From Candidatus Poribacteria bacterium (lineage in GTDB: Bacteria; Poribacteria; WGA-4E; PCPOR2b): 51,744 nucleotides of DNA. The stretch spans positions 1 to 51,744 of the forward strand of contig JAJEAL010000098.1 in NCBI GenBank assembly GCA_022822785.1, in the 5' to 3' direction. Both the position numbers and the translations under genes were made by a program. Shown here piece after piece: positions 1 through 51,744 of the stretch; the first letter of the stretch is position 1, and each line of letters starts with the position of its first letter. Below the pieces are notes generated by a model. The model was not told the DNA's origin, did no database searches, and was given only the letters and a program-made list of their open reading frames with translations.

Positions 1-102
1 CGAATTGGGCATTTTATTGAACAGGTCTATAACCACAAAAGACCCCATTCGACGTTAGGATATTTGACACCCGTTGAATTTGAACAAAAATACTTGGATT
101 AA
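1..102 (+). pseudogene. IS3-type transposase, C-terminal end (cut by window edge)
   Basis: Frame 1 is open from the window edge to a TAA at 100-102 and encodes 33 residues. They include the motif YNHKRPHSTLGYLTPVEFE, which closes the DDE integrase core (OrfB) of IS3-family transposases. Only the C-terminus is visible, so it is unclear whether the element is intact upstream. No terminal inverted repeat is obvious between 103 and 166, and hslV follows after 64 nt. The family assignment rests on this motif alone. Confidence 0.75.
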
Positions 103-166
103 AGTCCATGATTTGTGGCCCAAATTAGCGATGGCACTTCATACGTTTAACGCATAAGGAGTCATA

Positions 167-700
167 ATGATTAGATCCACAACAATTCTTACGGTACGCC
201 GTGACGATCAAATCGCCGTTGGCGGCGATGGGCAGGTTACGTTAGGCGATACCGCAATTAAACATGGGGCAAAGAAAATTCGTCGTGCCTATAACGATCA
301 GGTGTTGTTAGGGTTTGCCGGCTCAGCTGCGGATGCGTTAGCATTATTCGAGAATCTTGAGAAAAAGTTGGATCAGTATCGTGGAAACCTGCAAAGGGCT
401 GCCGTCGAATTTGCGAGAGATTGGCGAAGCGATCGGGTACTTCGACGGACTGAGGCGCTGCTAGTCGCTGTGGATGCCGAAAGTGGCTATCTGCTCTCCG
501 GAACCGGTGACGTGCTTGAACCGGATGATGGGGTTTTAAGTATTGGATCTGGCGGCTCTATCGCGCTCTCTGCCGCGAGAGCCCTTTTGAAGCACTCTTC
601 GCTCAATGCCAAAGAAATTGTCAAGGAGGCGTTACAGATAACCAGCGACATTTGCATTTATACCAATAGCAGTATTGAAATCGAAACGCTTGAGGTTTAA
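167..700 (+). CDS. hslV: ATP-dependent protease subunit HslV
   Basis: This is the proteolytic chamber subunit of the HslVU (ClpQY) cytoplasmic protease, 177 residues, close to the usual 175-180. The N-terminus [12 protein letters not shown] shows a short propeptide before the catalytic threonine of the TT pair. The sequence continues into the family's GGDGQVTLG and [14 protein letters not shown] segments. An AAGGAG ribosome site lies 6 nt before the ATG. hslU follows 50 nt downstream on the same strand, so the two form the standard hslVU operon. Identification is secure; nothing looks damaged. Confidence 0.96.
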
Positions 701-750
701 TTTTAGGATTATCATCACTCAATAACGGGTGTAAAAAACGGAGGTACACA

Positions 751-2247
751 TTGTCAATGCTCACATCTTCATCAACCCAAAAAACATTAGCGGATGCACT
801 GACCCCCAGACAGATTGTTGAGGAACTCGATAAATATATTATTGGCCAAGCAGAAGCGAAACGTTCAGTCGCCATTGCGCTCCGTAATCGATCCCGTCGC
901 CAAATGCTTGAAGACGATATGCGGGACGAAGTTGCCCCTAAAAATATCATCATGATTGGCACAACGGGGGTGGGAAAAACCGAAATTGCGAGGCGGTTGG
1001 CGCGTTTAGTAGACGCTCCATTTATTAAAGTAGAGGCCTCAAAATATACGGAGGTCGGCTATGTTGGGCGCGATGTAGAGTCGATGATTCGGGATCTGGC
1101 AGACCTTGCCGTCAGTATGGTGAAGTCTGAACAAGCGGAGATAGTCCAGGAAAAAGCACTGGCACTCACGGAGGAACGGCTGTTAGATTTTTTGATACCG
1201 CCGCCCCGGGCAAGGAAGGCTCCTGAGTCTGCTGCAAAGCATGGTGAGATGACCGATGGAGACGAAGAGGTTGAGTCGTCGGAGGGCGCAGATCCGTTGG
1301 CGTTGGCGATGCAGCAGTTTGATACGACTGACCAATCGGAAATCAGCGAACAGGAGCAGGAAAGATATCTGCGGACGCGGGAAAAGTTTCGTCAACGACT
1401 GAGAGATGGAAAGCTGGAAGATAGGCCTATCGAAATCAATGTAAGCAACCGGACGGTCCCTTTTGTCGAAATCTTCTCTCCCAGCGGCATTGAGGAAATG
1501 GATATCAATTTGAAGGATATGTTTGGCAGTATTTTGCCCAAACAGGAGAAGAAACGGCGTGTGCCTATCTCTGAAGCACGTCAGATCCTCGCCCAGGAGG
1601 AGGCAGAGAAGCTCATTGATATGGATCATGTCGTGAGCGAAGCCATCGCCCGTGCAGAAAATTCAGGTATCGTTTTTCTGGATGAAATCGATAAAATCGC
1701 GGGGCGCGAATCGAAGGCGGGTCCCGATGTCTCACGAGAGGGTGTCCAACGCGACATCTTACCCATTATCGAAGGCAGTACGGTGATGACGAAGCACGGC
1801 ATGGTTCGCACCGATCATATCTTATTCATCGCCTCTGGCGCATTTCATGTGTCCAAGCCGTCGGATCTGATTCCAGAGCTGCAAGGTCGTTTCCCAATTC
1901 GCGTCGAACTAAAAAGTTTGAATGAAGCGGACTTCAAACGTATCCTCACCGAACCGAAGAACGCGCTAGAGAAACAGTATATTGCTATGTTGAACACGGA
2001 AGGTATTGACGTAACGATTACGGGGGATGCGATTGACGAAATCGCTGCGTTAGCTTTTCAGGTGAATGAAACGGTAGAAGATATCGGGGCGCGCCGCCTG
2101 CATACTATCATGGAGAAACTCTTTGATGAACTCTCCTTCGATGCTCCAGACCTAGCGGAGAAATCGATTACGATTGATGCGAATTATGTCACCGAACAGC
2201 TATCTGAGATTGTGAAGGACGAGGATATCAGCAAATATATTCTCTGA
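751..2247 (+). CDS. hslU: ATP-dependent protease ATPase subunit HslU
   Basis: This AAA+ unfoldase feeds substrates to HslV. Walker A is GTTGVGKT at residues 70-77 and Walker B is [11 protein letters not shown]. The C-terminal tail EDISKYIL resembles the HslU tail that docks into HslV. At 498 residues it is longer than the 440-460 common in the family; the extra length lies in the charged intermediate (I) domain around residues 140-220. GGAGG at 740-744 sits 6 nt before a TTG at 751 and 12 nt before an ATG at 757, so TTG is the better-spaced start but ATG is possible. It is co-oriented with hslV. Confidence 0.96.
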
Positions 2248-2280
2248 TACTGTTTGGCAGCCACGCAGCAACGAACTAAT

Positions 2281-3210
2281 TCATCGGCTATCCGTAGCAG
2301 GAAACATCTCCAAGAATTGATACGTTTCCTCTAGCGTTGGCAAGCCGCTGCGTCCGCCAAGTTGACGACAGTTAATCGAAGCAACAGCCGAAGCGAACCG
2401 GACGATTTCCGTAACGCTCCAATCCTGCAGAGCGCCATAGATGAACCCGCCGTGAAACGCATCCCCTGCGCCGGTGGTATCTACGACATCAACGGGAAAG
2501 GCTGGAAATGTGAATAGGCCTGCTTCCCACTGTGCAACGCAGCCGCGCTCACCAAGTGTCACGGCAGCGATGCGTGGGTTGAATTCGTAAAGTCGCTGCA
2601 CAACTGCTTTGGGTGGAGCATCGGGCATCCATTCCTGTGCAAAGGTTTTCGATACGATAGGAATATCTACCCACGGCAGCAGCGATTCTGTGAGCTCTTC
2701 CTTGTAGTGGGTGCCGTCCAACACCACGGTCACCCCTGCCGCTTTCGCCCATTTTGCCGCTTGGATCGAAGTTTCATTGGCATCGTCTAGGTGCAAAACC
2801 GTGGCGGAGACAATCTCTTGACGATCTAGATCTGATGGTGTTAAGGGGGTGTTGGTCTCCCGGCGTGAGGTAAAGCAGCGTTCACCGGTGGCCTGGTCAA
2901 CGAGAACCAAAACAGCGCGGGAGAAGACGTCCGGTTCAACCATCAATCGACTGACATCCACGCCTTCCTTCCGAAATTCTTCGCGGATGAACTCGCCTTC
3001 AGGGTCATCACCGACCCGTCCGATAAAACGGGTGGACACCCCTAACCGGGCGAGGGTAACGAGGGCAGTTGCAACGGGACCGCCGGCTTGGCGAAGATAC
3101 TGAGAGGCACGCCACGATTGCCCAAACGTTGGCAGTTGGGGAACCACAAAGAGCATATCGGCTGTACACGCGCCAATGCCAATGACATCTGGAGGGTTGT
3201 CTTGATTCAT
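2281..3210 (-). CDS. PfkB-family (ribokinase-like) sugar kinase
   Basis: A 309-residue kinase of the ribokinase/PfkB fold that phosphorylates a sugar or sugar acid with ATP. The C-terminal signature DTTGAGDAFHGGF carries the anion hole and catalytic Asp. The N-terminal GG motif (QAGGPVATALVTLARLG) is also present. The ATG is preceded by AAGGAG at good spacing. It lies last in a minus-strand run after a hydroxyacid dehydrogenase, a DapA-family enzyme and an amidohydrolase, separated from the latter by 127 nt. This fits a 2-keto-3-deoxy-sugar-acid or similar kinase, but the substrate cannot be read from the sequence. It converges on hslU, 33 nt away. Confidence 0.88.
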   Translation of the reverse strand: MNQDNPPDVIGIGACTADMLFVVPQLPTFGQSWRASQYLRQAGGPVATALVTLARLGVSTRFIGRVGDDPEGEFIREEFRKEGVDVSRLMVEPDVFSRAVLVLVDQATGERCFTSRRETNTPLTPSDLDRQEIVSATVLHLDDANETSIQAAKWAKAAGVTVVLDGTHYKEELTESLLPWVDIPIVSKTFAQEWMPDAPPKAVVQRLYEFNPRIAAVTLGERGCVAQWEAGLFTFPAFPVDVVDTTGAGDAFHGGFIYGALQDWSVTEIVRFASAVASINCRQLGGRSGLPTLEETYQFLEMFPATDSR

Positions 3211-3337
3211 GGGAGGCTCCTTATTATCGAGTTTGGAGCAACAGCGCTATAACCGAATTCTCACGAGGCTGGCAGATACTTGTGTGCAGATTTGAGTCGC
3301 TACGGAGCTCCTTTTCTAATTAAGGTAGCAACTTGCG

Positions 3338-4180
3338 TTATCTTAACTCCCAAATCTCCGCTGCTGTCTCACCTAAAATGCGGTCGCGCTGCGTAGCTGT
3401 TAGGAAGGGCAGCCCTTCCCGGATAAGGCGTAGCTCCTGATCCAGTGTGGGCCAATTGTGCTTTAGACGATGATGACCTGGATAGCCCGTGCCCCAGACC
3501 GTTCGTTCCGCCCCAAAGGCCCCTAATAGGTTCTCAATGAACGGATGCACGTCTGCGTAAGGAAAGTCTTGGCTAGATCGACCGGCGACATCGGACAACT
3601 TCAGATGTATATTGTCGTACCGGGCAAGGTCAATAATCGGTTGAAATTCTGCTGGGGGCGCATCGAGTTGAGGATAGCCCATGTGGTCAAGGATTAGTTT
3701 TAGGGATGGATAGCGATCTGCAATGGCTGCTACCTGATCCGCAAATGCTGCCCGCAGGTGAAATTGGATTACCGCATCCAGTGAAGCAATCTCTTCCCAC
3801 ATCGGTTCGTTCTGACGGGTCAGCAGAATCTTTTCGTCGAGATAATACATTGGGTGGAAGCGGAACCCAACCAACCCCCGTTCCTTTATCCAGTAGCGCA
3901 CCTGTTCCGCATTGTTTGGGTCCTGCGGGTCGATCAGTCCGTGTCCGATGAAGCGGTCTGGAAAACGTTCGACTGAATCAGCGATGTAGCCGTTGTCCCA
4001 AGTAGACCAACTAGTCTGTACCAATACGGTCCACTCCACTCCGTGCGCGTCCATTTCTGCCAACAACTCGTCGGCGGTGCCGGGCTCATCCGGATAGGAG
4101 TTCCAGTTCGGTGAAGTTGGACCGATAGGGTATTTGGGTGGATCAATCTCCCACACGTGGACATGGGTATCAACAATCAT
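3338..4180 (-). CDS. Amidohydrolase family 2 protein, fuconolactonase-like
   Basis: A TIM-barrel hydrolase of the Amidohydro_2 (PF04909) type, 280 residues from the ATG at 4180. I chose this ATG over a GTG at 4207 because GGAAGGGAG lies 8 nt upstream and the family normally starts directly at MIVDTHVHVW. The DTHVHVWE metal-type motif and LILDHMG are present. The late strand motif, usually GSDYP, reads WGTGYPGHH here, so the usual metal-ligand Asp is missing. Related sugar-lactone hydrolases share this architecture. It lies 40 nt after the DapA-family gene and is probably co-transcribed, suggesting a lactone-opening step. The substrate is unknown. Confidence 0.82.
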   Translation of the reverse strand: MIVDTHVHVWEIDPPKYPIGPTSPNWNSYPDEPGTADELLAEMDAHGVEWTVLVQTSWSTWDNGYIADSVERFPDRFIGHGLIDPQDPNNAEQVRYWIKERGLVGFRFHPMYYLDEKILLTRQNEPMWEEIASLDAVIQFHLRAAFADQVAAIADRYPSLKLILDHMGYPQLDAPPAEFQPIIDLARYDNIHLKLSDVAGRSSQDFPYADVHPFIENLLGAFGAERTVWGTGYPGHHRLKHNWPTLDQELRLIREGLPFLTATQRDRILGETAAEIWELR

Positions 4181-4220
4181 TAAAAAACTCCCTTCCGTCG
4201 GGAACACAGATCTGCGTCCC

Positions 4221-5141
4221 TTAACTTACGCGTAGTGCAGTTTCTTCCGTCATTAAGGTGTCCATCATGGCATGAACGCGTGGCAGGTCGTGCGGTCCCA
4301 CATCCTCAGCAAAAGGGATAACTGGGCCACCGGACAATCCGGCATAATCCATGGCTGCATGTAACGCCGAACCGCTGTACCGCGCGCCGTTCTCACCCCG
4401 AAAATCCTCAAACGGCACCATTAGTGTACGGAGACGTTCCGCCTCTGGTCTATCGCCGTCTGTGAACTTGTCGTGCAGTGTCAGGCTCATTCGTGGTACA
4501 AAATTCGCCATCCCCGAACTGAAACCGACTGCGCCGTGTGCCATGTAATCAATACAGGGGTCTTCCGCCATGCCACAGACCATCGCTGCCCGATCGCCTG
4601 CCTTTTTTACAATTCGATCAAAGGCGTCTAAGTCCTCCACGGCATACTTTAGGCCAACTACCTCGTCTAGGGTGCAGAGGTTAATCACGTCGTCGGTTGG
4701 CATAATGTCCAACCGTCGCTGGTAGAGGACTGTGGGCAACTGTACAGCTTTTGTGATCTCCCGTAGCCCGTTATACACCCCATTCGCAGAGGCGGGACCC
4801 ACCACCGGCATAATCATCACGCCGGCGACGCCAAGCGATCGGGCGATGTGTCCCATTTCTATGGCTCTCCCAAATCCGGGCCCGATACCCGGCACAATAT
4901 ACGCCGCGTCTCCGGCTGCATCGAGGAACGTGCCCACTACTGCTTCGTACTCTTCCAGAGTCGCATCGTAGACCATGCCGGTGCCGCACTCCGGCATGAT
5001 GAAGTCCACACCGTGCTGGATGAGGTAATGGACGTTTTGCCGCACACCTTCCAAATCCACCTGACGGTCTTCCCGCCGTGGCGTAATCGCAACCACCAAG
5101 ACGTTACGACACGCCTCTCTATCCACGCCCTGCTTGCCCAT
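4221..5141 (-). CDS. Dihydrodipicolinate synthase/N-acetylneuraminate lyase family protein
   Basis: A class I aldolase-fold enzyme of about 306 residues. The Schiff-base lysine is in VVGLKYAVEDLDAF and the catalytic tyrosine region in TVLYQRR. The start is taken as the ATG at 5141 (MGKQGVDRE) because GAAGGAG lies about 6 nt upstream. The stop codon of the dehydrogenase gene ends one base before it, so translation is probably coupled. Neighbouring dehydrogenase, amidohydrolase and PfkB kinase genes suggest sugar-acid catabolism, in which this would cleave or dehydrate a 2-keto-3-deoxy acid, rather than lysine biosynthesis. That role is inference. Confidence 0.87.
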   Translation of the reverse strand: MGKQGVDREACRNVLVVAITPRREDRQVDLEGVRQNVHYLIQHGVDFIMPECGTGMVYDATLEEYEAVVGTFLDAAGDAAYIVPGIGPGFGRAIEMGHIARSLGVAGVMIMPVVGPASANGVYNGLREITKAVQLPTVLYQRRLDIMPTDDVINLCTLDEVVGLKYAVEDLDAFDRIVKKAGDRAAMVCGMAEDPCIDYMAHGAVGFSSGMANFVPRMSLTLHDKFTDGDRPEAERLRTLMVPFEDFRGENGARYSGSALHAAMDYAGLSGGPVIPFAEDVGPHDLPRVHAMMDTLMTEETALRVS

Positions 5142-5142
5142 A

Positions 5143-6183
5143 CTATGCTCCTTCCCGATATCTTGCCAACTTCTCCTGAAACGATTTCTTTTCAAGAACT
5201 TCGCGATTCACCACATTATCTGGAACCTCGCCTCGTGATACCTGAATCGCCTTCTGACAGTTCAACCTACCGATATCTCGGTAGCACTCCTCCGTCAAAG
5301 CGATGGCGTGCGGGGATACAATTACGTTATCTAATTTTAACAACGGTTCATTGGGGTCAACTGGTTCCTCTTCAAAGACATCAATCCCCGCAGCTCGGAT
5401 GCGCTTTTCCTGCAAGACCTGTGTCAGGACGCGTTGATCGACGATGGGACCACGGGCGGTGTTGATAAAAAACGCTGTAGGCTTCATGAGCTCAAACTCT
5501 TTTTCGCCGATTAACCCGCGCGTCTCATCGGTCAATGGGCAGGTGACACAGACGTAATCAGATTCCCGCATCACAGTGGGCAGATCAACGACCTCCACGT
5601 TCAGGGATTGGGCGACCTCTGGTGCAACATACGGGTCAAATGTGAGGAATCGCATACCGAACGGCTGTAGCAGGCGGAACACTTCAGTGCCAATGTTTCC
5701 AAGCCCGACCGACCCGAGTGTGCGCCCGATGAGATCAACGCCGGTTTCCAACCCTTCTCGCCAAGTCCCGGCGCGGGTAGCCCGGTCATAGGAGAAAAAG
5801 TTCTTCGAGAGCGCGAACATCAGCCCAATAATACCTTCCGCCACAGGACGGCGCACACCGCTCGGTGCGATGGCAATCATCACATCTGCTTCGGTCGCTG
5901 CTTGGAGGTCAACGTTGTCGTAGCCGACCCCGTGCCTTGCTATCAGCGTTAATCGATCCGCTCCCTCAAACGTCTCACGGGGATACTTTCCTCCGAGGGC
6001 GATAAAGGCGTCCAATCCGCCTATCTCATCCGGCGGCACATAGGGACGCTCGGTAGCAATAAATGTGTATTCGATGTGTGACTCTTTGTCCAAGAGATCC
6101 AACCCAACATCCTTGAACCGAACTTTGCCGTCCTCTCCAAGGAAACCAGGGGTCAAACCGACACGGAATTTTTCCTGCGCCAT
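5143..6183 (-). CDS. D-isomer specific 2-hydroxyacid dehydrogenase family protein (SerA-like)
   Basis: A 346-residue NAD-dependent dehydrogenase. The Rossmann motif is GLGNIGTEVFRLLQPFG. The active-site Arg sits in TARGPIVD, the Glu in FEEEPVDPNEP and the His in SPHAIALTEE. The ATG at 6183 (MAQEKFRV) is preferred to an upstream TTG at 6207 because it has a purine-rich site before it and matches the usual start. It is first in a minus-strand operon with the DapA-family gene (1-nt gap), amidohydrolase and PfkB kinase. The lack of a long C-terminal ACT region argues against a full biosynthetic SerA. The substrate is unknown. Confidence 0.88.
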   Translation of the reverse strand: MAQEKFRVGLTPGFLGEDGKVRFKDVGLDLLDKESHIEYTFIATERPYVPPDEIGGLDAFIALGGKYPRETFEGADRLTLIARHGVGYDNVDLQAATEADVMIAIAPSGVRRPVAEGIIGLMFALSKNFFSYDRATRAGTWREGLETGVDLIGRTLGSVGLGNIGTEVFRLLQPFGMRFLTFDPYVAPEVAQSLNVEVVDLPTVMRESDYVCVTCPLTDETRGLIGEKEFELMKPTAFFINTARGPIVDQRVLTQVLQEKRIRAAGIDVFEEEPVDPNEPLLKLDNVIVSPHAIALTEECYRDIGRLNCQKAIQVSRGEVPDNVVNREVLEKKSFQEKLARYREGA

Positions 6184-6542
6184 AAACTTCTCTCTTTCTA
6201 TTGTCAAGTTATCTAGTTAGGCCTTACGCAGTTGAACGCTCAAAGCCTCGTAGTTGATTGAGGCAATCTGGCATAAGTAGCGCAAGCTGGGTGATGTCCG
6301 GTGCGTTTGGAAACCGCACCGAATCCAGTCGAGTAGCTGCGATAACCAATTCCACCCCCTAGGTGCGTGGGGTGAAACGGCGCAGTTGGAAACAGCGCCT
6401 ACCAATTTGTGGTTGGAAACCGCACCTACCGGGGATGGGTAAAAATATAGAATTAGCGATTGATTTTCTGAAACCTCATACAGATTGTGGTACAAAGAGA
6501 TACGACAAAAGAATCCGTGAAGCGTGGGGAAGTATCAAGACT
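6184..6542. repeat. Intergenic repeat cluster of palindromic elements
   Basis: No gene is supported here. It holds palindromic repeats seen elsewhere in the window. GCGCAGTTGGAAACAGCGCC at 6380-6399 (core extending to 6405) recurs at 34404-34429 and 34445-34470. A 59-nt element at 6421-6479 recurs at 33204-33262 in the same orientation with a few differences. A GTCCGGTGCG...CCGCACC hairpin at 6296-6320 resembles one at 33186-33210. The region lies between the convergent-side end of crcB and the start of the dehydrogenase operon. Confidence 0.8.
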
Positions 6543-6926
6543 TCATTTCCACAGTCCGTAGGCGATTATATGACCTAGCCAAGCGGCACCCAAGCCGAGC
6601 ACTACATGCACAACGACGTTGGCAAAGGCAGCAGCACTATTGCCGGCTTGCCATAGGTTCATTGTCTCATTGCCAAATGTCGAGAACGTTGTAAACCCAC
6701 CTAACAGACCCACAAAAACGAATAAGCGAGCATCGGGGCTCAAGAATCCGCGCGTTTCTACCCATTGGGAAAGGAATCCGATGAGCAAGCAACCGGTTAG
6801 GTTGACTGCCAATGTCCCGTAGGGAAATCCGGTGCCTCTCAGTAGATGTTGAACATACCCACTTAAAAGGTATCTGCTGATTGACCCAAGGAAACCTCCC
6901 AATCCGACCCAGAGTATTTTCCCCAC
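6543..6926 (-). CDS. crcB: Fluoride ion channel CrcB/Fluc
   Basis: A 127-residue, four-helix membrane protein of the Fluc/CrcB family, which exports fluoride as a dual-topology dimer. The diagnostic GGFTTFSTFGNE motif and the early GGFLGSISRY segment are both present, and the length is typical. An AAAAGGGAG-like site precedes the ATG. It lies 45 nt after the enolase stop on the same strand. Enolase is a classic fluoride target, so co-expression makes sense. I found no fluoride riboswitch upstream of crcB, eno or map. Confidence 0.94.
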   Translation of the reverse strand: MGKILWVGLGGFLGSISRYLLSGYVQHLLRGTGFPYGTLAVNLTGCLLIGFLSQWVETRGFLSPDARLFVFVGLLGGFTTFSTFGNETMNLWQAGNSAAAFANVVVHVVLGLGAAWLGHIIAYGLWK

Positions 6927-6971
6927 GCTAATGAACTCCCTTTTCCTGCTGCCAATTGGAACCTACTGTAT

Positions 6972-8291
<1,320 letters not shown>

Positions 8292-9080
8292 TTATTTACC
8301 CCATAGCTTACTGTTATCGGTCAGAATCTCCGGTCCGTCAGAAAGGATAACAACGGTATGCTCGAAAAGCGCAGATAGGCTGCCATCTGTAGTGACGGCA
8401 GTCCAGCCATCGTCGAGCACACGCATTTCGGAGTTGCCCACGTTGACCATCGCCTCAATGGCAAGTGTCATACCAGGCATCAGCCGTACACCTCTGCCCG
8501 CATCTCCGTAGGTAGGAACTTGCGGCTCTTCGTGCAGCTGCCGACCAATGCCGTGACCGGAGAAATCCCGCACCACAGCGAATCCGTGTGACTCAGCACC
8601 GTCTTGGAGCGCAAAGCAGACATCACCCAATCGGTTGCCGGGCTTCGCAGCCTCAATGGCACTATAGAGGGATGCTCTTGTGGCATCAAGCAGTTTTTGG
8701 GCGTCCGGTGCAATTTCACCAACGGGAAAGGTGAAGGCGTTATCGCCGTGATAGCCGTCCAGAAAGATGGCGGTGTCGATCCCAACGATGTCGCCATCGT
8801 CAAGTAGGACCTCCTTGCTTGGAATACCGTGAACAATCTGGTCGTTCAGTGACACGCAGATTGTGGCTGGATAGGGGTCGTGTCCGGGAAATTGATAGCC
8901 GAGGAACGATGAGATTCCACCCAACTCTTTGATGGTTTGACGTGAGATCTGATCTAATTCGTAGGTCGAAATCCCAGGTTGAATTGCCTCTCCGATTCGC
9001 TGCAATATAATTGAGGCAGCTTTACCGCTTCGCCGCATCGCTTCGATTTCGGATCGGGATTTGATTTTAACGTTTGCCAT
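8292..9080 (-). CDS. map: Type I methionine aminopeptidase
   Basis: This enzyme removes the initiator methionine from new proteins. From the ATG at 9080 (MANVKIKSRSEIEAMRRSG) it is 262 residues, the usual size. Metal ligands are visible in GIDTAIFLDGYHGD, SGHGIG, LAIEAMV and LFEHTVV. The ATG has no Shine-Dalgarno sequence. If the upstream group II intron is removed, the spliced mqnB frame stops at 9067, so its last 14 nt overlap the map start. Translation of map would then be coupled to mqnB. A longer frame back to 9161 runs through intron domains V/VI and is not credible as coding. Confidence 0.94.
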   Translation of the reverse strand: MANVKIKSRSEIEAMRRSGKAASIILQRIGEAIQPGISTYELDQISRQTIKELGGISSFLGYQFPGHDPYPATICVSLNDQIVHGIPSKEVLLDDGDIVGIDTAIFLDGYHGDNAFTFPVGEIAPDAQKLLDATRASLYSAIEAAKPGNRLGDVCFALQDGAESHGFAVVRDFSGHGIGRQLHEEPQVPTYGDAGRGVRLMPGMTLAIEAMVNVGNSEMRVLDDGWTAVTTDGSLSALFEHTVVILSDGPEILTDNSKLWGK

Positions 9081-9104
9081 GGTTTGTAATGCGTAACCCG
9101 TCCT
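9067..9104 (-). other. mqnB: Predicted 3' exon of mqnB, overlapping the start of map
   Basis: Joining the mqnB exon ending at 11165 to position 9104 adds the residues KDGLRITNHGKR and then TAA at 9069-9067. The join uses an intron end after ...CTACCATTT, which puts the likely branch-point A at position -7. The base before the first exon-binding site is T, so the delta pairing rule predicts A as the first 3' exon base, and that is what is found. The exact junction is inferred; the terminal TT is atypical because group II introns usually end in AY. Confidence 0.6.
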
Positions 9105-9139
9105 AAATGGTAGGACAATTGCTTGTCGTTCCCCCTTCC

Positions 9140-9173
9140 AAACCGAGCGTGCGACTTTCACCGCACTCGGCTT
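9140..9173 (-). ncRNA. Group II intron domain V
   Basis: The 34-nt hairpin starts AAGCCGAGTGCGG, has the GAAA tetraloop and closes with CGCACGCTCGGTTT. The lower helix includes the catalytic AGC opposite GGTTT. The upper helix is TGCGGT/GTCGCA with wobble pairs, and the two-base CG bulge sits where expected. This is the most conserved part of all group II introns and the strongest single piece of evidence for the element. A domain VI-like stem GACAA/TTGTC follows at once. Confidence 0.9.
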
Positions 9174-9220
9174 TCCGAATCAATAATGATAACAAGTTAA
9201 ACCTTCCTAATTAACTATCG

Positions 9221-9226
9221 TATAAT
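9221..9226 (+). promoter_or_regulatory. Possible -10 box for the 9249-9665 gene
   Basis: TATAAT sits 23 nt before the ribosome-bound start at 9249 and just before a GGGGAGGG ribosome site. The -35 candidate TTAAAC (9197-9202) is weak, with an 18-nt spacer. It would drive transcription against the direction of the surrounding intron. Confidence 0.45.
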
Positions 9227-9248
9227 ACAATTGAGGGGAGGGTTCGAC

Positions 9249-9665
9249 ATGGAGATTTTAGTTATACTTGGTATTATCGGAGGTGTCTGGTTTTACTTCT
9301 CTGTTTTGAGACACTCTGATGTTCGAGTTGATTCTACTGAGGTTGCAAAGACCTTTCAGCGTGTTTATAATCTTAATAGTAGTAGTGGTGAGGTTTATGA
9401 TAAGTTAGACCGTTACAGGAGAGTGATGTCGGTAGTCTTTCTCGCTGAAGGACTTCCAACCGTCGTAGGTGACAATGCTGCCACGATTGCGGAGTCAACT
9501 TTGGTGCAAGCAATGGAGAACGCTCCGCCACCTCTTATGTTTCGATCTATCGTCTACTATTCTAACCTGCTTATTCTCACTACCCGATATAATCGTGAGT
9601 TGAAGGTTCGTGAGTTAAAGGTTATTGCTGAGACAGTAGTTGCAGAGATTGATCCTGATATTTAG
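9249..9665 (+). CDS. Small membrane-anchored protein of unknown function, intron passenger
   Basis: I do not recognise this 138-residue protein. Residues 2-19 form one hydrophobic segment (EILVILGIIGGVWFYFSV), so it is probably an N-terminally anchored membrane protein with a mostly helical soluble domain. The ATG at 9249 follows GGGGAGGG at good spacing; a TTG at 9231 lies inside that ribosome site and is unlikely. Codon choice (GTT, GAT, TCT) is more AT-rich than in map or eno. It lies within predicted domain IV of the intron but on the opposite strand, so it reads as cargo. It has its own -10-like box. Real coding is likely but unproven. Confidence 0.6.
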   Translation: MEILVILGIIGGVWFYFSVLRHSDVRVDSTEVAKTFQRVYNLNSSSGEVYDKLDRYRRVMSVVFLAEGLPTVVGDNAATIAESTLVQAMENAPPPLMFRSIVYYSNLLILTTRYNRELKVRELKVIAETVVAEIDPDI

Positions 9666-9814
9666 ATTATTCGTGACAGGTAGAGTTTGGCGAGGTATAA
9701 TGATCCGAGTAGAACCCGGGGATAGATAGGATCATACATAGGCAAGTGAACCCCTCCCGAAAGAGAGGAGGTTGCTCACCTATAAGCCTGTCCATCACTT
9801 TAATTGTACCAGCC

Positions 9815-10294
9815 TTAAATCTTACCTGTCAATCGCAATCTCATCAAACTCAGGTAGTCAACACCTTTATTGATAAAATTTGCCCTCTCTTTTCGGGAAT
9901 ACAGGTTGTCAATTGAGTTATGACACTCGGCGTGAAAAAGTCTTAAGTTGCCTAACTTCCAGTCCCCGCCTTCACTGTGTGGCTTGAGGTGATGTTTCTC
10001 TATTGCTGATCCCCGTACCTGTTTATCGATAATAGGTTTCTTGCAATGTGAGCACTTACCTTTCTGCCTACGGAATAGTTGGGTTAGTATTGCTGACCCG
10101 TAGATACTATCCTTCGCATTCCTGTATTCTCGGTTCTCCCAGTCTTTATCATCATTCGTAACCGCTTTATCCAGTTTCATCTGAATACTTTGGACGTGAT
10201 TTTCAAACTCGGTGACACTTTGATGTGAGAATACGCCGAATCCAGTCGTTTGACAGGGCAAGCCCCGCTTTTCATCGGTGCTGGTTAAATTCAT
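9815..10294 (-). CDS. HNH endonuclease, probably a maturase remnant without RT domain
   Basis: This 159-residue protein is encoded in the same sense as the intron, inside its domain IV. An HNH/McrA zinc-type domain fills residues 75-130. It shows C81-x2-C84, HH at 101-102, N116, H121 and C124, within a KGKCSHC...HHLKPHSEGG...NLRLFHAECH pattern. That pattern is typical of the C-terminal endonuclease domain of group II intron proteins. Residues 25-70 (HVQSIQMKLDKAV...SAILTQ) resemble the region just before RT1 in such proteins, so an internal deletion of RT and X domains is plausible. The start has no clear ribosome site. The HNH call is firm; its origin is inference. Confidence 0.78.
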   Translation of the reverse strand: MNLTSTDEKRGLPCQTTGFGVFSHQSVTEFENHVQSIQMKLDKAVTNDDKDWENREYRNAKDSIYGSAILTQLFRRQKGKCSHCKKPIIDKQVRGSAIEKHHLKPHSEGGDWKLGNLRLFHAECHNSIDNLYSRKERANFINKGVDYLSLMRLRLTGKI

Positions 10295-10385
10295 GATTAT
10301 TCTGTTTTAAGCGCGATTCTGATAATACTCGGGCAGGAAAGTCTTGGTGGGATCTTTTTGATCGCAAGTTTGATCTCCTGTCAGG

Positions 10386-10391
10386 TATAAT
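10386..10391 (+). promoter_or_regulatory. Possible -10 box for the 10433-10630 gene
   Basis: TATAAT lies 42 nt upstream of an AGGAGG-led ATG at 10433. No convincing -35 box is at the right distance. The preceding AGG-TATAAT context also occurs near 9700 on the plus strand. Confidence 0.35.
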
Positions 10392-10432
10392 TAGAAGAAT
10401 GCCTGTTCCCGTACACTCGACAGGAGGATTTA

Positions 10433-10630
10433 ATGCAAAACAGTGTCAAACCCGCGATAATCCTTGTATACCCTTGTGGGCAATGCAAGAATATGTCTAA
10501 AGAGTTATCGGCTCTTAGACGTGAGAATGATTTGCTTCGTAGTGAGAATGTGATGTTGCTGGATAACGTAAAACGTCATGCCAAACAACTCAAACGCATT
10601 GCTGAGTCGAAGCGTCATTTATTCTCTTGA
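10433..10630 (+). CDS. 65-residue coiled-coil protein of unknown function, intron passenger
   Basis: I do not recognise this protein. The N-terminal 20 residues include a short hydrophobic stretch and the pair CGQC (residues 16-19). Residues 22-60 form a charged heptad-like helix (ELSALRRENDLLRSENVMLL), suggesting a coiled coil. The start is well supported by ACAGGAGG six nt upstream. A near-perfect hairpin with a T-rich tail (10634-10670) follows the stop at once, giving a compact promoter-gene-terminator unit. It lies in intron domain IV on the opposite strand from the intron. Confidence 0.55.
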   Translation: MQNSVKPAIILVYPCGQCKNMSKELSALRRENDLLRSENVMLLDNVKRHAKQLKRIAESKRHLFS

Positions 10631-10633
10631 TCA

Positions 10634-10670
10634 TTATACGCTTGGCGTGGGTTTCATGTCAAGCGTATAA
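10634..10670 (+). terminator. Perfect 11-bp inverted repeat, possible terminator
   Basis: TTATACGCTTG (10634-10644) is repeated as its exact reverse complement at 10660-10670, with a 15-nt loop. CCTTTTT follows 5 nt later. It begins 4 nt after the stop of the 65-residue gene. In the other orientation it would be a stem at the boundary of intron domain IV. Confidence 0.55.
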
Positions 10671-11114
10671 CTCACCTTTTTATCCTACCCTACCTTATCT
10701 CTTCGCCCTTATCTTCTCATAGAGATGACTTAGAACTCCTCCTGCTCTCACAATATACACATACGCATGGGTTGGGTTCTGCCTTTATCCCGAAGGCATT
10801 TGACTTGCCAATGAAGGTAGAATAAAGACCTTCATCTCCACATCTCAACGTGAAAGAGATGTGTTTATCCTCGTACTTTATTAGTTACAGGCTGATTATT
10901 GGAAGTCCTTCTCAAGTCTTCCACTCGCAGATTAACCTGTTTAGAATTGAGTGGACTTCAAACGGCAGTTCAACTTTCGTTTTAACCATACCACACTTAT
11001 CTGACATGGCAACTTAAAAGATTTGCATTCCTTTCGAGCCATTTGCCTGGTCCCTCTGCTCTCCATCCTGCCGTTTCCAGCGACGCAGTTGAGGTGAGAT
11101 ATGCGGTGGCAAGT
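10671..11114 (-). other. Structured RNA region of the intron (domains I-III), no gene
   Basis: No credible coding frame lies here. On the minus strand it contains several clear hairpins. ATGAAGGT/ACCTTCAT carries exon-binding site 1 in its loop. CCACTC/GAGTGG carries exon-binding site 2. ACATCTC/GAGATGT is a 7-bp stem. This density of perfect stems fits group II domains I-III. The boundaries between domains were not folded and are approximate. Confidence 0.65.
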
Positions 11115-11885
11115 TCACCGAGTCGGTTCTATCCGGCAGTACGTATTACTACGCAGAAGCGCACTTATTCTTCTATCACTGATGATTTTTATGAGGGCGG
11201 ATTGTGCAATATCTGCTGCCCCCGGAATATCCCATCGAGCAGGTTGACGGTCTTCGACCAAATTGCTGATGCCGCGTACCTCCAGAAATGGAACGTTGTA
11301 TAAGGTACAAATATGGGCGGCGGCGGCCCCCTCCATGTTTTCACACACCGCATTGAAGCGAGCATGGAGGACATCGCCGACCGCCTGAACGCCGGTACAC
11401 TGCGAAACGGTTACAAACACGCCACACCTCGCTCCGCAAATTCCAGCAGCAGTCGAAACCAATTGTGGATCCAGTGGGAAACGGTTGAAGTGAGGTGGGT
11501 TGCCGTGCACCAAAGGGATACCAATCTCGTCCGCGGGTTTCCAACCTTCGGGCGTCACCACGCCGACGTCGCCGTAAACCTCCTCTGTCGCTAGCACAAC
11601 GGATCGGATAGGTAGACCGGTCGGGACATACGCACCGCCGATCCCAAATTGGATAACCAACTCAGGGGTTTCTCGCTCAAGTTGACAAGTCATTGCATGC
11701 GCTGCATTGACGGCACCGATTCCGGTGTGAAGCAGGGTGCATCGCCAGCCGCATAAATTCCCAACGATTACCCTTTTGCCGGCGTGTTGTGCGGTCTTAG
11801 CGTTTCCGAGAGCACTTTGGATAGCACCGGATTCGAGCTCCGTTGCACTGACCAACAGCAGATTCGACTGAGTCATCTGGTCCAT
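11115..11885 (-). CDS. mqnB: Futalosine hydrolase MqnB, interrupted near its 3' end by the intron
   Basis: This nucleosidase-family enzyme acts in the futalosine route to menaquinone, releasing hypoxanthine from futalosine. Diagnostic segments are FGIGGAYVPTGL, EEVYGDVGV, CENMEGAAAAHICTL and RGISNLVEDRQPARWDIP. The start is taken as the ATG at 11885, 7 nt after the miaB stop; 11876 and 11912 are alternatives. The genuine exon appears to end at 11165 after residue 240 (IISDRRI). Without splicing, the frame runs 16 residues into the intron and stops at 11115. With splicing it gains KDGLRITNHGKR and overlaps map. The unspliced product would probably still fold, as only the extreme C-terminus changes. 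Confidence 0.87.
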   Translation of the reverse strand: MDQMTQSNLLLVSATELESGAIQSALGNAKTAQHAGKRVIVGNLCGWRCTLLHTGIGAVNAAHAMTCQLERETPELVIQFGIGGAYVPTGLPIRSVVLATEEVYGDVGVVTPEGWKPADEIGIPLVHGNPPHFNRFPLDPQLVSTAAGICGARCGVFVTVSQCTGVQAVGDVLHARFNAVCENMEGAAAAHICTLYNVPFLEVRGISNLVEDRQPARWDIPGAADIAQSALIKIISDRRISALLRSNTYCRIEPTR

Positions 11886-11892
11886 CGTCAAT

Positions 11893-13287
11893 TTACTTTG
11901 TGATTGATCCAATTAATGTATGTGCTGTCGTGGACTCAACTTTCACACGGACAAGATCACCGACCTCCGAATTCGCTTTCGGAAACACGGTTGTTTTGAA
12001 GCCATCGGTCTTCCCTTGGTATCTATCCGGGTCTTTCCGCGACTCACCTTCAACCAAAACTGTTACTACCTCGCCAATCAACCTCTGATTGGTTTCGTGG
12101 GAAACGCTCTCCTGCAACGCGATAATCTCCTTCAAACGTCGTCCCTTCTCCACCTCGCTCACATCATCGTCGAGCGTTTTGTGAGCAAGTGTGCCGTCGC
12201 GGGACGAGTACTTGAACATGAACGCCGAGTCGTAACGGATTTCAGCCATCAAGTTGTACGTCTCCATAAAGTCCGTCTCTGTTTCGCCACAGAATCCGAC
12301 GATTACGTCTGTAGAGATTGCGAGATTCGGGATACGCGCTCGCATTTTGGCGACAAGCTCTCGGTACGCTTCTGCGGTGTAGGTGCGTCTCATGGCTTTC
12401 AGCACTCTCGTCGAACCGGATTGCAACGGCAGATGGATATAGTTGCAGACCTTATCGCAGCTCGCCATCGCTTCAATTAGGTCATCGGTCGCATCGCTCG
12501 GATGCGGCGAAGTGAAGCGTATCCGTTCAATTCCTTCAACTTCGCTCAACCCAAATAGGAGATCTCCGAAATTATGCGTTCCATCGTTATACGAATTCAC
12601 CGTCTGACCGAGGAGAACGACCTCTTTGAAACCTTCATCGACAAGCCTTTTCACATCATCGACTAACAGCTGCATCGGGATGCTGCGCTCGCGTCCGCGT
12701 ACAAACGGTACGATACAGAAGGTACACATCTTGTCGCAGCCCCGTTGGATGGTCAACCAGGCGCGGATACCCTCCACCCGGATAGGAGCAATGTCCGCAT
12801 AATCCTCGCCTTTGTCTAGCTTTAAGCCGAGAAACGGGTCGCCTATCGTCACGGAGTTGATCGCCATCGGTAGATTCCGGTAGGCGTCGGGTCCCAATAC
12901 GAAATCGACATACGGTGCGGCATCGATCAGCTTTGTCTTCATGTGCTGTGCCATGCAACCACACACGCCGAGCACCAGATCGGATTGCCTCTTTTTTCGA
13001 TGATGTAGGTGCACAAGACGATTGAGCACCTTCTCTTCGGCGTTTTCGCGGATGGCACAGGTATTGAGCAGCACAACGTTGGCATCTTCGAGTTGATCTA
13101 CCATCTCGTAGCCATTCTGAGTTAAGATGCCCGACATCAGCTCACTATCGCTCACGTTCATCTGACATCCGTAGGTTTCGATATAAACTCTTCGAGCGGT
13201 CTGTGTTTGGCGGGTATTAATGGGCTCCAACGTTGGAGATGCTTTGTATAGTGGCAATTGTGTTTTGGTTGGAATTTTCAGATTCAT
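11893..13287 (-). CDS. miaB: tRNA-2-methylthio-N6-dimethylallyladenosine synthase MiaB
   Basis: A radical-SAM methylthiotransferase that adds a methylthio group to i6A37 of tRNAs. It is 464 residues. The N-terminal UPF0004 cluster cysteines are at 41 (ETYGCQMN), 77 (LNTCAIRENAE) and 111 (VCGCMAQ). The radical-SAM C-x3-C-x2-C is at 185, 189 and 192 in RGCDKMCTFC. A C-terminal TRAM domain follows (about 395-460). All key residues are present. mqnB begins 7 nt downstream, so miaB is the first visible gene of the miaB-mqnB-map-eno-crcB cluster. Confidence 0.96.
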   Translation of the reverse strand: MNLKIPTKTQLPLYKASPTLEPINTRQTQTARRVYIETYGCQMNVSDSELMSGILTQNGYEMVDQLEDANVVLLNTCAIRENAEEKVLNRLVHLHHRKKRQSDLVLGVCGCMAQHMKTKLIDAAPYVDFVLGPDAYRNLPMAINSVTIGDPFLGLKLDKGEDYADIAPIRVEGIRAWLTIQRGCDKMCTFCIVPFVRGRERSIPMQLLVDDVKRLVDEGFKEVVLLGQTVNSYNDGTHNFGDLLFGLSEVEGIERIRFTSPHPSDATDDLIEAMASCDKVCNYIHLPLQSGSTRVLKAMRRTYTAEAYRELVAKMRARIPNLAISTDVIVGFCGETETDFMETYNLMAEIRYDSAFMFKYSSRDGTLAHKTLDDDVSEVEKGRRLKEIIALQESVSHETNQRLIGEVVTVLVEGESRKDPDRYQGKTDGFKTTVFPKANSEVGDLVRVKVESTTAHTLIGSITK

Positions 13288-13709
13288 TGCTTTAATCAGC
13301 CTTTGTTGAATTATTTAGGACTTATGCACTTCAGTGAGTTCATTAGTTGATAGGTTTAGCAGCGTTAGTTTAACTGTGTGTCTAAGAGTCACAATCCGGA
13401 GGTCAATATAGTCGTATTTGTAGTAGATTTTAGAATTATTTGGACACTCCAAATTGTACTGCCAACCCTTCTGAGCCCCCCTAGCCCCCCTTGTCAGGGG
13501 GGAAACCACCGTCCTCCTCGCTATCCCTCCTTGTCAGGAGAGTTGTGGGGAGACTTTGGATATTGTGCAAAGGTCGGAGTATTGGTGAATGTCCACTTAT
13601 TTTTCTAATTCACCATAGTGCATTCGGGTAGACTCATAGTCCCTATTATACCCTATTGTTTGACCATGTGCGTAATTCCTATGTCGCTCATGTTAAGAAA
13701 TCGTGCACC

Positions 13710-13743
13710 AGAAACCGAGTTTTCAAGAAAAAACTCGGTTTCT
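13710..13743. repeat. AGAAACCGAGTTTT hairpin repeat, copy 1
   Basis: A 14-nt arm AGAAACCGAGTTTT and its reverse complement AAAACTCGGTTTCT enclose a 6-nt loop. An almost identical 34-nt copy is at 21181-21214, differing only in the loop (C versus G). TTTTTTT follows some 15 nt later, so it could terminate transcription. It looks like a dispersed palindromic element. Confidence 0.8.
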
Positions 13744-13792
13744 CTGAGCTGTTCCGCCTTTTTTTAATATGGGCAACCCCATTACTCACGGT

Positions 13793-13825
13793 GTTACGGC
13801 ACACGGAGTGTGCCTACTACTTTGT
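13793..13825 (-). repeat. Palindromic GGCACAC/GTGTGCC repeat, copy 1
   Basis: On the minus strand it reads ACAAAGTAGTAGGCACAC, a 3-nt loop, then GTGTGCCGTAAC. A 33-nt homologue lies at 48256-48288 on the plus strand. There the stem is GGCATAC/GTATGCC: both arms changed together, keeping the pairing. Confidence 0.8.
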
Positions 13826-13841
13826 AATGTCTAGGGCAGGA

Positions 13842-14666
13842 CTACGAAAACCAGAGTTTTGTTGCAGTGTCACCCAAGATCGCAGTTTTTTCCGCTTCAG
13901 AGAGTCCCAAATGCCCCTGAAAAATTGCTAGATGCTGTTGGTATGTTACCTTCGGAATCCAGAGCGATGTCGGGAAATCGCTACCCCATATACATCGGTC
14001 CGGCGTATAAGCGTCGATGACCTGCCGCACGCCATCAAACATGTCACGACACGGGAACTCCTCTTCGGACCCGGTGACAAGAAAGGATAGTTTGGCGTGT
14101 AGGTTCTTGAACTGTGCCAGATTTATAACCGTTCTCAGATTGTCAGAGCTTGGAAAATCAGCGGCGCTCAAATTGGCGCAGTGATCCAGCACAACAGGGA
14201 CCTCCGGGAACGCTTCAAGCAGATTTGCCAATGAGCGGCAGTTGGGGGGATTAAGTAACGCACAGATTACCACCTCCAATCGCTGTGCTGCCTGCCATAG
14301 TCGCCGATGCTCCGGGAGTACAGCGTCATCCGTGGGCCAACCCGCGGAGACACGATTGCCGCGGACCCCTAGTGCGACAGCATCCTCCATCAAACTCACC
14401 GATTCCTCGTCGAAAGGGTCAAGGTTCAAAACGCCGGTCGTCCATTCCCGATTTTCCCGTACCGTATCCATTGTGAGCCGGTTGTCATGTTGATACACAG
14501 TGAAGGTTTGAACGATGACAACCTGATCAATACTGTTCATCTTAGTTTCGTTTGTCAGGTCTTCGATGGTGCCCCGGCCGGGGGGTGGCAGGTAGGGGTT
14601 AGGCATTTGTGGGTACGTTTTGGTGTCCTCGGAATAGATATGTGCGTGTGTATCAACGATAGCCAT
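13842..14666 (-). CDS. Amidohydrolase family 2 protein
   Basis: A 274-residue metal-type TIM-barrel hydrolase of the PF04909 group. It has the N-terminal AIVDTHAHIYSED with the HxH pair, VVLDHCANL, LHAKLS and the canonical late motif CIWGSDFPTSLW with its Asp intact. AAGGAG lies 8 nt before the ATG. It differs clearly from the relative at 3338-4180, which lacks that Asp. Its neighbours (a transporter and recQ) give no substrate clue. Likely reactions are hydrolysis of a lactone or decarboxylation, as in other members. Confidence 0.84.
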   Translation of the reverse strand: MAIVDTHAHIYSEDTKTYPQMPNPYLPPPGRGTIEDLTNETKMNSIDQVVIVQTFTVYQHDNRLTMDTVRENREWTTGVLNLDPFDEESVSLMEDAVALGVRGNRVSAGWPTDDAVLPEHRRLWQAAQRLEVVICALLNPPNCRSLANLLEAFPEVPVVLDHCANLSAADFPSSDNLRTVINLAQFKNLHAKLSFLVTGSEEEFPCRDMFDGVRQVIDAYTPDRCIWGSDFPTSLWIPKVTYQQHLAIFQGHLGLSEAEKTAILGDTATKLWFS

Positions 14667-14753
14667 TAACGTTCTCCTTAGCGTGAAATATCAAACATAA
14701 GTCCAAAGGAACGATTATGCTGACAGTGGAGTGAGCGAATTAACTCGTTGCCT

Positions 14754-16025
14754 TTACTCATCTATCGCTGCCCTACTGTCATGGTGTGTCTCTATATTCT
14801 GGTACTGTTTTGCCAGGTTCAACACAATTCCTGACCAGAGGATTGCCATCACCATCGCGGTGATAGAATATGCTGCTCCCGGAATTGCCATAGCAAAGCC
14901 GATTACGGTAATTACGCCGGCGCTGCCGCCTTTGGCAAACCGATAACCAAAGGAGTCGATAACCTGTTTCGCCCGGTAGCGGGCATCAAATGACAAAGGG
15001 ATATAGAGAATCTCTTTCGCGGCTCGGAAAAGTGAATAGTCCAACGCCTTAAAGAGCAGAAATGCAGTTGCCCCACTGCGTAGGGAAGGCGCTATAGTCA
15101 GGGCTGCGCCCGCAATCAGATGAACCAGCGGAATGACCGGATGCAAAATACGAATCGGTATATATCGCAATACGAGACCCGCACAGAGCTGCAGAACAAA
15201 GGCGGAGATGCCGAGCCACTGTCCATAAAACCGTCCGTAGAAAGCGGTGCGCATATCCTTGTCAGCAATATCGGTTTCGACCAATCCGTTAAACCGTAAA
15301 TCTAACACCGTCGAAACAACTTGTGTCGTCAGGATGAGCAGAAATAGGAAAACGAGATAACGGGACCGTGCGAGCACCTTTAACCCTGTATGCCCCTGTC
15401 GGCCTCCTATCTCTACAGGTGTAGGTTGCGGTTCACCGGCTGCAGCATAGGCGAACATTGCGAACAGTGCCGCGGGCAGCAACGAACCTGCTGCAAATAG
15501 CAGCAATACCTCAGTGCCGAGAGACGGGGCGAGATGTGCAACGAGTGAACCGCCGGTAACTGAGCCGATTGTCGCAATCGCGCAGAAGGGCCCGTTGATC
15601 CAACGCGCCTGTTTAGGGGTCAATGTGCTATTGACAAGCGACCAATACTGCTCGATGATGATCACAATATATGCTTCACGGAAGACATAAATCACCGCCG
15701 TTGCAATGGCATAGCCCATGAGGATGAGATTGTAGCAGCTCGCAATTAGGCCCGCAGACAGAATGGATGTCAATAGCAACGCACGTTTTGCCCCCAACCA
15801 CGAGAGCAACCTACCGTAAAGATAAAGCAGCAAGAAGACACCCGGCGGCACCGCGACCATCACACGCGGCAAATTTCTCGCACCGTACGCTTCAATGAAC
15901 AGGGAGGTCGATACCGCACGAATGAATTCATAGCCACACAGCAAAAAGCTGCCTGCCACGGCAATCGAAAGCGCTGCCAGGAGCGTTCGTTTTGGGAAGG
16001 TTTGCATCGTCACCATATCATCCAA
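14754..16025 (-). CDS. Npt1/Npt2-like membrane transporter (ATP/ADP translocase-related)
   Basis: A 423-residue protein with about 11-12 hydrophobic helices in an MFS-like pattern. The segment FKALDYSLFRAAKEILYIPLSFDARYRAKQ resembles, as I remember it, the Npt1/Npt2 (TLC-related) nucleotide transporter family of free-living bacteria. It is shorter than plastid or rickettsial ATP/ADP translocases, so nucleotide exchange should not be assumed. The start MDDMVTMQ has several candidate Met codons and the first is used. It is 29 nt from the recQ stop, same strand. A general MFS transporter is the alternative. Confidence 0.7.
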   Translation of the reverse strand: MDDMVTMQTFPKRTLLAALSIAVAGSFLLCGYEFIRAVSTSLFIEAYGARNLPRVMVAVPPGVFLLLYLYGRLLSWLGAKRALLLTSILSAGLIASCYNLILMGYAIATAVIYVFREAYIVIIIEQYWSLVNSTLTPKQARWINGPFCAIATIGSVTGGSLVAHLAPSLGTEVLLLFAAGSLLPAALFAMFAYAAAGEPQPTPVEIGGRQGHTGLKVLARSRYLVFLFLLILTTQVVSTVLDLRFNGLVETDIADKDMRTAFYGRFYGQWLGISAFVLQLCAGLVLRYIPIRILHPVIPLVHLIAGAALTIAPSLRSGATAFLLFKALDYSLFRAAKEILYIPLSFDARYRAKQVIDSFGYRFAKGGSAGVITVIGFAMAIPGAAYSITAMVMAILWSGIVLNLAKQYQNIETHHDSRAAIDE

Positions 16026-16054
16026 TTTTTTGTACGATGAATTCCTGTTGTAGC

Positions 16055-17989
16055 CTACAATTTTGAATCTTGCGCTACTGTTTGGGCCCGTCTATGGATC
16101 TCGTCAAACCGGACGTGGGCAAGGCAGCCGAAAAGCGGATGTTTTGACAAACCTGTTCTTGTTAATCGTGGCGAGGTAATACCGCACGCGAGTCGAGCTA
16201 ATGCCCGGGCATCGCTGATTGGCTCCTCCTGATCTTGCCAGACATCAAGGATTTGCTGCCAAAGTTCTTCATCAATAGTCCCCGGTTCCGCGAACATAAG
16301 TCTCGCAGGTTGATGACCATTCAAACACCAAGCACAATGCCCACAAGGACGTGAAAGTTTTTCACCGAAGTGGGCTGCTAGATACGCCACTTGACATCCG
16401 TCGTGTGATCCTAAATCGATAACTTGGTCAATCCGTCCAATCTCACGCTGCTCAAGTTCAAGTGCGTTTTGAAACAGCACATCAGTCAACCGGTCAAGGT
16501 CATCGGGTCGTCGCAGAATTGAAAAGCGATTCCGGACCCCTTCGGCTCTTACCTCCAACAACCCTTGCTCGGCGAGGTAGTCCAATGCCCGCACTATTCT
16601 ATCGCGAGGGCATCCAATCGCTTCCGCTGTTTCATCAGGATCAATGTGAAACCAAGTCTTGCCTTTATCGGCGCGTTTGAAAACTGCCCTCAGGAATTGG
16701 CGCCGTTCCCCTTCAAACCTCAATAAAATTTCGGATGACGAAGCAAGTGGCTGAAATTGGTAGCGGCTGTAAAATGGGGTCAGTTCCTGTAAATAACCAT
16801 TAAGTTCTATTTGCACTAACAATGTCCGTACTACTAATTGGCGGATGTCGTGATGGCTCGATAGTTCATAAAGACTAAGGTCAAACTTGCCGGAAAAAGA
16901 AAAAATCTCCTCGACTAAATTCCGTATTGCGTTTCGACTCGGGGTGTCCCCATAGGCAAAGTTCTCAAGTGTGCAAACATCATCCAAGCAGATAAACATC
17001 TCACAAATTGAAATCTCCCCATCCCGCCCGGCACGCCCAATCTCCTGCGAGAAATTCTCAAGACTCTTTGGTAGATTATAGTGGTAGATATAACGGATGT
17101 TTGACTTATCGATTCCCATACCGAAAGCAATGGTCGCTACTACGATTCCATCGTCTGAGTCCATGAACCAATTTTGCACTTCAGTCCGCTGCTCATTTTT
17201 CATCCCGGCATGATAGGCTTGTGAAGGTAAACCTGCCGAGGCAAGATGCGTTGCTACTTGCTCGGCAGTCTTTTGGAGCGTGACGTAGACGATTGTGGGC
17301 CCCGGGGGCTGTCTCTTTAGTTTTGCAAGCAAAGCCCTATCACGGTCAGCAATGGTGATAGGCGTTGTCAATACTGTGAGATTCTTTCGGTAAAAACCGG
17401 TCCGAACTACGCATTCGCTGGATATACCGAATCCCTCACAGATATCTTCAACCACCTTGGGAGCCGCTGTTGCCGTCAATGCAAACAGTCTCTCTGCACG
17501 GCAGGCCCGCGCAAAACGAGCGAGTTTGAGGTAATCTGGTCGAAAGTTATGCCCCCACTCCGAGATACAGTGTGCTTCGTCAACAGCAAACATTGATACC
17601 TTTATGTGCATAATTGCTTGCAAAAAGCGTTCGTTGTTAAATCGTTCCGGTGCCACATATAGGAGACGTAATTCTCCAGACCGTAGGGCTAACATAACAG
17701 ACCGAGTTTCATCAGCAGATAGTGTTGAATCGAGCCGTTCGGCTGGAACACCACGGTTTTTAAGGACATCGATCTGATCTTTCATCAACGCAATCAGCGG
17801 TGAAATAACAATTGTTACGCCATCGAAGGTGAGTGCAGGCAATTGGTAGCAGAGCGATTTCCCTCCACCTGTTGGGAAGATCGCTAATGCCGAACGTCCA
17901 GCCAGCAGATGCTTAATGACTTCTGCCTGCCCCGGTAGAAATTGATCAAAGCCAAATGTCCCGGTGAGCAGCTGTTGAGCACGTTTCAT
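16055..17989 (-). CDS. recQ: ATP-dependent DNA helicase RecQ
   Basis: An SF2 3'-5' DNA helicase of recombination and repair, 644 residues. Motif I is FPTGGGKSLCYQ at 39-48. Motif II is DEAHCISEWGHNFRPDY, motif III LTATAAP, motif V VATIAFGMGIDKSNIRYIYH and motif VI QEIGRAGRDG. The RQC zinc site ends in CGHCAWC. The C-terminus after about 590 is short and lacks an evident HRDC domain. AAAGGAA precedes the ATG. It follows a 110-residue zinc-ribbon fragment gene by 6 nt, so the two are probably co-transcribed. Confidence 0.95.
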   Translation of the reverse strand: MKRAQQLLTGTFGFDQFLPGQAEVIKHLLAGRSALAIFPTGGGKSLCYQLPALTFDGVTIVISPLIALMKDQIDVLKNRGVPAERLDSTLSADETRSVMLALRSGELRLLYVAPERFNNERFLQAIMHIKVSMFAVDEAHCISEWGHNFRPDYLKLARFARACRAERLFALTATAAPKVVEDICEGFGISSECVVRTGFYRKNLTVLTTPITIADRDRALLAKLKRQPPGPTIVYVTLQKTAEQVATHLASAGLPSQAYHAGMKNEQRTEVQNWFMDSDDGIVVATIAFGMGIDKSNIRYIYHYNLPKSLENFSQEIGRAGRDGEISICEMFICLDDVCTLENFAYGDTPSRNAIRNLVEEIFSFSGKFDLSLYELSSHHDIRQLVVRTLLVQIELNGYLQELTPFYSRYQFQPLASSSEILLRFEGERRQFLRAVFKRADKGKTWFHIDPDETAEAIGCPRDRIVRALDYLAEQGLLEVRAEGVRNRFSILRRPDDLDRLTDVLFQNALELEQREIGRIDQVIDLGSHDGCQVAYLAAHFGEKLSRPCGHCAWCLNGHQPARLMFAEPGTIDEELWQQILDVWQDQEEPISDARALARLACGITSPRLTRTGLSKHPLFGCLAHVRFDEIHRRAQTVAQDSKL

Positions 17990-17995
17990 GCGATC

Positions 17996-18328
17996 TTATT
18001 CCTTTCTCCTCAATCTGTCAGGCGAAGTAACCGTTCTCTGACCAATCGATGTCGCATTAAATTTCGCGGTTCGCATCGCCTTCAATTCTTCTTCATTCCA
18101 AACGCCAGCAATCCCCGTTTTACATGTGGGACAGCTGCCATTTTTCACACGGTCCTTCAGTATCCTGAATCCCCATCGTTCAATGAGGAGCTCGCCGCAT
18201 CCGGGGCAGTGGGTGTTCTTATAGCGTCCGACATAACCGGGGCGGTTGCCAGCGTACACATAATGCAGTCCGGCGTCGTAGCCAATCTCTGCCGCGCGGA
18301 TAAGCGTGGAGACAGAGTTTCCACACAT
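17996..18328 (-). CDS. C-terminal fragment of an AmmeMemoRadiSam-type radical SAM protein
   Basis: The 110 residues match, from memory, the last third of the radical-SAM enzyme of the AmmeMemoRadiSam system. The match covers STLIRAAEIGYDAGLHYVYAGN, then a zinc-ribbon THCPGCGELLIERWGF...GSCPTCKTGIAGVW. The radical-SAM barrel and its CxxxCxxC are absent. The frame is open a little further upstream, adding TEDILGCRCN before the ATG, then a stop. That extension has a GGAGG but no usual start codon. It is either a decayed gene or a stand-alone Cys-rich protein with six paired cysteines. It sits directly ahead of recQ. Confidence 0.6.
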   Translation of the reverse strand: MCGNSVSTLIRAAEIGYDAGLHYVYAGNRPGYVGRYKNTHCPGCGELLIERWGFRILKDRVKNGSCPTCKTGIAGVWNEEELKAMRTAKFNATSIGQRTVTSPDRLRRKE

Positions 18329-18490
18329 GTTGCAGCGACAACCTAGGATGTCCTCCGTTCAAACCACCTGTATTACTGTATTTATTCTGTCGCCATATTG
18401 TGTAAATATAACCGATTCGCGTCTAAAAGGCAAGTCCCTTTTTGCTAGATGGGTATATCCCCTACAATGTGTAGGGTCTACGTTTACATA

Positions 18491-18519
18491 TAGACACAGA
18501 TGACGGAATCTGATATAAT
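18491..18519 (+). promoter_or_regulatory. Sigma-70-type promoter for the PEGA-VWA gene pair
   Basis: TAGACA (18491-18496) and TATAAT (18514-18519) are separated by exactly 17 nt, giving 11 of 12 consensus matches. Transcription would begin near 18526. That argues against the ATG at 18526 and for the GTG at 18550, which has AGGGAGG in front. Confidence 0.8.
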
Positions 18520-18549
18520 GAAGTAATGCTAAATAGGGAGGGTATTATC

Positions 18550-18951
18550 GTGCAACAGCGGAATCAATCTACTCAAAGTGGTAAAATCCCTCAAGGATTC
18601 CTTCCTTGGATTATCCTTGGTGTCGGCGTGTTAATCATGCTTGTGGGAATTATTGTCAGCTCTATGCTAAAAGACAACGCTCCTGCGCCGCGTCCGGGAC
18701 CAACAGCCCGCATACCTAAAGTCAATCTCATTATCCAATCCAACGTTGGTGGAGCGGAGGTCTACCTGAACGATCAGCAGAAAGCGCTCGTTTCTGATAC
18801 ACAACATAAAGCGACGCTATTCAACCTAGCGCCGGATACCTATCAGATTACGGTGAAGAAAGAGGGGTATACCGATCGGACAGAGACAGTAGAGATAACA
18901 GGACAAACAATCTCCCAAATCGTAGAAATTTATTTGCGACCTAAACAGTAA
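18550..18951 (+). CDS. Membrane-anchored PEGA-domain protein
   Basis: A 133-residue protein with one transmembrane helix at about residues 20-40 (PWIILGVGVLIMLVGIIVSS). A proline-rich linker and a C-terminal PEGA domain of surface-type beta structure follow (NVGGAEVYLND...GYTDRTETVEI). The start is GTG at 18550, 7 nt after AGGGAGG and 24 nt after the predicted transcription start. The PEGA domain is a repeat unit of cell-surface proteins, probably outside the cytoplasm here. A Bat-type VWA gene follows 9 nt downstream. Confidence 0.8.
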   Translation: MQQRNQSTQSGKIPQGFLPWIILGVGVLIMLVGIIVSSMLKDNAPAPRPGPTARIPKVNLIIQSNVGGAEVYLNDQQKALVSDTQHKATLFNLAPDTYQITVKKEGYTDRTETVEITGQTISQIVEIYLRPKQ

Positions 18952-18960
18952 TCAAGTAGC

Positions 18961-19989
18961 ATGGACTGGATACGTTTCGGACACCCACACTTCTTATATC
19001 TATTATGGGGCACGCCGGTTTTTATCCTACTCTACATCTACGCATTTCGGCAAAAACGAAAGGCATATCAACGTTTCAGCAGGCATCAGTTCTTCCGGCG
19101 GTTGACCGAATCCGTTCGCTTTGGACGACAGAAAGCAAAAGCAATATTAATGTTTCTTAGCTACATTTTTCTCGTGCTTGCGCTCTCGCGTCCCCAAATC
19201 GGAACGACCCTTGAACTCGTGAAGCGGAGCGGTTTGGATATTATGATTGGGTTAGACATTTCGGCGAGTATGTTGGCGGAAGACATCAAACCGAATCGGC
19301 TGCGCAAAGCAAAACACGCCATTTCTACGTTGATTGACCGGCTAGAGGGTGATCGGGTGGGACTCATTGGGTTTGCCGGGGATAGTTTCGTCCAATGTCC
19401 TTTAACCCTTGACTATGCCGCTGCAAAACTTCTGCTCGATGCCCTTGACATTGATACAATCTCCCAAAGCGGCACTGAGATTAGCCAAGCCATTGAGGTC
19501 GCGGCGTCCAGTTTCAATCAAGAGGAGGATAAGTACAAGGTCCTGCTGTTCTTCACAGATGGCGAAGACCACGGGAAGAAGGCGATTGAAGCGGCGGAAG
19601 CGGCAGCCAACCAAGGGGTACGCATCTACTGTGTTGGCGTAGGGTTCTCCAATCAAGGTGTGCCAATTCCGTTGCGGGGGGCGAATGGAGCATTCCGGGG
19701 ATATAAGCACGATCGGAATGGTGAGCCTATCGTGACAAAGCTAGAAGCTGGGCTGTTACGGGAAATTGCACAACTGACGGGTGGGAATTATTATCAAGCC
19801 ACGCCGGACGAGGCAGAAATAGGTCGTCTGTTCGCAGAACTCACCGCAATCGAAAAACGCGAGATTGAGGAACGTCAGTTCACGCGATATGAGGATCGGT
19901 TTCAGTATTTCCTAGCGTTTGCGCTGCTATGCTTGGTATGGGAATTTCTACTGTCGGAGTCCCGGTCTAACAAGCCAACTCCTGTTTAG
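18961..19989 (+). CDS. BatA/BatB-like von Willebrand factor A membrane protein
   Basis: 342 residues with two hydrophobic helices near the N-terminus (about 10-28 and 60-78), a VWA domain (about 92-290) and a C-terminal helix (about 318-335). This is the layout of BatA/BatB proteins. The MIDAS motif is intact: DISAS at 99-103, SGTEIS and FFTDGEDH. Bat proteins usually sit with MoxR ATPase and other bat genes; here only a PEGA gene precedes it, so the locus is reduced. The start is 9 nt after that gene with no clear ribosome site, suggesting coupling. The function of the Bat system is still debated. Confidence 0.85.
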   Translation: MDWIRFGHPHFLYLLWGTPVFILLYIYAFRQKRKAYQRFSRHQFFRRLTESVRFGRQKAKAILMFLSYIFLVLALSRPQIGTTLELVKRSGLDIMIGLDISASMLAEDIKPNRLRKAKHAISTLIDRLEGDRVGLIGFAGDSFVQCPLTLDYAAAKLLLDALDIDTISQSGTEISQAIEVAASSFNQEEDKYKVLLFFTDGEDHGKKAIEAAEAAANQGVRIYCVGVGFSNQGVPIPLRGANGAFRGYKHDRNGEPIVTKLEAGLLREIAQLTGGNYYQATPDEAEIGRLFAELTAIEKREIEERQFTRYEDRFQYFLAFALLCLVWEFLLSESRSNKPTPV

Positions 19990-20043
19990 GCGAACTACCT
20001 AACCAATTAACTGCATCGTTGTTTCTTTCCCCAATGACCTATT

Positions 20044-20760
20044 CTACGTGAAAAACTCCTCGTTGTGTGGACGCAGATCTAACTCAAACGCCCAGGCGCT
20101 CTTGGGTTGTTGTACCAAGCTCCAATATGCTTCAGCGATGTCCTCAGGCAGCAATAAGGGCTCATCTTCCGACAACTGGTAACGCTCACGGACGCTCGGT
20201 GTGTCGATAACACCATCAATAATGATATGGGCGACGTGAATCCCTTTCGGTCCCATTTCCCGCGCCAATGCCCATGCCAACCCACGCACCGCGAATTTTG
20301 CACTAGAAAAGGCAATCGCACCCGCTCTGCCGCGGATTGCTGAAGTGGCTCCGGTGAAAAGAATTGCACCACTCCCCTTTTTGACCATATCTGGCGCTAC
20401 CTGTTGAGTGCAGAGGAATGATCCGAATGCACAGACCTGCCACGAACGATGAAAATCTTCGGCGGTCAATTCGTCAAACTCGCCCCACGCCGCGTTACCG
20501 GCATGATTCATGAGAACATCCACCTCTCCCAATTCAGCGCGGATTTTGTCAAAGCTCGCTTCAACCATTTGAGCATCAGCGATGTTGGTCGGCAGCGCGA
20601 GTGCTTTTGCGCCAGCTGCTTCAAGTTCAGCCGCGAGCGTTTGGATATAGTCTGATGAGCGGGCGAGTAGTCCCACCTGATATCCTTCAGAGGCGAATTT
20701 CTTTGCAAGCGACGCCCCAAGTCCGGGACCAACGCCTGAGATTACGGCGGTCTTTTTCAT
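20044..20760 (-). CDS. Short-chain dehydrogenase/reductase with Phe in place of catalytic Tyr
   Basis: An SDR protein of 238 residues from the ATG at 20760 (MKKTAVISGVGPGLG), preceded by GGGAG. The Rossmann glycine motif is GVGPGLG and the NNAG-like motif reads NHAG. The catalytic stretch reads TGATSAIRGRAGAIAFSSAKFAVRG: the usual YxxxK is FSSAK. Ser and Lys are kept but the proton-donor Tyr is lost. From memory a related SDR subgroup shares this F-x3-K form together with HVAHIIIDGVID, so it is probably a family trait. Either activity is altered or another residue substitutes. Confidence 0.82.
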   Translation of the reverse strand: MKKTAVISGVGPGLGASLAKKFASEGYQVGLLARSSDYIQTLAAELEAAGAKALALPTNIADAQMVEASFDKIRAELGEVDVLMNHAGNAAWGEFDELTAEDFHRSWQVCAFGSFLCTQQVAPDMVKKGSGAILFTGATSAIRGRAGAIAFSSAKFAVRGLAWALAREMGPKGIHVAHIIIDGVIDTPSVRERYQLSEDEPLLLPEDIAEAYWSLVQQPKSAWAFELDLRPHNEEFFT

Positions 20761-20775
20761 TATCATTTCTCCCAT

Positions 20776-21592
20776 TCGTTCATGTAAAGGATGAGTGTAA
20801 CAGAAACCCAGGATGGTTGTGGATCGGGCTTCCTAGCTCAACAGTAACCGGTTCATCGGGGCAAGGATGCCCCTCCCACAGGCGGAATAGGATTCAAGGT
20901 TTTTGGTTTCTATTGGTGTTTTGCATTTTCTTTTCACATGAGCCTTTTCTATTTTTGTTTAGATGGTTTTCGATGAATCAGTGCCTTAACCATAACCTAA
21001 GTTGCTAGTTGTTAAGTTACGGTCTGCTATACACATTGCGCTCCTCTGGAGCGAAAGACCAAACCTATTAACCTAAACCGAAAATTAATGGATTTTCAAC
21101 GACTAGGTTCTGTTGACATTTCATCGTAATCAGATAATAGAGAGGCACAAATCGGTTCACTAAGGTAGCCCCTCTAGAAAAGAAACCGAGTTTTGAAGAA
21201 AAAACTCGGTTTCTGGCAGCTTTTTCAGTGACTTGAGCGTTTTTGGCAACAGCAAAAGCAAAATGTCAACACGCCCTAGCAACTTGCATTAACCATACTA
21301 TCATCGGCCGCAATTGATGTCCAGTCTAAAAAACTTGCATTTGGTTTGAGGGATGTGCATAATTATTGTCTGAATCACGGATTCAACAGATTACACAGAA
21401 AACGCGGATAAGTAAACGATGCATCCACAGCACTAGCAGCCCGTTGGAGCTAAATGAACCAGTGAACCAATGAACCCATAATAAATTTCTTACGCATTAC
21501 ACATCACGTTTCATATTCCGCATTCAGACAGGCACCCGAACAACAGGGAGCAACTTGGGATATTGGAATAAAATAGATTCCATATTACGCAT
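20776..21592. repeat. 817-nt divergent intergenic region with dispersed repeats
   Basis: No gene is supported between the divergent SDR and aminopeptidase genes. Visible elements are a GGGGC/GCCCC hairpin at 20858-20873, a 34-nt hairpin repeat at 21181-21214, and a 22-nt sequence at 21265-21286 (GTCAACACGCCCTAGCAACT...) repeated exactly at 48335-48356. There is also a TTACGCATTAC...ACGTTTCA motif at 21490-21513 related to those at 24851, 38053 and 50059. A TTGACA at 21113 lacks a well-spaced -10. Confidence 0.7.
21181..21214. repeat. AGAAACCGAGTTTT hairpin repeat, copy 2
   Basis: This copy has the same 14-nt arms as 13710-13743 with a one-base change in the loop. It is followed by GGCAGCTTTTTCAG. 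Neither copy lies in a gene. Confidence 0.8.
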
Positions 21593-21604
21593 TTGGAGGA
21601 CTGC

Positions 21605-22738
21605 ATGCACGATTCACGGTTGGAGAAACTTGCTGATGTGCTCACAACCCACTCAACCAAGGTACAACCCGGTGAGTATGTTCTGATTGAAGGGTTTGAT
21701 ATTCCAGAAGAGATGGTTATCGCTTTAATTCGCACAGTGCGGGAGGCTGGTGGCATACCGCTCGTTGAGGTTAAGCAGAATCGCATCCAACGCGAACTGC
21801 TCCGAAACGCTGACGAGGAAGGATTAAAGTTGATTGGTGAATATGAAGGCTACCGGATGAAACAGGTACAAGCGTATATCGGTATTCGTGGCAGTCAGAA
21901 TATCGCCGAGATGTCCGATGTGCCGACAGAGGGGATGCGGGCTTACGAAAAGCACTGGCTCACCCCCGTTCACTTCGATATCCGTGTGTCCAAGACGAAA
22001 TGGGTTGTCCTGCGTTGGCCCTCACCCTCAATGGCGCAGAGTGCAAAGATGAGCACCGAAGCGTTCGAGGATTTCTATTTTGATGTGTGCACGCTTGACT
22101 ACAGCCATATGGAAAAGGCAATCGCACCGCTTCAGGCGTTGATGGAGGGGACGGATGAGGTGCACATCACCGGTCCAGGAACGGATCTGAAATTCAGCAT
22201 CAAGGACATTCCCGTGATTCCCTGTACTGGTGAACGGAATATCCCCGATGGAGAGTGCTTTACCTCTCCCGTCCGGGAATCGGTCAACGGCGTTATCCAT
22301 TTTAATACCCCAACGCTCTATCAAGGGACGGTCTTTAATGATATTTGTCTCCATTTTGAGGACGGTAAGATTGTGGACGCGTCCGCAAATAATACGGAAA
22401 AGCTCAACGACATCCTTGATACAGATCCGGGCGCACGATATATCGGTGAGTTTGCTATCGGATTCAATCCGTACATCAACAACCCGATGCTCGATATCTT
22501 GTTTGATGAGAAGATTGCAGGATCGTTTCACTTCACGCCCGGGCAGGCGTATGAGGAGGCGGATAACGGTGTTCGTTCAAGTGTCCATTGGGATATGGTG
22601 ATGATTCAAACGCCGGAGCATGGGGGCGGGGAAATCTCGTTTGACGGGCAGCTAATTCGGAAGGATGGCCGGTTTGTCCTCCCTGAGTTGGAGGGCTTGA
22701 ACCCTGAGAATCTAGTATCGGCATCAAGGACGGATTGA
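21605..22738 (+). CDS. M29-type aminopeptidase (aminopeptidase T family)
   Basis: A 377-residue metallopeptidase of the leucyl aminopeptidase/AmpS (M29) family, which trims N-terminal residues with two metals. Start-side features are [25 protein letters not shown]. Later motifs are [28 protein letters not shown] and [22 protein letters not shown], which carry the metal-binding Glu, His and Asp. The ATG at 21605 is preferred because GGAGG ends 5 nt upstream; an ATG at 21593 overlaps that site. It converges with nadE, 4 nt apart. Confidence 0.9.
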
Positions 22739-22742
22739 CCGG

Positions 22743-24833
22743 CTATTTGCCACTCATCTTTTTAGCTAGCCGATCTATCTGCCGAAATTGCCATCCCCAC
22801 CGGACATTGTAGAGGAACTGCCGGAGGTCGAAACGATTATCGTCAGGCGAATAGGACTCGGCGTGATACGATGGTGTCAGGGTCGTCATCTTATGCCGGT
22901 TGACCGAATAATAGTAAAAGAAGCGTTTAACCTTTTCGGCGACCTCTTGAGGTGGAAGATGATGCCACTCGTGGGCGAGCTTCTCAAACATGTTTACGGG
23001 ACCGCACCGATCGATCTTCCGCAGCCTGCCGAAACGACTGAGCTCATCGTAGGTCATCCCCATATCCGCCTCATCCTCTTGGGTGTATGTTTCAGTGATT
23101 GGCTCTAACTCCGCTGTCGGTGGGGCTTCGACCACTTCAATGAGAGCATCGTAGCCTAGATTTTCTGCCGCCCACCGTAAAAATCGGCGGAGATCTGTCT
23201 TACTAATCCCACCGATTGGGTTCAGATCGGCACTGCTGCAATCGTATTTGGTAACGTAGCCTCGAAGGCTTTCATCCACATTGGCGCTGCCTAAAACTAG
23301 CAGCGCACCACGTTTGCCACGCGTCCATGGTAACAGTTGCGCCATCAGATAAGCAAGGGTCATACGAATTCGTGCCTGAATATTTTGTAGGGCGTTATTT
23401 TCCTCTGGGGTTCCCCCTTCCACTTTGAACCTCGGGGTTTTCCCGGTGATGCCCACAAAAAGAGAGTAGAGCGCGGCAACGACCGAATCAATATTCACGC
23501 TCAAGTGGTAGGAGCCGATCTGGTCAGTCAGATGCTTTGCGCGATTCCGCGTTGCTTTTGAGCTATTTCGGGTTGCCATGTAGCAGGTATAAAAGACTCG
23601 GTCGGCAAATTCACGGGCATCGGTCGGGATGTAGGTGCTTTCGTCCCTTTCACCGGTAATCCGTCGGGCATCTTGGATGACCTGTTGATTGCCGGCTCGC
23701 GCCGCGTGTGCAACCATCTGACACATTGAGCCAACGATAGTCGCTACCGACGAGCTATCTGCCCCGCCGGAGATTGGCAAGAAATATCCCGCAACGCCAG
23801 AGCGTCTGAGATAGTCCCATAACCAACACGCGGGACCATAGGCGATCTCTTCTTCCGGTTTATGGTAGGTTACATCAATTGGGACGGAGGGAGAATGAGA
23901 GGCATCTTCGGCGGTCAGCTCAAAATCAGCACGTACGCGCGGCACTGGTTCCGATTGACTAGCCTGGACCATTCGGCTTATTATCGCACCACGTTTCGAT
24001 CGCACATCTTCCAGATTGACCGTCGCTGTTACAACTTCGAGGTCGTTCAGCGAAAATTGCGACCCCTGTGCAACAATCTCCCCATTGACAGCAATCAGTG
24101 CACAACCATCGAAATAGAGCCGTCCGCCATCGCATCCCTGCTGGTTTGCATACAGGTAGACGCCGCCACTCTTTGATGTGGCATTACGGATGAGATCCAC
24201 CCGTGTATTCAGTTTGCGGAGTTCGTGGTGAGATCCTGAACCGTTCGTGATAATTTCAATCCCGTTTAAGCCGAGATAGATATGTGGGCTATTCGGCGCG
24301 AAAAGTTCCTCGCAGGTTTCCGCGGCTAGGGCGGTATCCCGCGTAGCGATCGCTGCATCACCGAAGGGGACCGTTTCCTGTCCCGTTATCTCTTGCAGCA
24401 TTCGCGGCAGGTAGTATTCCTCTAGCTGCCGTGGATGCTGCCACGCTGCAAACCACCGAGTTTCCCGATAGTTGCCGTCAGCAGCCAAAATCAACTTGGG
24501 CCGGATGAGGAGGATTTTTCCATTCAGTGCGAAGATACGGCAGTTATAGCGTACGTTCTTGTGCATAACCGGCATCCCGATGTCGCACACAATATCGGTC
24601 GTCAGATTGCCCTTGAGGATTTCAGCCAGACACTCCCACGAATGGAGAAAGGTATCTCCCTCCAAGAAATGGTCTTCGCATCCGTACCCCGGTATCTCCA
24701 GTTCGGGGCCAAGCCGATAGCGCGCCCCTTTTTCTTTGGCTATCTGAATCGATTCGATAATCCGCTTCAAATTGCCCTCAAAATCGAGTGCCCATTGGGT
24801 GAGGTTGCATGTTGCTAAGGTTGTGAGTTTCAT
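22743..24833 (-). CDS. nadE: Glutamine-dependent NAD+ synthetase, long eukaryote-like form
   Basis: A 696-residue enzyme that makes NAD+ from deamido-NAD+, using ammonia released by its own glutaminase. The N-terminal nitrilase domain (about 1-290) has the triad Glu44 ([11 protein letters not shown]), Lys113 (RPKLIL) and Cys174 (ETCEELF). The C-terminal synthetase has the pyrophosphate loop SGGADSSS at 355-362, [12 protein letters not shown] and [21 protein letters not shown]. The ending [27 protein letters not shown] and the overall length match animal and fungal enzymes strikingly, as I recall the human sequence. It is complete. Confidence 0.94.
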
Positions 24834-24968
24834 GAGTTTGTGCCCAAAGCGTGATGCGTGAAACGTAAAACGTGAAAATAATTTTCAAAAGATTGTTCAT
24901 TTGTCAGTTGGCTATCGGATGTGTTATTATATTTTTCAAAGAATAACCGATGCCAAAGGAATAAATCA

Positions 24969-25406
24969 GTGAATATTAACCAATACAAGCCACAGTTGAC
25001 ATCTCTCTTTAATGCGAGCGATGTTGTCCTCGCCTATCTTTTTGGATCGCAGGCGAAAGGCACCACAAACTCTGAATCTGATATCGACATCGCCGTTCTA
25101 TTATCTGATCAGATTCCGCAAGCGGAATACGGTCAACGGGTGGTGGACCTCAATACCGAACTTATCGGCATTTTTCAACGAGATGCAATTGATGTTGCGC
25201 TGCTGAACACTGCCCCGCCGCTGCTCGCTTTTCAAGTTGTACGTCACGGCGTTGTCATCTATGATCCACATCACCGGTATGTTTCATTCTATATTGATAC
25301 ATTCAATCGTTATGAGGATACCCAACCTTTGCGTGACCTACAATGGCAATACTATCTCAAAAGACAGGGTGCCAAATCCCAAAACTCCCGAACCGAGCGC
25401 GATTAA
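24969..25406 (+). CDS. mntA: MntA-type nucleotidyltransferase antitoxin
   Basis: A minimal nucleotidyltransferase of 145 residues, the antitoxin half of a HepT/MntA (type VII) system. The motif GSQAKG (26-31) followed by SDID (37-40) gives the GSX10DXD signature, and a third acidic residue lies in RDAIDVALL. MntA proteins inactivate HepT by transferring AMP to a tyrosine. The start is GTG at 24969 with AAGGA 9 nt upstream. Its stop is 2 nt before the ATG of hepT, the standard coupled order. Confidence 0.88.
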   Translation: MNINQYKPQLTSLFNASDVVLAYLFGSQAKGTTNSESDIDIAVLLSDQIPQAEYGQRVVDLNTELIGIFQRDAIDVALLNTAPPLLAFQVVRHGVVIYDPHHRYVSFYIDTFNRYEDTQPLRDLQWQYYLKRQGAKSQNSRTERD

Positions 25407-25408
25407 GT

Positions 25409-25840
25409 ATGGTAGATCCACAAGCTGTTCACGCCTTATTACAAACGCTTTCGGAGTATACCGAAGATCTCCGTGCTTATCAACAGTTGCGCCGTGATGA
25501 GGTGTTAGCAGATTGCAATTATCAATCGATGATTTGTTATGCAATGCAAACGGCGATTCAGTGTGTGATTGATATTGCAAACCACCTGCTTATTGGCGGC
25601 GACTTGGACCAACCTACTGACAGTCGATCAGCCATACTCGGACTCGGTAGACATGACATCCTACCGCAAGATTTTGCACAGGAGCTCGCCGGCATGTCGG
25701 GGCTTAGAAACGTGATTGTGCATCGGTATATGACGGTTGACGATGAGCTAATCTATCGGTTTCTACAGAGATGCGTTGCCGATTTTGAGACGTTTAGTCA
25801 ACATATTGTCGTCTATCTACAAGCAAACGTTGGCAAATAA
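25409..25840 (+). CDS. hepT: HepT-type HEPN ribonuclease toxin
   Basis: A 143-residue HEPN (DUF86) protein, predicted RNase toxin. The active motif R-x4-H-x-Y is intact: Arg100, His105 and Tyr107 in RNVIVHRY. Tyr107 is the expected AMPylation target for the partner MntA. The start is the ATG at 25409, 2 nt after the mntA stop. The pair sits between nadE and an alcohol dehydrogenase, with repeat-type sequence (GTGAAACGT units at 24851-24878) just upstream, consistent with a small mobile island. Confidence 0.9.
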   Translation: MVDPQAVHALLQTLSEYTEDLRAYQQLRRDEVLADCNYQSMICYAMQTAIQCVIDIANHLLIGGDLDQPTDSRSAILGLGRHDILPQDFAQELAGMSGLRNVIVHRYMTVDDELIYRFLQRCVADFETFSQHIVVYLQANVGK

Positions 25841-25860
25841 TCCCTATATCTTCAAAGGTT

Positions 25861-26877
25861 TCACTCCCACGGCTTCAGGATCATCTTACTATTCTGATGA
25901 GACGATGAAATCTCAAAAGCCCGCTGGATCTCGCTCATTGGGATAATGTGGCTGACAAGCAGGTCAATCAGTGGTGATTCTTGGATGACCTTCATTATGC
26001 CCGGAAAATCGTTGAGATTGTAGTGCCAGTTACCGATGATGGTCAACCCCTTGCGAATCATATCCGGACTGACACGGATTGGCAAATCTTGCCCACATTC
26101 TCCGACATAGGCGACCTTCCCTTTGCGCCGTGCTGCATCAATACAGAGTCGCTCCGCTTGCACGGTCCCGGAACAATCCAACGCACAATCCACACCAATC
26201 CCATCTGTCAAGTCTTTGATCTTCTGAACGATTTCGGGATCGCTCGGATCGAGGACTTCTGCGGCGCCCATCTGCTTCACCCGATCAGAGCGCCACGGTA
26301 CGGACTCGACAGCGATAACTCGTGCGCCGCGAAAACGCGCATTGACGACCGCACCAAATCCGACCGGACCTATGCCAGTAATCAATACGGTATCATAGGC
26401 GCTCAAGCCCATTGTCTGGAACGCACCAAATGAGGGACCCAAAGCACAGCAAGCAAGACCGGCGTGTTCATACGACACCCCCTCTGGAATCTTCGGCAGA
26501 ATCCAAGAAGGTTTCAGGAGATATTGCGCCATCGTCGCTCGGCCCTCACGAGTTCCGGTGAACGCTGCAAAGTCGTATGCGTGTTCACAGTGAATGTAAT
26601 CCCCCGCGACGCACAGGTGACATTCGCCGCACGGGTACTGCGGCATCACAACCACTCGCTCGCCCTCTTTCACCTTCCCCGGCTGCGCCACTGCGACGAC
26701 CTCTCCCGCTGCTTCGTGTCCAAGGAATTCCGATTTGCCGCCTGACACATAGCCCTTGTATTCGGTGCACATCGGTGCGGCATGTATTTTGACAACGACC
26801 CAATCCTCTTTCGGTTGCGGATCTGGAACTTCAGCAAGCCCCGCTTGACGTTCTCCGAGTATGACTGCTTTTTTCAT
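25861..26877 (-). CDS. Zinc-dependent alcohol dehydrogenase family protein (MDR)
   Basis: A 338-residue medium-chain dehydrogenase that oxidises an alcohol or polyol with NAD(P). The catalytic zinc ligands are in APMCTEYKG and GHEAAGE. The structural zinc lobe has four cysteines in CGECHLCVAGDYIHC. The Rossmann motif is ITGIGPVGFGAV. GGGAG precedes the ATG. It resembles sorbitol/threonine dehydrogenase-type enzymes, but the substrate is open. It diverges from ileS, with 143 nt between its ATG and the leader transcription start region. Confidence 0.88.
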   Translation of the reverse strand: MKKAVILGERQAGLAEVPDPQPKEDWVVVKIHAAPMCTEYKGYVSGGKSEFLGHEAAGEVVAVAQPGKVKEGERVVVMPQYPCGECHLCVAGDYIHCEHAYDFAAFTGTREGRATMAQYLLKPSWILPKIPEGVSYEHAGLACCALGPSFGAFQTMGLSAYDTVLITGIGPVGFGAVVNARFRGARVIAVESVPWRSDRVKQMGAAEVLDPSDPEIVQKIKDLTDGIGVDCALDCSGTVQAERLCIDAARRKGKVAYVGECGQDLPIRVSPDMIRKGLTIIGNWHYNLNDFPGIMKVIQESPLIDLLVSHIIPMSEIQRAFEISSSHQNSKMILKPWE

Positions 26878-27012
26878 TTATAGTCTCCCGAGTCTGTTTG
26901 TTTATGAGTTGTGGAATCGGTCTCGCAAGCCGGCAAAATTAGAACTGATTCTGTACGGCATTATATCAAAATTGGAGTGTCATTGCAAGCCGAAACAAAA
27001 TCCAAAAAAATC

Positions 27013-27041
27013 TTGACATCCCTTCAAACGTCTGTTACTAT
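27013..27041 (+). promoter_or_regulatory. Promoter of the ileS leader
   Basis: A perfect -35 box TTGACA (27013-27018) is followed after 17 nt by TACTAT (27036-27041), a fair -10 box. Transcription should start near 27048, 20 nt before the leader-peptide ribosome site. Confidence 0.75.
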
Positions 27042-27082
27042 ACTGTCCTGTTGGACCATAACCAAACGAGGAGATTTGCACT

Positions 27083-27211
27083 GTGTCATACTCACCATCA
27101 ACCCATAAATCCATACGCGAGACTGAAAGCCTAAATATACGTCTTTCTATTGGGACTATTTCTATTATTATTAGCATTCCTCGCGATGGTGGGCTGATGC
27201 AAACGACATAA
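27083..27211 (+). CDS. Isoleucine-rich leader peptide of ileS
   Basis: A 42-codon frame starts at GTG with GAGGAG (27068-27073) 9 nt upstream and ends with TAA at 27209-27211. Ile codons occupy positions 11, 19, 23, 26, 28, 29, 30 and 32. Six of them, all ATT, fall in codons 23-32 (IGTISIIISI). A ribosome short of charged tRNA-Ile would stall here. The frame ends 27 nt before the terminator and overlaps segment 2 of the attenuator. The peptide itself probably has no function beyond translation. Confidence 0.8.
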   Translation: MSYSPSTHKSIRETESLNIRLSIGTISIIISIPRDGGLMQTT

Positions 27212-27282
27212 ACTCGATTACAGCAGTCATAAAAATACAAACGCTCACCATCGAAGCAACTTCGGTGGTGAGCGTTTTTTTT
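27091..27282 (+). promoter_or_regulatory. Transcription attenuator of ileS (four complementary segments)
   Basis: Segment 1 is CTCACCATC (27091-27099). Segment 2 is CGATGGTGGGC (27184-27194). Segment 3 is GCTCACCATCG (27243-27253). Segment 4 is CGGTGGTGAGC (27263-27273). Segments 1:2, 2:3 and 3:4 can each pair, with at most one G-U wobble each. Pairing 3:4 is the terminator; 2:3 is an antiterminator that excludes it. A ribosome reaching the stop at 27209 covers segment 2 and lets the terminator form. One stalled at the Ile codons leaves segment 2 free. Confidence 0.78.
27239..27282 (+). terminator. Intrinsic terminator upstream of ileS
   Basis: An 18-bp stem (27239-27256 with 27260-27277, one T-G wobble) has a CAA loop, and the T run spans 27275-27282. 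It lies 38 nt before the ileS ATG and after the leader peptide, so it must act as a conditional terminator. Confidence 0.92.
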
Positions 27283-27320
27283 GTAAGGAAGTTTACACAC
27301 ATTTTATACAGGAGAAAGGC

Positions 27321-30689
<3,369 letters not shown>

Positions 30690-30700
30690 ATCCTTCTAAT

Positions 30701-31885
30701 CTACTCCTTTGGATCAGTGTCAATATCAAGGTCGGATACGTCGATTTCGCCGGAAATGAGTTTGGGGAGCAGGAGATCGCGGGTTTGGCGGAGATTTTGG
30801 TTTTTCATTATCAGGTTTGCCAATTTTGCAAAGATTGGATTGATAATTTCTTCAAATTCACCACTTACTGATTCTGTAGGACTTAGCAGCGGAACTGCCA
30901 ACAGATCTGCCTTTCTGATTGCATTGAAGATAGATCCGCTTCCCATCGTGTCTTCCTCTTGGAATCTGTCTTTCAACTGTTGAAGTAAAAACGCCTGATT
31001 CCCATTCTTGCTCCGGATTGCAGAAAGTCCACGACCTATTACGATTTTCTTGTTGGCGATATTTATTCGTCCGACCGGTGCCCGGACACTAAATAATATA
31101 TCATTTGCTTCAGCAACGCGCTTTTGAATTGTGCAATAAACCCGATCTGTTGGAAATCGTTCTCCAAAGTCTGTAACTCCCTGATGGAAGGGTAAACCGT
31201 TGCCGGTTTCATTATAAAACTCGGATTTGGGTGACAATCCCATTATTATATGGCACGTTTGACCAAGCTGCTTAACTTCCCACCCCTGTGGTATCAATCC
31301 CAACTCCGACTCTACCATCTTCATCCCCTCGTGGCCGGGGAAGCGGAACTCGACAAACCATTGTCGGTAGATTGCCTGCGCCATCTCCTCAAGGATTTCG
31401 ATGCGGCGGGTGTTGTTCTTGATGAGGTCGTCGTAGGTGCTGAGGACTGCGGCGATTTTGTATCTGGACTCTGGATATGGAATTGGAAAATTCCTAATCT
31501 CGTTTTTAGTTAGATTTGAGTAGGTCGATCCACCGGCTAAGTTGAGTAAGCTGTTAAGTTTCCATTCTATACAGTAACGTATATACTTGGTATCCCGTAG
31601 AGTTTCACCGCGAATGGAACATACGCCACGTCCCAGCGAATATACTTGATCTGCCCAATTCATCCTTCCGGTTGATGCACGTACACAAAAGATTAAATCA
31701 CCAGTTTTGCATTCCTTCCTTGAATCTGTTGTGTAAAGCGTGCAATGCGGGTAGATTTCTCCAAACTCAGTTGGACCATTCAGCAATGGCAGACCAATTC
31801 CCTCATGATTATAGGTTGTTCCCCTGGGAGAGGTCCCCATAGTGATTGTGGCAACCTGATGCAAGGCAATCTCGGAATTACCCAT
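30701..31885 (-). CDS. hsdS: Type I restriction-modification specificity subunit HsdS (orphan)
   Basis: A 394-residue DNA-recognition subunit with two target-recognition domains (about 1-130 and 195-325), each followed by a helical spacer (RRIEILEEMAQAIYRQWFVEF and QNLRQTRDLLLPKLISGEIDV). The two domains resemble each other strongly. Both carry MG-SP, YN-GxGLP, TxFGExxP, VRAxxGRxN and GRG..IR at matching places, so the two half-sites may be the same or similar. GGAGGAG precedes the ATG. No hsdM or full hsdR lies in the window. It is complete but may serve a methylase encoded elsewhere. Confidence 0.9.
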   Translation of the reverse strand: MGNSEIALHQVATITMGTSPRGTTYNHEGIGLPLLNGPTEFGEIYPHCTLYTTDSRKECKTGDLIFCVRASTGRMNWADQVYSLGRGVCSIRGETLRDTKYIRYCIEWKLNSLLNLAGGSTYSNLTKNEIRNFPIPYPESRYKIAAVLSTYDDLIKNNTRRIEILEEMAQAIYRQWFVEFRFPGHEGMKMVESELGLIPQGWEVKQLGQTCHIIMGLSPKSEFYNETGNGLPFHQGVTDFGERFPTDRVYCTIQKRVAEANDILFSVRAPVGRINIANKKIVIGRGLSAIRSKNGNQAFLLQQLKDRFQEEDTMGSGSIFNAIRKADLLAVPLLSPTESVSGEFEEIINPIFAKLANLIMKNQNLRQTRDLLLPKLISGEIDVSDLDIDTDPKE

Positions 31886-32202
31886 TCATATCTCCTCCAG
31901 AATCATCGTAACATTCTGTCTGAATCAGGATTTACAGGATTTTAGGATTTACAGGATTAACCCTATCCATTTACATCTGTTATCCTGAGAATCCTTCCAT
32001 TCTCAATAGATTGGGATTAAGAGGCCTGAGAATTTTGTCTGAATCAGGATTTACGGGATTTTAGGATTTACAGGATTGATTTCGGCGATTGATGTTTATC
32101 AGACTGAGAATCCTTTCGTTCCTGATGGATTGGGATTAAGAAGCCTGAGAGTCGCCGATACGATCGGGGTGCGAGCACCTGATTCTGACAAGTTACGCCG
32201 TA
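31886..32202. repeat. Direct repeats R1 and R2 downstream of the GxxExxY gene
   Basis: R1 begins at 31917 and R2 at 32036, both with TGTCTGAATCAGGATTTAC followed by degenerate AGGATT units. R2 spans 156 nt (32036-32191). It matches R3 (32627-32782) end to end; the last 48 nt, from CCTGAGAGTCGCCGATACGA onward, are identical. R1 lacks that last part. No gene lies here; R2 ends 11 nt from the GxxExxY stop. Confidence 0.9.
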
Positions 32203-32604
32203 CTATCTCCTGCTTGCGCGGGGATTTACGGGTTTCTTTTTATCGTTGAATATCCGTCTGTATTCCAAACTGCTCGCTCCGAAATTGATTAGCAGACCGA
32301 TTTCAAAGTCGTAAGCCACCAGATAGTTTTTGGCTTGTGCGATATGAACCTCCTCAAGGGCAGTCAAGGCTTTTAATTCAACGACGACCTGATTGGCGAC
32401 AATAAAATCGGCGCGTCTCGTTCCCACATCAACGCCTCGATAATAAATAGGCTGCTCCACTTCTCGACCAAAGCTGAGTCCAGCACTTTCCAGCTCAAGG
32501 GCAAAACATCTCTGATAGATTACCTCCTGAAAGCCGTTCCCAAGTATTTTATGCACTTCTAGTGCACAACCGATAATTTGATATGTCAATTTATCATCTA
32601 TCAT
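32203..32604 (-). CDS. GxxExxY family protein
   Basis: A 133-residue protein of the GxxExxY (PF13366) family, with the name-giving motif at G24, E27 and Y30 (LGNGFQEVIY). The following core, RRADFIVANQVVVELKAL, has the D...E-x-K arrangement of PD-(D/E)XK nucleases; no activity is established for the family. It stands between repeats R2 and R3 in direct orientation. AAGGATT, the likely ribosome site 8 nt before the ATG, is itself made by the edge of the repeat array. From memory, such genes are often embedded in the same TCTGAATCAGGATTTAC repeats in unrelated bacteria. Confidence 0.88.
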   Translation of the reverse strand: MIDDKLTYQIIGCALEVHKILGNGFQEVIYQRCFALELESAGLSFGREVEQPIYYRGVDVGTRRADFIVANQVVVELKALTALEEVHIAQAKNYLVAYDFEIGLLINFGASSLEYRRIFNDKKKPVNPRASRR

Positions 32605-32802
32605 CCTGAGAATCCTTGTTACATTTTGTCTGAATCAGGATTTACGGGATTTAAGGATTTACAGGATTGATTCTATCCGTTGGTACTTGTCATCCTGCTA
32701 ATCCTTGCCTTCCCGATAGATTGGGATTAAGAGACCTGAGAGTCGCCGATACGATCGGGGTGCGAGCACCTGATTCTGACAATAAGCACCATCTTATCTT
32801 GC
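32605..32802. repeat. Direct repeat R3 upstream of the GxxExxY gene
   Basis: R3 is 156 nt (32627-32782), the same length as R2 and starting 591 nt from it. Its start and its last 48 nt match R2 closely. ATCCTGAGAATCCTT at its edge also occurs inside R1. Together R2 and R3 bracket one gene, like a composite unit. Confidence 0.9.
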
Positions 32803-33075
32803 CTATTTCTTTGTGATCCGTCCCTTTAATTTTTCTCGAAGCCAGAAGTTCACCAATTTTTCAGCCGATATGCCCTGTTTTGTTGCATGTGCCTTGATCT
32901 GTTCAGCGATCTCACGTTCAACTGGAACTAGATTATAATTTGGCTTGAGATTGACCTGAAAATCCACTTCGTTAGTCTCATCCCAATAATCGGCAAGGCT
33001 ATGGGTATCCCAAAATTCGCCGATTTCCTCTGGGGTTGCATTGGGAGGGGGCATTGGGGCTCGCTTTTTATTCAT
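32803..33075 (-). CDS. CopG-type antitoxin-like protein, orphan
   Basis: A 90-residue protein from the ATG at 33075 (MNKKRAPMPPP); a start at 33147 would add 24 unlikely residues. It shows ATPEEIGEFWDTHSLADYWDETNEVDFQVNL, the typical front of CopG-antitoxin family (PF12441) proteins. A ribbon-helix-helix-like C-terminus follows (VEREIAEQIKAHATKQGISAEKLVNFWLREKL). Such genes usually sit beside a BrnT-like toxin, but none is visible on either side. It may be a solo survivor of a toxin-antitoxin pair. No strong ribosome site precedes it. Confidence 0.72.
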   Translation of the reverse strand: MNKKRAPMPPPNATPEEIGEFWDTHSLADYWDETNEVDFQVNLKPNYNLVPVEREIAEQIKAHATKQGISAEKLVNFWLREKLKGRITKK

Positions 33076-33203
33076 TTTTTTATTTAGGTGAGGGGAGTGC
33101 ATGTGTAGCAATTTTAGTAGGTTAACCCTACACATTGTGCTCCGCATGAAGATTAATTTATTAATTGGGTAATTTCCGAGCGGTGTCCGGTGCGGTTTGC
33201 AAC

Positions 33204-33262
33204 CGCACCTACCGGGTCTAGGGGAAAATATAGAATTACCCGATTATTTTCTGAAACCTCAT
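33204..33262 (+). repeat. 59-nt dispersed repeat, copy 2
   Basis: This copy matches 6421-6479 in the same orientation: CGCACCTACCGGG, a variable stretch, AAAATATAGAATTA, a variable stretch, then ATTTTCTGAAACCTCAT. Both copies are preceded by a TGCGGTT/AACCGCA-type hairpin. It lies just downstream of the Gfo/Idh stop. Confidence 0.8.
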
Positions 33263-33282
33263 CTGGAGCGAAAGATTGAATG

Positions 33283-34305
33283 TTACTTATTACGTTCGAT
33301 GGCGACTTCCCGCTTCTCTTCCCAAGACTGAACAATGGCTTCTACGACACGCAACGCCTGAAGTCCGTCCCGCCCGGATGGCAGCGGTGGACGATCATTG
33401 AGGAGGTCATCGACAAACGCCTTGACGCGCCACGCAAAGGTGCCGTCAAAGGCGAGTTCCTCCATCCGAAAAATGGAGGGGCGGTATTCCTCGACGACCG
33501 AATCCTCACGTCGCATCAGGGTGGCACGACTGAGGACATTATCCACAACAATCTCTGCATTCATACCACAGATTTCGAGGCGTTCGATAGGATGCGTGAA
33601 ATCACTGTCCCAGCTGGCGAGCAGCGAAGCGACAGCATCGGTCTCATATCGTGCGGAGATAGCCATGCTCGTCCAGCACGGGTGCTCATCGGGGTTCGCG
33701 TCTTTGATACGTGGATGTGCCATCTGCGAGCAGACCGCTACGATTTCGCCCCCAAACCAGCGCAACAGATCGATTGCGTGGGTCTGAAGTTCGTACAGCA
33801 GATAGTAGGGGCCCTTCCACGTCGAAACTGGTCCCCCTTGTGACAGTTTCATGTCGATGTACGCGATTTGTCCACATGCGCCGCTATCAAACCATTCCCG
33901 CGCTTTCGCATATCCCGGTGCGAAGCGTCGGTTGTAGTCGATAGCGAGATGTACCCCTTTCTCCTCCGCCTTTGCGACCATCTGTTCTGCTTCATTAATG
34001 TCCAGTGACAACGGTTTCTCGCACATCACATGCTTCCCTGCTTCCAAGCATTCGATGACTGGCTCGAAGTGCAGGTGGTCTGCCGTAACAACGTCAATTG
34101 CCTCACACTCTTCGTTTGCTACCATCTCTTGGATTGACGGATACCAATTCGGAACCCCGAGTTCTTGGGCGCGATTTTTCGCTTTTTCCTCGTCAATATC
34201 ACAAACAGCAACGAGTTCGGCTTGGGGGTGTTCGAGATATCCAAGTTGGTGTCGTCGTCCAATAACACCACATCCCACTGCTGCTACTTTTAATTTTTCT
34301 GGCAT
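33283..34305 (-). CDS. Gfo/Idh/MocA family oxidoreductase
   Basis: A 340-residue NAD(P)-dependent dehydrogenase that acts on sugars or cyclitols. The N-terminal Rossmann motif is GCGVIGRRH. The MCEKPLSLD motif carries the catalytic-type lysine. The C-terminal domain has YYLLYELQTHAIDLLRWFGG, where the conserved His lies. AAAGGA precedes the ATG. The gene stands alone between repeat-rich intergenic regions, so no pathway can be inferred. Confidence 0.9.
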   Translation of the reverse strand: MPEKLKVAAVGCGVIGRRHQLGYLEHPQAELVAVCDIDEEKAKNRAQELGVPNWYPSIQEMVANEECEAIDVVTADHLHFEPVIECLEAGKHVMCEKPLSLDINEAEQMVAKAEEKGVHLAIDYNRRFAPGYAKAREWFDSGACGQIAYIDMKLSQGGPVSTWKGPYYLLYELQTHAIDLLRWFGGEIVAVCSQMAHPRIKDANPDEHPCWTSMAISARYETDAVASLLASWDSDFTHPIERLEICGMNAEIVVDNVLSRATLMRREDSVVEEYRPSIFRMEELAFDGTFAWRVKAFVDDLLNDRPPLPSGRDGLQALRVVEAIVQSWEEKREVAIERNK

Positions 34306-34845
34306 TTTGTGTCCTTTCGATTGATTCAGCTAGAAAGGGATTATCGTGCTATCACATTATGAATAATTGGTGAATTTTAGAATTACTTGGACACTCTATA
34401 CCGGCGCAGTTGGAAACAGCGCCTACCAAATGGGAGACTGGACAGCGCAGTTGGAAACAGCGCCTACCAAACATGGGGATCGAAAGTGTCTACATATTTA
34501 TATTGTTTACCAATAATCCGAGTGATAGATTCCACATGCTGCTCCGCTGGCGCAGTGATTTGAGCGCCTGTGTATTCTATAGACATGCTGCTCCGCTGGC
34601 GCGGAAGATACTACCAATATTTTTTATATATCTATTGGCCCGGTAGGACTTTGGGTCAGGCAAGTCGCTAAAGTAATACGCCTACTGCTACCAACTAAGG
34701 ACATAATAGCATATCGCAAATTCAGATGATACAAGTTTCTGAGTTCCTTGATCCACCACAAGAATTATGCTATAATGTTGATTGAGTTGAATTGCAGATA
34801 TGTGGATGCCCCAATACATAAAACGGAAGTCCAATCCTTGAAGCT
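34306..34845. repeat. Repeat-rich intergenic region, no gene
   Basis: Open frames here are made of repeats. Visible are the TTTTAGAATTACTTGGACAC segment (34374-34397, sister of 13427-13449) and two copies of GCGCAGTTGGAAACAGCGCC (34404 and 34445). ACATGCTGCTCCGCTGGCGC occurs twice, at 34534-34553 and 34583-34602. The region separates the divergent Gfo/Idh and AddB-like genes, so promoters of both must lie here. TATAAT at about 34773 is a candidate for the plus strand. Confidence 0.7.
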
Positions 34846-37800
34846 ATGATAACCACACTAACCAAAGGACAGGTTCCCCTACCTCTCAATCGTGAAATCC
34901 ATGCCCGCCTTGTAGACGGCTGCGCGGATACATTCTTGCATATCGTCCCGACTGACCATGCCCGACTCAAATGGTGTCGCGAATATCTAAGAGGCACCCC
35001 AAACCGAGTAGTCGCAGACTTACATATTTTCAGTCTCGAATACCTTGTGCGGTTATTGTATAGGCGTCTTAACGTCGGACGGAGACGGATTGGCGCGGGG
35101 ATTCAAACGGTGTGGACACACGAAATCATGGAGCAGGAGCCATTCCCGTTCTTGCGGTCACACCCTGACACTCCTGTTCCTCAAGGAACGGCTAGGCAGC
35201 TGAGAGAAGCAATCAATCAGTTGAAAACGGGGGGAGTAGATTGGCAGCAGCTGCAAACCGAGCTAGATTCAGGCGATGCGGATGCCCCGGATAAACTAGC
35301 AGACTTAATAACGCTGTATAAATCGTATGAGACGCGTCTCGGATCACGATGGGTAGATCGCGCAGATGTACATCGTACCGTTTCCCAATTTCTGACTGTT
35401 AATCGAAGCCGTGCAGGACGATTGATGAAGGCCATTTTTCCTGCCGTTGATCTCGTTGTTGTCAGCGGCTTCGATGTGTTGTCACCGTTTGATCTTGCAA
35501 TTCTGACCGGCATCAGTAACTTGCCTTGGCTGAAAATGGGTGTTGTGTTGGACTTTGATGCACAGAACGAATCCCTGTTTGGGCATGTCAAAGCCGGTTA
35601 TGACCAATTTCGACGCTGTGGGTTTGAACCGCACGATGCGGCAGAAACTCCGGGCGCAGCTCATCGGTCTTACTTCGCTAGAAATCTGTTTCACACAGAG
35701 CGAGGTGAAAGCGTTTTGACTGACAAGCTAGCACTTACAGAGGAGATTTCCCTGTTACACCCACCAAACCGAGTCCAAGAGGTGGAGGAAATCGCTAAGT
35801 TAATCAAGCGACTTGTGTTGAGTCAATCCTCACCTGCGCTAGATCAGATATGTGTTACCTTTCACAGGCTTGACACCTATGCGCCTCTCATCCGTGAAAT
35901 CTTTCCACTCTACGGCATCCCTTACGCTATGGAGTGGGGTGAAAGGCTTGAAAATTCTACGGTCGTTGTATCAATCTTTTCCCTGCTAGAGCAAATCCAA
36001 GGAAGCGCCTCCCCTCAAGCTCGAAGGAAAGTTTTGCAAAGTCCCTATTTTCAGATTGATGATTTGGAGTCGGTGATTCACGATTGCGGGTTAAACGGAG
36101 AACTATCGCCGCAGGTTTTTCGAGAATCCTTTAATCAGTTGATGGTTACCTTAAAAATCGACAAGCAAATCCTAAAGGGCAGCTGGGAGTCCAAAACCAG
36201 ATTTGCCGCACACAAAATCAACGCCTATCGCCAATTCCGCAGACTCATTGACGAGCTGGTTGACTTTCTGACAATGAGTGCGGGATCTGAAGTGTGTTAT
36301 CCGCTTAGACGCTATATCAATTGGCTTCGATTGATGGTATCACAAGCTACCTATCAGTGGGGGAATCCAAACGGCGACGGGGTCCGTATTCTGCCGCTTA
36401 TCCAGACGAAGGATTTATCGTTTGATACAGTCCTCTTGGGCGGCTTGGTTGATGGCGAATTTCCCGCTGTTTTTCGCGTTGATACCTTTCTGCCTGCCCA
36501 GCGACGAGGTGCGGAATCGGATCGACTGCGCGAAGACCGTTTCCTTTTTTATCAAGTGCTTACCCTTTATCGTAAACGACTGTACCTGCTGAGCCCGCAA
36601 CATGATGGCGACATTGAGTTGGTACCTTCAGCGTTTGTCGACGAATTGCAGCGTATCGCTGAAATTGACTCCCTCGCAGATGACGACAACACCCTTTTTA
36701 GTACGGAGCATTTCCTCAAAAATTATGGTGTGTCCGTTTGGGAACGTCCAGGAACGAAACCTGTGGCGGAATCCGCGGTTACGGCGCCGATATTGCCAAT
36801 GCTTCATTTGGTCGGGCACAATGTCTGTGTGGAAAAAAGCCGTACTGTTACGGGTGAACTTCGGCAGTACGAAGGCAATCTTCTTCCGCACTTACTGTCC
36901 GATCCAAGTCGTCGGGCACTCGAGCGACGCCGCAAAAGAACCTATTCGATAACCCAGTTGGAAACCTATGGCGCGTGCCCCTTCCGGTATTTCTCCAATC
37001 GGATATTGAGCCTTAACGTAGCCGAAGAGGAAGAAACAGAGTTGACAAGCTTGGAGAAAGGGAGCTTGGCGCATAAAATCCTGTTTGAGTTTTATGATAG
37101 CCGTCGTGAGGAACCACCAATTTCTGAATGTGAAGATGAGACGTTTCAGGAAGTGGTCGGGACACTCCAGCAAATCGCTCGACAGCATCTAGCTGAAGAA
37201 AAAGCGAAACGTGGTCTCAACCGATCCGAAACACTGTTTTGGGATATTGAAGCGGAAAGGTTAATCGGCGGTCACGGTAGGGCCGGCATCTTGCCCACGT
37301 TTCTTGAGGCGGAAAGGGAACGAACATTTGAGGTGCACCCCCGTTACTTTGAAGTTGAGTTTGGTCCCAGTAACAGATCTGCGCCTGCTGACCCATTTCT
37401 CGGGAGTAGGGAGCCGATTAAGGTTGGGGATGTATGCTTATCAGGTCGGATTGATAGGGTGGAGTTGGGAAACGGGTTGTTTGTTATCGGAGACTATAAA
37501 ACGGGTAGAACCACGCCTAAGTTAAACGATATTCTTGAAGGGCGTAGTCTACAACTGCCACTCTATATCGCTGTTGTAGAACAATTATTGGAACGACAAT
37601 CGTCCTCAGAGCAAGGTTGTGACCATGAGCTTGAATCGGTGCAAGGGGTGGGAGGCGTGTACTACGTTTTGCAAGAGGAGAGCAGAGCGGAACTCGGTAT
37701 CGGCGATAGAGAATACAACAAAAGGGCGTTTCAGGCTTTCTCTCAAAACCGCCAGCTAGTGCCGAATCGATGGTATGATGTTGAGGATACGGAGGGCAAC

Positions 37801-37983
37801 TCGGAATTTAATGCCCTTAGGTCCATCGTTGATGAGGCGATTGAATATGCCAATCAGTATGTTAGCTCAATTGCGGACGGGCAGTTTCAGCTGACGCAGC
37901 ACGACAAAACGAAGGTCTGTCGCTACTGTTCTTTCAAACGGATCTGCCGTGTGGGTGCCGTTGTGGAGGAGCCGACCGCTTAA
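34846..37983 (+). CDS. addB: AddB-like PD-(D/E)XK nuclease subunit
   Basis: A 1,045-residue protein resembling AddB/RexB, the partner of AddA in double-strand break processing. The N-terminal helicase-like half lacks a Walker A motif: the position usually GRxGSGKT reads KGQVPLPLN. The C-terminal nuclease has GRIDRVE...VIGDYKTGR with the Asp and DxK residues (about 865-890). Four cysteines at 711, 1025, 1028 and 1034 form the iron-sulfur staple pattern. Helicase-type remnants RLREDRFLFYQVLT and QTKDLSFDTVLLGG are present. No addA lies beside it. It could be another member of this nuclease family. Confidence 0.83.
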   Translation: MITTLTKGQVPLPLNREIHARLVDGCADTFLHIVPTDHARLKWCREYLRGTPNRVVADLHIFSLEYLVRLLYRRLNVGRRRIGAGIQTVWTHEIMEQEPFPFLRSHPDTPVPQGTARQLREAINQLKTGGVDWQQLQTELDSGDADAPDKLADLITLYKSYETRLGSRWVDRADVHRTVSQFLTVNRSRAGRLMKAIFPAVDLVVVSGFDVLSPFDLAILTGISNLPWLKMGVVLDFDAQNESLFGHVKAGYDQFRRCGFEPHDAAETPGAAHRSYFARNLFHTERGESVLTDKLALTEEISLLHPPNRVQEVEEIAKLIKRLVLSQSSPALDQICVTFHRLDTYAPLIREIFPLYGIPYAMEWGERLENSTVVVSIFSLLEQIQGSASPQARRKVLQSPYFQIDDLESVIHDCGLNGELSPQVFRESFNQLMVTLKIDKQILKGSWESKTRFAAHKINAYRQFRRLIDELVDFLTMSAGSEVCYPLRRYINWLRLMVSQATYQWGNPNGDGVRILPLIQTKDLSFDTVLLGGLVDGEFPAVFRVDTFLPAQRRGAESDRLREDRFLFYQVLTLYRKRLYLLSPQHDGDIELVPSAFVDELQRIAEIDSLADDDNTLFSTEHFLKNYGVSVWERPGTKPVAESAVTAPILPMLHLVGHNVCVEKSRTVTGELRQYEGNLLPHLLSDPSRRALERRRKRTYSITQLETYGACPFRYFSNRILSLNVAEEEETELTSLEKGSLAHKILFEFYDSRREEPPISECEDETFQEVVGTLQQIARQHLAEEKAKRGLNRSETLFWDIEAERLIGGHGRAGILPTFLEAERERTFEVHPRYFEVEFGPSNRSAPADPFLGSREPIKVGDVCLSGRIDRVELGNGLFVIGDYKTGRTTPKLNDILEGRSLQLPLYIAVVEQLLERQSSSEQGCDHELESVQGVGGVYYVLQEESRAELGIGDREYNKRAFQAFSQNRQLVPNRWYDVEDTEGNSEFNALRSIVDEAIEYANQYVSSIADGQFQLTQHDKTKVCRYCSFKRICRVGAVVEEPTA

Positions 37984-38280
37984 CAGATTCGTGTTCGTTA
38001 ATCCTCATAGGTAGATAGAGTTGCAACGGATATGCTATAATTACGCAAGACATAATGCGTGAAACGTGAAACGTAATTGGATTGTTGCTAGTAACAATCC
38101 GATTGAGAGCTGTATAAACATTTGGTGGGGGGGTGGTGAGGGGGCCACCTCCACATTGTTTTAGCATTCGTTCCACCAATCTGCCTGATTTTTTATTAGT
38201 GGCGCTTCGTGGAATGAACCAGTGTACTAATGAACTAACTTACGTTTTACTGATTGCCGGACAAGGAGCGAAATTATCTT
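37984..38280. repeat. Intergenic region with GTGAAACGT units and a hairpin
   Basis: ATGCGTGAAACGTGAAACGT (38055-38074) is related to sequences at 24851-24878 and 50059-50083. A perfect 8-bp stem GGATTGTT/AACAATCC with loop GCTAGT lies at 38079-38100. Several ORFs cross it but none has a domain. Confidence 0.65.
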
Positions 38281-39438
38281 ATGTATGTTGAAGGGCTTTT
38301 ATCGTCGTTGACCCGTGTAAAGAAAGCGCGTTCTCTACGTGCCTCCTCGTGGGACACAACCGGAAGAAATAACGATGCTTGGACTATTGAACCTAACGAG
38401 ACACGTGTCCTCGCTGATATCAAGGGACCCGGTTGTATCAACCACATCTGGATGACCCAACGCGACGGTTACCGGAATGTCCTCTTACGAGTCTTTTGGG
38501 ATGACGAAGAACATCCCAGCGTCCTCTGTCCGCTCGGTGATTTTTTCGGATTAGGCAACGAAATTGTAAATTCCTACGATTCGCTGCTGTTTTCGGCATC
38601 AACCGCAGGGAACAATCAGTTCAATACGGGTTGTGCGTTGAATTGCTACGCGCAGATGCCGTTCAACAAATCGGCGCGAGTTGAGCTTGTCAATGAGGGC
38701 GATGAACCCCACCGTCAATACTTCTACATCGACTACGAGCGCTACGATCAACCTCTCGACGATGATGTGGCTTACTTCCATGCCCAGTTTCGCCGCAAAA
38801 ATCCGTGTGATGGCTGGGGGCACGAGATTCGGGTCAACACACCGGAAGCGAACATTGTCAACGCAGAAAGGCTAGCTTGGGACAGTAACTACCTTATCCT
38901 TGAAGCAGCGGGACGCGGACACTATATCGGTTGCAACCTTTCCGTCACCAATTTTCAAGGTACATGGTGGGGTGAAGGGGATGATATGATTTGGGTCGAT
39001 GGCTATAAGTGGCCCCCTGACCTCCACGGCACAGGTTCGGAGGACTATCTTAACCAAGCGTGGGGGATGCAAGCTAACGCATTTCGACACAACGGTTCAT
39101 CACTTTATGAATCTAACACAGGTGGCTATCAAACCTCGTATGTATTTCATCTCGAAAATCCGATTCGATTTGAGAAGGAGATTCGTGCTACCATCGAGCA
39201 CGGTCATGGGAATCATCTTCGTAATGAAACATCTTCGGTCGCCTACTGGTATCAGCTTGAACCCCACAGACCTTTCGGAATTTTACCGATTCAGCAGCGA
39301 AAACCCGTGCTCAAGTCTGAAGATGGAGGGTGGCTCATTGATGACGCTGCACAGATACCACAATCGGAACCGGTGCTGAATGATGAAATGGGGAAAATGA
39401 AAGCACAATGGGAGGCAAAGCAGAAAACTGAAGCCTAA
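38281..39438 (+). CDS. GH172 (DUF2961) family glycoside hydrolase-like protein
   Basis: A 385-residue double jelly-roll protein of the DUF2961/GH172 family, whose characterised members cleave fructofuranosidic or arabinofuranosidic links. Diagnostic stretches are SSWDTTGRNNDAW, GPGCINHIW, LGDFFGLG, GEGDDMIWVDG and GTGSEDYLNQAWG, with conserved acidic residues in the last two. No signal peptide is visible, so it may be cytoplasmic. The ATG at 38281 has AAGGAG 12 nt upstream. It precedes the 1,310-residue protein by 201 nt. Confidence 0.87.
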   Translation: MYVEGLLSSLTRVKKARSLRASSWDTTGRNNDAWTIEPNETRVLADIKGPGCINHIWMTQRDGYRNVLLRVFWDDEEHPSVLCPLGDFFGLGNEIVNSYDSLLFSASTAGNNQFNTGCALNCYAQMPFNKSARVELVNEGDEPHRQYFYIDYERYDQPLDDDVAYFHAQFRRKNPCDGWGHEIRVNTPEANIVNAERLAWDSNYLILEAAGRGHYIGCNLSVTNFQGTWWGEGDDMIWVDGYKWPPDLHGTGSEDYLNQAWGMQANAFRHNGSSLYESNTGGYQTSYVFHLENPIRFEKEIRATIEHGHGNHLRNETSSVAYWYQLEPHRPFGILPIQQRKPVLKSEDGGWLIDDAAQIPQSEPVLNDEMGKMKAQWEAKQKTEA

Positions 39439-39639
39439 AAGGCATCCTTCGCTTCTAAATTGATGGATCACTCTCATTTGTGTAAAGTAGAGCAGCATTG
39501 TCAGTAGAGCATAATGACACCCCAACGCATTCGAGGTTCTGCGGTGCTGCTCAACATCTATTTTACGATAGATCCAACCTGAAAGAGATTCATGTACTCA
39601 TATTACCTATTTACCTGTTACAATTATCGGAGGAGTTGA

Positions 39640-42600
39640 ATGTTCACAACTTTCCAGGCACTCCTGGCATGGGCGTTTATTCATGCCGGTGAAACGGAGG
39701 AGGATGAAGAAAACCCATCCGACGACACAACACAGGAAAACCTACCCGCAGCGGAAAAACGAGAGCTACCGGCAGACTCAGATCACGACGAGGTAGATAG
39801 CTCTGAGTCGCCAGCCGCACGAAGTGAAAATCAACAGGACGGCGAACAGACGAAGGCGGCAGATCCGCAGCTATCCTCAACAGCGATAATAGATGAACAA
39901 TCGCATTCCAATAGTGTTGAGAGTAATCCTGTTGCAGAAACGAGCGATTCCACACCAGAAGATGTAGAAGAAGCGGCAATCTCCCCTGATGATGGCACGA
40001 CTGAAATTCTCTCAGAGGAACGGACAGAAGCACCGGCCGAGAACGATGGCACGGCTGCAATCGCACTAGATTCAGAGGAAGAGGCAATTGAAGATGCCAA
40101 AGTGCCGGTCAGTTTTGGAGTCATTGATGAGGTATATAATTTTGTCAATGAGTTTCAAGGGAGTCAAGTGAGCCATCCTGAACAGACCTCCGCCAATGCT
40201 CACGACAGTGCAGGAGGTGTAAAGAAACCTGCGCTCTTTGAGCATCCCCCTGCTCAAGGCTATGCACGCATCCGGTATGAGGTGGACCTGCCGAAGATAG
40301 AATCCAACGAGAATCTGATTTTACATTTTAGCATCGGTTTGAGGGATGGCATTGATTTTGACCTGCCACACACACAACCTGATGGGGTCCGGTTTGTCAT
40401 TGAAATTTCAGACGAATCCCGTTTTGAACGCGTGTCCGACATCTGCCAATGGGATGAATGCCTCATTGATCTTTCTGATTGCGCCGGAGGCACGGTTCAA
40501 ATTGACTTTCTGACCGATTGCAACGGAGCGGGTAATACTAACTATGATTGGGCTTTATGGGGGAACCCGCGCGTCTTAAAGCTCACCCGGACCTCACTGC
40601 TGCTTGAAAAAGGCGAAGATGAACCGCGACTCAGGCGGGGTATTGCACTCGGACTCCTAGAGACAGACCTTCCTGAACTTTCCGTTGCCGAATTCAATCT
40701 GGAGGTTTCTACATTGGCTCCGGCCATTGTAGATGAATTGTGCCAACAGATAGAAGCGAAAACCGAGACTTCGGTCGTTGAGTTGGCGCTGTACACGGAA
40801 CAACCAAAATTAGAAATCGTAGCTGCGGGACCGACCGCTGCTCTTGTCACCGCACGAGAGGATTTCCATCTGCAATGCATAATTCGTAACACCGGGCTAG
40901 TGCCACTTGAGCCTATCCATAGAGCGATTGTTGCACTTAATCGGATTAAGTTGCGACGCGGACGAACGACACAGCCGCTAAAAAGGCTCAACCCCGGTGA
41001 AGATACCACATTTTCATGGAATATCCGTAGTTTTTCGCGTGAATCAGTGGCACGAACATCTGTGGCGGTTCGCTCCCAAACCCCTACTGGTGAAATTCGT
41101 CAGACCGTTGAGCAGCAGGTCGTACCGCTCCCGGCTATTCCCAGGCTTTCTAATCAAATCGCTTCAGATTTATCCACGTATGATCAGAACGGACATGTTA
41201 TCACTGAGAATCGACACTTGCGTGCACTTTTCGCTAGAGGGAATAGTGGATTTGAATACTGTCTGTTTTACGTAGCGAAAAATGAACGTTACCGGCAGGC
41301 TGCTGTCTGCAATGCAATCTCAGAAATTCGTTATCGTGATGCGTCGGGAACCGATCGACATATTAAAATAACCCCGCCTGTCTACCAGCTCGCCGGGAAT
41401 AGTCGTGGTGAATCGATTGTCGTACTGTCCTCTGAAAGTCGAGATGAGGATGGTGTCCTCTGGTCTTATGAAGCACGTTTTTCGTTATCTGAAGAATCCA
41501 AGCGGGTCAAGGTGGTATACAAACTAACTGCGGACAAGGATCGGAAATTAATTGCTTTCAACGGTCCGACGCTTTACGCGGGAGATGGAGCGTTTGGTGA
41601 GCGTAAGACGGCTGCCCTCTTCCCCGGTTTGGAGTTTCTGGAGGGTAATGAACCCTCGTCGAGCCCGCGAGATGTTGCGCCTCCGAATCATAATCGACTT
41701 GTTCCCCATCCCTATAAAGTCACAATTCCCTTGATGGCTGTTGAGCATAGGAAGACCCTAGTTGGTCTAGCGTGGGATGCGCTAGAGACTTGGGATGGCG
41801 AGCACAACATGCTGTCGGCAGCTTTTGCCTCTCCAAATTTGTACAACCATCAAAAGAACCACTTGATGGGTCTATTTGTCCCCACCGTTCCCGATTGGGT
41901 TGAAGAGAATCACCTAGCAGCTTCAACACCTTACCCGCTGAAAGCAAACCAACCGATAGCGATTAAAGCGCAAATCATTGTTGATGGAGACGCTTCCATT
42001 TCTGATGCGATTTCCCACTGGACAGATGCCTACGGTGTGCCCGAACCGTTGGAAGCACCACGCGGCGATAGGGAAGAGATTCTGCTGTCCCGACACGGTT
42101 TAATGGAGACTGTATGGGATCAAGATGCCGGAAAATCGCGGCACTGTGTTGGTTGGACTCCGGAAAATGCCCCCGGCTTCGCAACGCTGTTGTGGTATGA
42201 TTACCTTATCCAAACGCAAAACAACGCTATCAAAGATGAATCGGTCAGGCAGCGTGCGCTTGAAATCGTCGAACGTACAATCCAAGAAGCCGGTCCGGCG
42301 GGCCTGAGTTCGACAGACCTCTGCCATATTCTAAGATGGGAAGCCCCCTTCTACTTTGGGGAGGTCGAAGCGGGATTAGATCGTATAAAAGAGATTGCCA
42401 CGCGCTGGATCGAGACGCAGGAGGAGGATGGGAGTTGGCGGTTTCAGCCGACTACAGGTCGAACAAAAACGCTAGGAAATGAAGGGGATGCAGTTTTGGG
42501 AACTTGCGCGCCCACGGTACGGCTGCTACTCAAGCACGCCCGTGTGACTGGCGATGCAGAATCCTTGGAGGCTGGGCTGCAAGGGCTACAGTTTATGAAA

Positions 42601-43572
42601 AACTTCAAAGTGCCGCGCGGTGCCCAAACATGGGAGTGCCCACTCTATGCCCCCGATCTTGTCGCTGCTGCCCATGCTGTTGGCGCCTATGTTGAGGCTT
42701 ACGAAATCACGAGAGAAAAGCAGTATCTTGAATCGGCAGAGCAGTGGGCAAAAACAGGGCTTCCGTTCCTGTATCATTGGCATCTACCGGATCGCCCTGC
42801 GATGCGCTTCGGGTCGATCCCGATTTTTGGTTCCACCTTCTATACCCACCCATGGTTCGGTGTTCCTGTTCAGTGGAACGGCTTGGTTTACGCCTACGCC
42901 CTGCAATGTCTTGCTCGACACGCTCCGAAAAATCGGAGGCAGTTTTGGTCCACGGTTGCGGAAGGGATTACTGTCAGTGGGATGTACCAACAATGGACGG
43001 AGGGGGAACTGAAAGGCACATACCCCGACGGTCTCTACAGTTTCTGTACGGAGGGACGTGGTCCCCATATCAATCCAGAAGACATCATGGTAAATCTCTA
43101 CGCCCTGCGAGGGCTCGATCCGGATATCTCTACCGGAATTTGCCATATACAAGACAATCGTATTCACGTCAGCAGCGGTGCAAGAGTGGACGGGTTAGAG
43201 CATGACGACGATTCAAATCGGCTTACGTTTACGCTGCGTTATGTCCAGAACGAGACAAGTTATTGTATCGTTACGGGCTACGGAAGTCGATTCACCGAGA
43301 CCGAATCTTCTGCGAAACCGAGTCCCTCTGCGATTCGTGCCGGAAGTGGGGAACTTCCCCTTGTTGATAGTCTTTCAACTACTGAGTCCGGTTGGCTTTA
43401 TCGTGAGGAGAAGGACATCATTTTCATCAAATACAAACCCCTGACAGGCGCGACAGATTTTGAAGTGCTTCCGCCAGAAAAAGCGGAATCCACTCAAGAA
43501 GTGATTGAAACGGATACAGCGTCAGAAGATGGGACGGGTGATACGGATGAACCTGCCCCCAATCCAGATTGA
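39640..43572 (+). CDS. Large protein of unknown function with acidic N-terminus and alpha-toroid-like C-terminus
   Basis: I do not recognise this 1,310-residue protein. Residues 15-160 are very acidic and low in complexity (Glu, Asp, Ser, Pro, Ala). Residues 205-310 resemble a carbohydrate-binding-type beta domain (YARIRYEVDLP...ILHFSIGLRDGIDF...NYDWALWGNPRV). Residues 390-480 look Ig-like. Residues 510-780 are beta-rich, and 860-1140 are helical with repeats such as SWRFQPTTG, QYLESAEQWAKTGLPFLYHW and QWNGLVYAYALQCLARH, recalling alpha/alpha-barrel glycosidases or lyases. The C-terminus is again acidic. GGAGGAG precedes the ATG. Secretion is uncertain; the N-terminal hydrophobic stretch is short. 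Confidence 0.8.
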   Translation: MFTTFQALLAWAFIHAGETEEDEENPSDDTTQENLPAAEKRELPADSDHDEVDSSESPAARSENQQDGEQTKAADPQLSSTAIIDEQSHSNSVESNPVAETSDSTPEDVEEAAISPDDGTTEILSEERTEAPAENDGTAAIALDSEEEAIEDAKVPVSFGVIDEVYNFVNEFQGSQVSHPEQTSANAHDSAGGVKKPALFEHPPAQGYARIRYEVDLPKIESNENLILHFSIGLRDGIDFDLPHTQPDGVRFVIEISDESRFERVSDICQWDECLIDLSDCAGGTVQIDFLTDCNGAGNTNYDWALWGNPRVLKLTRTSLLLEKGEDEPRLRRGIALGLLETDLPELSVAEFNLEVSTLAPAIVDELCQQIEAKTETSVVELALYTEQPKLEIVAAGPTAALVTAREDFHLQCIIRNTGLVPLEPIHRAIVALNRIKLRRGRTTQPLKRLNPGEDTTFSWNIRSFSRESVARTSVAVRSQTPTGEIRQTVEQQVVPLPAIPRLSNQIASDLSTYDQNGHVITENRHLRALFARGNSGFEYCLFYVAKNERYRQAAVCNAISEIRYRDASGTDRHIKITPPVYQLAGNSRGESIVVLSSESRDEDGVLWSYEARFSLSEESKRVKVVYKLTADKDRKLIAFNGPTLYAGDGAFGERKTAALFPGLEFLEGNEPSSSPRDVAPPNHNRLVPHPYKVTIPLMAVEHRKTLVGLAWDALETWDGEHNMLSAAFASPNLYNHQKNHLMGLFVPTVPDWVEENHLAASTPYPLKANQPIAIKAQIIVDGDASISDAISHWTDAYGVPEPLEAPRGDREEILLSRHGLMETVWDQDAGKSRHCVGWTPENAPGFATLLWYDYLIQTQNNAIKDESVRQRALEIVERTIQEAGPAGLSSTDLCHILRWEAPFYFGEVEAGLDRIKEIATRWIETQEEDGSWRFQPTTGRTKTLGNEGDAVLGTCAPTVRLLLKHARVTGDAESLEAGLQGLQFMKNFKVPRGAQTWECPLYAPDLVAAAHAVGAYVEAYEITREKQYLESAEQWAKTGLPFLYHWHLPDRPAMRFGSIPIFGSTFYTHPWFGVPVQWNGLVYAYALQCLARHAPKNRRQFWSTVAEGITVSGMYQQWTEGELKGTYPDGLYSFCTEGRGPHINPEDIMVNLYALRGLDPDISTGICHIQDNRIHVSSGARVDGLEHDDDSNRLTFTLRYVQNETSYCIVTGYGSRFTETESSAKPSPSAIRAGSGELPLVDSLSTTESGWLYREEKDIIFIKYKPLTGATDFEVLPPEKAESTQEVIETDTASEDGTGDTDEPAPNPD

Positions 43573-43583
43573 GGGGTACTGTG

Positions 43584-44213
43584 GTGGGCCGAGGACTTTT
43601 TATTACATTTGAAGGCACAGATGGGGCGGGTAAAACAACACAGATTCAACGCCTGTCCAGAGATCTGAAGAATGCGAACTACGACGTATGCCTTACGCGC
43701 GAACCGGGCGGGACCCTTATTTCTGAGCAGATTCGTGATATGCTGCTAAATCCAGACCATAGCGAGATGGCAGCGACAACGGAGCTGTTGCTATATGCCG
43801 CCTCTCGGGCGCAGCATGTATCAGAAGTCATCAAACCTGCCCTAACAGAGGGAAAGATTGTCATCTCCTCACGGTTTGCGGACGCCACGGTTGTTTATCA
43901 AGGCTATGGACGTGGATTGGATCTTGACAGGATAAATTATCTGAATTGGATGGCGACCGATGGCGTTACGCCGGATGTGACTTTTGTGTTGGATCTGCCT
44001 GTGGTGATTGGGTTACAGCGCGTCCAAAAAAGCCGAGGCGGATTGGACCGGCTAGAAAGAGAAAAGATTGAATTTCACCAACGGCTGCGAGATGGCTACC
44101 GGGCGCTGGCACAACAGGAACCCCAACGCCTAAAAATTATCGATGCGCAAGCTACTCCTGATCAGGTGTATGCACAGATTCAGGCGATAATCCAACCGTT
44201 ACTGCAAAAGTGA
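43584..44213 (+). CDS. tmk: Thymidylate kinase
   Basis: This enzyme phosphorylates dTMP to dTDP, 209 residues from the GTG at 43584. GAGGGG (43571-43576) lies 7 nt before that codon; GTG 43581 and a TTG at 43569 are less likely. The P-loop is FEGTDGAGKTTQ, the DR-type motif is TREPGGT, and ISSRFADATVVYQGYGRGL follows. The upstream gene stops at 43572. holB follows directly, with only a few nt between, a common bacterial pairing. Confidence 0.95.
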   Translation: MGRGLFITFEGTDGAGKTTQIQRLSRDLKNANYDVCLTREPGGTLISEQIRDMLLNPDHSEMAATTELLLYAASRAQHVSEVIKPALTEGKIVISSRFADATVVYQGYGRGLDLDRINYLNWMATDGVTPDVTFVLDLPVVIGLQRVQKSRGGLDRLEREKIEFHQRLRDGYRALAQQEPQRLKIIDAQATPDQVYAQIQAIIQPLLQK

Positions 44214-44222
44214 GTGACCTTT

Positions 44223-45176
44223 ATGCAAGACGCTATTATCGGACATCAGCAGATTCTCGAACAGTTGTATCACGCAATTGCATCAAATCGCATAGCAGGT
44301 GCTTATCTGTTCGTTGGAGTCCCCCAAGTCGGGAAAGAGACGGTCGCGCTCCATTTTGCAAAGTCGATCAATTGCCTTACGCAAGGCGAGGGAGCCTGCG
44401 GCGCCTGTTTGGCCTGCCGCAAAGCCGACGATGGGAATCATCCCGACCTTCAGATTATCCGTCCGTCAGGGGCTTGGATCAAGATTGACCAGATTCGTGA
44501 ACTGCAACAACGGATTATCTATCGACCGCTTGAAGGGGTGCGGAAAGTTTACATCTTGACCGAAGCGGAGCGGCTGAATCTCGAAGCCGCAAACTGTCTG
44601 CTCAAAACGCTTGAAGAACCGCCCGCTGATTCGGTTTTAATCCTCTTGACTACAAATCTTGAGGGGTTGTTACCTACAATCCGATCCCGTTGCCAAATTA
44701 TTCCCTTTCACCCGCTCGTAGCTGCCGACCTTGCCGGTCATCTAATGGAGCGATTCAACATTGACGAAGGCCGCGCATTTTCAGTTGCGACGACAGCCGG
44801 GGGTGCCGTTGGCAAAGCGTTGACCCTGCTGCAAGAGGACGCAGATTTCGATGAAGAAATCCCTGAGATTATGACTGCTAGCGATCGGCTAGATGCTTTT
44901 CGGATTGCGGAGAAATGGACGCAACAACCGGAGGCACTCGACCACCTTGTGACATGGTATCGTGATTTGGCCCTTCTACACCAAGGGGCGCCTACAAATC
45001 TACTCACGCACGTCCATCACGAAGCAGAACTCAAACAACTGACGGGGCGCTATTCACGTCTACAATTGCAGTCGGCAATCAAGGCGATTTTTGAGACGAA
45101 AGCGATGCTCCAACGCAATGTTAATACAACATTGGCTCTGGAGGTTTTGGCTTTGAAGTTATTACGTAGACCGTAG
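44223..45176 (+). CDS. holB: DNA polymerase III delta-prime subunit
   Basis: A clamp-loader AAA+ subunit of 317 residues. The P-loop is GVPQVGKET, zinc cysteines are in CLTQGEGACGACLACRKAD, and LNLEAANCLLKTLEEPPADSVLILLTTN with TIRSRCQ carries the SRC motif. The ATG at 44223 is 9 nt after the tmk stop; a GTG at 44214 directly after that stop is an alternative. Neither has a clear ribosome site, so coupling to tmk is likely. Confidence 0.93.
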   Translation: MQDAIIGHQQILEQLYHAIASNRIAGAYLFVGVPQVGKETVALHFAKSINCLTQGEGACGACLACRKADDGNHPDLQIIRPSGAWIKIDQIRELQQRIIYRPLEGVRKVYILTEAERLNLEAANCLLKTLEEPPADSVLILLTTNLEGLLPTIRSRCQIIPFHPLVAADLAGHLMERFNIDEGRAFSVATTAGGAVGKALTLLQEDADFDEEIPEIMTASDRLDAFRIAEKWTQQPEALDHLVTWYRDLALLHQGAPTNLLTHVHHEAELKQLTGRYSRLQLQSAIKAIFETKAMLQRNVNTTLALEVLALKLLRRP

Positions 45177-45197
45177 CAATTTTGTGAGAGAATAGCC

Positions 45198-46193
45198 ATG
45201 GATTTGACAGAAGCGATGGAACTTTTCAAAGAAATTAGGAGACGATTCCAGGATCACCAGAGTGATTTCTCAGAATTCCGAACTCGGATTATATTAATCG
45301 ATCCCGTTTTACGCTTACTTGGCTGGGATGTTGAAAATCCAGACCTTGTTGATCTTGAATATCAGCCAGCCGAAAGTAACCGGAAATCAGCCGACTATGT
45401 CCTAAAAAACAATAAAAAAAATGTTGTCATTGTGGAAGCCAAGAATATAGACAAAAAAATTGATGATGTGAAGTATCGTGAACAAGCTGATGGTTATGCT
45501 CGGTATGCGGAAGTCAAGTTCTTTATATTAACCAATGGTGTTAGATGGCTGCTGTATGAACGGGATTTGATGACAAGCCTAGAGTCACTCAAGCCGATCG
45601 TTAGTTTTGATGTTGTTCATGATGAACCGTATCAGTGTGCATTGGCTGCTATCTCAATGTGGAGACCGAATCTTGCTTCTGATAGTGGCCCATCTAAGGC
45701 TACGGAATCAGTTTTCGCATTATCAAAGTCTGAACCTGATCAATCCAACAGTAAGTCCAGTAAGCAGCAAAAACAGCAGCTGGCTAACAACTCTTCAGAA
45801 GATTCCGACAACTGGTGTTCCTTTCAAAGCGGAATGTACCCACGGAAGACCCAGCCAACCCGGTTGAAGATAGGTGATAGCGTTGATAAGCGGGTAGTGT
45901 ATTGGAGGGACGTTATTCATGAAATAGTTGTCTGGCTTATTAACACGGGAAAACTGGAAGAGAATCACTGCCCAATCTTGATAGCGCAGAAGACTTTCAT
46001 TGGTCACGAAAAAGTGAACCCTGATGGAACGCCGTTCAAAATTCCGAAAAAATTGCCGAACGGGCTCATTTTGCAGCGCAACATATCAACGGGACCTCAA
46101 TGGGGTAAATTAAGGCAGTTGCTAGCGAATCTTGAAGTGGATACAAGCATGATTCAAGTGTCGTATAAGCCGATTAGAAAAGCCAGTCGCTAA
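45198..46193 (+). CDS. Stand-alone HSDR_N-type PD-(D/E)XK nuclease domain protein
   Basis: A 331-residue protein. Residues 10-155 match the N-terminal nuclease domain of type I restriction HsdR subunits (HSDR_N): FRTRIILIDPVLRLLGWDVENP, SADYVLKNNKKNVVIVEAKN with the D...E-x-K core, and QADGYARYAEVKFFILTNGVRWLLY. No helicase follows. A Ser/Gln/Asn-rich linker (about 165-205) leads to a C-terminal domain of unknown type with YWRDVIHEIVVWLINTG. It follows holB by 21 nt. It could act in defence, or be a housekeeping nuclease of unknown role. Confidence 0.78.
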   Translation: MDLTEAMELFKEIRRRFQDHQSDFSEFRTRIILIDPVLRLLGWDVENPDLVDLEYQPAESNRKSADYVLKNNKKNVVIVEAKNIDKKIDDVKYREQADGYARYAEVKFFILTNGVRWLLYERDLMTSLESLKPIVSFDVVHDEPYQCALAAISMWRPNLASDSGPSKATESVFALSKSEPDQSNSKSSKQQKQQLANNSSEDSDNWCSFQSGMYPRKTQPTRLKIGDSVDKRVVYWRDVIHEIVVWLINTGKLEENHCPILIAQKTFIGHEKVNPDGTPFKIPKKLPNGLILQRNISTGPQWGKLRQLLANLEVDTSMIQVSYKPIRKASR

Positions 46194-46232
46194 ATGAAGT
46201 CGATCTGTCCAATTTGGATTGAGCGGATGTAA

Positions 46233-46282
46233 GGAACGCAGATGCCGTTCCGAGCATCCTCGCCTTGCGGGATCTGCGTTCC
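46233..46282. repeat. GGAACGCAGAT inverted repeat ahead of metG
   Basis: GGAACGCAGAT (46233-46243) and its exact reverse complement (46272-46282) flank a 28-nt loop. Similar GGAAC...GTTCCCTAC sequences occur at 50133-50152 and, degraded, at 4191-4215. It may affect metG expression, as it lies 44 nt before the ATG, but its spread points to a dispersed element. Confidence 0.65.
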
Positions 46283-46325
46283 CTACGAAGGCGCAAAGCA
46301 CTGTAAGTCAAAAAGGAATATAATC

Positions 46326-48236
46326 ATGAGTACATTCTACATTACAACACCAATATACTACACCAACGCCGAGCCGCACGCTGGACATGCGTACACAACC
46401 ATCGCCGCTGACGTGATGGCAAGATACCATCGTCTCAGAGGAGATGATGTCCTCTTTCTGACCGGCGTGGATGAGCATGGGGAGAATATCCAAAAAATTG
46501 CTGACCAGAAAAACATCTCTCCCCAAGCTTACTGCGATCAGATTGCGCCAACGTTCACAACGCTTTGGGAAAGGTTGAATGTCTCTTACGACATCTTCCT
46601 GCGTACGACGAGCGAGTTGCACAAAAGCGGCGTCCGAAAACTGCTTAACACGTTGCATGAGACGGGGGACATATACAAAGGCAAATACAAGGGATACTAC
46701 TGCCGGCCGTGCGAACGCTTTTTCACCGAAAAGGAGCAGACCGAGGATAAGATCTGTCCCATCCACAATCTGCCATTGGAATGGGTCGAGGAAGATAACT
46801 ACTTCTTTGCGCTCTCAAAATATCAGGATCCATTGATTAAGCACATCCACGAGAATCCTAAATTCATCCAACCTGAAACCCGTCGTAACGAGATGTTAAA
46901 CGTATTAGAGTCGGGGTTGGAGGATGTGAGTATCTCGCGGTCTTCCGTATCGTGGGGGATTCCCTTACCGTTCGACACGGAGCACATCTCCTACGTATGG
47001 ATTGAGGCTTTGAGCAACTATGTGACTGCCCTCGATTATGCCCAAGATGGGGAAAGATTCCGCAAATTCTGGCCGGCCAGCGTTCACCTGATGGCGAAGG
47101 ACATCGCCCGTTTTCACGCGATTATATGGCCCGCCATGCTGATGGCGGTGAAATTGCCAGTTCCCAAGAAAGTTGTTGCCCACGGTTTCCTGACAAAAGA
47201 TGGCGAAGCTTTGAGTAAAACGCTCGGTATCTTCATTGATATGGACACCGACATCGGGACGTATGGGTTGGATGCGTTCCGCTACTACCTGCTACGGGAG
47301 TTCAGTTTCGGTAACGATGGCGATTACCGACCGAGCCGTCTTGATGCCCGTTATAACGCTGACTTGGCAAACGATCTTGGAAACCTGCTCAACCGTACGC
47401 TCGGTCTTGCATCCAGACACTTCGACGGTATCCCCGAACCGACGACATCGGGAGAATTTGACGCTGAGATTCAAGGGATGGCGCGTGAAACGGTCGAGAA
47501 GGTCGATACCTTGATGGAGGACCTTGTTTTTGATATGGCGTTGGAAACGATTTGGGAATTTGTGAGGAGAATTAACCGTTATATCCAGCAGACACAGGTT
47601 TGGACGTTAGCAAAGTCGGACGAAACGAAAGGTCGTATGGGAACGATCCTCTATAACAGCATGGAATCGCTACGCGTCGTTGCCGTCCTAATCTCTCCTT
47701 TCATACCCGATACCGCCAATCGCATCCGCCAACAGCTCGGACTCGATGAGAGCTTCAACGACCAAGGCTTGGATACGGTTGCTGAGTGGGGCGGCTTGCC
47801 ATCGGGATTGGCGGTCGGAAAGCCTGAGCCCATCTTCCCACGAAAGGATACTAAGAAGCCGAAACAAGCGCTTAAAGAAAAACCTGCCCAAGCCGAACAG
47901 TCCGCAGATGATAATCTGATCTCGTTTGATCAGTTTCAGGAGCTAGATCTGCGTGTTGGTGAAGTGATCGCTGCCGAGAAAGTCCTCGACGCGGATCGCC
48001 TCCTAAAGTTACAGGTCGATCTCGGCAGTGAGCAGCGTCAGGTCGTCGCTGGCATCGCAGCGCATTACACGCCCGAAGACCTCGTCGGAAAGCAGATTAT
48101 TCTGGTCGCTAATTTGCAACCCGCCAAAATCAGAGGTATTGAGTCACAGGGGATGCTGCTTGCAGCTGAGGGTGGGAAAGCGTTGGCTATAGTCACGCTT
48201 GAGAAGAGGATGCCGCTGGGGTCGCAAGTTCGGTGA
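46326..48236 (+). CDS. metG: Methionyl-tRNA synthetase with C-terminal tRNA-binding domain
   Basis: A 636-residue class Ia synthetase. The HIGH-type motif is AEPHAGHAYT. Zinc ligands are in YYCRPCERFF...KICPIHNLPLEW. The KMSKS loop reads ALSKT (Lys298 kept, first Lys lost). Residues 535-636 form an EMAPII/Trbp111-like tRNA-binding domain (FDQFQELDLRVGEVIAAEKV...ANLQPAKIRGIESQGMLLA). The ATG at 46326 is chosen for AAAAGGA upstream and the family start STFYITTPIYYTN. It is complete. Confidence 0.95.
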   Translation: MSTFYITTPIYYTNAEPHAGHAYTTIAADVMARYHRLRGDDVLFLTGVDEHGENIQKIADQKNISPQAYCDQIAPTFTTLWERLNVSYDIFLRTTSELHKSGVRKLLNTLHETGDIYKGKYKGYYCRPCERFFTEKEQTEDKICPIHNLPLEWVEEDNYFFALSKYQDPLIKHIHENPKFIQPETRRNEMLNVLESGLEDVSISRSSVSWGIPLPFDTEHISYVWIEALSNYVTALDYAQDGERFRKFWPASVHLMAKDIARFHAIIWPAMLMAVKLPVPKKVVAHGFLTKDGEALSKTLGIFIDMDTDIGTYGLDAFRYYLLREFSFGNDGDYRPSRLDARYNADLANDLGNLLNRTLGLASRHFDGIPEPTTSGEFDAEIQGMARETVEKVDTLMEDLVFDMALETIWEFVRRINRYIQQTQVWTLAKSDETKGRMGTILYNSMESLRVVAVLISPFIPDTANRIRQQLGLDESFNDQGLDTVAEWGGLPSGLAVGKPEPIFPRKDTKKPKQALKEKPAQAEQSADDNLISFDQFQELDLRVGEVIAAEKVLDADRLLKLQVDLGSEQRQVVAGIAAHYTPEDLVGKQIILVANLQPAKIRGIESQGMLLAAEGGKALAIVTLEKRMPLGSQVR

Positions 48237-48255
48237 GCGTCAGACTTACGGACTG

Positions 48256-48288
48256 ACAAAGTAGTAGGCATACTCTGTATGCCGTAAC
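48256..48288 (+). repeat. Palindromic GGCATAC/GTATGCC repeat, copy 2
   Basis: ACAAAGTAGTAGGCATAC, a 3-nt loop, then GTATGCCGTAAC. Compared with 13793-13825, the substitutions fall symmetrically in the stem, plus one in the loop. About 46 nt downstream is the 22-nt GTCAACACGCCCTAGCAACT repeat (48335-48356) shared with 21265-21286. Confidence 0.8.
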
Positions 48289-48358
48289 CTGTACATACTG
48301 CCGTAGGTCGAGATTCATATCTCGACATCTCAACGTCAACACGCCCTAGCAACTTGGG

Positions 48359-49417
48359 TTAAAACAATCCTGAGATCGAAATCCGTTGCGAATTTCCGAG
48401 ATCATGTGCGTTGAAAGCGTAGTCCGCAAAAAGGGTAACTTCACCGAGACGGAGGCGTATGCCAGCACCGGCTGCGAGTTTAGTTCCCTCCGCACCCATG
48501 CGGAGAGCGACCGTGTTGAATAGCCAATACTCCGCCCCGAAACGGACAATCCTCTCAGAGGCACTAGCCGTTTGGAGATCTTTCCGATCCGTTTCCAGAT
48601 CTACACCAAACGTTGCCTTGCCAATCACCGGAAGTGAGAGGTGGTAAGACAAACCGAATCGAAACCGGCGATCGCGGGTAAATACCGGTTCGTCAGGGGT
48701 GTCCCAGCGGATTTGCGTGCCGGTGGCATCCGCCAACATCGCTGCAACATGGAGCCGGTCAACTAGCTTCAGCATCACACCAAAGTCCAGCCCAAAGCCG
48801 TTCCCGCTGTTTTCAAAGAGTGACTGCCTGAGTAACTTTAGGTTGCTACCAACTGAAAGGTTTGGGAGAATCTGACGTGCATAAGAGATTAGCAGCGCAT
48901 TGTCTGTATTACTGAAATACCCTGCGACTTCGGGACGATCGATGTACCACTCACCGGGATCCTTAATCCCATCGCCATCCTTGTCGAGAAAGTCACCTAA
49001 ACGTCCGTTGCCGTTGACATCCACAAACGTGGTGTGGGGTATGTCGTCCACGCCAAGCCGAATCCAGCTGATACCGATGCTCCCAATGCCTTCGATTTGT
49101 TGGACATAACTGACAAAGTTGTACTCTACCAATCCTTTATTGAGAAAGCCACCCTGCGCTGTGCCGAAGGAATCGGAATACATCATGGCAAAAGCACGCC
49201 TTCGGATCTGAGCGAGTCCGGCGGGATTCCAGTACGCTGCTGTGGCATCGTCTGCGATGGACACGAAGCTGCTGCCCATGCCCAAGGCGCGTGCGCCGAC
49301 GCCGTGGCTGAGAAATTCCGCCGCATGACTGCCTTCTTCGGCGGGTACTGGTATTGACGCGGCGGAGACCCTTAGGACAACAGCGAACAAAAAGATGATC
49401 CGTCCTTTTTCACCCAT
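48359..49417 (-). CDS. PorV/PorQ family outer-membrane protein (UPF0164-like)
   Basis: A 352-residue predicted beta-barrel protein. A signal peptide covers about residues 1-27 (IIFLFAVVLRVSAASIPVPA). The family opening follows: EFLSHGVGARALGMGSSFVSIADDATAAYWNPAGLAQ. Alternating beta strands run to a C-terminal ...ISISGLF ending in Phe, as outer-membrane barrels do. DVNGNGRLGDFLDKDGDGIKDPG (about 130-152) looks like a calcium-binding loop insert. Its ATG overlaps the stop of the upstream nuclease-like gene by 8 nt. PorV-type proteins assist type IX secretion, which fits the surface protein downstream in coordinates. Confidence 0.84.
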   Translation of the reverse strand: MGEKGRIIFLFAVVLRVSAASIPVPAEEGSHAAEFLSHGVGARALGMGSSFVSIADDATAAYWNPAGLAQIRRRAFAMMYSDSFGTAQGGFLNKGLVEYNFVSYVQQIEGIGSIGISWIRLGVDDIPHTTFVDVNGNGRLGDFLDKDGDGIKDPGEWYIDRPEVAGYFSNTDNALLISYARQILPNLSVGSNLKLLRQSLFENSGNGFGLDFGVMLKLVDRLHVAAMLADATGTQIRWDTPDEPVFTRDRRFRFGLSYHLSLPVIGKATFGVDLETDRKDLQTASASERIVRFGAEYWLFNTVALRMGAEGTKLAAGAGIRLRLGEVTLFADYAFNAHDLGNSQRISISGLF

Positions 49418-50012
49418 AAAAATCTATGATATTCTGTAACACACCTAAAATCTGTCCCACGTTGTCAAGATAGTAACGATTGCGTTCTAGAAGAATAGAA
49501 TTGTGGTCTAGTTTAAGGAACTGCCAGGCCTCCCCCGTCGTCACACACCCGAAAATGATTTCAATATCGTTTCCCTTATTTTGGTTAAATATCTTCGCGC
49601 CGATCATTTGGGCTGCACATTGACCAAGCTCTGGTTCGATATCATCCTTTTTTCCTTCAACTAAAGCAAAAATTGGGGTTTGGATGGTATAAGTGGTTTT
49701 ACCTTTTGTTAGAATAAAATCACATTCGCCATTCAACCCTTTCTCTGGAAGTGCATTCAATCCTTTCCCCGAATGTACCCCGAAACGTCCATAATTTCTT
49801 TTTCCTAATTCTAAAAGAATTGGAGCGACAATAAACTCCGACTTCGCTTTCTCACTTGGTGTAGATAGAGCAAAATCTAGACTGACTTCAAATGTTTCCT
49901 TGAGCCATTCGCTCATCTCCAATGTTTCCACATTGTCAAATAATTTTGCTCGGTCTTCAACTAAGCCAAATTCTGTGACAACGTCTTGTAAACTAAAATC
50001 ACTGTACGCCAT
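49410..50012 (-). CDS. PD-(D/E)XK nuclease-like protein of unknown function
   Basis: A 200-residue protein. The opening MAYSDFSLQDVVTEFGL is characteristic of a family I recall from cyanobacteria and other bacteria, with no known function. The core GECDFILTKG...IFALVEGKKDD has the D...E-x-K spacing of PD-(D/E)XK enzymes. GGAGGA lies 8 nt before the ATG. The stop overlaps the PorV-like start (ATGGGTGA), so the two are co-translated despite unrelated roles. Restriction-like or regulatory roles cannot be told apart. Confidence 0.7.
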   Translation of the reverse strand: MAYSDFSLQDVVTEFGLVEDRAKLFDNVETLEMSEWLKETFEVSLDFALSTPSEKAKSEFIVAPILLELGKRNYGRFGVHSGKGLNALPEKGLNGECDFILTKGKTTYTIQTPIFALVEGKKDDIEPELGQCAAQMIGAKIFNQNKGNDIEIIFGCVTTGEAWQFLKLDHNSILLERNRYYLDNVGQILGVLQNIIDFYG

Positions 50013-50058
50013 TGAAGAATCCTCCGCTCTTTGGGACCAGAATACACTGGGGTTGAAT

Positions 50059-50083
50059 GTGAAACGACGTTTTACGTTTCACG
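50059..50083. repeat. GTGAAACG/CGTTTCAC inverted repeat
   Basis: GTGAAACG and CGTTTCAC face each other around GACGTTTTA, a palindromic version of the GTGAAACGT units at 24851-24878 and 38053-38075. It is followed at 50133-50152 by the perfect 20-nt palindrome GGAACAACGATCGTTGTTCC. Confidence 0.7.
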
Positions 50084-50275
50084 CTCTAGGCAACCGGATA
50101 TACAATATATTAGGAGTTACGTCCTTCCGTCGGGAACAACGATCGTTGTTCCCTACAGACTTCCTGATGGGAGCTCTGCTGTAATTGCTTGATTCACTAG
50201 GCGTTGGTAGAGATGGCCTGCGGCGATAAATCGCCAAACTACAGGGGGTTGACCGTTCAACTGCGTAAATCCTAA

Positions 50276-51744
50276 CTATTTCAGTATCAGCATCTTTCGC
50301 GTGGCGGAATAATCGCCTGCTGTCAAAGTGTAAAGGTAAATGCCACTTGTCGCCTGCTCACCGAGCTCATTACGTCCGTCCCAATAGACTGCCTTTGATC
50401 GACTCTCGTAGACTGATGCAATCCGATGCCCTACGTCGAAGGTGCGGACAACCTGACCACGTAGATCATAGATGGTTAAGGTGACAAAGGCATTCTCTGC
50501 TAACCGATATGGTATCCATGTTTCCGGGTTAAATGGATTTGGATAGTTTGGCAACAGTTCCGGCTCTGTCGGTGTCAGAGCTATCAAGAGGCGTTCAAGC
50601 ATCAGAATTCCCCGTTTCATGATAACTTCCTTTACCTCAAGAGAGTTCGCGTCAGTCAACCACTGCTGAATTTCTGCAGCCGTGAGTGTCTCAGGTAATT
50701 GCCGTTGTGAGGAGGGTGCGGCTGCCGAATCCCCAAGTGTCTCTGCAGCCAAGACCAAATCCAGAATATTCACAACACCATCTCCGCTAACATCTGCCGC
50801 TAGATCGTCCCCGACACTTCCGAGTTCGGAAGCAATTATAATCAAATCCAATACATTTACGTTTCCGTCGGCGTTGACATCCGCCAGAATCGGTGGGGAC
50901 TGCGTATCGAAGAGAATGTTAAATACTATCGAATCATCAACACCCAAGCCTGCGGCAGATATAGAGACAGTGTTTGTTTCCAAATTAGCTCCCGGTGTGA
51001 ACGTACTCTCTGCCCTGCCGTTTCTATCAGTTGTTGTGTGTGTGATACTGAGTGTTCCACTTCCCGCGGTTATAGCAAACGTGACAGGAACTCCTTCAAA
51101 CGCAGAATCGTACTCATCTCGCACTTCAACAACAAGTGGGATTGGCTCCGGTGCAGCAGGCAAGCTGCGTTGATCGCCTGATATGCTTATCAACTTTGTC
51201 GGTGTTCGTCTAGTAAATCCTACTGCGCCTCGCTGTATCTGTAAACTTGGGATGTGTGTATAGATAGATGAATAGCTTAAAGGGTTTTCTTGTACAAGCA
51301 CCTGTCTTAAGTTCTTGTTGGCTGCTATTGGCGATATGTCCGAAATTGAGTTGTGGCGCAGATCTAGTGAACGCAAACGAGTTAAACTCGCTATTGGCAC
51401 TATATCTGATATCAAGTTACTCTCAAGATTCAATGATGCCAGATTGCCTAAGTTCACTACTGCTGATATATCGGACACTGAGTTATTGTTAAGCGATAGC
51501 GATCGTACGTTAATCAAACCTGCAATCGCTGATATATCCGATATTGAGTTATCTCTAAGTGTTAAGTGCGTCAGGTTAGTTAGTCCTACCACTGCTGATA
51601 TATCCGATATTGAATTATCCGCAAGATCCAGCCATTCCAGATTAGCCAAGTTTGCTATCGCTGATATATCTGATATTGAATTATCTCCAAGTATCAAGTA
51701 CGTCAAGTTAGTTAGTCCTACCACTGCTGATATATCTGATATTG
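50276..51744 (-). CDS. Surface protein with leucine-rich repeats, dockerin-like loops and C-terminal sorting-like domain (5' end outside window)
   Basis: The frame is open to the window edge, so the N-terminus is missing; about 489 residues are visible. Six to seven 22-residue leucine-rich repeats come first (LTNLTYLILGDNSISDISA type, internalin-like). An Ig-like domain follows (SGDQRSLPAAPEPIPLVVEV...). Then comes a dockerin-type pair of calcium loops (DVNADGNVNVLDL and DVSGDGVVNILDL). The C-terminal domain starts YPNPFNPETWIPYRLAENA and ends GIYLYTLTAGDYSATRKMLIL, the FlgD-Ig/type IX sorting-like form. It is probably exported to the cell surface. The repeat DNA has a 66-nt period and may recombine. 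Confidence 0.88.
   Translation of the reverse strand, partial: ISDISAVVGLTNLTYLILGDNSISDISAIANLANLEWLDLADNSISDISAVVGLTNLTHLTLRDNSISDISAIAGLINVRSLSLNNNSVSDISAVVNLGNLASLNLESNLISDIVPIASLTRLRSLDLRHNSISDISPIAANKNLRQVLVQENPLSYSSIYTHIPSLQIQRGAVGFTRRTPTKLISISGDQRSLPAAPEPIPLVVEVRDEYDSAFEGVPVTFAITAGSGTLSITHTTTDRNGRAESTFTPGANLETNTVSISAAGLGVDDSIVFNILFDTQSPPILADVNADGNVNVLDLIIIASELGSVGDDLAADVSGDGVVNILDLVLAAETLGDSAAAPSSQRQLPETLTAAEIQQWLTDANSLEVKEVIMKRGILMLERLLIALTPTEPELLPNYPNPFNPETWIPYRLAENAFVTLTIYDLRGQVVRTFDVGHRIASVYESRSKAVYWDGRNELGEQATSGIYLYTLTAGDYSATRKMLILK

Follow-up and report, generated by a model that had tools for sequence, protein, structure and literature searches.

We identify the element at positions 9105–11164 on the minus strand of the window (the whole 51,744-nt stretch of DNA analysed here) as a trans-dependent, probably decaying deletion derivative of a CL-type IIB group II retroelement intron, a reading to which we give a probability of about three in four. 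Decay products of this kind are known, and the copy in the window is a new one. Its class, CL-type/IIB, is taken from its nearest relative in the PDB and from what is known of such introns rather than from a tree. The element is 2060 nt long; its 5' end is firm, and its 3' end (9105) was placed relative to the branch-point A and is not canonical. The first-pass annotation had described a minus-strand group II intron without reverse transcriptase (RT), and this is confirmed by a match to Rfam family RF00029 and by the lack of RT and maturase domains in the window copy, where the ORF list, a Pfam scan and an RT profile found none. The source genome is that of a Candidatus Poribacteria, a sponge-type bacterium, and its assembly comprises 5.6 Mb in 147 contigs and is 96% complete. 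The close relatives of the adjoining mqnB gene, as found by name, are likewise from Candidatus Poribacteria.

Ribozyme domains, exon pairing and the 3' junction

The sole Rfam match in the window is to RF00029 (domain V/VI), which aligns over its full length to positions 9175–9103 of the minus strand with a score of 58.3 bits (E = 5.7e-9; gathering score, 40). It includes domain V at 9140–9173 (minus strand), precisely where it had been claimed. The 5' ribozyme domains (DI–DIII region, 10684–11164, minus strand) were compared with a profile of 16 other Poribacteria introns, from which the window copy was left out. The first approximately 480 nt of the intron match this profile with an nhmmer E value of 1e-43, which confirms the proposed GTGCG 5' end at 11164, a sequence of the GUGYG type expected for group II introns. 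Among near-invariant DI–DIII columns, the window copy deviates at 7 of 86, as compared with 7 of 87 in the RT-bearing intron L061 and 24 of 88 in L062, a fragment lacking a domain V match. By this measure, the 5' domains are free of decay comparable to that at the 3' end.

The final bases of the 5' exon, AGAATAA (IBS1; 11165–11171, minus strand), are complementary to TTATTCT (EBS1; 10819–10825, minus strand) in a predicted hairpin loop about 340 nt into the intron. This pairing, which had been proposed as TTATTC/GAATAA to fix the 5' splice site, is thus real and, at 7 bp, longer than claimed. Only 0.043% of the 7-mers in the window have a perfect complement in the EBS1 loop, and 3.5% have one anywhere in the first 480 nt. 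Homologous loops in the introns L064, L068, L069, L072 and L073 fit their own exons, and those of relatives at other sites do so with different sequences, TCACAAT/ATTGTGA in L072 and GCACAAT/ATTGTGC in both L068 and L069. The low chance expectation and the differently matched loops of the relatives indicate that the pairing did not arise by chance and that this intron family targets its sites through EBS1. A second pairing put forward in the first-pass annotation, between a candidate EBS2 (TTCTA; 10942–10946, minus strand) and exon TAGAA (11175–11171), is present on direct reading as a 5-bp complement, which is weak when taken alone.

The 3' end of the intron differs from that of its relatives. 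Domain VI (9105–9139, minus strand) had been described as a helix-like element, which is half borne out: the upper helix and a putative branch-point A at 9111 are present, but the lower helix is mispaired or open and ends in UU, not AC. With the intron–exon boundary marked by a slash, the 3' end of the window copy reads CCU[A]CCAUUU/AGG, with UU where AY is expected, whereas well-aligned 3' ends in the family read CU[A]CCxUAC or a close variant. For another intron in the same genome, on contig C46, the boundary (...ACTTAC/TATGGG) is fixed by intronless alleles in the related genomes G020 and G021. The folding energy of domains V and VI is −24.2 kcal/mol for the window copy versus −32.0 for L061 and −31.2 for the C46 intron. 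On these sequence grounds, we interpret the 3' end as a damaged splice junction in what is otherwise clearly an intron, and the copy would then be a degraded derivative, not an intact member of the group II introns. The second step of splicing is probably inefficient as a result of the altered 3' junction.

The insertion lies between an mqnB-like futalosine hydrolase gene (PF01048; ORF at 11115–11912, minus strand), which belongs to the vitamin K pathway and runs into the intron, and the downstream gene map, encoding methionine aminopeptidase (8292–9077, minus strand; ORF and PF00557). The MqnB proteins of sister species end 5–8 residues past the sequence IISD, and the unspliced mqnB frame continues for about 17 residues into the intron before a stop codon. 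The element had been placed inside mqnB; it is indeed at the 3' end of the gene, but past the conserved part, and since it occupies the last codons the gene is barely interrupted. MqnB translated in frame into the intron and terminated there would not require splicing, and the host probably tolerates the element because it is inserted beyond the conserved region of MqnB and brings a stop codon with it.

An insertion-free mqnB–map arrangement was found in three sister species or congeners, G020, G018 and G022, although the exact junction is 13 nt off in G018 and G020. Approximately 13 nt (TGCGTAATATGTA in G018) separate the homologues of the 5' exon end and the 3' exon start in G018, G020 and G021, and these are missing from the window directly after the 3' end of the intron. 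As G022 has its own, shorter form of the mqnB–map spacer, the missing 13 nt are merely suggestive, and their absence could predate the intron. Taken together, the altered 3' end, the broken domain VI and the 13 nt missing from the exon leave the earlier claim that the element splices unsupported. The copy is probably dependent on a helper and probably poor at splicing; given the altered junction and the probable inefficiency of the second step, it is most likely immobile and on its way to becoming a relic.

It is possible, if rather doubtful, that this process is already complete and that the ribozyme performs neither splicing step, leaving neutral sequence at the end of mqnB. The lesion at the 3' junction, the loss of the RT, the extra segments in domain IV and the loss of one HNH residue (see below) are all in keeping with a dead relic. 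Such a relic is difficult to reconcile, however, with the perfect EBS1/IBS1 pairing and with DI–DIII domains that deviate no more than those of the RT-bearing copy and far less than those of L062.

Helper maturase in the host genome

Since the window copy has no RT or maturase of its own, a maturase acting in trans would be needed, as the first-pass annotation had reasoned, but the helper is absent from the assembly: neither a PF00078 profile nor a search with the L061 protein revealed a group II RT or maturase elsewhere in its 5.6 Mb. PF00078 matched only an RT on contig C135, which was ruled out as a helper: it adjoins a cas1-like gene and CRISPR-like repeats and is not a group II maturase. 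The genome contains two other introns, on contigs C14 and C46, both of which run off the end of their contigs, as would be expected if intron interiors were repeated or left unbinned; an RT-bearing copy may therefore be unassembled. We considered whether these two could be the two ends of a single helper intron, but rejected this because, in sister genomes, a different exon lies upstream of the C46 insertion. The deleted form itself is single-copy in this genome, where only fragments of other introns match it. A full-length RT-bearing relative, proposed as a check in the same genome, was thus not found in the assembly, but exists as L061 in the sister species G021.

These observations bear on the idea that the window copy is an active, non-autonomous intron that borrows the maturase of another intron in the same genome for splicing and movement, like the ORF-less introns of Thermosynechococcus elongatus. 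The 5' domains, domain V and the EBS1/IBS1 pairing are intact, the phylum has many RT-less introns whose 3' ends are tidy, the RT-bearing copy may have escaped assembly, and T. elongatus provides a precedent (PMC2882425). We nevertheless regard this as unlikely in view of the altered 3' end and domain VI, the lack of any group II RT in a 96% complete assembly, and the single copy of the deleted form.

A truncated protein and other contents of domain IV

The intron is not ORF-less: its domain IV holds a truncated HNH protein and two small ORFs on the opposite strand. The former is a 159-aa remnant of the intron-encoded protein (9815–10294, minus strand), in which an N-terminal stretch of about 50 aa is followed in frame by the C-terminal HNH (En) domain (PF01844; residues 81–128, 9911–10054, minus strand). 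This HNH-containing deletion product, which shows how the RT was lost, had been overlooked in the first reading. The closest RT-bearing relative is L061, whose protein comprises RVT_N, RVT_1, GIIM and HNH domains and has as its best PDB relative the maturase RT of entry 6me0. Residues 1–50 of the 159-aa protein align with residues 19–69 of the L061 protein (43% identity over the N-terminal part) and residues 48–152 with 489–594 (46% identity over the HNH part), in colinear order. Relative to the L061 protein, about 419 residues, including the RT and maturase domains, are absent owing to an in-frame deletion of about 1.26 kb, which also removed most of the DNA-binding region. The ORF start regions are homologous at the DNA level (CCCGAGTATTATCAGAATC in the window and CCCAAGTATTATTAGAGTC in L061), and on direct reading the Shine–Dalgarno-like AAAGGA of L061 corresponds to AAACAGA in the window.

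The reading frame through the HNH domain remains open, with 15 of the 16 invariant En residues kept. The one lost is the final His of the HNH motif, replaced by Asp in the window and present in every RT of the set in which the motif is readable. Compared with other En domains, the window copy has a mean identity of 39% and L061 one of 42%, with a relative rate that is only slightly raised, so the HNH domain has not drifted far. No second intron with this protein architecture was found among the 85 Poribacteria genomes that formed the phylum set, nor were copies of the truncated protein found in a genome contig collection or a plasmid collection; in viral contigs, the HNH alignment retrieved weak, short matches only. 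Single-sequence structure prediction for the 159-aa protein gave no usable model (mean pLDDT, 42).

A separate internal deletion has occurred in the intron L073 of genome G047, which keeps approximately the same N-terminal stretch and only about 25 C-terminal residues. Its 5' breakpoint falls at nearly the same codon as that of the window copy, perhaps because the maturase-binding part of domain IV was retained in both.

The remainder of domain IV contains an extra segment at its start (10330–10694) that is absent from L061 and that includes, on the opposite strand, a 65-aa coiled-coil-like ORF (10433–10630, plus strand) with the Shine–Dalgarno sequence AGGAGG. A 138-aa ORF (9249–9665, plus strand), also on the opposite strand, has a hydrophobic N-terminus and a good ribosome-binding site, GGGAGGG, before its ATG, and could be considered cargo of domain IV; it exceeds the longest ORF in all 200 of 200 shuffled sequences. 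No convincing homologue of it was found in the 85 Poribacteria genomes, and none in phages or Pfam; the 65-aa ORF segment likewise has no convincing match in the 85 genomes, and codon-usage scoring of the small opposite-strand ORFs was uninformative. As sources of the extra length, a twintron was ruled out, Rfam finding no second domain V in the window, and an IS insertion was rejected since Pfam found no transposase in the intron ORFs, that is, the HNH ORF and the two on the opposite strand.

Several RT-bearing relatives have an extra ORF between the RT and domain V, and those of L071, L087 and L108 encode homologous proteins of about 136 aa. We found no description of extra domain IV ORFs in such introns in the literature searched, the coverage of which was partial. 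One could imagine that Poribacterial group II introns are carriers of extra genes, many with an additional gene in domain IV that does not encode an RT, and that the window copy is a reduced form, dependent on a maturase but retaining part of an endonuclease together with its own opposite-strand cargo genes. We consider this distinctly unlikely; if true, the window copy would be a gene-carrying non-autonomous intron. That the 159-aa protein functions as an HNH endonuclease and the element is an endonuclease-only intron homing into intronless mqnB, comparable to LAGLIDADG-encoding introns, is highly improbable, for although the frame was kept across the deletion and all but one of the invariant En residues survive at a barely raised rate, the last HNH His has become Asp, the AAAGGA of L061 is altered, the DNA-binding region is mostly gone, and the architecture is unique in the 85 genomes and has no relative in the genome and plasmid collections.

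Origin of the copy and the intron family in Poribacteria

For the decaying deletion derivative that we favor, the parent would be a full intron, consisting of a ribozyme and an RT–maturase–HNH protein, of the kind still found in the sister species G021. Its insertion at the 3' end of mqnB would have been guided by EBS1/IBS1 pairing, and the protein gene would have lost approximately 1.26 kb in frame, either in the donor or after insertion, with only its beginning and the HNH domain surviving. For splicing, and for any movement, the copy would then rely on a maturase supplied by another intron. We infer the order in which insertion, ORF deletion and 3' lesion occurred.

The nearest published parallel is provided by the ORF-less TeI3 introns of T. 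elongatus (PMC2882425), in which about 1.5 kb is gone from domain IV of an RT-encoding intron, and which similarly keep N- and C-terminal ORF remnants, the ribozyme and the EBS/IBS pairings and need a trans-acting maturase. In those introns, however, the frame of the remnant is disrupted, and they occur in several copies whose mobility with a driver protein has been demonstrated, whereas the window copy has an open frame, a whole HNH domain, one known copy, an altered 3' end and no driver in the assembly. With full-length CL/IIB introns of the TeI4h type (PDB 6me0) and with L061, the window copy shares a homologous protein N-terminus and HNH domain and, in the case of L061, homologous ribozyme domains, but lacks the RT, the thumb/maturase and most of the DNA-binding region. 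Introns of the MatK type, O.i.I2 and LAGLIDADG introns also encode a protein that is no longer an RT; MatK, however, has given up RT activity but still has its maturase domain, while the window copy keeps the opposite end, the endonuclease, and LAGLIDADG introns carry a nuclease unrelated to the HNH of the window (PMC4424553).

A census of one intron family in draft Poribacteria genomes, based on domain V, an RT profile and the 5' domain profile with thresholds that we set, yielded 15 introns with an RT and about 13, the window copy included, that have the 5' domains and domain V and no RT. Most of the RT-less introns measure 610–740 nt up to domain V. In a published survey of representative bacterial genomes, 281 of 2,381 introns were without a protein (PMC8919778). 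Stripped introns are unusually common in Poribacteria, and this phylum-level pattern is the more interesting part, beyond the single intron. The window copy captures a bacterial intron at a point where the loss of its protein can still be read, with an in-frame deletion, the parent type in a sister species and a separate deletion in L073. A proposed step towards spliceosomal introns is for an intron to lose its retroelement protein and come to depend on helpers, and Poribacteria are a place where this could be studied outside the cyanobacteria.

Genes carried by related introns

Three of the RT-bearing introns extracted from Poribacteria genomes, L087 (G043:C89), L108 (G052:C41) and L071 (G062:C164), carry an extra gene between the RT and domain V. 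The products of these second genes are mutually homologous proteins of 135–138 aa that share a hydrophobic N-terminus (MKDKIVFF...), and the top three matches of this protein in the 85 genomes are the three introns themselves.

In the RT-less intron L091 (771–2036, G048:C62), a TnpB-like ORF (PF07282, PF01385) lies in domain IV on the opposite strand, with its end some 10 nt away from the 5′ ribozyme domains. L069 (G045:C64), another RT-less intron, is split by an IS3-like transposase gene.

The window's intron and other elements in its genome

Within the window's intron, a perfect sigma-70 consensus, TTGACA-18-TATAAT, is found at 10670–10633 (minus strand), embedded in an inverted repeat of 16 nt where the opposite-strand 65-aa ORF ends. 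This signal could be a promoter, or just the terminator hairpin of that ORF.

Elsewhere in the same genome, another intron (C46, 29579) separates the Shine-Dalgarno sequence of a transaldolase-like gene from its start codon, a site at which two congeners lack the intron. The sole RT detected in this genome is encoded in L006 (3342–6178, C135), immediately upstream of a Cas1-like gene and CRISPR-like repeats. At about 4550–4805 of L007 (C101), a domain V-like relic lies within an inverted repeat (TGTCAAAATGTCCTGTAATT ... AATTACAGGACATTTTGACA), and together they look like a small transposon-like unit.

Insertion into tRNA genes

Introns L063 (G081), L077 (G063) and L070 (G042) interrupt tRNA-Arg genes within the D-loop; the anticodons are CCT, CCT and ACG, respectively. 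ARAGORN recovers these split tRNAs only once the intron flanks are joined. Such insertion has a precedent in TeI4h of T. elongatus, which sits in tRNA-Ile (PMC2882425).
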